A stretch of 35,393 bases of DNA from Clostridia bacterium (GTDB taxonomy: Bacteria; Bacillota; Clostridia; Christensenellales; Aristaeellaceae). The stretch covers positions 1 to 35,393 of the forward strand of contig JAFQOD010000038.1 in NCBI GenBank assembly GCA_017395685.1. Direction: 5' to 3'. How positions within the stretch are numbered: the first letter of the stretch is position 1; every line of letters starts with the position of its first letter. Below, piece by piece: positions 1 through 35,393 of this stretch. Below the pieces are notes generated by a model. The model made no database searches, had not been told where the DNA came from, and saw only the letters and a program-made list of their open reading frames with translations. A program made the translations under genes and the position numbers.

Positions 1-80
1 AGTCCTTCACTTAACATCGTTTCCACCACGTGTTTCTTGAATTCCGCTGTGTATCTCTTGTTCGGTACTCCCTTGGGCAT
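1..80 (-). CDS. IS3-family transposase OrfA, N-terminus only (cut by window edge)
   Basis: The minus strand reads MPKGVPNKRYTAEFKKHVVE followed by seven more residues up to the window edge. This is the usual opening of the IS3-family OrfA helix-turn-helix protein (Tnp_1/HTH_Tnp_IS3 type), which binds the element ends and forms a fused transposase with OrfB by programmed frameshifting. A GGGGAG ribosome site sits about 8 nt before the ATG at position 80. Only 26 complete codons are visible, so intactness cannot be judged. It belongs with the terminal repeat at 117-141. Confidence 0.75.
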   Translation of the reverse strand, partial: MPKGVPNKRYTAEFKKHVVETMLSEG

Positions 81-141
81 AAAATCACTCCCCATTCGTT
101 ATTCAGTATACCATACTGTCTAACAAATGGGGAGCAGTTCA
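1..141 (-). mobile_element. IS3-family insertion sequence, left end (rest outside window)
   Basis: The OrfA start lies 61 bp from a terminal sequence at 117-141 that reads, outward in, TGAACTGCTCCCCATTTGTT then AGACA on the minus strand. A TG...CA terminus and a GTTAGACA stretch are typical of the IS150 group of the IS3 family. The element therefore ends at about 141, and the AraC promoter starts only about 64 bp further on. The opposite end and any target duplication are outside the window. Confidence 0.65.
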
Positions 142-204
142 GATCAACGGGAGCTTTTTTTCTATTATAGCAATGAAAGTATGCATTTTCTGCGTAAAAA
201 CTGC

Positions 205-233
205 TTGAAAATGTGCGGATCCTGCATTATAAT
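205..233 (+). promoter_or_regulatory. SigA-type promoter before the AraC gene
   Basis: TTGAAA (205-210), a 17-bp spacer and TATAAT (228-233). The only good ribosome site, GAGGAGG (234-240), directly touches the -10 box. A transcript starting near 240 would therefore lack it, which makes the translation start of the gene uncertain. Confidence 0.6.
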
Positions 234-265
234 GAGGAGGAGACAACAAAATTGGATCAAATGAA

Positions 266-1168
266 ATGCGGGGTATCCATATGAGCAATGTTGATCGGGA
301 GCAGGCTATGCCCTACACCAGCATGCCCAATATCCTTTATGGATTTGAGGCCTTTTATGCCTGCAGCAATAAGATGGAATCCTCGGAATTTCACTGCCAT
401 GATTTCTACGAATTCTATTTTTATTATAAGGGCGGCCAGTATTACGGGATAGAGGATGATCTGTTCCGGCTGGAGCCGGGGCTGATGTTCATCATTCCCC
501 CCTTCTGCATGCACGGTGTTTCCGGCGTGGGGGAAATGATTGATTATGAAAGGGCGTATTTGAATGTAAGCCCCCAGACGCTGCGGCTGTTGGGCTGTGA
601 GCAGATTGATCTGGATCAGTTTTTCCATGCCCGTGTGAAAAAGGGGCTGAATCATTTTCAGCTGAATGGGGAGGATGCGGATCATGTGCGCCGCCTGATG
701 CAGCGGCTGCAGGCCAATCAGCGTACCGACCGGCAATTGGATCGCTTCCAGAATTATGCGCTTTTGCAGCAATTGATTGCCCTGATCTGCCGGGTGGTGG
801 ATCAATCCCAGGCGGCTACGGGCACAGTGGTATCCAGCGGCATCATGCAGCAGGTGCTGGCCTATATCAACAGCCATTACACCCAGCCCATGAAAATTGC
901 CGATCTGGCCAGACAGTTCAATGTGAGCGTATCCTATCTCTCCCATGAATTTGTCAAATATACCAATCGCTCCATCTATGATTATGTTCTCTATCGCCGG
1001 GTGATGCTGGCCAAGGAAATGATCCATTCCAATGAATCGCTGAATATCATCGCCTATCAGTGCGGCTTCAATGATTATTCCAATTTCCTCAGGATGTTCA
1101 ATAAAGTGGTGGGCATTTCCCCCCGGGAATACCGCAATGAACTGCGCCGGCAGCTTGCCGGGCCGTGA
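266..1168 (+). CDS. AraC-family transcriptional regulator with N-terminal cupin
   Basis: 300 residues. The N-terminal half has a cupin-like ligand domain: HCHDFYEFYFYY near residues 45-56, and PGLMFIIPPFCMHG near 73-86, the histidine-rich pattern of AraC effector domains. The C-terminal hundred residues carry the double helix-turn-helix: KIADLARQFNVSVSYLSHEF, then a second helix set ending CGFNDYSNFLRMFNKVVGIS-PREYR, the AraC signature. It is expected to bind DNA as a sugar- or metabolite-responsive regulator; the ligand is unknown, and no obvious target gene is adjacent apart from the IS. The start is uncertain: ATG 266 has no close ribosome site, ATG 281 has a weak GGGG, and ATG 308 has GGGAG 6 nt before it. 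Confidence 0.88.
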   Translation: MRGIHMSNVDREQAMPYTSMPNILYGFEAFYACSNKMESSEFHCHDFYEFYFYYKGGQYYGIEDDLFRLEPGLMFIIPPFCMHGVSGVGEMIDYERAYLNVSPQTLRLLGCEQIDLDQFFHARVKKGLNHFQLNGEDADHVRRLMQRLQANQRTDRQLDRFQNYALLQQLIALICRVVDQSQAATGTVVSSGIMQQVLAYINSHYTQPMKIADLARQFNVSVSYLSHEFVKYTNRSIYDYVLYRRVMLAKEMIHSNESLNIIAYQCGFNDYSNFLRMFNKVVGISPREYRNELRRQLAGP

Positions 1169-1180
1169 AAGCCCCTAAAG

Positions 1181-1206
1181 CGCCCCTTTTCAAGGGGCCT
1201 TTTTTC
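1181..1206 (+). terminator. Rho-independent terminator after the AraC gene
   Basis: GCCCCTT-ttc-AAGGGGC stem directly followed by a run of T (TTTTTT), 13 nt after the stop codon. Confidence 0.8.
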
Positions 1207-1287
1207 TGATAGAATAAAAAGGGCTGAAAAGCCTTCCTTGGGAAGAAATAACAGGATTGTATCGTTTGGATGAACGGAGGGAATGCT

Positions 1288-1632
1288 ATGCAGGCGATGG
1301 AAGCGGCAAAACAGCTGGCCCAGGCCATCCAGGATAGCCCGGAATATCAGGAATTTGCCCGGTATAAGGCAGAAATCGACGCCGACAGCGGCATCAAAGG
1401 CCTGGTGCAGGAATATCACAGGATGCAGACCGGCCTGCAGATGCGCATGCTGTCCGGCCAGGGCATGGATGGGGAGGAAAACCAGCGCTTCCAGCAATTG
1501 AGCATGCTGCTGTTTGCCGATTCCCGCACATCCGCATTTTTGATGGCCGAAATGCGGATGCAGAAGCTGATGGCCGATATCTTTGAATCACTGACCCGGG
1601 CGTCGGGGCTGGATCTGCCCACGCCCATGTAA
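1288..1632 (+). CDS. YlbF/YmcA-family protein (DUF964)
   Basis: 114 residues, almost entirely helical. The pattern AAKQLAQAIQDSPEYQEFAR, then a second helix with GLVQEYHRMQ, is that of the Com_YlbF family. In Bacillus, YlbF and YmcA form with YaaT a complex that controls RNase Y-dependent mRNA processing and affects competence, biofilm and sporulation; a similar role here is inferred from the family only. The start chosen is 1288 because GGAGGG (1276-1281) lies 6 nt before it; a longer frame opens at 1270 but begins inside that ribosome region. It is followed after 12 nt by mltG, so the two are probably cotranscribed. Confidence 0.8.
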   Translation: MQAMEAAKQLAQAIQDSPEYQEFARYKAEIDADSGIKGLVQEYHRMQTGLQMRMLSGQGMDGEENQRFQQLSMLLFADSRTSAFLMAEMRMQKLMADIFESLTRASGLDLPTPM

Positions 1633-1644
1633 CGGGAGGGCCTC

Positions 1645-2832
1645 TTGAAAAAATACAAGCCTGAAAAGGATTATACCCCGGAAAGCCTGCATGAGGAAAG
1701 GGAATACGGATTATTCTGGTACAGCTGGCTGTGGCATCTGATAAGGCCGGTGGCCATTGCCTTATGCGTGCTGATTGTGGTGGCGGGGGTGGTGATGGCC
1801 GCCGTCAACTGGGTGGACCGCAGCTTCTTCGCCCCGGTGGATGCCCAGGATACCACCATGCGCACCTTCGTGGTGGAATCGGGCAACAGCCTTACCCGGG
1901 TATCCAACAATCTGGAAAGCCAGGGGCTGATCCGCAATCGCAATGTATTCAAGTATTACGCCGATTTTCTGGGCTACGGCCAGAAGATCCAGGCAGGGGA
2001 ATATCAGGTGAGCCGCTCCATGCCCATGCGGGATATCATGGAATTGCTCACCACCGGCGACGGCAACCCCATCACCCGGAATATCACCATCATCCCCGGC
2101 TGGACCATCCAGGATATGGCGGATTATTTCGTATCCCAGGGCATCATTTCCGATGCCGCCCAGTTCCTTTCCCTGTGCCGCAGCGGGCAGGATTTTGCCG
2201 CCTATTATTATATTGCCGATGTGCTCAAGGAAAAGGATGTATCCGATCGGCTGTATGTGCTGGAGGGATACCTGGCCCCTGATACCTATGAGATTTATAC
2301 CGATGCTTCCATCCAGGATATTGTGAAAAAGCTGCTTTCCCAGACGGAAGCGGTATTCAAATCGGAATATCACGATCGGGCGGCGGAGCTGGGGATGACC
2401 ATGGATGAAATCATCACCCTGGCCTCCATGATCGAAAAGGAAGCCAAGACCGGGGATTTTGCAAGGGTTTCCGCCGTATTCCATAACCGGCTGAAAACCA
2501 ATATGGCCCTGGGCAGCGACGTCACCATCAAATACGCCACCGGCGTTCGCAGGATGAGCCTGACAAACGCCGATCTCAATGCCGATACCCCCTTCAATTC
2601 CTATACCCATAAGGGATTGCCTCCCGGGCCGGTATGCTCCCCTTCGGCGAATGCCATCCGGGCGGCCTTGTATCCCGATGAGCAGTTCATCCGGGATCAG
2701 TATCTCTATTTCTGTTCCAAGGATCCGGGCACAGGGGAGCTGCATTTCAGCAAAACCCTGCAGGAGCATGAACTGGCCGTCAGCATCTATGCCCCCCTGT
2801 GGCAGGCCTATGACAGGGAACAGGGATTGTAA
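1645..2832 (+). CDS. mltG: Endolytic murein transglycosylase MltG (YceG-like)
   Basis: 395 residues, TTG start with GGGAGG 5 nt upstream. A cytoplasmic tail of about 30 residues precedes one membrane segment (about 32-55) and an extracellular catalytic region. A LysM-like subdomain (about 73-137, with RTFVVESGNSL and IQAGEYQVS) is followed by the YceG domain: LEGYLAPDTY (206-215), the catalytic-glutamate motif LASMIEKEA with E264 as the likely acid, LGSDVTIKYA, and NSYTHKGLPPGPVCSPS. MltG cleaves nascent peptidoglycan strands near the membrane and so sets glycan length. The neighbouring ylbF is in the same unit; in many Firmicutes mltG also lies near housekeeping genes. Length and motifs are complete. 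Confidence 0.93.
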   Translation: MKKYKPEKDYTPESLHEEREYGLFWYSWLWHLIRPVAIALCVLIVVAGVVMAAVNWVDRSFFAPVDAQDTTMRTFVVESGNSLTRVSNNLESQGLIRNRNVFKYYADFLGYGQKIQAGEYQVSRSMPMRDIMELLTTGDGNPITRNITIIPGWTIQDMADYFVSQGIISDAAQFLSLCRSGQDFAAYYYIADVLKEKDVSDRLYVLEGYLAPDTYEIYTDASIQDIVKKLLSQTEAVFKSEYHDRAAELGMTMDEIITLASMIEKEAKTGDFARVSAVFHNRLKTNMALGSDVTIKYATGVRRMSLTNADLNADTPFNSYTHKGLPPGPVCSPSANAIRAALYPDEQFIRDQYLYFCSKDPGTGELHFSKTLQEHELAVSIYAPLWQAYDREQGL

Positions 2833-3154
2833 AGTGGGGATGAAGTGAGAAATTCGGAATGCGGAATGCGGAATTAAATTTCACCGCATGCGCCGGCCAT
2901 CAGGCGCAGGGCATGTGATGCGATAACACATGCGATATGCAAGCGGCGAAGCATGAACCGGTTTTTATGGCCGGGATATGCGTTGAAACTCTGTAGGGCC
3001 GGCCCTGTGCAGGCCCTTTTTTGCTGCAAAAAATATGCATTATTATGGAAAAAACGGGCCCCCTCATTCGTTTCTATCATGAACCCGGCAGGGAGAAAAA
3101 TCATGAAGATCCTGTAAATATTGCGGAAGTTTTACGCAATTATGTCGTTTTCTG
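2833..3154. other. Intergenic region with repeat, palindromes and terminator
   Basis: About 320 bp without a convincing gene. It holds one AATTCGGAATGCGG-type repeat (2851-2875) and palindromic pieces, including GCATGTG...CACATGC near 2909-2930. A terminator-like hairpin lies at 2995-3022, before the promoter of the next operon. Short open frames here lack coding character. Confidence 0.6.
2995..3022 (+). terminator. Probable terminator of the ylbF-mltG unit
   Basis: AGGGCC (2995-3000) pairs with GGCCCT (3012-3017) across an 11-nt loop, followed by six T. It lies about 160 nt after the mltG stop. Confidence 0.5.
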
Positions 3155-3183
3155 TTGCAAATCCCGGGCCGGATTGGTATACT
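3155..3183 (+). promoter_or_regulatory. SigA-type promoter of the moxR operon
   Basis: TTGCAA (3155-3160), 17-bp spacer, TATACT (3178-3183). Transcription would start near 3190, upstream of the moxR start. Confidence 0.65.
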
Positions 3184-3272
3184 ATAAGCAGTATGGGGCA
3201 TGCTGAATAGTGGCCCCTGCCGAGAAAAAAATGATCGCCGTTCCCGCCCCGGCGGGAGAAAGGAAATATGCC

Positions 3273-4256
3273 ATGCAGCCCATGCAGCCCCATTCCATCC
3301 CCGCCGCGCCGGCCCAGCCCCGGCCCATCGTATTTGCCCTGCAGCAGAATATCCGCAGGGCCATCGTGGGCAAGGATGAGGCCATTGAACTGCTGCTGAT
3401 CGCCCTGATCTGCCGGGGCCATGTGCTGATTGAGGATGTGCCCGGCGTGGGCAAGACCACCATGGCCGCCGCCCTGGCAAAATCCTTGCAGTGCAGCTTC
3501 AAGCGCATCCAGTTCACCCCCGACGTCACCCCCTCCGATGTGACGGGCTTCACCATGGTGAATCTGCAGACCGGGGAAATGGAATTCAAGCCCGGCGCCG
3601 TGATGAGCCAGATCGTGCTGGCGGATGAAATCAACCGCACCTCCCCCAAGACCCAATCCTCCCTGCTGGAGGTGATGGAGGAGGGCCAGGTGACGGTGGA
3701 TGGCGTCACCCATCGCCTGCCCCGGCCTTTCATGGTCATGGCCACCCAGAATCCGGTGGATTTTGTGGGCACCTATCCCCTGCCGGAGGCCCAGATGGAC
3801 CGGTTTTTCCTGCGTATTGCCATCGGCTATCCCTCCATTGAAGAAGAGATGGATGTGCTGGAAAGGTATTCCGGCCGGGTGACCCCCATGCAGACGCTGG
3901 CCCCCGTATGCGGCGCGGATGAAATCATCGCCATGCAGGAGCAGCTGGGCACCGTCTATGCCAGCCGGGACGCCCGCAGCTATGTGGCCACCATCGTGGC
4001 CATGACCCGCACCCACGGCGCGCTGCAATTGGGGGCCTCCCCCCGGGGGGCCATCGCCCTGCTTCGGGCGGCCCAGGCCTGTGCATTGCTTGCCGGGCGG
4101 GATTATGTATTGCCCGATGATATCCGGCGCATGGCCCTGCCCGTGCTTTCCCACCGCCTTATCCTCACCCCCGAAGCCCGGATGAAGGGCGTATCGGCCC
4201 AGCAGGTATTATCCCAGCTGATTGATACCGTGCCGGTGCCCGCCAGCCGCACATGA
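3273..4256 (+). CDS. MoxR-family AAA+ ATPase
   Basis: 327 residues from ATG 3273, chosen because AAAGGA lies about 8 nt upstream; a longer frame from GTG 3210 has only a weak ribosome site. Walker A PGVGKTT (57-63), Walker B VLADEINR, sensor and MoxR signature TQNPVDF-GTYPLPEAQMDRF, and a C-terminal lid with SPRGAIALLRAAQA are all intact. MoxR ATPases act as chaperone-like remodelling machines that typically mature or control a membrane partner with the DUF58 fold. The stop codon overlaps the start of the DUF58 gene (ATGA), so the two are translationally coupled. Confidence 0.92.
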   Translation: MQPMQPHSIPAAPAQPRPIVFALQQNIRRAIVGKDEAIELLLIALICRGHVLIEDVPGVGKTTMAAALAKSLQCSFKRIQFTPDVTPSDVTGFTMVNLQTGEMEFKPGAVMSQIVLADEINRTSPKTQSSLLEVMEEGQVTVDGVTHRLPRPFMVMATQNPVDFVGTYPLPEAQMDRFFLRIAIGYPSIEEEMDVLERYSGRVTPMQTLAPVCGADEIIAMQEQLGTVYASRDARSYVATIVAMTRTHGALQLGASPRGAIALLRAAQACALLAGRDYVLPDDIRRMALPVLSHRLILTPEARMKGVSAQQVLSQLIDTVPVPASRT

Positions 4257-5404
4257 CCAGGCGGGGCTGGGCGGTTTTCTGCGCATTATTGACGGCCGGC
4301 GCCTGTGCGCTGTCCGTAGGCGGCACGCTGTATGCTTATATCAGCCTGCTGCTTCTTTTGCTGCTTTCCTTCAGTCTGATCAGCTGCCTGTGGGCCCGGG
4401 CCACCCTGCGCCTGACCCAGTCGGTGAGCGTGCCCACCCTGTTCCGGGGGGAGAATGCCCAGCTGTTTCTGCGCATCCGCCATCGCTGCCCCTTGCCCGT
4501 TTCCCAGGTGCGGGGGGATTATCTGTGGGCGGATAAGGCGGATAGCTGCCTGTTCCCCGCCTCTCCCTTCCGCGCCCATGACCGGCGGCTGCCCCTGCCC
4601 GCCCGGCATGTGGGCCAGTATGGGGCAAAGGTGATAGGGCTTACGGTTGGGGATATTTTCGGCCTGTTTGAAATGAAAATGCGGCCCCGGGGGGAAGCGG
4701 CGCTGCTGACCGTGCTGCCCCGGCCCTTTGAAATTGACAAGCCCCGGGTGGTGATCGGGGATGACGGCCGGGCCGCCCTTTCCCGCACCCAGGAGGATTA
4801 TAATGCCCCGGAGGATGTGCGCTCCTATATCCCCGGGGATGCCATGAAGCGCATCCATTGGAAATTATCCTCCCGGAAGCGGGAATTATTGGTGCGCCGG
4901 TTTGAAATGCCTGCGCCGCCGGATACCCTGATCCTGCTGGATTGCGGCACGCCGGCGGGGGGCGAGGGCATTCCGGAGGGGAAAGAAAATCTCCGGGACG
5001 CCCTGTGCGAAACGGCGGTGGCGGTGGCCCAGATGCAGATGCAGGATGGCAGCCCCGTGCGTTTGCCCATCTATGGGGAGCGGGCCAATGAATTTGCCTC
5101 CGATCATGCCCAGAATCTATCCCTTCTCCAGGAAATGCTGGCCTGCCAGCCCTTCCGCCAGGGGGAGGATTTTGCCCGGGTGCTGCATATGGAATTGCGC
5201 CGTATGCGCCGCACCGGCGCCACCATCATCATTACCACATCCCTCAATCCTCCCATTGTGGAGGCGGTGAGCCGCATTCGCCGCATGGGCCCCAGCGCCC
5301 GGCTGTATCTGGTCACTTATACCCCCGATTCTCCCGCCTATCAGCCCTATGTATCCCGGCTGCAGCATCATCTGGTGGAGGTATGCTATGTCACGCCTGC
5401 GTGA
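4253..5404 (+). CDS. DUF58 domain membrane protein
   Basis: 383 residues. Two hydrophobic helices lie near the N-terminus (about 5-45), followed by a beta-rich region and the DUF58 signature: EDYNAPEDVRSYIPGDAMKR then IHWKLSSRKRELLVRRFE (about residues 180-217). A von Willebrand A-like fold follows, with DTLILLDCG and a later TIIITTSLNP. DUF58 proteins are the standard partner of MoxR ATPases. The gene overlaps moxR by 4 nt and the downstream transglutaminase gene by 17 nt, so the three form one tightly coupled operon. The exact substrate is unknown. Confidence 0.9.
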   Translation: MTRRGWAVFCALLTAGACALSVGGTLYAYISLLLLLLLSFSLISCLWARATLRLTQSVSVPTLFRGENAQLFLRIRHRCPLPVSQVRGDYLWADKADSCLFPASPFRAHDRRLPLPARHVGQYGAKVIGLTVGDIFGLFEMKMRPRGEAALLTVLPRPFEIDKPRVVIGDDGRAALSRTQEDYNAPEDVRSYIPGDAMKRIHWKLSSRKRELLVRRFEMPAPPDTLILLDCGTPAGGEGIPEGKENLRDALCETAVAVAQMQMQDGSPVRLPIYGERANEFASDHAQNLSLLQEMLACQPFRQGEDFARVLHMELRRMRRTGATIIITTSLNPPIVEAVSRIRRMGPSARLYLVTYTPDSPAYQPYVSRLQHHLVEVCYVTPA

Positions 5405-7646
5405 AAAACCATGGGGGGATATGGCCCTGCATGCCCTGGCGGCGGCGCTGCTGAGCATGGGGCTTTCCCTGACGGCGCTGTCGGCGCTGCTGCCCGGCCA
5501 GGCGGTTTTGCCTGCCGTGGGTTGGTGCGCCCTTTTTTCCATGGCTTTTTACGGGCTTTTTTCCATCCGGCTGAAATTCAAATGGCTGCTGCCCCTGCTG
5601 ATCATCGGCGCCCTGGGCCTGTGGGCAGCTGCCGGGGGCGGGCCGGTTTTCACCCTGATCCAATTGGTGAAGGCGGGCTTTCTCACCTTCCGGGGCATTC
5701 CGGAGGCCATCGCCCCCTATGGGGACGCCGCCCGGCTTTCCCTGTGCCTGATTTTTTCCCTGCTGGCCGCCATGGTGGTATGGGATTCGGCGCTGCCCTT
5801 TTCCATTTTCCTGCTCACCTCGGTTACCGCCCTTTCCTTCATTCTGGGGGGCAGCGAGCGGGCCATCCTGTATGCCCTGCCCGGGGCGGCGGCCCTGCTG
5901 ATGCTGGCCCCGCCGGATCGAAAGCGGCGGCCCATTGCCCTGCCGGTTGCCTGCGTGCTGGTGATTGCCGCCTTTCTCCTTACCCCCGGCAATCCTGCCA
6001 CCTCCCCGGAAATGGAAAAGATGGCCCAGGATATCCGCCATCTTGCGGAAGATTATCTGATGTATGATGATCAGCGCACCTCCTTTTCCCTGCATCAGGC
6101 GGGATACCAGCCCATGGAAACCAGGCTGGGCGGCCCTGCGGAGCCGGAGGATTTTCCGGTGATGGAGGTTTATACCGATCAGAAGGCGCTGCTGCGGGGC
6201 AAAAGCTATGATACCTATACCGGCCTCAACTGGCTGGATACCCTTTCCTACCGGCGGTATCTGTATATTTCCCCCCGGTTTGAATCCATGCGCAATGAAA
6301 TTCTGGATCTGAACCGGCCCCTGGCCGGGGCGAATCAGGCAGGGCTGAAAACCATGCAGGTGCATCTGCTCAATCCCGGCTCCACCACCCTGTTTGCCCC
6401 CCAGCGCACCCGCACATTGCAGATGGAAAGCGATCGGATGGTGCTCTATTATAACAGCGCCGCCGAATTATTCATCACCCGGGATGTGGATGCGGGGGAT
6501 CGCTATACCCTTACCTATCTGCCCCTTTCCCCGGAGGATGAAAAAACCGAGGCCATGATCCGGGCCAGCGCCCGGGCATATGATGATAATTATCTGCAGG
6601 TGCTTTCCCAGTATCTGGTGTTGCCCGGCCATATCCAGCAGGAAATCAAGGATCTGGCGGCCATGATCACCTACGACCTGGAGGATCCCTATCAGAAGGC
6701 GCTGGCCATCGAAAAATACCTGAGCACCCATTACACCTATGCCCTGGATGTGCCCCAGCCCCCGGAGGATGTGGATTTCGTGGCCTGGTTTCTCATCGGC
6801 CAGCGCCGGGGATACTGCACCTATTTCGCCACCGCCATGACGGTGCTGTGCCGACTTTCCGGGGTGCCCGCCCGGTATGTGACCGGGTATCTGGCCGCCC
6901 CGGATGAAAATGGGATGGCCTACGTCACCGGGGAACATGCCCATGCCTGGACGGAGGTATACTTAAACGGCTTTGGCTGGCTTTCCTTTGACGCCACCCC
7001 CCGGCAGGATAACGGCAGGGACGGAAACGGGGAAACCCCGCCCTCTGACGGCAATCAGCAGGGGGATATCCCCACGCCTTCTCCTATGCCCTCCCCGTCC
7101 CCTGATCCTTCCCCCTCCCCCGATCCGGAAAATGAGGAAGAAGAGCAGGATCAGCCCACTCAGACGCCCCTTCAGTCCCCCACCCCCCAGCCGATTGCCA
7201 CCCCCACCCCGCCGCCGGAGGCAATGCCCCTCCCCCAGCCTGAAAAGGAGGAGCAGGGAGGAAGCCGGCCCTGGTGGCTGCTGATTGTGCTGGCGACGCT
7301 TTTGATCGCAGGGCTGATCATCTGGCGGTATCTTGCCACGGAGCCTGTGCGAAGGGCGGATCGCCATCCCCGGCAGGCAGTGCATATCTATTTTGAGGGC
7401 ATCTGCGCCCTGCTTGCCCGAAAGGGCGTCCATCGCCTGCCCCAGCAGACGCTGCATGATTTCGCCCGGCAGGGAGAGGCGGCGCTGCCCGGCATTGCGG
7501 CGCTGACGGAGACTTACGCCGCCCAGGTTTACGGCCCCTATTTAGCCGATTGCGCCCCCTTCCGGGAAATGTATCTGGCCCTGCGGGATGATGCAGGGAT
7601 CTGGGGCCGGATGATGCTGGCGCTGAAGCGGATGGCGAAGAAGTAA
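5388..7646 (+). CDS. Membrane transglutaminase-like protein (TgpA type)
   Basis: 752 residues from ATG 5388, supported by GGAGG 6 nt upstream. About six membrane helices occupy the first 200 residues. An extracytoplasmic part follows, with a complete transglutaminase core: C477 in RRGYCTYFATAM, H519 in EHAHAWTEVYL and D535 in LSFDATPRQD. Then comes a Pro/Ser/acidic linker of about 90 residues (repeated PSPSPDP and TPTPPPE patterns), one more membrane helix (LLIVLATLLIAGLIIW), and a cytoplasmic DUF4129-like tail. This order is that of TgpA proteins encoded beside MoxR and DUF58. An envelope protease or crosslinking role is inferred. All triad residues are present. Confidence 0.9.
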   Translation: MSRLREKPWGDMALHALAAALLSMGLSLTALSALLPGQAVLPAVGWCALFSMAFYGLFSIRLKFKWLLPLLIIGALGLWAAAGGGPVFTLIQLVKAGFLTFRGIPEAIAPYGDAARLSLCLIFSLLAAMVVWDSALPFSIFLLTSVTALSFILGGSERAILYALPGAAALLMLAPPDRKRRPIALPVACVLVIAAFLLTPGNPATSPEMEKMAQDIRHLAEDYLMYDDQRTSFSLHQAGYQPMETRLGGPAEPEDFPVMEVYTDQKALLRGKSYDTYTGLNWLDTLSYRRYLYISPRFESMRNEILDLNRPLAGANQAGLKTMQVHLLNPGSTTLFAPQRTRTLQMESDRMVLYYNSAAELFITRDVDAGDRYTLTYLPLSPEDEKTEAMIRASARAYDDNYLQVLSQYLVLPGHIQQEIKDLAAMITYDLEDPYQKALAIEKYLSTHYTYALDVPQPPEDVDFVAWFLIGQRRGYCTYFATAMTVLCRLSGVPARYVTGYLAAPDENGMAYVTGEHAHAWTEVYLNGFGWLSFDATPRQDNGRDGNGETPPSDGNQQGDIPTPSPMPSPSPDPSPSPDPENEEEEQDQPTQTPLQSPTPQPIATPTPPPEAMPLPQPEKEEQGGSRPWWLLIVLATLLIAGLIIWRYLATEPVRRADRHPRQAVHIYFEGICALLARKGVHRLPQQTLHDFARQGEAALPGIAALTETYAAQVYGPYLADCAPFREMYLALRDDAGIWGRMMLALKRMAKK

Positions 7647-7688
7647 TTCTTAATTCTTAATTCTCAATGAATAAGGGGTGTTGTTTTT

Positions 7689-8378
7689 ATGTATTTTCCC
7701 TATTTTGATCCCACGTATCTATTGGTAATCCCCGGGCTGATTTTGGGCCTGTGGGCCCAGGCGAAGGTGAAATCCACCTATCATAAATACAGCCGCATCC
7801 CTACCGGCCGGGGGCAGAGCGCCGCCCAGGTGGTGGGCCGGCTGCTGGCCCAGGAAGGGGCCGGGCATGTGCAGATCAGCCGCACCAGGGGCACCCTCAC
7901 CGATCATTATGATCCCCGCACCAATACTCTCCGTTTATCCGAAGGGGTCTATGATTCCGCCAGTGTGGCGGCCCTGGGCATTGCCGCCCATGAGGCCGGC
8001 CACGCCCTGCAGAAGCAGGAAAATTATCCCTTCCTGGCGCTGCGGTCCATGATGGTGCCGGTGGTGAATATCGGCTCCCATCTGGCATGGCCCATTTTTG
8101 TGCTGGGCATCATCGTTTCCTGGCCGCCGCTGATGACGGCGGGCATCGTGCTCTTCGGCCTGGTGGTGCTCTTTTCCCTGATCACCCTGCCTGTGGAATT
8201 CAATGCCAGCCGCCGGGCCATGCAGATGCTCACCTCCTGCGGTCATCTCACCCAGGCGGAGGAGGAGGGGGCACGCAAGGTGCTCAATGCCGCCGCCATG
8301 ACCTATGTGGCATCCTTCGTTTCCGCTGCGCTGCAGCTGCTGCGGCTGGTGGCCCTGGCCAATCGCCGCCGGGATTGA
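7689..8378 (+). CDS. YugP-type zinc metallopeptidase (Zn_peptidase_2 family)
   Basis: 229 residues. Membrane helix about 9-25, zinc motif HEAGH at 101-105 in ALGIAAHEAGHALQKQENYP, two further hydrophobic segments, and then PVEFNASRRAMQML, which in this family supplies the third acidic ligand. A hydrophobic C-terminus ends the protein. Family members are predicted membrane-embedded peptidases of unknown substrate. It lies 42 nt after the transglutaminase gene with AAGGGG upstream and no clear promoter between, so it is probably the last gene of the moxR operon. The gap holds an ATTCTTAATTCTTAATTCTC run, possibly a decayed copy of the intergenic repeat family. Confidence 0.9.
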   Translation: MYFPYFDPTYLLVIPGLILGLWAQAKVKSTYHKYSRIPTGRGQSAAQVVGRLLAQEGAGHVQISRTRGTLTDHYDPRTNTLRLSEGVYDSASVAALGIAAHEAGHALQKQENYPFLALRSMMVPVVNIGSHLAWPIFVLGIIVSWPPLMTAGIVLFGLVVLFSLITLPVEFNASRRAMQMLTSCGHLTQAEEEGARKVLNAAAMTYVASFVSAALQLLRLVALANRRRD

Positions 8379-8403
8379 CAAAGGGATTGAATGGGCATAT
8401 ACT
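8375..8403 (+). promoter_or_regulatory. Strong SigA promoter overlapping the end of the zinc peptidase gene
   Basis: TTGACA (8375-8380) contains the TGA stop codon of the upstream gene. A 17-bp spacer and TATACT (8398-8403) follow. It drives the secreted protein gene at 8450. Confidence 0.75.
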
Positions 8404-8449
8404 ACATCTGTCCGGTTTTTTGAATTTATAGAGAGAGAGGAAATACAAA

Positions 8450-9130
8450 ATGAAAAAGCTGATCGCCCTGGTTATCGCCCTGATGCTGTTCACCGTTCCC
8501 GCCCTGGCGGAAGATACTGATTTTATTGCTGCTCTGGAATGGATGCATGACGATGTTCCCGCCCTGGCGGAAGATACCCTGACCTATACCCACCCCACCC
8601 ATGGCTATTCCCTGGAATATCCCGCTGCCTGGCTGGCCGTTGATGCCACCAATATTGATCAGTACATCGAATTGTTTAACAACAATGAAATTTCCTTCAC
8701 CGGCACCAATGCCCCCACCCTGACGAATATGAAGGACCAGATCGTCGGCCAGGATATCGTGGTGCTGGTGGATCCCCATGCCAATAACTTGCTGGTGGTT
8801 TGTGCCGATATGGGCATGGAACTGACCAACGAAATGTTCCAGATGGTCATGGTGCCCATGGTGGTAGAATCGGTAAAGGCCCAGGCCCCCGGCATCGAAA
8901 TCACCGCTGACGGCACCATTCAGGAAATGGGCGACCGTTCCTTCATCGCAGTGGGCGGCAATGTGAACATTTCCGGCATTCCCGCTGAAATCATGCAGAT
9001 GTATTATCTGGAAGGCACCATGATGTATTGTTTCACTGTTACGCTGACCGGCGCTTTCGGCGCTGAAGCCGCTGAACAATTCGCCATGGAGGCCGCTGAA
9101 GTGATGTTCAGCTTCACGACCGGTAAATAA
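8450..9130 (+). CDS. Secreted protein, possibly PsbP/Mog1-like fold
   Basis: 226 residues. A clear signal peptide, MKKLIALVIALMLFTVPALA, is followed by an acidic mature protein without further membrane helices. THPTHGYSLEYPAAWLAVDA resembles the opening of PsbP/Mog1-like domains (often seen as YSIEYP-W in secreted Firmicutes proteins); this is a weak family assignment. The block VPALAEDT occurs twice, at the expected cleavage site and again 20 residues later, encoded by two identical 23-nt stretches 60 nt apart. The gene stands alone between its own promoter and a terminator. Function is not known. Confidence 0.8.
   Translation: MKKLIALVIALMLFTVPALAEDTDFIAALEWMHDDVPALAEDTLTYTHPTHGYSLEYPAAWLAVDATNIDQYIELFNNNEISFTGTNAPTLTNMKDQIVGQDIVVLVDPHANNLLVVCADMGMELTNEMFQMVMVPMVVESVKAQAPGIEITADGTIQEMGDRSFIAVGGNVNISGIPAEIMQMYYLEGTMMYCFTVTLTGAFGAEAAEQFAMEAAEVMFSFTTGK
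8495..8577 (+). repeat. Two identical 23-nt direct repeats duplicating the signal-peptidase site
   Basis: The 23-nt sequence at 8495-8517 begins GTTCCCGCCCTGGCGG and recurs exactly at 8555-8577. The 60-nt offset keeps the frame, so VPALAEDT appears twice. Confidence 0.85.
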
Positions 9131-9147
9131 GCAATTTTCCATATACA

Positions 9148-9180
9148 AGAGCGGCAGATGCAGAATCTGCCGCTCTTTAT
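9148..9180 (+). terminator. Terminator of the secreted protein gene
   Basis: Perfect 12-bp stem AGAGCGGCAGAT / ATCTGCCGCTCT with loop GCAGA, then TTTATTG. Confidence 0.8.
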
Positions 9181-9190
9181 TGAAAAAAAG

Positions 9191-9218
9191 TTGAAATATA
9201 TTGAAAATATGCTATAAT
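9191..9218 (+). promoter_or_regulatory. Promoter of ohrR, with a possible operator in the spacer
   Basis: TTGAAA (9191-9196), 16-bp spacer, TATAAT (9213-9218). The palindrome ATATT-gaa-AATAT (9198-9210) lies in the spacer, where an autoregulator could act; that role is inferred from position only. Confidence 0.6.
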
Positions 9219-9247
9219 GGAAGCAAATATACAGAGGAGATGAGCTT

Positions 9248-9688
9248 ATGAAGCAGGAAAACACCGATCTTTTGCGCCTGGAAAATCAATTGTGTTTTCC
9301 CCTCTATGCCGCATCCCGTGAAGTGATCAAGCAATATCATCCCTATCTGGATGAGCTGGGGCTTACCTATACCCAGTATATCGCCATGATGGTCTTCTGG
9401 GAAAAAAAGACCACCAATGTAAAGGAATTGGGCAACAGCCTGTTTCTGGATTCGGGCACGCTGACCCCGGTGCTCAAAAGCCTGGAGGGCAAGGGCCTGG
9501 TGCGCCGCCGCCGCAGCGAATTGGATGAGCGGATGCTGGTGGTGGAAATTACCCCGGAGGGGGAAGCGCTGAAGGAAAAGGCCAAGGATGTTCCCATTAT
9601 GATGATGCAGCATTTTAATCTGCCCGTGGAAGACGCCATGGAATTATACCGGCTGCTGTATAAGCTGCTGGGCCGGGAAAAAGAATAA
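9248..9688 (+). CDS. ohrR: OhrR-type MarR-family organic peroxide sensor
   Basis: 146 residues. The N-terminal LRLENQLCFPLYAASRE matches the OhrR pattern, with C16 at the place of the single peroxide-sensing cysteine of Bacillus OhrR. The winged helix follows: VKELGNSLFLDSGTLTPVLK for recognition, then RRRRSELDERMLVVEITPEG for the wing. OhrR represses genes for organic hydroperoxide resistance until its cysteine is oxidised. No other cysteine is present, so this is a one-cysteine type. Unusually, no ohr gene is next to it; the following sequence is only a gene remnant. The start is supported by GAGGAGA about 8 nt upstream. Confidence 0.88.
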   Translation: MKQENTDLLRLENQLCFPLYAASREVIKQYHPYLDELGLTYTQYIAMMVFWEKKTTNVKELGNSLFLDSGTLTPVLKSLEGKGLVRRRRSELDERMLVVEITPEGEALKEKAKDVPIMMMQHFNLPVEDAMELYRLLYKLLGREKE

Positions 9689-9726
9689 TCGGTTTCCCTT
9701 CCCTGGGAAATAAAAATGGTGTATAA

Positions 9727-9966
9727 TGGGCCTGCATCGCCCTGATCACCGCCGTCTATGAGCGCAGCGGCCGCATCTCCATCCCGGATGCTGCCGTCCA
9801 GGTGACGCTGCCCATGGCCCCGGAGGGGGCCTGCACCCTGATGCATGTGACCGCAGATGAAAAGACCGGGGAGCAGATCCTTACCCCGGTGGAATTTGCC
9901 ATCGAAAACGGCTGCATGATTTTCACCGCCGGTCAGCCGGGCCTGTTCCTGCTGATTTCAGAATAA
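9727..9966 (+). pseudogene. Remnant of a gene: C-terminal coding piece joined to a promoter-like TATAAT
   Basis: An open frame of about 79 codons reads ALITAVYERSGRISIPDAAV and continues to GQPGLFLLISE before TAA (9964-9966). It has good coding character (codon use like the neighbours) but no ATG, GTG or TTG near its beginning. An in-frame TAA lies just upstream at 9724, and the first in-frame ATG is internal (9814). A TATAAT (9722-9727) sits exactly at its edge. This fits an internal deletion that removed most of a gene, leaving its promoter and C-terminal end. The parent family was not recognised. Confidence 0.6.
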
Positions 9967-9973
9967 GCAGAAA

Positions 9974-10010
9974 AATTCCCCGGACGTTATGTCCGGGGAA
10001 TTCTTTTATT
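9974..10010. terminator. Bidirectional terminator
   Basis: Perfect 12-bp stem AATTCCCCGGAC / GTCCGGGGAATT, loop GTTAT, with a T-rich run on the plus side and an A-rich run before it. It serves the remnant on the plus strand and the lipoprotein gene on the minus strand. Confidence 0.8.
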
Positions 10011-10332
10011 TCTTCAGATATACATCACCGCTGAAAATGAAGGCATCTTCGCCCAGGCATTCAAAATACCATCCGCCGGTGGAGCCGTAGGGGGAAAGGA
10101 AGATGCCCTGCTCTCCGTTCCGCCTTTCGCCATGGTATTTTCCTGCATCCGTTTCGCCCCAGCAGTGGATCCATTCAAAATTACCGTTCCTGTGCAGCAC
10201 CAGCGTTTCCCATGAGCCGGGGGCCACTGCATGCCGCCATACCCCCTCATACCGGGGGGTGCAGCCACAGAGAGCAAGGGCCAGGATGACAATGAATGCG
10301 AGCAGCAATGCTTTTTTGAATAATTCTTTCAT
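10006..10332 (-). CDS. Small lipoprotein, lipocalin-like
   Basis: 108 residues from the ATG at 10332, chosen because AGGAGA precedes it and a lipoprotein signal starts there; a longer frame to 10425 crosses the promoter. The signal peptide ends ILALALCGC, with the second cysteine the likely lipidated residue. The mature part, YEGVWRHAVAPGSWETLVLH then NGNFEWIHCW, resembles small lipocalin-like modules. Similar EG-W / G-W openings recur in the N-terminal region of the divergently transcribed surface protein, suggesting a related fold. It probably sits on the outer face of the membrane. Function unknown. Confidence 0.75.
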   Translation of the reverse strand: MKELFKKALLLAFIVILALALCGCTPRYEGVWRHAVAPGSWETLVLHRNGNFEWIHCWGETDAGKYHGERRNGEQGIFLSPYGSTGGWYFECLGEDAFIFSGDVYLKK

Positions 10333-10371
10333 AATGCTCTCCTGTAAAATAAATATGCTTTTGGATGCGGA

Positions 10372-10400
10372 ATTATAGCATATCTGCCTGAATCTGTCAA
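10372..10400 (-). promoter_or_regulatory. Promoter of the small lipoprotein gene
   Basis: On the minus strand TTGACA (10400-10395), 17-bp spacer, TATAAT (10377-10372). It faces away from the promoter at 10410, with the two -35 boxes only 9 bp apart. Confidence 0.7.
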
Positions 10401-10409
10401 ATGCAAGGG

Positions 10410-10438
10410 TTGAAATACCGGGCAAATTCTGGTATATT
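10410..10438 (+). promoter_or_regulatory. Promoter of the large surface protein gene
   Basis: TTGAAA (10410-10415), 17-bp spacer, TATATT (10433-10438), then GAAGGAGGAG before the ATG at 10490. Confidence 0.65.
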
Positions 10439-10489
10439 GATAAGTAACAGGCAAGGAATCGTTTTTTTGTTGCCGAAGGAGGAGAAAAA

Positions 10490-13400
10490 ATGAAAAAACT
10501 GCTGATGGTATTGCTTTTGCTGGCGCTTCCTTTTGCGGCGGCTGCCGATGATTATGATGAATATATTCAAATTGATTTTCCGGCCACTTTCTCCGGCTAT
10601 TGGTACGATTCGGAGAAAGAGGATGTTTCCGCCTACATGATCATGGATGTTTATATTTCCGGCTCTGAGGAGGAAAGCACCTTTATTCTGGATATCCGCC
10701 CGGATGGCACCGGCTATAAGGTGAATTATTACCGTTATGAGACGGATTATTCAAAAGAAGAATATATCACCAGTCAGCCCCTCACCTGGGAGCCTTCCTA
10801 TGATGATATCATGATCACCAGCAGCGATGGGGCCAGCGGCGTATTTGAACTGGATCATGATCAGACCTTTGGTAAATATAAGCCCACCAAAGCACTTTTG
10901 CACAGGGGCACCCGGCCGGATCATATGATCAGCCGGGTCAGCGGCGAATGGCGGCTGGCCCAGGTGGAAAAGGGCGGCGCGGCCCTTGCCACGGCCGGCT
11001 ATCCCCAAAAACTGTATATTGGCGAGGATTATACCTTTTCCCTGATGGGGGGCGCCGCAGACCGGAAGGGATGCTATATGGTGCGGGACGGCATGATCAT
11101 GATGGATATGGGCAATCAGCTGGCCCTGCTGAAGATCAGCGAGGATTTTTCCACCGTTTCCCTGGTGATCGACGGCAGCACCCACATCTATTCCCGGGAT
11201 GGGGTATCTTATTCCGATGTGAAAAAAACAACCGGCCTGGCGGGCACCTACTGGGCCTGGGAGGAAAGGGAATTCGGCGATGAAATCCGCCGGGGCCTGT
11301 ATTTCAAGGCGGATGGCACCGCTGTGCTGCACGAACAGGAATATAATCCCAATTATAATACCTACGTCAGCCGCATCGACGCCACCTGGCAGGGCAATGA
11401 TGAAGAGGTGAAGGTATATTACCGGGATCCCTATTTCGGCAACGATGAAACGCTGACCCTCCGGCGGATCAACGGCCCGGTATTCTATCTGGAATGGGGC
11501 AGCAAGCAGGTTTTCCTGGTGCGCCAGGATCTGGATGGCATCATGCCCCGCATCATGGGCCAGTGGGAAATGACCGGCCGCAAGGCATACGGGGCGGATA
11601 ACATCGTTTCCGTGGATGAATTTGCCGCCTATAATGAATTCCGGGGTTACTACAGCATGTATAAGGAAGATCTGGTCATCAATGATCAGCTTCAGGCCAT
11701 CAGCAGCTATGTGGATCAGGAGGGCGCCCCCCGGGAAAGCACCGCCAATATTTTTATCTATGCCGGTCAGTGCACCCTCAGCGGCGAATCCATCCTGCTG
11801 AGTGATGGAGATACTGCCATGGAGGTGCCCAGCTTTAACAGCGCCCGCTACTTCAGCCGGGTATCCCTGGGGGAATGGGCCGTCAAGCCCATGGAAAAGA
11901 TCCGGGCCCAGTATACCCAGTTTACCGGGGAGGAGCCCCCGGCCGTTTCGGGTGCGGATATCCCTGCATCCATCCCTGAGCCCACTGCCACGCCCAATCC
12001 CGATGCGGCGTATTTCCAATATAAATTGCTGGATGACGGCACGGCGGCCATCACCAAATATACAGGCTTCAATACCCATGTCAGGGTGCCCGCTGAGATG
12101 GACGGCCATGCTGTTACCAGGATTGAGGATTTCTTGTTCTCCGGCAGCGGCGGCCTTGTTTCCGTCACCCTGCCTGATGGGATCACCGCCATCGGCCGGT
12201 ATGCATTCCAAGGCTGTTCCTCGCTCACAGAGGTGAATATCCCCGATACCGTCACCCAGATCGGCAGCCGGGCATTCTATGGCTGCTCCAGCCTGGAAAG
12301 CATTTATATCCCCGCCAGCGTTACGGATATGGCCGGGGATGCATTCGGCGAATGCAAAAAGCTGACGGCGATTGTGGTGCCCGGCTCCCAGGCGGAAGGG
12401 GATTGCCGGTGGGATGGTGTGAAATATACCTATGCCGTTACCGTCAGCGATAACGAAGGGGATTTCGAATATGAACTCACCTACAGCGGCGATAAGGCGG
12501 AAATCACCAATTATAAGGGCCAGGATCCCCATATGGTGATCCCTCATCACATGGATGGGTATCTGGTAACCCAGCTGAACTTCTGGAAAGTTTATGACAG
12601 CGGTAATAGGGAGATCACCGGCGTCACCCTGCCCAGCGGCATTACCTCCCTTTCATCCAATCCTTTTTATAATTTCCCGAACCTTCAGGAAATTCATACC
12701 GCCCGAATGAACATGCGCTTTAAGGTGATGGATCAGGTGCTCTTCCATGACGGGCAATCGAAGGATCCCGGAAAGATTGATTGCGTTGGGCGGGTTCTGG
12801 TTTGCTATCCCCGGGGGCTGAATGCTGATAGCTATACTGTGCCGAAGGAAACATTTTCTGTTGCCAGATTTGCCTTTGCCAACTGCGATCAGCTGCGCAG
12901 CGTGGTTATTTCCGATAATGTATATAATATCGGGAGTTTTGTTTTTTCCGGGTGCAAAAATCTGGAGGAGGTTGAGCTGTCCTACAGGCTGGAAACCATT
13001 CCTTCCTATACCTTTTCGGGCTGCAGCAGCCTGAAAAAGGTCATTCTCCCCGGTAATCTGAAAGAGATTGATTATAGTGCCTTTGAATATTGCACCAGTC
13101 TGGAAACTTTGTTCATCCCTGCCAGTGTGACGGAAATCGATGAATATGCCTTTTATGGCTGCGAGAAGCTGACCCTTTATGTGGCAGAGGGCAGCTATGC
13201 GGAATCCTTCTGCAAGGAAAATGGGGCCAGGCATATTGTCTACCGCCCTGACAGCAGCCTGGCGGCATCCACCGCATCGGATGAATATGCCTATCAGGTG
13301 CTGCATGACGGCACCATCGCCATCACCCAATATACCGGCACGGCGGCTGATCTGGTTATTCCCTCCGTCATCGATGGCTGGAAGGTTTCCGCCATCGGCG

Positions 13401-14962
13401 ATCAGGCCTTTATGAACAATAAAACCATAAAAAGCGTGTCGATCCCGGAAGGCGTGACGAGCATTGGCAGAAATGCCTTCACCGGCAGCAGCGTACAGCA
13501 GGTGCGGCTGCCCTCCACCATGCGTATTTTACATGAAAGCGCATTCAGGAACGCCGAAAAGCTGCAGAGCATCAATCTGCCCCAGGGGCTGGAGGTGCTG
13601 AGCGATAGTGTATTCAATAATGCGAACCTGTCCGAAATCACCATCCCCGGAAGCGTGAAGGAAATTGGCTCCTATGCCTTCTATTCGTGCGGCGCGCTGA
13701 AGGAAGTGACGGTGGAGGAGGGAGTGCAGTTCATCGGGGAATGTGCATTCGCCAGCTGTGAAAAGCTGAAAACGGTCGTCCTTCCTGCCAGCGTCACGGA
13801 GATGGAGAAGAACGTTTTTTCCTATAACAAGCAGCACAGCATCACCGTTCCCAAGGATTCCTATGCCCAGCAGTATTGCAAGGATAACGAGCTGAAATAT
13901 AAGACCGTGGCCAATGCCGGCCCGGTCTATGTAGCCCCCACCCAGGCCCCGGTGGCCCAGCCCACCCCTGCGCCCCAGAGCCAATCCAATGTATCCGTGG
14001 TCCGGCCCACCCAGGTGCCCCAGACGAAAGCCCCGGTCACCCAGGCCCCGGCATTGCCGCAGCCCGTCCAGGTAACCCAGGCCCCGGCAGTACAGCAGCC
14101 CGTCCAGGCAACCCAGGCCCCGGCGGTGTCCCAGCCCGTTCAGCCTGCCCAGGTGCCCCAGCCCACCGCCGTACCCATCCGCCAGCCCATGGCAGGGACG
14201 GAAAATGCCTATGAGATCCCGGCCCGGTTTGCCGCCGCCAATTCCTATATCGCCAGCACCAAGAATGATTTCAGGGGAGGCTCGGTGCTGGACGGCAATC
14301 CGGAAACCTGCTGGCAGTTCTCCACCAAGAAGATCAAGCTGGGGGATGCGGCGCTGGAAATCACCCTGCAGCAGGGCGGCACCGTGGATGAACTGTGGAT
14401 CAAAAACGGCTTCTGGAAATATACCGACGGCAATGATCAGTATACCCGCAACTGCCGGCCCAAGAAAATCGGGGTCAGCTTCCGGTATGAGGGGGAAAGC
14501 GGCTACAGGGATGAAATCCAGCTGACCCTCAAGGATGATAAGCAGCGCATGGATTGGCAGATCGTGCCCCTGGGCCGGCATGAACAGGTGGCCGCCGTGC
14601 GCATCCGGGTGATCAGCATCTATTCCGGCACCAAATATAAGACCGACGTGGCCATCTCCGAAGTGAAATTTGTGGAGCGTGAAGGGGCATCTGCTGCCGC
14701 TGCGCCCGCCCCCCAGGCCCCTGCCGCCGCTTATCAGACGCTGAAGCGGGGCAATAAGGGGGATGAGGTGCTGGCCATGAAGATGAGAATGCAGGAGCTG
14801 GGCTATTTCACCCCCGGCGCCCAGCTGAGCAATTCCTATAACGATACCTGCGTGGAAAGAGTAAAGCAGTTCCAGAAGCGCAACGGCCTGCCCAGGACCG
14901 GCATCGCCGATGAACAGACCCTGGCCCTGCTCTATTCCGACGCCGCCCTGCCCAAAGAATAA
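10490..14962 (+). CDS. BspA-type leucine-rich-repeat surface protein with discoidin-like and peptidoglycan-binding domains
   Basis: 1490 residues. Signal peptide: MKKLLMVLLLLALPFAAA. Residues about 20-490 contain several lipocalin-like modules opening with SGYWYD, SGEWRL, GTYWAWE and GQWEMTG. About 510-1140 hold LRR_5 (BspA/TpLRR) repeats such as ITAIGRYAFQGCSSL and VTQIGSRAFYGCSSL, in three blocks each opened by a DGT-AITKYTG-like strand. A Pro/Gln/Ala/Thr linker (about 1147-1234) contains three 12-residue repeats, TQAPA(L/V)xQPVQx. Residues about 1237-1401 form a discoidin/NADase-type glycan-binding-like domain (GGSVLDGNPETCWQF...AISEVKF). The end (about 1414-1490) is a PG_binding_1 domain (LKRGNKGDEVLAMKMRMQEL). 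It is probably held on the wall non-covalently and used in adhesion; no sortase motif is seen. Confidence 0.88.
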   Translation: MKKLLMVLLLLALPFAAAADDYDEYIQIDFPATFSGYWYDSEKEDVSAYMIMDVYISGSEEESTFILDIRPDGTGYKVNYYRYETDYSKEEYITSQPLTWEPSYDDIMITSSDGASGVFELDHDQTFGKYKPTKALLHRGTRPDHMISRVSGEWRLAQVEKGGAALATAGYPQKLYIGEDYTFSLMGGAADRKGCYMVRDGMIMMDMGNQLALLKISEDFSTVSLVIDGSTHIYSRDGVSYSDVKKTTGLAGTYWAWEEREFGDEIRRGLYFKADGTAVLHEQEYNPNYNTYVSRIDATWQGNDEEVKVYYRDPYFGNDETLTLRRINGPVFYLEWGSKQVFLVRQDLDGIMPRIMGQWEMTGRKAYGADNIVSVDEFAAYNEFRGYYSMYKEDLVINDQLQAISSYVDQEGAPRESTANIFIYAGQCTLSGESILLSDGDTAMEVPSFNSARYFSRVSLGEWAVKPMEKIRAQYTQFTGEEPPAVSGADIPASIPEPTATPNPDAAYFQYKLLDDGTAAITKYTGFNTHVRVPAEMDGHAVTRIEDFLFSGSGGLVSVTLPDGITAIGRYAFQGCSSLTEVNIPDTVTQIGSRAFYGCSSLESIYIPASVTDMAGDAFGECKKLTAIVVPGSQAEGDCRWDGVKYTYAVTVSDNEGDFEYELTYSGDKAEITNYKGQDPHMVIPHHMDGYLVTQLNFWKVYDSGNREITGVTLPSGITSLSSNPFYNFPNLQEIHTARMNMRFKVMDQVLFHDGQSKDPGKIDCVGRVLVCYPRGLNADSYTVPKETFSVARFAFANCDQLRSVVISDNVYNIGSFVFSGCKNLEEVELSYRLETIPSYTFSGCSSLKKVILPGNLKEIDYSAFEYCTSLETLFIPASVTEIDEYAFYGCEKLTLYVAEGSYAESFCKENGARHIVYRPDSSLAASTASDEYAYQVLHDGTIAITQYTGTAADLVIPSVIDGWKVSAIGDQAFMNNKTIKSVSIPEGVTSIGRNAFTGSSVQQVRLPSTMRILHESAFRNAEKLQSINLPQGLEVLSDSVFNNANLSEITIPGSVKEIGSYAFYSCGALKEVTVEEGVQFIGECAFASCEKLKTVVLPASVTEMEKNVFSYNKQHSITVPKDSYAQQYCKDNELKYKTVANAGPVYVAPTQAPVAQPTPAPQSQSNVSVVRPTQVPQTKAPVTQAPALPQPVQVTQAPAVQQPVQATQAPAVSQPVQPAQVPQPTAVPIRQPMAGTENAYEIPARFAAANSYIASTKNDFRGGSVLDGNPETCWQFSTKKIKLGDAALEITLQQGGTVDELWIKNGFWKYTDGNDQYTRNCRPKKIGVSFRYEGESGYRDEIQLTLKDDKQRMDWQIVPLGRHEQVAAVRIRVISIYSGTKYKTDVAISEVKFVEREGASAAAAPAPQAPAAAYQTLKRGNKGDEVLAMKMRMQELGYFTPGAQLSNSYNDTCVERVKQFQKRNGLPRTGIADEQTLALLYSDAALPKE
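14039..14146 (+). repeat. Three 36-bp tandem repeats in the linker of the surface protein
   Basis: Three consecutive 36-nt units beginning ACCCAGGCCCCGGC encode TQAPALPQPVQV, TQAPAVQQPVQA and TQAPAVSQPVQP. Such in-frame repeats commonly vary in copy number between strains. Confidence 0.8.
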
Positions 14963-15351
14963 AGAGTAATTGCTGCTGTTTTGAGAAGGGGCCTCCGCGG
15001 CCCCTGTACCCCGCGCCAGGGATTTTATCCCTGGATCCATTTTCCGGAAAATTCACTTGAAAGAAACAAAGAATTTCCCGGTGGAATGAGAAAATATTTT
15101 CTTCTTCCACGGGCTAAGCGAAAACGAGAAAACGCCGTGAGAGAAGGCAAGCTTTCTCCCCCGGCGTTTTTCGTTTTCTCCGGATGCTGCGCATCCGGTG
15201 GGCGGCAGTATGCCGCCTGTCCGTGGAAGCAGGAAAAACAAATATCTTTTCCGCTTCGTACGCACTCAAGTTGATTGAAAGAAGTACCGGCAATATCGTG
15301 TAATGCGGCGTGCAGGGGGATCATCCCCCTGCACACCGGAGATGGTGGTCC
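14963..15351. repeat. Palindrome-rich intergenic region with a three-arm module
   Basis: About 390 bp without a gene between convergent units. It contains AGGGGCC-tccgc-GGCCCCT (14987-15005), CCAGGGAT...ATCCCTGG (15016-15034), a module at 15104-15229 and GCAGGGGGATCATCCCCCTG (15312-15331). The module is closed by CTTCCACGG / CCGTGGAAG. Inside it are arm 1 (15120-15178, GAAAACG...CGTTTTC with CGCCG/CGGCG), arm 2 (CCGGATGC/GCATCCGG, 15180-15198) and arm 3 (GGCGGCA/TGCCGCC, 15201-15217). It resembles a mobile palindromic unit or structured RNA. Confidence 0.65.
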
Positions 15352-17775
15352 TTATTTTACTACGATATTCAGCAGCCGTCCGGGAACGAAGATGACCTTC
15401 ACGATCTGCTTATCGCCCACGATGGCCTGCACCTGGGGCAGCTTGGGCAGCTCTTCCTGGGCGGATTCACGGGTGGTGGCGGTGGGGATCATCAGCTTGC
15501 CCCGCACCTTGCCGTTCACCTGCACTGCGATTTCCACTTCATCCCGGGTAAGGGAATTTTCATCATACTGGGGCCAGCTCTGCTGATAGACGGCGCCGCC
15601 GAAGCCCTGATTTTCCCAGATTTCTTCGCAGATATGGGGGGCCACGGGGCTGAGCAGCAGCAGCAGCGCCTTATATTCGCCCACCGTTACGCTGCCCTTC
15701 TGATAGAATTCATTCACCAGGCTCATCATCTGGGCGATGGCGGTATTGAATTTCATGGCCTCGAAATCGTCGGATACCTTCTTGATGGTCTGGTGCATGG
15801 ATACCTTCAGATCCTGGCTGAAGGCGTCCCCGCAATCGCCCTGCACCAGCATTTCCTGCACGCGCCATACGCGGTCCAGGAATTTGCGGCAGCCACGGGC
15901 GCCGTTGGTGCTCCACGGAATGGCCTGATCGAAAGCACCCATGAACATTTCATACATGCGGAAGGCGTCGGCGCCGATTTCGGCAATGATTTCATCGGGG
16001 TTTTCCACGTTGCCGCGGCTCTTGCTCATCTTTTCCCCGTCGGCGCCCAGGATCATGCCCTGAGCAGTGCGCTTCATATAGGGTTCGGGGCAGCTGACTT
16101 CGCCGATATCATAGAGGAACTGATGCCAGAAGCGGCTGTACAGAAGATGGCGGGTAACATGCTCCATGCCGCCGTTGTACCAATCCACGGGCATCCAGTA
16201 ATCCAGGGCTTCCTTGCTGGCGAAGGCCTCTGCATTATGGGGATCGCAGTAGCGCAGGAAATACCAGGAAGAGCCGGCCCACTGGGGCATGGTATCGGTT
16301 TCCCGCTGGGCGGGGGCGCCGCACTTGGGGCAAACGCAATTGACGAAGGATTCGATCCGGGCCAGGGGGGATTTGCCGTCGGTACCGGGCTGGAAATCCT
16401 CCACCTCGGGCAGCCTCAGGGGCAGTTCCTCATAGGGAACGGGCACCACGCCGCAATGGGGGCAATGGATCAGCGGGATGGGCTCGCCCCAGTAGCGCTG
16501 GCGGTTGAAGGCCCAATCCTTCATCTTATACTGGACGCCGGCCTTGCCGATGCCCTTCTTTTCGATTTCTTCCAGCACCCGGGCGATGGAATCCTTCTTA
16601 TTGGTATAGCCGTTGAGGAAATCGGAATTGACCATTTCGCCGTCGCCGGTATAGGCTTCCTTTTCGATATCGCCGCCCTTGATGACCTCCACGATATCGA
16701 TGCCGAATTTCTTTGCAAATTCCCAGTCACGCTGGTCATGGGCGGGCACGGCCATGATGGCACCGGTGCCGTAGCCCATCATCACGTAGTCGGAAATGAA
16801 AATGGGCACATTCTTGCCGGTGAGGGGGTTCACGGCGGAAATGCCTTCGATCTTCAGGCCGGTCTTTTCCTTGACCAGCTGGGTGCGCTCAAATTCGGTC
16901 TTCTTGGCGCATTCTTCCCGATAGGCAAGGATGGCGTCCATATTGCCGATCTGCTGGGCATATTTATCGATCAGGGGATGTTCGGGGGCCATGACCATGA
17001 AGGTGACGCCGAACAGGGTATCCGGCCGGGTGGTATAGATTTCCACCTTTTCATCCACGCAGTTCAACTGGAAATTGACGAAGGCGCCGGTGGATTTTCC
17101 GATCCAGTTCACCTGCTGCTGCTTGATATTTTCGGGATATTCCACCTTCTCCAGGCCCTGGAGCAGCTTATCGGCATACTTGGTGATGCGTAAGTACCAT
17201 ACATCCTTGGGCAGCTGCACCACATCCCCGTGGCAGATATCGCATTTGCCGCCCTGGCTGTCTTCATTGGAGAGGACCACCTTGCAGCTGGGGCAGTAGT
17301 TTACCAGGGTCTTATCCCGGAAAACCATGCCGTGCTCAAAGAGCTTTAAGAAGATCCACTGGGTCCACTTATAATAGTTGGGATCGGTGGTATCCACTTC
17401 ACGGCTGTAATCGAAGGAGAAGCCGATCTTCTTGAGCTGTTCCCGGAAATGATCCACATTTTTCTTGGTGACCACGGCGGGATGCACGTTATTTTTGATG
17501 GCGAAGTTTTCGGTGGGCAGGCCGAAGGCGTCCCAGCCGATGGGGAAGAGCACATTATAGCCCTGCATCCTACGCTTGCGGGAAATGATATCCATGGCGG
17601 TGTTGGAGCGGGGATGGCCCACGTGGAGCCCTGCACCGGAGGGATAGGGGAATTCGATCAGGGCGAAAAACTTCGGCTTGCTGTGATCGTCGGATGCGGC
17701 AAAGGCCTGCTTTTCTTCCCAGAATTTTTGCCATTTGGGCTCGATTTGCGCCGGGTTATAGGCTTTCAGTTCCAT
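15352..17775 (-). CDS. leuS: Leucyl-tRNA synthetase
   Basis: 807 residues, class Ia synthetase charging tRNA-Leu in the cytoplasm. The start is the ATG at 17775 (MELKAYNPAQIEPKWQKFW), with AGGAGG upstream and immediately downstream of the T-box; longer in-frame sequence lies inside the leader. Motifs: HIGH-equivalent GLHVGHPRSNTAMD near residues 41-54; zinc-type cysteine pairs YCPSCKVVL and KCDICHGD; an editing (CP1) domain with TTRPDTLFGVTFMV; KMSKS in GADGEKMSKSRGN; and a C-terminal anticodon and tail region ending VKVIFVPGRLLNIVVK. Length is normal for bacterial LeuRS. Expression is expected to respond to uncharged tRNA-Leu through the T-box. Confidence 0.97.
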   Translation of the reverse strand: MELKAYNPAQIEPKWQKFWEEKQAFAASDDHSKPKFFALIEFPYPSGAGLHVGHPRSNTAMDIISRKRRMQGYNVLFPIGWDAFGLPTENFAIKNNVHPAVVTKKNVDHFREQLKKIGFSFDYSREVDTTDPNYYKWTQWIFLKLFEHGMVFRDKTLVNYCPSCKVVLSNEDSQGGKCDICHGDVVQLPKDVWYLRITKYADKLLQGLEKVEYPENIKQQQVNWIGKSTGAFVNFQLNCVDEKVEIYTTRPDTLFGVTFMVMAPEHPLIDKYAQQIGNMDAILAYREECAKKTEFERTQLVKEKTGLKIEGISAVNPLTGKNVPIFISDYVMMGYGTGAIMAVPAHDQRDWEFAKKFGIDIVEVIKGGDIEKEAYTGDGEMVNSDFLNGYTNKKDSIARVLEEIEKKGIGKAGVQYKMKDWAFNRQRYWGEPIPLIHCPHCGVVPVPYEELPLRLPEVEDFQPGTDGKSPLARIESFVNCVCPKCGAPAQRETDTMPQWAGSSWYFLRYCDPHNAEAFASKEALDYWMPVDWYNGGMEHVTRHLLYSRFWHQFLYDIGEVSCPEPYMKRTAQGMILGADGEKMSKSRGNVENPDEIIAEIGADAFRMYEMFMGAFDQAIPWSTNGARGCRKFLDRVWRVQEMLVQGDCGDAFSQDLKVSMHQTIKKVSDDFEAMKFNTAIAQMMSLVNEFYQKGSVTVGEYKALLLLLSPVAPHICEEIWENQGFGGAVYQQSWPQYDENSLTRDEVEIAVQVNGKVRGKLMIPTATTRESAQEELPKLPQVQAIVGDKQIVKVIFVPGRLLNIVVK

Positions 17776-17825
17776 GGGGCGGATCCTCCTTTTTTTCAGG
17801 GAAAATGATGGTGGCATTTGCGGGA

Positions 17826-18056
17826 ACAAAAAAACTTCGCCCCTGCAAAACATGCAAAGACGAAGTGAAATCACTACTTCGCGGTACCACTCTGCTTGCC
17901 CGGAAGCCGGGCCACTTTTGCGCGTAACGTGCGCCAATCGCCGGAAAACCGGTATCGCTCCCGGGCGAGCGGCCATTCCATCCCGTCCGCGCTTTCACCA
18001 GCCGCGCGGCTCTCTGCATCGGGAAAGGGGAAGGGCGTTCCCATTCATCACGATGA
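17826..18056 (-). promoter_or_regulatory. T-box leader controlling leuS
   Basis: The leader reads AGAGTGGTACCGCG on the minus strand (17893-17880), one base away from the T-box consensus that pairs with the acceptor end of uncharged tRNA. Upstream is a long stem I region containing AGAGAGC and GGTGAAAG elements. A leucine codon CTC at 17969-17967 is a candidate specifier, placed by analogy and not proven. Downstream is the attenuator hairpin (17834-17866). Uncharged tRNA-Leu would stabilise the antiterminator and switch on leuS. Confidence 0.9.
17828..17866 (-). terminator. T-box attenuator of leuS
   Basis: On the minus strand ACTTCG ... CGAAGT enclose a loop region with GCA repeats, and the hairpin is followed by seven T. 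It is the terminator that competes with the antiterminator of the T-box. Confidence 0.8.
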
Positions 18057-18061
18057 AAGAA

Positions 18062-18090
18062 ATTATATCATGTTTCCCCCGGAATGTAAA
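18062..18090 (-). promoter_or_regulatory. Promoter of the T-box-leuS transcript
   Basis: Minus strand TTTACA (18090-18085), 17-bp spacer, TATAAT (18067-18062); transcription starts near 18055. Confidence 0.7.
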
Positions 18091-18262
18091 GCGGGAAAAT
18101 TGGGGCATGGCATGAGAAAGAGGGGGAGGAACATCCCTCCGTCTGGATTTTCACTTGTCGCCAGCCTGTCGACCGGGGCGGGGAAATATCTGTTAAGATA
18201 TCCTTGCAAGGCGGGAACGCCGGATATGAAAAAGAAGAAGAAAAAGAAAGAGGGAACGAAAA

Positions 18263-18661
18263 ATGAGTACTACAAAATTTCTTGTGATTGTATTGGCTGC
18301 TGCTGTTGCTATTGGTTTTGCGGTAGGTGCCCTGGGCGGCGGGAATGATGATTTCAATCTGGAGTATGTATGCACCAGCGCCATGTTTTTCAGGGATACC
18401 CTCTATGTGGAGGGCTATATCCGCAATACCTCCAGCGATGAATATATCACCGGCATCAAGCAGGGATCGGTGGATCTGTATGATGATTACGGGCATCTGA
18501 TGGTCAGCGCCAATATCCCCGCCTCCGTCCGCAATCAATCCATCCCCGCCGGTGGCAGAATCAAGTTCAATTTCAATATCCCCTCCGGCAAATCCTATTT
18601 CACCAGCGTTCACGATATCAATTACGGCGTCAGCGGCGAATACAATTATACGGATTATTGA
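18263..18661 (+). CDS. Small exported or membrane-anchored protein, SLAP-like domain
   Basis: 132 residues. One N-terminal hydrophobic segment (KFLVIVLAAAVAIGFAVGA) acts as signal anchor or signal peptide. The beta-rich remainder, LYVEGYIRNTSSDEYI, GIKQGSVDLYDDYGH and IPAGGRIKFNFNIPSG, follows the pattern of SLAP/FxLYD-type extracytoplasmic domains: a strand describing added growth or novelty, an I--G-v-L-d--G core and an F-F end. The assignment is by pattern only. A GAAAGAGGGA ribosome site precedes the ATG. It stands alone between the leuS leader and a convergent terminator. Function unknown. Confidence 0.7.
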   Translation: MSTTKFLVIVLAAAVAIGFAVGALGGGNDDFNLEYVCTSAMFFRDTLYVEGYIRNTSSDEYITGIKQGSVDLYDDYGHLMVSANIPASVRNQSIPAGGRIKFNFNIPSGKSYFTSVHDINYGVSGEYNYTDY

Positions 18662-18734
18662 TGGCCGATGGCACGGCCTTTGATCCGGAAGATTGTTTCA
18701 GCAAAGAATTGAGGAAAAATAATTTGCATGGAAA

Positions 18735-18776
18735 AAAGGACTGTCACAGCTTGAAATGCTGTCACAGTCCTTTCTT
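18735..18776. terminator. Bidirectional terminator between the SLAP-like gene and pgcA
   Basis: AAAGGACTGTCACAGC pairs with GCTGTCACAGTCCTTT with a single C-C mismatch, loop TTGAAAT. There are A residues before and T residues after, so it can serve both convergent genes. Confidence 0.75.
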
Positions 18777-18824
18777 TGATTGTGTTTCGATGATTTATTC
18801 TCCCGCCTGTGGGAGGCGGTGATT

Positions 18825-20540
18825 TTATGCCAGCAGGGCCTTGGCGGCTTCGGCCATCTGGGCGTTGAAGGCATCGTTTTCTTCCGGGGTGGCGGCGCGG
18901 GTGGCCACATACAGCTTGATTTTGGGCTCGGTGCCGCTGGGACGGATGCATACCCAGTTGCCGCCCTCGATTTCAAAATAGAGCACGTTGGCCTTGGGGA
19001 AATCCATGGGCGCTTCCTTGCCGTCGGCAATGCGGATGGCGCGGGTGAAATCCCTGACGGCCAGCACCTTCTTGCCGCCCAGGCAGCAGGGAGGATTCTT
19101 CTGCAGATCAGCCATGATGGCCTTGATCTTATCGGCGCCGTCCTTGCCGGGCATGGTGACGGAGATGCCGGTTTCCTTGAAATAGCCGTATTTCTTATAC
19201 AGCCGCTGCAGGGCGTCATAGAGGGTTTCGCCCCGATCCATGCAGGCGCAGGCGGCCTCGCACAGCAGCAGGGATGCATTCACCCCATCCTTATCCCGTA
19301 CCCGGGTGCCGGAAAGATAGCCGAAGGATTCTTCAAAGCCGAACAGGAAGGTGTGATCGCCCGTTTCTTCAAACTGCTGGATCTTTTCACCGATGAATTT
19401 GAAGCCGGTGAGCACATCATACAGCTTCACCCCGTAATCATCGCAGATGGCCCGGGCAAGTTCGGTGGATACCACGGATTTGACCACGGCGCCGTTTGCA
19501 GGAAGATTTCCCTTTTCCTTCAGGGTGGAAAGGATATGATCCAGCATCAGGCAGGCAATCTGATTGCCGGTGAGGGAGCGGAATACGCCCTCCCCATCCT
19601 TGACCACGGTGCCAAGCCGGTCGCAGTCCGGATCGGTGCCGAAGCATACGGTGGCGCCCACCTGCTCAGCCAGCGGGATGGCCAGCTTGAAGGCGGCGGG
19701 ATCCTCGGGATTGGGGGCGGTAACGGTGGGGAAGCGGCCGTCGGGCTTTTCCTGCTCTTTAACGATCGTTACATTGGTGATGCCCAGCTCCTTGAGCAGG
19801 CGGCGCACCGGCACATTGCCGCTGCCGTGGAGGGGCGTATAGACGATATTCAGATCGCCGCCCCGCTTTTCCAGCAGCTCCGGCCGCAGGGACAGGCCCT
19901 TGACCATTTCGATGTAAGCGTCATCCACTTCCTTATTGCCCACATACTGAAGCAGGCCCTTTTCCAGGGCTTCCTTTTCATCCATGGGCAGGGCTTCTCC
20001 GTACTGGGTGGAGGCGATGAAGCCGGTGACGGCATCGGCGGTTTCGGGGGCAATCTGGGCGCCGTCGGCGCCGTAGACCTTGTAGCCGTTATACTGGGGG
20101 GGATTGTGACTGGCGGTGATGATGACGCCGGCGGCAGTGCCCAGATGGCGCACCGCAAAGGAAAGCACGGGCACGGGGCGCAAGGATTCAAACAGGTATG
20201 CCTTGATGCCGGCGGCGGCCAGGGTGAGGGCGGTTTCCTTGGCGAAAACATCGCTCTTGATGCGGCTGTCATAGGCAACCACAACGCCCTTTTCCTGCAG
20301 GCCCTGAGAAAGGATATACTTGGCCAGGCCCATGGTGGCACGGCGGATGACGTAGATATTCATCCGGTTCCTTCCCATGCCCAGCACGCCCCTCAGGCCG
20401 CCGGTGCCGAAGGCCAGATCCATGTAGAAACGATCCTCGATCTCTTTTTCGTCGCCCTGAATGGCGGTCAGCTCTGCCACGGCCTCTTCATCAGCGGCGA
20501 AGCGGGAAAGCCAAAGCTTGTATTCTTCCATATAGCCCAT
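18825..20540 (-). CDS. pgcA: Alpha-phosphoglucomutase / phosphomannomutase family
   Basis: 571 residues, the length of Bacillus PgcA-type phosphoglucomutases. It interconverts glucose 1-phosphate and glucose 6-phosphate, feeding cell-wall and glycolipid sugars. Active-site phosphoserine S144 in GVIITASHNPPQYNGYK; magnesium loop GTDPDCDRLG (D303, D305, D307); sugar-binding loop GFEESFGYLSG; phosphate-binding loop RPSGTEPKIKLY near the C-terminus. All four domains are complete. Start at 20540 (MGYMEEYKLW), with GGGGG about 9 nt upstream; ATG 20531 is a possible alternative. Its own promoter lies at 20613-20585, overlapping the end of the upstream Lgt-like gene. Confidence 0.95.
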   Translation of the reverse strand: MGYMEEYKLWLSRFAADEEAVAELTAIQGDEKEIEDRFYMDLAFGTGGLRGVLGMGRNRMNIYVIRRATMGLAKYILSQGLQEKGVVVAYDSRIKSDVFAKETALTLAAAGIKAYLFESLRPVPVLSFAVRHLGTAAGVIITASHNPPQYNGYKVYGADGAQIAPETADAVTGFIASTQYGEALPMDEKEALEKGLLQYVGNKEVDDAYIEMVKGLSLRPELLEKRGGDLNIVYTPLHGSGNVPVRRLLKELGITNVTIVKEQEKPDGRFPTVTAPNPEDPAAFKLAIPLAEQVGATVCFGTDPDCDRLGTVVKDGEGVFRSLTGNQIACLMLDHILSTLKEKGNLPANGAVVKSVVSTELARAICDDYGVKLYDVLTGFKFIGEKIQQFEETGDHTFLFGFEESFGYLSGTRVRDKDGVNASLLLCEAACACMDRGETLYDALQRLYKKYGYFKETGISVTMPGKDGADKIKAIMADLQKNPPCCLGGKKVLAVRDFTRAIRIADGKEAPMDFPKANVLYFEIEGGNWVCIRPSGTEPKIKLYVATRAATPEENDAFNAQMAEAAKALLA

Positions 20541-20584
20541 GATAAAAACCCCCTTATGGTGTTATTGATTTTTTCAGTGCCTTT

Positions 20585-20613
20585 ATTATACCGCAGCGGC
20601 CTTTTTTGCGCAA
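20585..20613 (-). promoter_or_regulatory. Promoter of pgcA
   Basis: Minus strand TTGCGC (20613-20608), 17-bp spacer, TATAAT (20590-20585); it overlaps the 3' end of the Lgt-like gene. Confidence 0.65.
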
Positions 20614-21710
20614 GAGCAACCAAGCCAAAGATATGCACAAATTGCCGCAATATAGACCAGATACAACCAAAGATCCCCGATGGAGGCCCTGTCCAGGGCG
20701 AATTCCAGGCCAATCACCGCACCGGACAGCAGCACGGATGCGCCCAGTGCCGGAATGATGCGCTTTGCCTTCCGGGCAAGATAAAGAAGGGCGGGCAGGG
20801 CAATGGCCATATCCAGCATCATTTCCACATGCACAAACCCCAGCAGCATATGCCCGTCCCGGCGCAGGCTTTCCATCAGGATCATGCCGCTGCCGTAGAG
20901 GAAGGCGGTAAGGGCAAAGGCGTGGCCCTGGGGCCGGCCCTTTTTCAGCAGCCGGGCGTGGAGGATCAGCAGGGATACCACAAACAGCATGAACAGCAGG
21001 GGCGTATTCAGCCGGCTGATATCATCCGCCTGCAGAGTGAGCAGGGGGATGGCGGCATCCATTTCCGGGCCAAAACCCATGCCGATTTCCTTGAGGGCAA
21101 AGGCGGTGAAGAAGGCAAAAATCAGCATGGGGCCGGCCAGCAGATCCAGCATTTTGCCGATGGAGGCCTTGCCGATCTTCGCCCCGATTACGCCGGCCAA
21201 GGCAACGGAGAAAAGGGCGCCGGTGAGGGCCAGGCCCCCTTCCCAGATTTTCAGCATGGCGGCGGGATTGCCGATATCCTTAAGGAAGAAAACAATGGCG
21301 GAAAGGCAGTATACCAGCCGGGCGCCCAGCATCCCCAGGGGCAGGGAAAGGCCGGCCGTCCACAGCAGGGCAGGCCGCAGGGCGGGATGGAATTTTGCCT
21401 GGGCCGCAAGCAATCCTGCGCCCAGCACAGCGCCGATCAGCAGATACAGGCCGTAAACAGAGAAGGAAAGGCCCTCTTCCGTTTCCGCAGGGGCTTCCTC
21501 CACCACGGGGGCAGGAACGCCGCCGCCCAGCAGCAGGGCCATCAGCTGGGCATCTGCGCCGGTGGCGGTCTGGGCCTGATCCTGGGCCTTCAGTTCGTAA
21601 TATTCCGTCACCTTTTCCGGCAGCATCTCCGAATGGGTGAACAGGAAGGGCATGGCGATCAGGCATGCCAGCGATACCAGGCACAAAAGGAGGAACAGGA
21701 TTTTTTTCAT
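20586..21710 (-). CDS. Divergent Lgt-like (prolipoprotein diacylglyceryl transferase family) membrane protein
   Basis: 374 residues with about ten hydrophobic segments. An N-terminal signal-like helix is followed by an extracytoplasmic stretch rich in Gln, Ala and Glu (about 26-80), absent from ordinary Lgt. The Lgt frame is recognisable in GMLGARLVYCLS (127-137) and KIWEGGLALTGAL (154-166), and later in MILMESLRRDGH. However, the catalytic histidine expected after IWEGG (usually FHGG) is missing, and the normal GRLGNFINGE signature is absent. It may therefore not be a working Lgt but a membrane protein of the same fold. It precedes pgcA on the same strand; its function is open. Confidence 0.7.
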   Translation of the reverse strand: MKKILFLLLCLVSLACLIAMPFLFTHSEMLPEKVTEYYELKAQDQAQTATGADAQLMALLLGGGVPAPVVEEAPAETEEGLSFSVYGLYLLIGAVLGAGLLAAQAKFHPALRPALLWTAGLSLPLGMLGARLVYCLSAIVFFLKDIGNPAAMLKIWEGGLALTGALFSVALAGVIGAKIGKASIGKMLDLLAGPMLIFAFFTAFALKEIGMGFGPEMDAAIPLLTLQADDISRLNTPLLFMLFVVSLLILHARLLKKGRPQGHAFALTAFLYGSGMILMESLRRDGHMLLGFVHVEMMLDMAIALPALLYLARKAKRIIPALGASVLLSGAVIGLEFALDRASIGDLWLYLVYIAAICAYLWLGCSCAKKAAAV

Positions 21711-21750
21711 GGGAGTTCAACCTCACTCTTAAAATCGTATGGCGAAAAAT

Positions 21751-21882
21751 AATTCGGAATGCGAAATTCGGAACTACAGTTTGTCAATCCATGTGATTCA
21801 TTTTCTTTATTGCTTTACAGAAAGAGCAATAAAGAAAACATATCACAAAGCACGCTATAATTTCGAATTCCGCATTCCGAAT
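21751..21882. repeat. MITE-like inverted-repeat element with internal hairpin
   Basis: AATTCGGAATGCGAAATTCG at 21751-21770 is the reverse complement, with one mismatch, of CGAATTCCGCATTCCGAAT at about 21864-21882. The enclosed segment holds a perfect 14-bp stem TTTTCTTTATTGCT / AGCAATAAAGAAAA (21801-21814 and 21825-21838). No open frame of note. It lies between the Lgt-like gene and the glycosidase gene. Confidence 0.7.
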
Positions 21883-21893
21883 GCTGCACTTAT

Positions 21894-22772
21894 TTACTTA
21901 TCGGGCACTGCCGTGGCAATATAGACGATATCGCTCTGCCCCCGCTCGGCGGAGGAATAATTGGAATCGTAATATTTGCCGTTGAAGAGCATGATGCAGG
22001 AATTGCCCCCGTCCAGGCAGTAGGCGGTCTGCACCCCTAATTCCTCCATAAACTTACCCATCTGATCGGTGGTGACGCCCTTGGAATGCTGCACCCGGCC
22101 TTCCGCCTCCACAAAGACGTATTCCAGGGGGCCCTTCTGGGCGATTACCATGCGGGGGGAACGCTCTGCGCTGTCAAAGCGGGTAAGATAGGTATCCGGG
22201 AGGGGCAGGGCCTTGCCGTCCTTGACGATGGCGGGGCCGAAGGTGAAGGCGTTTACGATGGTGCGGCCGGACTGCAGGAAATCCACCAGCTCCTGGGATT
22301 GGGTTTCACTGCCCAGGAATACATTCAGATTGCCCAGATCATCAATGACCAGCACATCCTTTTCCGGATTCAGGATGTAACGGAATACCTGGCCCTGACG
22401 GCAGATCAGGCCGTCCTTGCGCTGGGTATAGAAATCCCCGTTGATGGCCACCACCGCGTTCATCTTGCGGGCCATGCGGCCGGGCTTTTCGGCCACCACC
22501 TGATTGGGCTTGCCGGCGATGGCGGTGCGCAGCTGGGTGGGGGAGGCCACCTTGATCCAGGCGATATCATAGCGCACGCCGTCGATATCCCGCTTTTCCA
22601 TCTTTACGGAAAGGCTGGCGTCTTCATAGGAATCCTTGGTGAAGCCGTCAGGATTGGGCTTGTAGCCCCCGGAAAAATCGATGGGCAGGGAATATTCCGG
22701 GGCGGCGTCCTCCGCAAAGGCGAAGGGGATGATGGCTGACAGACACAGCAGCAGACAAAGTAATTTTTTCAT
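21894..22772 (-). CDS. Secreted phosphodiester glycosidase (NAGPA domain)
   Basis: 292 residues from the ATG at 22772, the start of a clear signal peptide (MKKLLCLLLCLSAIIPFAFA); the longer frame upstream crosses a repeat. The NAGPA fold motifs are present in order: VVAINGDFY, FGPAIVKDGK, SPRMVIAQKGPLEYVFVEAE and TAYCLDGGNSCIMLFNGK. Family members remove a sugar from phosphodiester-linked glycans and in bacteria are often envelope or exopolysaccharide enzymes. The metal-binding DGG motif is intact. It faces the same way as the Lgt-like gene but is separated from it by the element at 21751-21882, so cotranscription is uncertain. Confidence 0.85.
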   Translation of the reverse strand: MKKLLCLLLCLSAIIPFAFAEDAAPEYSLPIDFSGGYKPNPDGFTKDSYEDASLSVKMEKRDIDGVRYDIAWIKVASPTQLRTAIAGKPNQVVAEKPGRMARKMNAVVAINGDFYTQRKDGLICRQGQVFRYILNPEKDVLVIDDLGNLNVFLGSETQSQELVDFLQSGRTIVNAFTFGPAIVKDGKALPLPDTYLTRFDSAERSPRMVIAQKGPLEYVFVEAEGRVQHSKGVTTDQMGKFMEELGVQTAYCLDGGNSCIMLFNGKYYDSNYSSAERGQSDIVYIATAVPDK

Positions 22773-22790
22773 ATCAATACCTACTGTGAA

Positions 22791-22821
22791 ATTCGGAATT
22801 CGGAATGCGGAATTCGGAATT
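22791..22821. repeat. Solo GAATTCGGAATGCGG repeat
   Basis: Tandem ATTCGGA units (ATTCGGAATTCGGAATGCGG and further) lie 19 nt upstream of the glycosidase start. Same family as 2851-2875, 21751-21882 and 23864-24048. Confidence 0.7.
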
Positions 22822-22847
22822 AAGAGTGCAGAATTTGTTGGAGGGTA

Positions 22848-22905
22848 CTTATACCTCTCTTGTGTAAAAGGAGGTGGCATGAAGCGCCGGAGGGATTGTA
22901 TACCT
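22848..22905. repeat. Intergenic repeat of the GGAGGTGGCA...CGGAGGGATTGT type
   Basis: CCTCTCTTGTGTAAAAGGAG followed by GTGGCATGAAGCGCCGGAGGGATTGTATACC in pieces. From memory, closely related intergenic sequences (hairpin with a variable centre between GTGGCA and CGGAGGGA) are common in gut Clostridia. No gene is supported here. Confidence 0.45.
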
Positions 22906-22929
22906 TGCGATTTGATGCTGTTTTTCAGG

Positions 22930-23039
22930 CATCGCTGGGAAAACAGTTGATTTCCTGCTGCCAAGAAAAATCCAGAATCAGCTTTCTTGGAAGGGGTCTG
23001 GGGAAACCGTTCTTTGGCTACAAAGAATGGTTTCCCCAG
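22930..23039 (-). repeat. Composite hairpin repeat, copy D (after deoC)
   Basis: Minus-strand reading: a 19-bp stem opening CTGGGGAAACC, loop TAGC on that strand (22998-23039), then a conserved tail containing CCAAGAAAGCTGATTCTGGA and TTTTTCTTGG, ending TTTTCCCAGCGATG. It begins 24 nt after the deoC stop. The tail is shared with copies at 30764-30869 and 31420-31530; the stem sequence differs between copies but pairing is kept. Confidence 0.75.
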
Positions 23040-23063
23040 TATCTCCTCTCCGGTCTTCTCCCG

Positions 23064-23801
23064 TCAGTAGCTTCCGCCGGTGGTTTCCACGGGGGCCAGG
23101 GGCTCTTCAGAGAGGATGCCCTGGGCAAAGCGTGCCTTGGCCTCTTCCATGATCTTCTGGGTGGCGGATACGCCGCAGCGGACGGCGCCGGCCTTGCGGC
23201 AGGCAAGCACCATATCCAGGGTGCGGATGCCGCCGGAGGCCTTCACCCGGACAGCGGGGGATACGGCGGCGCGCATCAGGGCCACATCATGGATGGTGGC
23301 GCCGGCGGAGCCGTAGCCGGTGGAGGTCTTCACAAAATCAGCGCCGGCAGCCTCGGACAGGCGGCAGGCCAGCTTCTTCTGTTCATCATTGAGATAGCAG
23401 GTTTCCAGGATGACCTTCAGGATGGCGTCCCGGTCATGGGCGGCCTTGGCCAGCTTGGCGATTTCATCCTGCACATAAGTCTCATTGCCCTTGAGCATTT
23501 CGCCGATATTCAGCACCATATCCAGCTCCCGGCAGCCGTCATCCAGGGCACGCTGAGCCTCAAATACCTTGACGGAGGTGTGATGGGCGCCGTGGGGGAA
23601 GCCGATGACCGTGCAGGGGAGCACATCGCTGCCCTTCAGGCACTTCACCACCAGGGGCATATCATAGGGCCGGGCGCAGACGGTGGCCGCGCCGTATTCC
23701 AGGGCGATATCGCAGCCTTTCTTGATATCATCGGGGGTGAGGAAGGGCTGCAGGGTGGAATGATCCAGCATCTTGGCGATGTCGCGGAGCGTGATGGACA
23801 T
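23064..23801 (-). CDS. deoC: Deoxyribose-phosphate aldolase
   Basis: 245 residues. Class I aldolase cleaving 2-deoxyribose 5-phosphate to glyceraldehyde 3-phosphate and acetaldehyde, used to salvage deoxynucleosides. Schiff-base lysine K158 in ADFVKTSTGYGSAGAT; second active-site lysine K187 in VKASGGIRT; the opening KMLDHSTLQPFLTPDDI and ELDMVLNIG are the usual DeoC signatures. Length is normal. AGGAGG lies about 9 nt before the ATG. No other deo gene is adjacent. A long hairpin (22998-23039) follows the stop codon and may end the transcript. Confidence 0.95.
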   Translation of the reverse strand: MSITLRDIAKMLDHSTLQPFLTPDDIKKGCDIALEYGAATVCARPYDMPLVVKCLKGSDVLPCTVIGFPHGAHHTSVKVFEAQRALDDGCRELDMVLNIGEMLKGNETYVQDEIAKLAKAAHDRDAILKVILETCYLNDEQKKLACRLSEAAGADFVKTSTGYGSAGATIHDVALMRAAVSPAVRVKASGGIRTLDMVLACRKAGAVRCGVSATQKIMEEAKARFAQGILSEEPLAPVETTGGSY

Positions 23802-23863
23802 GGAAATGGCCTCCTTTTGTTGTGGTGTGTTGCAGTATTCAGGGATGATTCGGAAACTGAGTA

Positions 23864-24048
23864 AATGCGGAATTCGGAATGCGGAATTCGGAATTGTATA
23901 GTGTCAAACATATTTCGATGCCGAATGATGTGTGACGTTTTGTTTCTTGCAATGGAAGGAATCTGTAATAGCTATCGGGCAATCCATTACGATTCATCAT
24001 TCATCAAACGATAATTCTGAATTCCGAATTCCGCATTCCGAATGAATT
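23864..24048. repeat. MITE-like inverted-repeat element, second copy
   Basis: AATGCGGAATTCGGAATGCG and its continuation (23864-23895) is mirrored by the reverse complement at 24013-24048 (AATTCCGAATTCCGCATTCC and flanks). About 116 bp lie between, with GAATGATG near the left and CATCATTC near the right, extending the imperfect pairing. No coding sequence. It separates deoC from the zinc-ribbon gene. Confidence 0.7.
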
Positions 24049-24050
24049 GA

Positions 24051-24698
24051 TTATTTCCCCTTGCAGTGCTTTTTTACCATGGCGTCTGCCAGATCGTATT
24101 CTTCCGGGGGCAGACGAAGAATCATGGGGGCGCAGTGGGGGGTGTGATAGAGCAGGATGCAGGCCTTGCCGGGCTGATATTTCACCGATTGCACATCCTG
24201 CCAGAGCATATGCCGCTCCTGGGAAAGATGCATCACATTGCCGTCGGGCTGCAGAATATCCTTATGCCTGTCCCGGCACTGCAGCCGGGCCCAGCTGCGG
24301 ATGAGCCCGGGCTGATGCCAGGTCTGCAGATGGCAGCCCTGGGCGTCCATCACATAGACGATCACTTCCCGGCCCTGCGCTGTGAGGGCAAGGAAGGCAA
24401 GCAGGATGCCCACGGGCAGCAGGGCAATGATCAATTGGGGCAGGCCGCTGTTCCATAGCTGGGTCACCTTGATATTGCCGGAAAGCATGGCCTCCAGCCC
24501 GAAGATCAGGATCATCAGCAGCGCCGCAACGGTGGCCAGTGTGCACAGAATGCCCCGCCAGGCCCTGCCGTCGGATACGGGCACGGCGGCAATGCTCCAG
24601 ATATTGCGCTGGGCCCCGGCGGAGGCACGCTTGCCGCACTGGGGGCAGGTATCGCCGGGGCTTTCCAGCTTGCATTTTTTACAGTACGAATAAATCAT
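24051..24698 (-). CDS. Zinc-ribbon membrane protein of unknown function
   Basis: 215 residues. N-terminal zinc ribbon CKKCKLESPGDTCPQCGK (two CxxC pairs, residues about 6-23). Two membrane helices follow (about 50-72 and 88-108), then a soluble region with DAQGCHLQTWHQPG and MLWQDVQSVKYQPGKACILL that looks like a PH- or bPH-type beta domain. The start codon overlaps the gpmI stop (ATGA), so it is translated with gpmI. No enzymatic motif is seen. A regulatory or stress role is only a guess. Confidence 0.8.
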   Translation of the reverse strand: MIYSYCKKCKLESPGDTCPQCGKRASAGAQRNIWSIAAVPVSDGRAWRGILCTLATVAALLMILIFGLEAMLSGNIKVTQLWNSGLPQLIIALLPVGILLAFLALTAQGREVIVYVMDAQGCHLQTWHQPGLIRSWARLQCRDRHKDILQPDGNVMHLSQERHMLWQDVQSVKYQPGKACILLYHTPHCAPMILRLPPEEYDLADAMVKKHCKGK

Positions 24699-26239
24699 TC
24701 TTCAATCAGGGATTTGCCGGTCATTTCGCCGGGGATTTCGATGCCCATGCTGTGCAGCATGGTGGGGGCAATATCGGCCAGCCGCCCGCCCTGGCGCAGG
24801 CTCTTCCCGATCAGCTCGGGGGCGCAGGCGATGAAGGGCACGGGGAAGGTGGTATGGGCGGTGAAGGCTTCGCCGGTCTGGGGATCCACCATCTGATCGG
24901 CATTGCCGTGATCGGCGGTGACAAAGGCACGGCCGCCCTTTTCCAGGATGGCGTTTACCAGCCTGCCCACATCCTGATCCACTTCCTTGACGGCGGCAAC
25001 GGCTGCATCCATCACGCCGGTGTGGCCCACCATATCGCAATTGGCGAAATTGAGGATCATTACATCATATTTGCCGGATTCGATCAGCTCCAGCGCCTTT
25101 TCGGTCACTTCGGGGGCGCTCATTTCCGGCTTCATATCGAAGGTGGCAATCTTGGGGGAATCGATGAGGAAGCGATCTTCGCCCTCATTGGGGGCTTCCA
25201 CGCCGCCGTTGAAGAAGAAGGTGACGTGGGCATATTTCTGGGTTTCGGCGATGTGGGCCTGGGTGAGATTCAGGGAAGAAAGATATTCGCCCAGGGTATT
25301 CTTCATGGAGGCGGGGGGATTGACCACCTTAAGGCCGGTGAAGGTGGCGTCATACTGGGTCATGGAAACGAACTGCACGGGGATGAAGCCCTTCTTGCGT
25401 TCGAATCCGTTGAAATCGGGCATGATGAAGGTGCGGGTCAGCTGACGGGCACGGTCGGGACGGAAATTGAAGAAGATGACGGAGTCATTTTCATTCACGG
25501 TGGCGATGGGCTTGCCCTCTTCCACGATGACGGTGGGGATCATGAATTCATCGGTCTTGCCGTTTTCGTAGCTGTTGAGCACGGCCTGCACGGGGCAGGT
25601 TTCTTCGATGCCTTCGCCAAGCACGATGGCGTTGTAGCCCTTTTCCACACGATCCCAGATGTTATCCCGGTCCATGCCCCAGAAGCGGCCCTGGATGGAG
25701 GCAACACGGCCCACGCCGATTTGATGCATCTTTTCCACCAGTTGCTTCATATATTCGGCAGCGGAGGAGGGGGGCACGTCACGGCCGTCCAGCAGGCAAT
25801 GGACGAATACCTTCTTCAGGCCCCGCATTTTCGCCATTTCCAGGAGGGCATACAGATGGGTGTTGTGGCTGTGCACGCCGCCGTCAGAAAGCAGGCCCAT
25901 CAGATGCAGATTGCCGCCGTTTTCCTTGACGGTATCCATGGCCCAGATGAGGGGCTCCTTTTCGAAGAAGGCGCCGTCCTGGATATCCTTGGTGATCCGG
26001 GTCAGCTCCTGATAGACGATGCGGCCGGCGCCGATATTGAGATGGCCCACTTCGCTGTTGCCCATCTGGCCGTCGGGCAGGCCCACATCCATGCCACTGG
26101 CGCCCAGCTGGCAGGTGGGGAACTTCTGCATCAGGGCATCCAGATTGGGGGTGCCGGCAGCCTTGATGGCATTGCCGGATACTTCAGGATTGAGGCCGAA
26201 GCCATCCATAATAATAAGGGCGGTCATTTTCTTATCCAT
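24695..26239 (-). CDS. gpmI: 2,3-bisphosphoglycerate-independent phosphoglycerate mutase
   Basis: 514 residues, the full length of bacterial iPGM. It converts 3-phosphoglycerate to 2-phosphoglycerate in glycolysis, using two manganese ions. D12 in LIIMDGFG and catalytic serine S62 in DGQMGNSEVGHLNIGAG; HLMGLLSDGGVHSH; DGRDVPPSSA; the C-terminal metal ligands in NFANCDMVGHTG and VTADHGNAD. AGGAG lies 9-10 nt before the ATG. A promoter and a small hairpin precede it. It is usually clustered with gapA-pgk-tpiA-eno in Firmicutes but stands apart here. Confidence 0.96.
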   Translation of the reverse strand: MDKKMTALIIMDGFGLNPEVSGNAIKAAGTPNLDALMQKFPTCQLGASGMDVGLPDGQMGNSEVGHLNIGAGRIVYQELTRITKDIQDGAFFEKEPLIWAMDTVKENGGNLHLMGLLSDGGVHSHNTHLYALLEMAKMRGLKKVFVHCLLDGRDVPPSSAAEYMKQLVEKMHQIGVGRVASIQGRFWGMDRDNIWDRVEKGYNAIVLGEGIEETCPVQAVLNSYENGKTDEFMIPTVIVEEGKPIATVNENDSVIFFNFRPDRARQLTRTFIMPDFNGFERKKGFIPVQFVSMTQYDATFTGLKVVNPPASMKNTLGEYLSSLNLTQAHIAETQKYAHVTFFFNGGVEAPNEGEDRFLIDSPKIATFDMKPEMSAPEVTEKALELIESGKYDVMILNFANCDMVGHTGVMDAAVAAVKEVDQDVGRLVNAILEKGGRAFVTADHGNADQMVDPQTGEAFTAHTTFPVPFIACAPELIGKSLRQGGRLADIAPTMLHSMGIEIPGEMTGKSLIEE

Positions 26240-26271
26240 TTGAACCAGTCTCCTTTAACAGAATCAATCAT

Positions 26272-26289
26272 GTGCGCCTTTTTGCGCAC
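26272..26289 (-). other. Small hairpin in the gpmI 5' leader
   Basis: GTGCGC / GCGCAC around AAAAAG, between promoter and ribosome site of gpmI. It could affect mRNA stability; no known riboswitch is recognised. Confidence 0.45.
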
Positions 26290-26294
26290 CTTAT

Positions 26295-26323
26295 ATTATA
26301 ATGGAAAGAGCGCAAACTATCAA
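26295..26323 (-). promoter_or_regulatory. Promoter of gpmI
   Basis: Minus strand TTGATA (26323-26318), 17-bp spacer, TATAAT (26300-26295). Confidence 0.7.
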
Positions 26324-26388
26324 GTCCCCTGGCGGCCAGAACCTTCATTTCTTTCCGGCATAAAATGGAAAAGAAGGGGGCGAGGGGC

Positions 26389-27192
26389 ATGGAAATCTGG
26401 GCGGCGGACGGGGAAAAGGGGCTGATGCGGGGGCGCAACGGGGAATTTGAAAAAATCGGCCCGGCGGGGGAGGCCGTCTGCGCCTTCCGGGGCTGCGTAT
26501 ACTGCGCCGGGGGCGGGCGGGGGCATTGCTACCGGGGAGCGACGGGGGAAGAAATTTTTGATCTTTCCCTGCCCACGGGGGTGTGCGCCCTGTGCCCGCT
26601 GGGGGATCATATCTGCGCCCTTTCCCAGGATGCGGATTGCATCCTGGCCTTCTGCCCCGGCACGGGGGAGATGCGTTTTTCCGTTCCGGCAGGGGTGTAT
26701 CCCCGGGATTTATGCCCCAGCCCCTGCGGCAGATTTCTGGCGGCGGCAGGGGGGCTGGCCGGGGAGATCGGAATCTATGATGAGAATTTTGAATGCCGGA
26801 TACAATATAAGGTGCCGGGGGCGGCCTGCGCCGTATGCTTCCTGCCCCGGGGCATGCTGGCCCTGTGCGCGGTTGGGGAGGGGGAATTGAGCAGCCGGCT
26901 GATGAAAATCAGTCCCCGGGGGGTGATGGAGGAAATGCATTCCTTCCCCGATCCCCCCTGCTGCCTGTGCGCCCTGCCGGGGGGCCGGTGCCTGGTGGGC
27001 TGCCATAATCAGGTGATCTTTCTCCGGGCGGACGGAAGAATATCCCGGCGCATTCCCTGCCCCTGCCCGGTGCGGATCCGTTATCTGAAGGGGAAGCCCG
27101 CCATCTGCGATATCTGCCGGGGGGAGATTTTCACCCCGGAGGGGCAAGTGATATACCGGGGCAGTGCGCCGGGGGATGGGGCGGAATGCTGA
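26389..27192 (+). CDS. Cysteine-rich beta-propeller-like protein of unknown function
   Basis: 267 residues from ATG 26389 (GAAGGGGGCGAGG upstream; a frame from 26365 adds eight residues). No signal peptide or membrane helix. Repeating blade-like segments, for example GVCALCPLGDHICALSQDAD, VPAGVYPRDLCPSPCGRFLA and PPCCLCALPGGRCLVGC, resemble YncE/WD40-type propellers. I count about 25 cysteines, more than 9 per cent of residues, some in CxxC spacing (CALC, CAVC, CLC). Such a density is rare in a cytosolic protein and suggests metal or redox chemistry, or a sporulation-related function. Convincing homologues were not recognised. Confidence 0.75.
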   Translation: MEIWAADGEKGLMRGRNGEFEKIGPAGEAVCAFRGCVYCAGGGRGHCYRGATGEEIFDLSLPTGVCALCPLGDHICALSQDADCILAFCPGTGEMRFSVPAGVYPRDLCPSPCGRFLAAAGGLAGEIGIYDENFECRIQYKVPGAACAVCFLPRGMLALCAVGEGELSSRLMKISPRGVMEEMHSFPDPPCCLCALPGGRCLVGCHNQVIFLRADGRISRRIPCPCPVRIRYLKGKPAICDICRGEIFTPEGQVIYRGSAPGDGAEC

Positions 27193-27230
27193 AAAATGGA
27201 AAGAAACTGTGAATTTTTGTCAGGAGTATC

Positions 27231-27259
27231 TTGACAAGCGCCCTCCCTCCCCTTATAAT
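27231..27259 (+). promoter_or_regulatory. Promoter of the tetR-degV operon
   Basis: TTGACA (27231-27236), 17-bp spacer, TATAAT (27254-27259): a near-perfect SigA promoter. Confidence 0.8.
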
Positions 27260-27264
27260 TTTCG

Positions 27265-27280
27265 CTGAATGACCATTCAG
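27265..27280 (+). promoter_or_regulatory. TetR-type operator
   Basis: The perfect palindrome CTGAATG-AC-CATTCAG lies just after the -10 box and before the TetR gene. Half sites TGAATG are typical for TetR regulators of fatty-acid type; autoregulation is likely. Confidence 0.7.
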
Positions 27281-27294
27281 TAAAGGAGGCGCCC

Positions 27295-27933
27295 ATGCAG
27301 GAACAACGGCCTAACCGCCGGCAGGAACAGGCCCAGGAAAGCCGGCAAAAGCTGATGGACGCCGCCCTTGAGCTATTCGCCAGGCGGGGCTATGCGGAAA
27401 CATCGGTGCATGCCCTCTGCGCCAGCCTTGGCGTGGCGGACAGCCTTTTATATCATTATTTTCCCGGCGGAAAGAAAGAATTGATCCAGGCCATCGTGCT
27501 GGAAAATCTGATGGAGGTGATGGGGGAACTCAATTCCCTCAACGCCATGGTATCCGATCTGCCCCTGGAGGAAATGATCGAATCCTTGTATCAGGTGATC
27601 CGGCGTGCGGTGCTGGGGCACGGGGATCTGTTCCGGCTGCTGCTGCACCAGAAGGAGATCCGGGATCTGATCGCATACGAGCAGTTTTTCCAATCGGTTT
27701 CTGCCCGGCAGCATTGGTTTTTGCAGCTGCTCAAATCCCGGGCGGAGATGGGGGAAATTCAGCCCATGGATTTTGAGGCGGCGGCGGAAACCCTGGATTC
27801 CCTGATGATTTACCATCTGGGCACGGAATTGCTGGGGCTGCCCGGATCCCCCATCGGCCGGGAGGCCAACCGGAAACGGCTGATTGCTCATCAGGTTGGC
27901 CTGTGGAAAAGAAAAACGGATTTTGAAGCATAA
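27295..27933 (+). CDS. TetR-family regulator
   Basis: 212 residues. The N-terminal DNA-binding domain (about 14-60) has the TetR pattern LMDAALELFARRGYAETSVH and CASLGVADSLLYHYFPGGKK. The helical C-terminal domain for ligand binding and dimerisation is complete. AAAGGAGG precedes the ATG. Its palindromic operator at 27265-27280 overlaps the start of transcription, so it probably represses its own operon, which includes degV. Together with a fatty-acid-binding DegV protein, a lipid ligand is the simplest guess; the sequence does not prove it. Confidence 0.88.
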   Translation: MQEQRPNRRQEQAQESRQKLMDAALELFARRGYAETSVHALCASLGVADSLLYHYFPGGKKELIQAIVLENLMEVMGELNSLNAMVSDLPLEEMIESLYQVIRRAVLGHGDLFRLLLHQKEIRDLIAYEQFFQSVSARQHWFLQLLKSRAEMGEIQPMDFEAAAETLDSLMIYHLGTELLGLPGSPIGREANRKRLIAHQVGLWKRKTDFEA

Positions 27934-27965
27934 AGATCACAACCAATGAAGGAGGCGCCATCCCC

Positions 27966-28853
27966 ATGAATGATTACATCCTCAGCTGCTGCTCCACTGC
28001 CGATTTAAGCGCAGCGCATTTTGCATCCCGGAATATTTCCTATATCTGCTTCCATTTCTCCCTGAATGATATGGATTATGCCGATGATCTGGGCAAATCC
28101 ATTTCCTTCCCGGATTTTTATCAGGCCATGCGGGATGGGGCGGATACCCGCACCTCCCAGATCAATGAAGCGGAATACAGGGATTATTTTGAATCCTTCC
28201 TGAAGGAAGGCAAGGATGTATTGCATGTCAGCCTTTCCTCCGGCATCTCCGGATCCTTTAATTCCGCAAGGCTTGCCAAGGAAGCGCTGGAAAAGAAATA
28301 TCCGGAACGGAAGATTTATGTGGTGGATTCCCTGGGCGCCTCCTCCGGCTACGGGCTGCTGATGGATACCCTGGCCGATCTGAAGGAAAAGGGCATGGGC
28401 ATTGATGAATTGTATCAGTGGGCCATGGAAAACCGGCTGAAGATGCATCATTGGTTCTTCTCCACCGATCTTACCTTCTTTGTCAAGGGCGGCCGCATTT
28501 CCAGAACTGCCGGCCTCCTTGGCACCATGCTGCGGCTGTGCCCCCTGATGAATATGGATCATGAGGGCCATCTCATCCCCCGGGAAAAGATCCGCACCAA
28601 GAAAAAGGCCATCTCCCGCAGCGTGGAAATGATGAAGGCGCATGCAAAGAACGGCCTCAATTATGCCGGCAAGTGCTTCCTTTCCCATTCCGATTGCCTG
28701 GAAGACGCCCAGGCCGTGGCCGCTCTGGTGGAAGAGGCCTTCCCCAGGCTGCAGGGCAAGGTGCTCATCAATAATATCGGCACCACCATCGGCAGCCATA
28801 CCGGCCCCGGCACCGTGGCCCTGTTCTTCTGGGGCGATGAGCGGCAGGATTAA
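27966..28853 (+). CDS. DegV-family fatty-acid-binding protein
   Basis: 295 residues. DegV fold with TRTSQINEAEYRDYFESFLK (the TSQ fatty-acid contact), VLHVSLSSGISGSFNSARLA and VVDSLGASSGYGLL in the N-terminal half. A second lobe carries FFVKGGRISRTAGLLG and a C-terminal GPGTVALFF. DegV proteins such as FakB bind fatty acids and hand them to the FakA kinase for phospholipid synthesis. No fakA is in view. The gene starts 32 nt after tetR, with AGGAGG about 10 nt upstream, and is followed by a terminator, so tetR-degV is a two-gene operon. Confidence 0.92.
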   Translation: MNDYILSCCSTADLSAAHFASRNISYICFHFSLNDMDYADDLGKSISFPDFYQAMRDGADTRTSQINEAEYRDYFESFLKEGKDVLHVSLSSGISGSFNSARLAKEALEKKYPERKIYVVDSLGASSGYGLLMDTLADLKEKGMGIDELYQWAMENRLKMHHWFFSTDLTFFVKGGRISRTAGLLGTMLRLCPLMNMDHEGHLIPREKIRTKKKAISRSVEMMKAHAKNGLNYAGKCFLSHSDCLEDAQAVAALVEEAFPRLQGKVLINNIGTTIGSHTGPGTVALFFWGDERQD

Positions 28854-28871
28854 CGGCATCATTATAAATAA

Positions 28872-28903
28872 AAAAACGCTGGTAAACGCCAGCGTTTTTC
28901 TTA
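28872..28903. terminator. Bidirectional terminator between degV and the HD hydrolase gene
   Basis: AAAAACGCTGG (28872-28882) pairs with CCAGCGTTTTT (28889-28899), loop TAAACG, with A residues before and T residues after. Confidence 0.85.
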
Positions 28904-28911
28904 TTTTGTTT

Positions 28912-29580
28912 TTACAGCAGCTCCGCTCCGTTGATTCTCAGATGAAACTGCAATCCCAGCTTTTCTGCTGCCTTGCTGCACAGCACCATCCGGGGCAGGA
29001 AGGCCTGGAAAAATTCTACCACCGAAGAAACGCTCAGATCCGTTTTACAATCCAGGGTGATGCGCTTATTTTCCATATCGATAAGGGTTTGTGCTTCCTC
29101 CACGGAATAATTGACCCGGTCATGCATATCAAATTCGGGATCGGTGAGCATCTGGCGAACCCGGCTGCGGCGCACATCCATTTTATCTCCCAGGATTACG
29201 GCGGCGGCGATGGGGGATACCAGGGCGGCGGTGCTTTCATCATGATGGCCGATGGCGGATAGAATTTCCGCCGTTTCGGCAGGATCGGCCCCCAGCCTGC
29301 GCAGGATGGGCGCAGCCAGCAGCGCCCCGTGATGGGCGTGGTTCACCCGGTTGACGATATTGCCGATATCGTGGAGGAAGGCGGCGATCTTGGCCAATTC
29401 AATGGTTCTTTCGTCATAGCCCAGGGCGGCCAGGATCATTTCCGCCGTCACGGCCACCTTGGTCACATGGGCGTAGGAATGCTCGGTATATCCGATGGCG
29501 ATCATCACCTGATCCGCCTTTTCAATGAAGGTGCGCACTTCCTGATCTTTGCGCACTTTTTCAAATGTGATTCTGTTCAT
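28912..29580 (-). CDS. HD-domain phosphohydrolase
   Basis: 222 residues from the ATG at 29580 (CGGAGG upstream); the longer frame runs through the promoter. Metal-binding HD motifs: H34 and H38 near YTEHSYAHV, HD at 70-71 in AAFLHDIGNIVNRVNHAHHG, H112-D114 in GHHDEST and D132 in LGDKMDVRRSRV. This is the order of HD/HDc metal-dependent phosphohydrolases, which cleave phosphate esters or nucleotides. A substrate is not evident; the C-terminal part is an unassigned alpha/beta region. It has its own promoter and converges on the degV operon. Confidence 0.85.
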   Translation of the reverse strand: MNRITFEKVRKDQEVRTFIEKADQVMIAIGYTEHSYAHVTKVAVTAEMILAALGYDERTIELAKIAAFLHDIGNIVNRVNHAHHGALLAAPILRRLGADPAETAEILSAIGHHDESTAALVSPIAAAVILGDKMDVRRSRVRQMLTDPEFDMHDRVNYSVEEAQTLIDMENKRITLDCKTDLSVSSVVEFFQAFLPRMVLCSKAAEKLGLQFHLRINGAELL

Positions 29581-29614
29581 AATGCCTCCGTATGGGAAGA
29601 AATTTGCTATGATT

Positions 29615-29643
29615 ATTATACCCAAATTTTTCTGCCCTGGCAA
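29615..29643 (-). promoter_or_regulatory. Promoter of the HD hydrolase gene
   Basis: Minus strand TTGCCA (29643-29638), 17-bp spacer, TATAAT (29620-29615). Confidence 0.65.
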
Positions 29644-29687
29644 GCATCCCCCTCCCCACGGGAAACGATAAAAATACACGAAACGGA

Positions 29688-29716
29688 TTGACAAAAAAAT
29701 GCATCCTTGCTATCCT
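29688..29716 (+). promoter_or_regulatory. Promoter of asnA
   Basis: TTGACA (29688-29693), 17-bp spacer, TATCCT (29711-29716). Confidence 0.65.
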
Positions 29717-29750
29717 TCTTTTGTCAGATCAATACCGGGAGGCGCCAATC

Positions 29751-30758
29751 ATGAGCCATGTGATCGTTCCGGCAGGCTATAAGCCCTGCCTTTCCCTTTA
29801 TGAAACCCAGGAAGCCATTTCCCTGATCAAAAAAACCTTCCAGAGCCATCTTTCCCATGCCCTGCATCTCAAGCGGGTTTCCGCCCCTCTGTTTGTGGAT
29901 GGGGCCTCCGGCCTCAATGATGATCTGAGCGGCGTGGAGCGGCCTGTATCCTTTGATGTGCTGGAAACGGGGGATGAGGCCCAGGTGGTGCATTCCCTGG
30001 CCAAATGGAAGCGCTATGCCCTGAAAAGGTATCATTTCCCTGTGGGCGAGGGCATCTATACCGATATGAACGCCATCCGCAGGGATGAAACGCTGGATAA
30101 TCTGCATTCCGTCTATGTGGATCAGTGGGACTGGGAAAAGGTGATTGCGGAGGAAGATCGCACCCTGGATACCCTCAAGGACGCCATGCAGCGCATCGTC
30201 ACCGCCATCTGTGTGACGCTGGATCTGCTCAAATGGGAATATCCCCAGGTGCCCGTCACCCTCTGCCGGGATATCACCTTCGTCACCACCCAGGAGCTGG
30301 AGGATCTCTATCCCGATATGACGGGCAAGGAAAGGGAAAATCTTTTCGTCAAAGAGCATAAGACCGTGGGCATCCTGAAAATCGGGGGCAAGCTGAAATC
30401 CGGCAAGCCCCATGACGGCCGTGCCCCCGACTATGACGATTGGGAAATGAACGGGGATATCATGTTCTGGGATGATGTGCTGGGCTGCGCCATGGAAATT
30501 TCCTCCATGGGCGTGCGTGTATCCCCCCAATCCCTGGAAAAGCAGCTGATGCTCTCCGGCAAGGAGGAAAGAAGGAATCTGCCCTTCCATCAGGCCCTGC
30601 TCAGGGGGGAACTGCCCTTCACCATCGGCGGCGGCATCGGCCAGAGCCGGATGTGCATGCTGCTGCTGGGCAAGGCCCATATCGGCGAGGTGCAATCCTC
30701 CTACTGGGATCCCCATACCCACGAAATCTGCGAAAATGCAGGGATTGTGCTATTGTGA
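29751..30758 (+). CDS. asnA: Aspartate-ammonia ligase (asparagine synthetase A)
   Basis: 335 residues from ATG 29751, with GGGAGG 8 nt upstream; the longer frame reads through the promoter. AsnA makes asparagine from aspartate, ammonia and ATP and is related to class II aminoacyl-tRNA synthetases. Recognisable family segments are [83 protein letters not shown], and the C-terminal [20 protein letters not shown]. Length matches the E. coli enzyme (330). It is a monocistronic gene with its own promoter and is followed five nucleotides after the stop by a long hairpin. Confidence 0.96.
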   Translation: [335 protein letters not shown]

Positions 30759-30763
30759 AAAAT

Positions 30764-30869
30764 TGCGGAAGGGGCTTTCTTTTGAAAAAGAAAGCCCCTT
30801 CCGCACCATCCAAAGAAAACTGATACTGGATAAATCTTGGATTTGAGAGATTATGGCCTTTCCCAGTGA
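30764..30869 (+). repeat. Composite hairpin repeat, copy A (after asnA)
   Basis: TGCGGAAGGGGCTTTCTTT, loop TGAA and the perfect 19-nt complement form the hairpin (30764-30805). It is followed by a tail with CCAAAGAAAACTGATACTGG and TCTTGG, ending CTTTCCCAGTGA. The tail is homologous to those at 22930-22997 and 31420-31486 (read on the minus strand). The hairpin begins 5 nt after the asnA stop. Confidence 0.75.
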
Positions 30870-30930
30870 AAAGGGAAAGGGAAATTTTATTCTTATTGAT
30901 AAATGAGGAAAGGCAAGCAGAAAATAAGCA

Positions 30931-30959
30931 TTGCGACCTTCCTTTTTTTATGCTAAAAT
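30931..30959 (+). promoter_or_regulatory. Promoter of ridA
   Basis: TTGCGA (30931-30936), 17-bp spacer, TAAAAT (30954-30959). Confidence 0.65.
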
Positions 30960-30961
30960 AG

Positions 30962-30975
30962 AGAACAAACGTTCT
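30962..30975 (+). promoter_or_regulatory. Candidate LexA (SOS) box at the ridA transcription start
   Basis: AGAACAAACGTTCT fits the Gram-positive LexA box core GAAC-RNRY-GTTC exactly; only the two outer bases differ from the consensus CGAACRNRYGTTYC. It begins 2 nt after the -10 box and overlaps the start point, where a repressor would block transcription. Confidence 0.55.
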
Positions 30976-30992
30976 TAAAGGAGGAAGCGATC

Positions 30993-31361
30993 ATGTGTCC
31001 CATTGAACGATACGATGTGCATCAGGATTGGGCCCACAGTGGGATCATCCGGGCGGGGGATTTTTGTTTCATCGGCTATTGTGCAGGCAATGTGGGAAAG
31101 GATGTGGAAAGCCAGATCCGGGGCGCCATTGATCAATTGGAGAGGCGGCTGGCCATGGCAGGGCTGACGCTGGAGCATGTGGTGCAGATGGATTGCCTGT
31201 TCAGGGATGTGTGGAATATCCCCATCATGGAACGGGTGATCAAGGAGCGGTTCAAGGGCAAATATCCGGTCCGAAAATCCATCGAAACCAATTTCGCCCA
31301 TGTGGGCGGCCCGGACGGACTCCATTTCCAATTGGATGCTGTGGCCTACGCCGGGGAATGA
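30993..31361 (+). CDS. RidA-family (YjgF/YER057c) protein
   Basis: 122 residues, normal length for the family. RidA proteins hydrolyse reactive enamine/imine intermediates made by PLP enzymes; some relatives have other roles. HSGIIRAGDFCFIGYCAGN opens the strand region, VEDQ-like DVESQIRGAIDQLERRLAMA is the helix, VVQMDCLFRDVWNIPIMERV follows, and a central KYPVRKSIETNFAHVGGPDG replaces the more usual RxxxV pattern. R105-equivalent residues of classical RidA were not clearly aligned, so it may be a divergent subgroup. AAGGAGGAAG precedes the ATG. A LexA-like box overlaps its promoter. Confidence 0.82.
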   Translation: MCPIERYDVHQDWAHSGIIRAGDFCFIGYCAGNVGKDVESQIRGAIDQLERRLAMAGLTLEHVVQMDCLFRDVWNIPIMERVIKERFKGKYPVRKSIETNFAHVGGPDGLHFQLDAVAYAGE

Positions 31362-31419
31362 AAGCATATTCATTTTTTCGCATAGTTGGGCCGCAACGAG
31401 AAGTATATTTATTCCCAAG

Positions 31420-31530
31420 CATCACTGGGAAAAAGTTGATTTCTTGCGTTCAAGAAAAATCCAGTAAAAGTTTTTCTTGGGGTGGGTGCGGGAGGGGTGT
31501 TCTTTTTTCAAAAAGAACATTCCTCCCGCA
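31420..31530 (-). repeat. Composite hairpin repeat, copy B
   Basis: Hairpin 31487-31530 (TGCGGGAGG...CCTCCCGCA with an inner TGTTCTTTT / AAAAGAACA stem). On the minus strand a tail with CCAAGAAAAACTTTTACTGG and ATTTTTCTTG follows, ending TTTTTCCCAGTGATG. It is homologous to copies at 22930-23039 and 30764-30869. Confidence 0.75.
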
Positions 31531-31659
31531 TAAATCCTCTTCAAGAGCGCGAGGGCCGTAATTCGCCGCCGCCTGTGGCGGATGCAGGCGAATGCAGGCC
31601 CAATGAGGCACAGAGCGCAGCAAGCGGTAGCGCGGCTGGGCGACAATGCCGAATTGTGA
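31531..31659. other. Non-coding spacer between two long hairpins
   Basis: Palindromic fragments (CGCCGCC...GGCGG near 31562-31580) but no gene. The block lies between copy B and the hairpin at 31660-31700, and is probably part of a larger repeat insertion downstream of spmB. Confidence 0.5.
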
Positions 31660-31700
31660 GCGAAGAGGGCCTTTCTTTTTCAAAAGAAAGGCCCTCTCGC
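31660..31700 (-). repeat. Long hairpin with the same core, after spmB
   Basis: On the minus strand GCGAGAGGGCCTTTCTTT, loop TGAA and the complement (one bulge). The core TTTCTTTTGAAAAAGAAA is identical to that of copy A, but the outer arms differ. It begins 15 nt after the spmB stop and probably ends the spmAB transcript. Confidence 0.75.
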
Positions 31701-31715
31701 AATATCTTTCCCTCC

Positions 31716-32207
31716 TCACACAACCCATCCCGCGGCCAGACTGCTGACCAGCCAGGCGATGAGGGCGCAGGGGATGGCATGCCGGGATTTTTTCACCCCG
31801 GCGGCGGCGAGATACACGCCGCAGGTATAGAAAATGGTCTCGGTGGAGCCCATCATCACGCTGGCGGCCATGCCGATGGGGCTGTCGGGGCCGTATTCGA
31901 TGAGGATGGATTGCAGCACGGCCAGGGCAGCGGAGCCGGACAGCGGCCGCAGCAGCATCAGCGGCAGCGTTTCCCGCGGTAGCCCTGCCCAGGAAAACAG
32001 GGGGGCACATAGATCGCATAGCCCATCCAGCAGCCCCGATGCCTCAAAGCCCCGGATGGCCGAGAGCATGGCCACCAGGGCGGGAAGAATGGCCTTTGCA
32101 GTGGCAAGGCCCTCTTTGGCCCCCTCCAGAAAGGCATCGTACAGGGCTACTTTGCGGAAGGCCCCGATGCAGATGCAAAGCAGCAGAAAAAGGGGCAGGA
32201 TCAGCAT
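31716..32207 (-). CDS. spmB: Spore maturation protein B
   Basis: 163 residues, several membrane helices of the nucleoside-recognition (Gate) fold. Family motifs ILPALVAMLSAIRGFEASGL, RPLSGSAALAVL and MMGSTETIFYTCGVYLAAAG are intact. SpmB acts with SpmA in spore-core dehydration during maturation in Bacillus. Its start overlaps the end of spmA by 7 nt, in the usual spmA-spmB order. Length is close to the family norm of about 170-180. Confidence 0.93.
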   Translation of the reverse strand: MLILPLFLLLCICIGAFRKVALYDAFLEGAKEGLATAKAILPALVAMLSAIRGFEASGLLDGLCDLCAPLFSWAGLPRETLPLMLLRPLSGSAALAVLQSILIEYGPDSPIGMAASVMMGSTETIFYTCGVYLAAAGVKKSRHAIPCALIAWLVSSLAAGWVV

Positions 32208-32764
32208 GCTTTTTTCTCCATGATTTTGCAGCTGAGGATGCCGAAAAAGGCGGAAAGCACCGTCACCAGCAATGTGGGCAGGGTGATCGCGCCGGGATTT
32301 GCCGATCCTGCCGCCGCCCGCAGGGAAATGACGCTGGTGGGCAGGATTTCAATGGAGGCGGCATTCATCACCAGAAACAGGCACAGGGCATTGCCGGCCT
32401 GCTCTCCCCTGGCCAGGCGGCGTGCGGCCTCCATGCCAAGGGGAGTGGCGGCATTTCCCATGCCCAGAAGATTGGCGCATAGATTGCCGGCCACGTATTC
32501 CAGTGCATCCGACGGCACATCCCTTCCCATCAGTATTTTCAGCATCGGCGCCGCTTTCCCGGCCAGCCATTCCATGGCCCCCGCCCGGCGCAGAATGCCG
32601 ATCATTCCGCAGAAAAATGCAAATCCCCCCGCCATGGAGAGAGCCGTCTTCACCCCCTCCCCGGCGGCGGAAAGCATGGCCCCGGCCACCGCCTCCCCCT
32701 GCCCCCGGATCATCCCGTACAGCAGCGATGCCCCCATCAGCACCCCGAAAATGATCTGCAGCAT
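32201..32764 (-). CDS. spmA: Spore maturation protein A
   Basis: 187 residues, membrane protein of the Gate fold, partner of SpmB. GGFAFFCGMIGILRRAGAME, NLCANLLGMGNAATPLGMEA and LFLVMNAASIEILPTSVISL are the characteristic SpmA segments. GGAGG precedes the ATG (32764). It is translated with spmB through an overlap. The upstream gap to the AbrB gene is AT-rich and holds divergent control signals. In Bacillus the operon also includes dacF, which is not present here. Confidence 0.93.
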   Translation of the reverse strand: MLQIIFGVLMGASLLYGMIRGQGEAVAGAMLSAAGEGVKTALSMAGGFAFFCGMIGILRRAGAMEWLAGKAAPMLKILMGRDVPSDALEYVAGNLCANLLGMGNAATPLGMEAARRLARGEQAGNALCLFLVMNAASIEILPTSVISLRAAAGSANPGAITLPTLLVTVLSAFFGILSCKIMEKKAC

Positions 32765-32850
32765 GCCCTCTTTATCCTCCCTGAAAAAGGAAATAAATTG
32801 AATTAAATGTTAAATTTTATGAATCAGTTATTTTATTGACCAAAATGGGG

Positions 32851-32879
32851 TTGACATCCATTGTCTTTAATTGTAGAAT
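32851..32879 (+). promoter_or_regulatory. Promoter of the AbrB-type gene
   Basis: TTGACA (32851-32856), 17-bp spacer, TAGAAT (32874-32879). Confidence 0.75.
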
Positions 32880-32923
32880 AAATACGACTTAAAACCCGGA
32901 TTTTTACAATGGAGGAAAAAACC

Positions 32924-33169
32924 ATGAAGTCTACTGGTGTTGTTCGCAAACTGGATGATCTGGGCCGTATTGTAATTCCCATTGAGCTGCGCAGGACCAT
33001 GGATATCGCCCTTCGCGATACCCTGGAAATCTTCGTGGAAGATGATAAGATTATCCTCAAGAAATATCATCCCGCCTGCATTTTCTGCAATGACGCCCGG
33101 GATGTGATCCACTATAAGGATAAGCTGATCTGCAAGCGCTGCCTGGAACAGATGAAAAAGGATCTGTAA
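32924..33169 (+). CDS. AbrB-family regulator with C-terminal zinc knuckle
   Basis: 81 residues from ATG 32924; an ATG at 32909 overlaps the GGAGGA ribosome site and is not used. N-terminal swapped-hairpin AbrB/SpoVT domain with STGVVRKLDDLGRIVIPIEL and RRTMDIALRDTLEIFVEDD. A C-terminal extension follows with C52, C55, C70 and C73 (CIFC and CKRC), a likely zinc site. AbrB proteins are transition-state DNA-binding regulators; the zinc knuckle form is common in Clostridia. The gene is monocistronic, with its own promoter and terminator, and lies next to sporulation genes. Confidence 0.92.
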   Translation: MKSTGVVRKLDDLGRIVIPIELRRTMDIALRDTLEIFVEDDKIILKKYHPACIFCNDARDVIHYKDKLICKRCLEQMKKDL

Positions 33170-33186
33170 TTGATGGTTTAAGAAAG

Positions 33187-33214
33187 CCGTGCCTGGATGG
33201 GGCACGGTTTTTTT
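33187..33214 (+). terminator. Terminator of the AbrB-type gene
   Basis: CCGTGCC (33187-33193) pairs with GGCACGG (33201-33207), followed by seven T. Confidence 0.9.
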
Positions 33215-33302
33215 ATTTGCCTGTATCAGCCTACGCATGCCGCCGGGGGAATATGCCCGATGGCGGGCGGCGGGCTTTTTTTCTGCAATTTTTTCATTTT
33301 CA

Positions 33303-33336
33303 TTCGACGGATGCCGCTGCCGCCCCTCCGTATACT
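33303..33336 (+). promoter_or_regulatory. Possible Spo0A-controlled promoter of spoIIGA-sigE
   Basis: TATACT (33331-33336) is a good -10 box, but no -35 consensus lies 17 bp upstream. Instead, TTCGACG (33303-33309) is one base from the Spo0A box TTCGACA and lies 21 bp before the -10. In Bacillus subtilis the spoIIG promoter likewise has a wide spacing bridged by Spo0A. Confidence 0.5.
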
Positions 33337-33356
33337 TTTTTCAGGAGGGGATGGGC

Positions 33357-34118
33357 ATGCGCATCCAGGGCGAGGCATATCTATTCATGAATGTGTGGAT
33401 GAATTTTTTCTCCCTGATGCTGGCCTTCCGCCTGGCCCGGCGGCCGCTGCGGATGAAAAGGGGGCTGGCTGCAGCCCTGCTGGGGGCATGCTATGGGGCG
33501 GCGGCGGCCCTGTGGCCATCCCTCCGGGGGCCCGTTTGCCTTGCGGCTGCAGCCCTTGGAATGGGATTGGGGGCAGGGGGCGGATTTGGCGTGTGCCCCT
33601 TGATTTTCGCAGGGGGATGGATGCTCTCCGGACTGATGGATTTTTTCCTGGGCCGGGGCATGGGCCCTTGGGGGGCGATGCTGCTGGCGGGGATGGGGGC
33701 CTTTGCATTCTGCCGGCTGCTGGAGAGGCTGATCCCCCGGGGCGGGGGCGCCTTCCGCCTGGTGATCCGCATCCGGGGGCAAAGCATGATGCTGCCCGCC
33801 CTTCGGGACAGCGGCAATCTGCTGACGGATCCGGTGACGGGGCTGCCGGTGATCGTGGCGCCTAAGGGGCTGCTGCCCGGCCTTGCCCCGGAATGGGCAG
33901 CGGGATGGGGGCCGGGATGCAGGCTGCTGCCCATCCGGACGGCCTCGGGCCGGGGCATGGCCTGTTGCCTGCACCCGGAGGAAATATGGATTTGCAGGGG
34001 GACAAAGCGATGGCGGACGGACGCCATCCTGGCCCTATCGGATTTTCAGGGGCCCGGGGCGCTGCTGCCGGGCAGGCTGTTCATGCAGACAGAGGAGGGA
34101 TTGGATGCAGGCCTTTGA
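33357..34118 (+). CDS. spoIIGA: Sporulation sigma-E processing aspartic peptidase SpoIIGA
   Basis: 253 residues from ATG 33357 (AGGAGG about 8 nt upstream; the in-frame ATG 33351 is too close to it). The N-terminal half has about five membrane segments, and the C-terminal half an aspartic-protease domain with D151 in [20 protein letters not shown], the SpoIIGA signature. It removes the N-terminal pro-sequence of pro-SigE in the mother cell, after a signal from the forespore. The end overlaps sigE by 14 nt. The sequence is shorter than Bacillus SpoIIGA (309 residues) but typical of Clostridia. Confidence 0.93.
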
Positions 34119-34815
34119 TATGCGCAAATGGATGATCATGTTCTTCAGCCGGCTGAGAAAGGGCGGGGTGTATTATATCGGCGGGGCGGATCCCCTGCCC
34201 CAGCCCCTGGAATATGAGGAGGAATTGCGGCTGGTGGCGGGGCTGCATCAGGATAACGGGGAAATCCGCTCCATCCTGATCGAAAGGAACCTCAGGCTGG
34301 TGGTGTTCATCGCCCGGAAATTTGAAAATACCGGGGTGGGCATGGAGGATCTGATCTCCATCGGCACCATCGGGCTGATCAAGGCGGTGAATACCTTCAA
34401 TCCGGAAAAGAAAATCAAGCTGGCCACCTATGCCTCCCGGTGCATTGAAAATGAGGTGCTGATGTATCTGAGGCATAACAGCCGGCTGAAGCTGGAGGTA
34501 TCCCTGGATGAGCCCCTCCGCACCGATTGGGACGGCAATGAATTATTGCTTTCCGATGTGCTGGGCACGGAGGGGGATATGGTCTACCGCAGCATTGAAG
34601 AGGATGTGGAAAAGCAATTGCTGACCCATGCCCTTTCCCATCTGTCGGCAAGGGAGCAGCGGATCATGCATATGCGCTTTGGCCTGGGCGGGGGCCGGGA
34701 AATGACCCAGAAGGAGGTGGCAGATGAGCTGGGCATCTCCCAATCCTATATCTCCCGGCTGGAAAAGCGGATCCTTTCCCGGCTGCAGTCGGAGCTGATC
34801 CGGGTATCCTCCTGA
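34105..34815 (+). CDS. sigE: RNA polymerase sporulation sigma factor SigE (pro-form)
   Basis: 236 residues from ATG 34105, with GAGGAGGGA upstream; overlap with spoIIGA of 14 nt shows translational coupling. A pro-sequence of about 22 residues ([20 protein letters not shown]) precedes the conserved VYYIGG, where SpoIIGA cleaves. Region 2 ([59 protein letters not shown]) and region 4 ([20 protein letters not shown]) are complete. SigE directs early mother-cell gene expression. In most Clostridia sigG follows; here the next genes are tRNAs. Confidence 0.96.
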
Positions 34816-34879
34816 AAAAAGACAGGAAAAGGGAGGAAATCCTCTACAAAAAAAATCGAAATTTTTTTCAAAAAACCTA

Positions 34880-34908
34880 TTGACAAAAGTGCCGCAATTG
34901 TGTAGAAT
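34880..34908 (+). promoter_or_regulatory. Promoter of the tRNA cluster
   Basis: TTGACA (34880-34885), 17-bp spacer, TAGAAT (34903-34908), about 40 nt before the first tRNA. Confidence 0.75.
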
Positions 34909-34946
34909 ACATATCGTCGCTTGTGTGAAACGGCGATAAAAACCTT

Positions 34947-35023
34947 CGGGGTGTAGCGCAGTCTGGTAGCGCACGTGCTTTGGGAGCATGGGGCCGGGGG
35001 TTCAAATCCCTTCACCCCGACCA
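34947..35023 (+). tRNA. tRNA-Pro (TGG)
   Basis: Acceptor CGGGGTG / CACCCCG, anticodon loop TTTGGGA with TGG at 34981-34983, T-loop TTCAAAT, encoded CCA at 35021-35023. T-stem contains two G-U pairs. Confidence 0.95.
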
Positions 35024-35059
35024 ATTTTCCCAAACGGCGAAGGGTAATTCAAAAGATGT

Positions 35060-35135
35060 GGCCCCGTGGTCAAGCGGCCTAAGACACCGCCCTTTCACGG
35101 CGGTAACCCGGGTTCGAGTCCCGGCGGGGTCACCA
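35060..35135 (+). tRNA. tRNA-Glu (TTC)
   Basis: Acceptor GGCCCCG / CGGGGTC, anticodon stem CCGCC/GGCGG with loop CTTTCAC and TTC at 35094-35096, T-loop TTCGAGT, encoded CCA. Confidence 0.95.
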
Positions 35136-35179
35136 TTTTCTCTCTTCATCCGGCAAGGTGGTATTCCGGATTATCCCAC

Positions 35180-35256
35180 GGGCCTTTAGCTCAGTTGGTC
35201 AGAGCGGCCGGCTCATAACCGGTTGGTCCCGGGTTCAAGTCCCTGAAGGCCCACCA
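35180..35256 (+). tRNA. tRNA with CAT anticodon, probably tRNA-Ile2 (else elongator Met)
   Basis: Acceptor GGGCCTT / AAGGCCC, loop CTCATAA with CAT at 35214-35216, encoded CCA. The body (CCTTTAGCTCAGTTGGT, then CTCATAACCGG) resembles Bacillus tRNA-Ile2, whose C34 is changed to lysidine by TilS. One C-U mismatch lies in the T-stem (CCGGG against CCCTG). Confidence 0.85.
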
Positions 35257-35262
35257 TAACAC

Positions 35263-35340
35263 GGCCCGGTAGTTCAGTCGGTTTAGAATGCCAGCCTGTC
35301 ACGCTGGAGGTCGAGGGTTCGAGCCCCTTCCGGGTCGCCA
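35263..35340 (+). tRNA. tRNA-Asp (GTC)
   Basis: Acceptor GGCCCGG / CCGGGTC, anticodon loop CTGTCAC with GTC at 35298-35300, T-loop TTCGAGC, encoded CCA. Confidence 0.95.
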
Positions 35341-35367
35341 TTTTTTTCTCCTGCGATTGGGCAAAAT

Positions 35368-35393
35368 GCTGGTGTAGCTCAATTGGCAGAGCA
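35368..35393 (+). tRNA. Partial tRNA (probably tRNA-Thr) cut by window end
   Basis: GCTGGTGTAGCTCAATTGGC is an acceptor strand followed by a D-arm. The start GCTGGTGTAGCTCAATTGG matches the usual beginning of tRNA-Thr in Firmicutes; the anticodon is outside the window. Confidence 0.75.

Follow-up and report, generated by a model that had tools for sequence, protein, structure and literature searches.

Four long hairpins lie in the window, by which we mean the whole stretch of 35,393 nucleotides analysed here, and their arms differ in sequence from one hairpin to the next while each remains paired. What keeps them paired, and what is the tail that is attached to three of them? The original prediction saw compensatory change and offered three roles, a terminator, an mRNA 3' stabiliser or a mobile palindromic unit. 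Its observations stood, but its interpretation was incomplete, as the tail is part of the structure and was missed as such. The reading we prefer, with a probability of roughly 0.6 on comparative sequence grounds, is that the hairpins belong to a DNA repeat of about 110 nt, dispersed and non-coding, which is kept for the structure that one of its strands adopts. That structure is most probably an intrastrand triplex with a strand switch, and the element would then be a REP-like or mobile structural repeat and not an RNA signal. The in vivo relevance of DNA triplexes is an old question, for which the evidence has so far come mostly from chemistry and from counts of motifs. That a structure is under selection is classically argued from covariation, which is seen here between a hairpin and its proposed third strand.

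Hairpins and shared tails in the window

The window lies on contig 34 of its own genome, which comprises 2.83 Mb in 79 contigs. All four predicted hairpins are present (Table 1) and reach -23.4, -18.2, -17.5 and -18.8 kcal/mol in DNA folding, where the means of shuffles lie between -3.9 and -6.3 and no shuffle is as stable in any of the four cases (0/200 each). The common tail was likewise found on three of them, on the plus strand at 30764 and on the minus strand at 31487 and 22998. Its agreement with the hairpin arm, expressed as the mirror score explained below, is 7.25 in the asnA copy (reached by 4 of 1000 shuffles), 7.75 in the 31487 copy (19 of 1000) and 8.75 in the deoC copy (0 of 1000), and the fourth hairpin, which is without the shared tail, scores 1, with 948 of 1000 shuffles equal or better. 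The tail of the asnA copy is one C shorter than the GCGGGAAGG type because each of its arms is one base shorter. The fourth hairpin has apparently been severed from its own tail by an insert. A stretch resembling this putative insert is also present in another locus (L024).

As predicted, three of the hairpins begin shortly past a stop codon, as judged from the ORF ends (Table 1), and no stop codon adjoins the 31487 copy. The gene names asnA, deoC and spmB come from the original prediction or were assigned from the translations, and are assumed throughout. A core proposed to be common to the asnA and spmB copies held in part: TTTCTTTTGAAAAAGAAA is exact in the asnA copy and in the fourth hairpin, but the 31487 copy has TTCTTTTTGAAAAAAGAA. 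In H1 of the 31487 copy, two A.C mismatches on the tail strand correspond to G.T on the opposite strand.

Table 1. Features of the repeat in the window
Feature	Position	Strand	Remarks	Basis
H1 hairpin, asnA copy	30764..30805	+	5 nt past the asnA stop codon; lower word GCGGAAGGGG, upper stem TTTCTTTT	folding
Tail (proposed third strand), asnA copy	30806..30822	+	parallel complement of the 5' arm	alignment
H2, asnA copy	30826..30866	+	CTGG (30826-30829) pairs with CCAG (30863-30866)	sequence, H2 covariation
H1 hairpin, second full copy	31487..31530	-		folding; sequence
Tail (proposed third strand), 31487 copy	31469..31486	-	AAGAAAAACT matches upper stem TTCTTTTTGA	
H2, 31487 copy	31425..31464	-		sequence; H2 covariation
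H1 hairpin, deoC copy	22998..23039	-	class 2 arms GGGGAAACCATTCTTTG; 24 nt past the deoC stop codon	
Tail (proposed third strand), deoC copy	22979..22997	-	sequence ACCCCTTCCAAGAAAGCTG	
H2, deoC copy	22935..22975	-		sequence; H2 covariation
Fourth hairpin, H1 of GCGAGAGGG type	31660..31700	-	15 nt past the spmB stop codon	
Stretch read as insert	31544..31659, ends approximate	-	between the fourth hairpin and the remnant GCGCTCT	

A dispersed repeat of hairpin, tail and second hairpin

On the strand that carries the tail, the repeat unit of about 110 nt is ordered H1, tail and H2, and tandem copies in one locus (L089) are spaced by 113 nt. H1 is a hairpin of about 40 nt, the tail has about 18 nt, for example ACCCACCCAAAGAAAACTG, and H2 consists of CTGG...CCAG around some 30 variable nt. 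The 5' arm of H1 begins near its base with a purine part (GCGGGAGGG, GCGAGAGGG, GGGGAAA and others), above which follow about two variable base pairs and then a pyrimidine part (TTTCTTTT, TTCTTTG, GCTTTTG and others).

That the unit is dispersed was borne out by BLAST of the 31392-31534 copy against its own genome, with 49 matches at E<=10, among which some hairpins are counted once per strand, and by an iterated profile search over the window and 33 fetched loci, which gave 60 non-overlapping places. Alignment A1 keeps 44 of these places and leaves out eight that are unusable (no tail, contig edge or scrambled) and eight whose profile match starts past model position 11. Across the 44 own-genome copies both sides change in 14 of 18 H1 pairs and three of four H2 pairs, and pairing is kept in 93.7% of the cells. 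They have a covariation score of 0.377; shuffles give 0.139 (0/500 as high) and slid partners at most 0.121. The compensatory change seen in the hairpins of the window thus holds genome-wide and passes the covariation check that had been proposed for it, and it is the structure, not the sequence, that is conserved.

The tail as parallel complement of the hairpin arm

The alignment reads the tail as the complement of the 5' arm without reversal, mirroring the 3' arm. Arm and tail words correspond as GAGAGGG/CTCTCCC, GGGAAGG/CCCATCC and TTTCTTTTGA/AAAGAAAACT, and asymmetric words match in parallel as well (TTCTTTTTGA/AAGAAAAACT, GCTTTTG/CGAAAAC). A search for hairpins by stem score alone, with the tail unused, in 154 records (663,586 bases) yielded 307, of which 283 remained when duplicates and those with less than 40 nt of flank were dropped; the better flank of each was taken for mirror scoring. 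A parallel-complement score of at least 6 is reached by 227 of these 283 unique hairpins, a count in which the presence of a tail is partly selected, most loci having been fetched with own copies, tail included, whereas the agreement of arm with tail across types is not. The same threshold is reached by 24 of the 283 when the tail is scored as a direct copy of the 3' arm, by one as a copy of the 5' arm and by 13 as the reverse of the 5' arm. Among the controls it is reached by 90 of 1415 shuffled flanks, three of 37 weaker own-genome hairpins and none of nine hairpins in 50 kb of E. coli K-12, the last a small control. The 244 members referred to below are those of the 283 hairpins with a mirror score of at least 5 and a flank difference of at least 2, and all counts made on them (swap tests, triples, gene context, wobbles, skips, T-runs, folding and motifs) are pre-selected by mirror score.

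Gene ends and the favoured strand

With genes called by a home-made codon model, the 244 members comprise 123 sense copies between co-directional genes, 46 antisense, 45 convergent and seven divergent copies, and 23 at locus edges. The predicted preference for gene ends is evident in the sense copies, which lie at a median of 13 nt past the stop codon (113 of 123 within 30 nt), and in the antisense copies the median distance to the start of the following gene is 30.5 nt. Of 175 intergenic regions, 26 contain a sense copy as well as an antisense one, and the pairs inspected (L007, L008, L015 and L017) are arranged tail-to-tail. Many sites are situated within apparent operons and between ordinary genes, presumably pgk and tpiA, pyrF and pyrE, and valS and rsmH, as named from their translations.

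The mismatches of H1 indicate which strand is folded. Over 4597 stem positions the tail strand shows 83 A.C, 11 C.A, ten G.T, five T.G and 19 other mismatches, and since each A.C corresponds to a G.T wobble in the complementary strand, H1 has 94 wobbles on the opposite strand against 15 on the tail strand. In distinct stems the split is 74 to 15 (p=1.5e-10), and it leans towards the opposite strand whichever way the neighbouring genes run, with 51:9 in sense, 20:1 in antisense and 19:3 in convergent copies. With RNA parameters, 75 of 88 imperfect stems fold better on the opposite strand, by a mean of 3.1 kcal/mol, and the 122 perfect stems show almost no strand difference. The few mismatches of H2 in the 44 aligned copies show no strand asymmetry (A.C and C.A 4, G.T and T.G 3). 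As the asymmetry in H1 is independent of the direction of transcription, a DNA strand is favoured over an RNA of the 3' UTR.

Such an RNA element, whether a terminator, a processing site or an exonuclease barrier, possibly including an RNA triple helix of the MALAT1 kind, would suit the position of the 123 sense copies, the hairpin and tail kept behind pgk in 17 of the 24 evaluable genomes (see below) and the H2 wobbles, which do not prefer the opposite strand. We nevertheless hold it to be unlikely. Read on the tail strand, only 4 of 244 members have TTTT within 12 nt past the hairpin (28 of 244 on the opposite strand), which leaves nearly all copies without the T-run of an intrinsic terminator and speaks against the role of terminator or mRNA 3' stabiliser first suggested. 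The wobbles of the sense copies fall on the strand that is not that of the mRNA, with the same sign in antisense copies, and 46 of the 244 members stand antisense before the next gene, all of which disagrees with a role at mRNA 3' ends. Finally, at least ten asnA orthologues that are free of the element end, by reading, in an ordinary hairpin and T-run terminator.

Distribution and turnover

A covariance model of the repeat (R1) has matches in 28 of 29 genomes of the genus, in none of seven from other genera of the family and in three of 24 from other families (G047, G051 and, with one match, G036). With up to 150 candidates scored, there are at least 120 matches in G047, at least 124 in G051 and from at least 41 to at least 112 in four members of the genus. 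G047 and G051 have other words on the same plan (for example TTTTCT/AAAAGA), and the hairpins fetched from them have mirror scores of at least 6 in six of six and 16 of 17 cases. With other sequences, the repeat thus extends to two further families of the order. The 36 stretches returned by an exact-pattern search all belong to MAG records, whose titles read Clostridiales, Clostridia or, once, simply bacterium. Goat gut samples are named in two of these titles. A phage or plasmid origin was rejected, one exact pattern having no match in viral contigs and blastn of one copy none in phages and plasmids.

Comparison of orthologous loci is biased, most of them having been fetched for bearing the element, and the asnA, pgk and pyrF sites were for this reason surveyed separately (not evaluable in one of 29, two of 26 and one of 28 genomes, respectively). 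At asnA, hairpin and tail are found in two of 28 evaluable genomes, without a clean boundary comparison, and there are apparent remnants in two loci (L164 and L166). At the 3' end of pgk, 17 of 24 evaluable genomes have hairpin and tail, one a tailless hairpin, three a broken copy and three none; the words at this site differ between genomes, and the tails are read as changing with them, if not in every case perfectly. The retention at pgk could reflect a local function. At pyrF, again by reading, the element is present in seven of 27 evaluable genomes, with class-1 arms in four (G000, G021, G007 and G001) and class-2 arms in three (G015, G024 and G026). No clean empty site was seen at the loci compared, and a pattern search for H1 loops interrupted by an insertion, the second half being intact, gave four rows, none of them a clean case. 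The best identity between non-tandem dispersed copies is 0.89 in the own genome (G000), 0.91 in G021, 0.87 in G022 and 0.81 in G024, and recent transposition was rejected in the absence of any nearly identical dispersed pair in these four genomes. Slow turnover and replacement at favoured gene ends would fit these sequences better than a recent burst.

REP and BIME elements associated with RAYT are palindromic and extragenic, occur in inverse pairs and prefer gene ends, in all of which the present repeat resembles them, and REPs with RAYT have a GTNG tetranucleotide at the foot of the hairpin. A classical transposable palindrome of this kind, moved by a Y1 (RAYT/IS200) transposase and with the mirror relation as a by-product, would account for the gene-end location, the sense and antisense copies sharing intergenic regions, and the one-strand asymmetry of the H1 wobbles, such as single-strand transposition is expected to leave. 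We regard it as distinctly unlikely, since the repeat does not track a Y1 transposase: Y1_Tnp is found in 10 of the 28 genus members that carry the element and was not found in G047 or G051, a distribution that disfavours Y1/RAYT as the mobiliser. In addition, the GTNG foot is present in 1 of 244 members on the opposite strand and 0 of 244 on the tail strand, and the Y1 match of the own genome looks frame-broken and contains a different REP-like palindrome. A palindromic unit with a preference for gene ends, possibly mobile, is still the best of the three roles first offered.

Arm and tail change together

Shared ancestry together with low-complexity purine and pyrimidine tracts might produce a mirror match by chance. 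The tracts are simple, words are common to whole subfamilies, and tails of other types also score well, with a mean of 5.64 for swapped against 8.12 for own tails in the 283 unselected hairpins; 47% of the swaps reach 6, and 50 of the 283 hairpins beat all 25 swaps tried. We consider this explanation very improbable, because own tails exceed swapped ones overall, in most genome groups and inside subfamilies. In the lower stem the own tail scores 5.44 of 7 and swapped tails 4.58 (sd 0.067; 182 unique pairs), and in the upper stem 7.16 of 8 against 6.35 (sd 0.043; 225 unique pairs), 0 of 5000 permutations being as high for the lower and upper scores, in tests that treat unique pairs as independent, which related copies are not. 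The antiparallel relation is also above permutations, with a smaller gain than the parallel one (upper stem 6.24 against 6.03, sd 0.042; lower stem 5.04 against 4.75, sd 0.051). When the genome groups are taken separately, all eight give a significant upper test and six of the eight a significant lower one, which fails in G005 (n=9) and G006 (n=12). Inside upper-stem classes the lower test holds in four of four (for CTTTTG 39 of 5000 permutations are as high), and inside lower words the upper test does so too (four of four; for GAGAGG 37 of 5000). At stem position 4, G in the arm goes with C in the tail in 181 members and A with T in 50, with 13 other combinations (n=244). The parallel match of asymmetric words and the matched switches of arm and tail read at the orthologous pgk site also argue against chance and ancestry.

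A proposed strand-switching triplex

Because the tail mirrors the 3' arm and covaries with it, a third strand is called for, and because a parallel complement is unable to form an ordinary antiparallel duplex with the arm, while mirror symmetry is what a triplex requires, we read the structure as a probable triplex. Third strands of the pyrimidine kind are described as running parallel to the purine strand and those of the purine kind antiparallel to it, a third kind switching strand (in the parts of PMC3660596 and PMC4689454 on these rules). Three consecutive segments of one strand that obey triplex rules, by which intrastrand triplexes are recognised, are indeed found, both in the 227 of 283 hairpins above and in the lower-stem triples of the selected members, of which 1324 of 1708 are canonical (C.G-C 1004, T.A-T 320). 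Other cells include C.A-T (80), C.C-G (54), A.A-T (46), A.G-C (36) and T.G-C (29), as well as 50 with C at an A.C mismatch.

The third strand can be placed in 193 of the 244 members and not in the other 51. The skip is of two stem base pairs in 153 members, of one in 32 and of some other length in eight. In the 153 copies with a two-base-pair skip, the 5' arm has a purine at 997 of 1004 covered positions of the lower stem and a pyrimidine at 979 of 1176 of the upper. The pairs skipped comprise 157 CG, 57 GC, 34 TA, 32 AT and 26 mismatches. All four pairs thus occur there, and the requirement for purines is loosened at stem bases that the third strand does not cover. The fit is poorer in the 32 copies with a one-base-pair skip (198 of 230 purine below).

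One continuous third strand would thus cover the purines of one arm, usually skip two base pairs and go on to cover the purines of the other arm. Given the wobbles, the opposite strand is predicted to fold, in single-stranded DNA, as a third strand on the 5' side and a hairpin on the 3' side, the lower stem containing G.G-C and A.A-T triples and the upper one T.A-T with a few C+.G-C. These triples would need little acid, and the lower ones of the tail strand would be mostly C+.G-C. In distinct stems, 39 of the 63 A.C mismatches are at stem positions nine and ten, beside the strand switch, a peak that may be a feature of its own.

The fuller claim, that this is a natural alternate-strand intrastrand DNA triplex with three-way compensatory evolution across several families of one order, and a single-stranded DNA substrate for a machine that places or retains it past stop codons, we put forward tentatively, as somewhat short of an even chance. 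Its weaker part is the machine, possibly a trans-acting one handling folded single-stranded DNA, which might recognise the repeat and place or keep its copies past stop codons. If true, it would provide evolutionary evidence for a DNA triple helix, natural test sequences and a route to the protein that reads them, and the covariation data would also indicate the folded strand and the position of the crossover made by the third strand. The opposite strand is G-rich, and its repeated G-runs might suggest a G-quadruplex. This is hardly credible as a shared cause, the (G3+N1-7)x4 motif being present on that strand in 73 of 244 members but absent from 171, and both A-containing words such as GAGAGGG and the upper segment having matching tails.

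Relation to known repeats and triplexes

No Rfam family matched at the gathering score, the window giving four tRNAs only; 22 weak matches, mostly to microRNA models, were all below that score and were set aside. Integron attC sites are structured on one strand, stand past stop codons and have diverged in sequence, as has the present repeat, and are bounded by RYYYAAC and GTTRRRY core sites. The present copies, in contrast, are found between ordinary genes, and membership was rejected as none of the 244 has the core-site pair.

Among the literature matches listed, judged by titles and the beginnings of abstracts, none describes a covarying or strand-switching triplex repeat in bacteria. Bacterial stem-loop repeat families are intergenic and have a common stem-loop (PMC2267715), but the abstract mentions no third strand. 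In synthetic alternate-strand triplexes, as outlined in part of PMC3660596, the third strand pairs with the purines of one strand and then switches to the other; those are designed oligonucleotides, whereas the repeat studied here is a natural family whose parts covary. The TMECO repeats (earlier PIT) of E. coli and its relatives are described by Holder et al. (2015, PMC4666352), in the portion considered here, as intergenic intrastrand-triplex repeats of the purine motif, with inverted pairs of types A and B, at no fixed distance from ORFs and more often upstream of them; their triplex forms in vitro, and in vivo footprinting of double-stranded TMECO did not support a stable one. As far as that description goes, the two have in common dispersed intergenic copies, inverted pairs, a purine-motif triplex (here proposed on one strand) and a pattern of two G-rich runs about 3 nt apart with a C-rich run. 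They differ in that the proposed triplex of the present repeat has two segments, with purines of alternate strands and usually a two-base-pair skip, in that its arms and third strand covary, in its other strand order, and in that its sense copies lie just past stop codons instead of more often upstream. The TMECO pattern CCCTCNCCC-N3-6-GGGNGAGGG-N3-GGGNGAGGG has one match in 281 records, that in the E. coli control (L280), and with neither sequence pattern nor gene position agreeing, membership of TMECO/PIT was rejected. New with respect to the known intrastrand-triplex repeats would be the strand switch, the three-way covariation, the post-stop position and the sequence pattern; TMECO, together with REP-like repeats, is the nearest known kind.

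Possible rearrangement at the asnA-spmB junction

In ten loci fetched from relatives (L155-L157, L160, L165, L166, L176, L178, L179 and L182), a spmA-spmB-like stretch lies shortly upstream of asnA and is co-directional with it. In the window (29751-33116), by comparison, asnA and the adjoining gene, which we take to be RidA-like, point towards spmB, and this difference in arrangement suggests that an inversion at asnA/spmB has occurred in the lineage of the window. Copies of the element are located at the new junction.

Sequence features and disrupted copies of the element

A.C mismatches in the hairpin H1 (G.T on the opposite strand) peak at the ninth and tenth stem positions, adjoining the strand switch, and may represent a selected feature. 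The right arm of the second helix, H2, appears species-specific, being TTTTCCCAGTG in copies from the window's own genome and G022, GAATGCCAGTG in G021 and CCCCGTG in G024, as if the dispersed copies change together. At two places, one in the window and one in L024, H1 is separated from its own tail remnant by about 115 nt. In L186, L227 and L228, copies following the stop codon reach no further than the H1 loop or its vicinity, where they run on into similar GC-rich palindromes.

Neighboring repeats and a Y1 gene

Units of GAATTCCGCATTCCG make up another dispersed repeat, which is chained to some of the elements. A recurring module, CTTCTCGTTGCGGCCC...ACGCATAAGAGG, is found downstream of several copies.

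Positions of three features in the window and in fetched loci (L)
Feature	Window	Other loci
Stretch between H1 and tail remnant	31544-31659	L024:369-486
GAATTCCGCATTCCG-unit repeat	2852, 21752, 22798, 23872, 24020	L020, L027, L030, L185
CTTCTCGTTGCGGCCC...ACGCATAAGAGG module (examples)	31380-31405	L002, L006, L010

A RAYT-like Y1 gene with an apparently broken frame is present at L034:1468-2000 and contains a REP-like palindrome, GTAGGGGCGACCC...GGTCGCCC.
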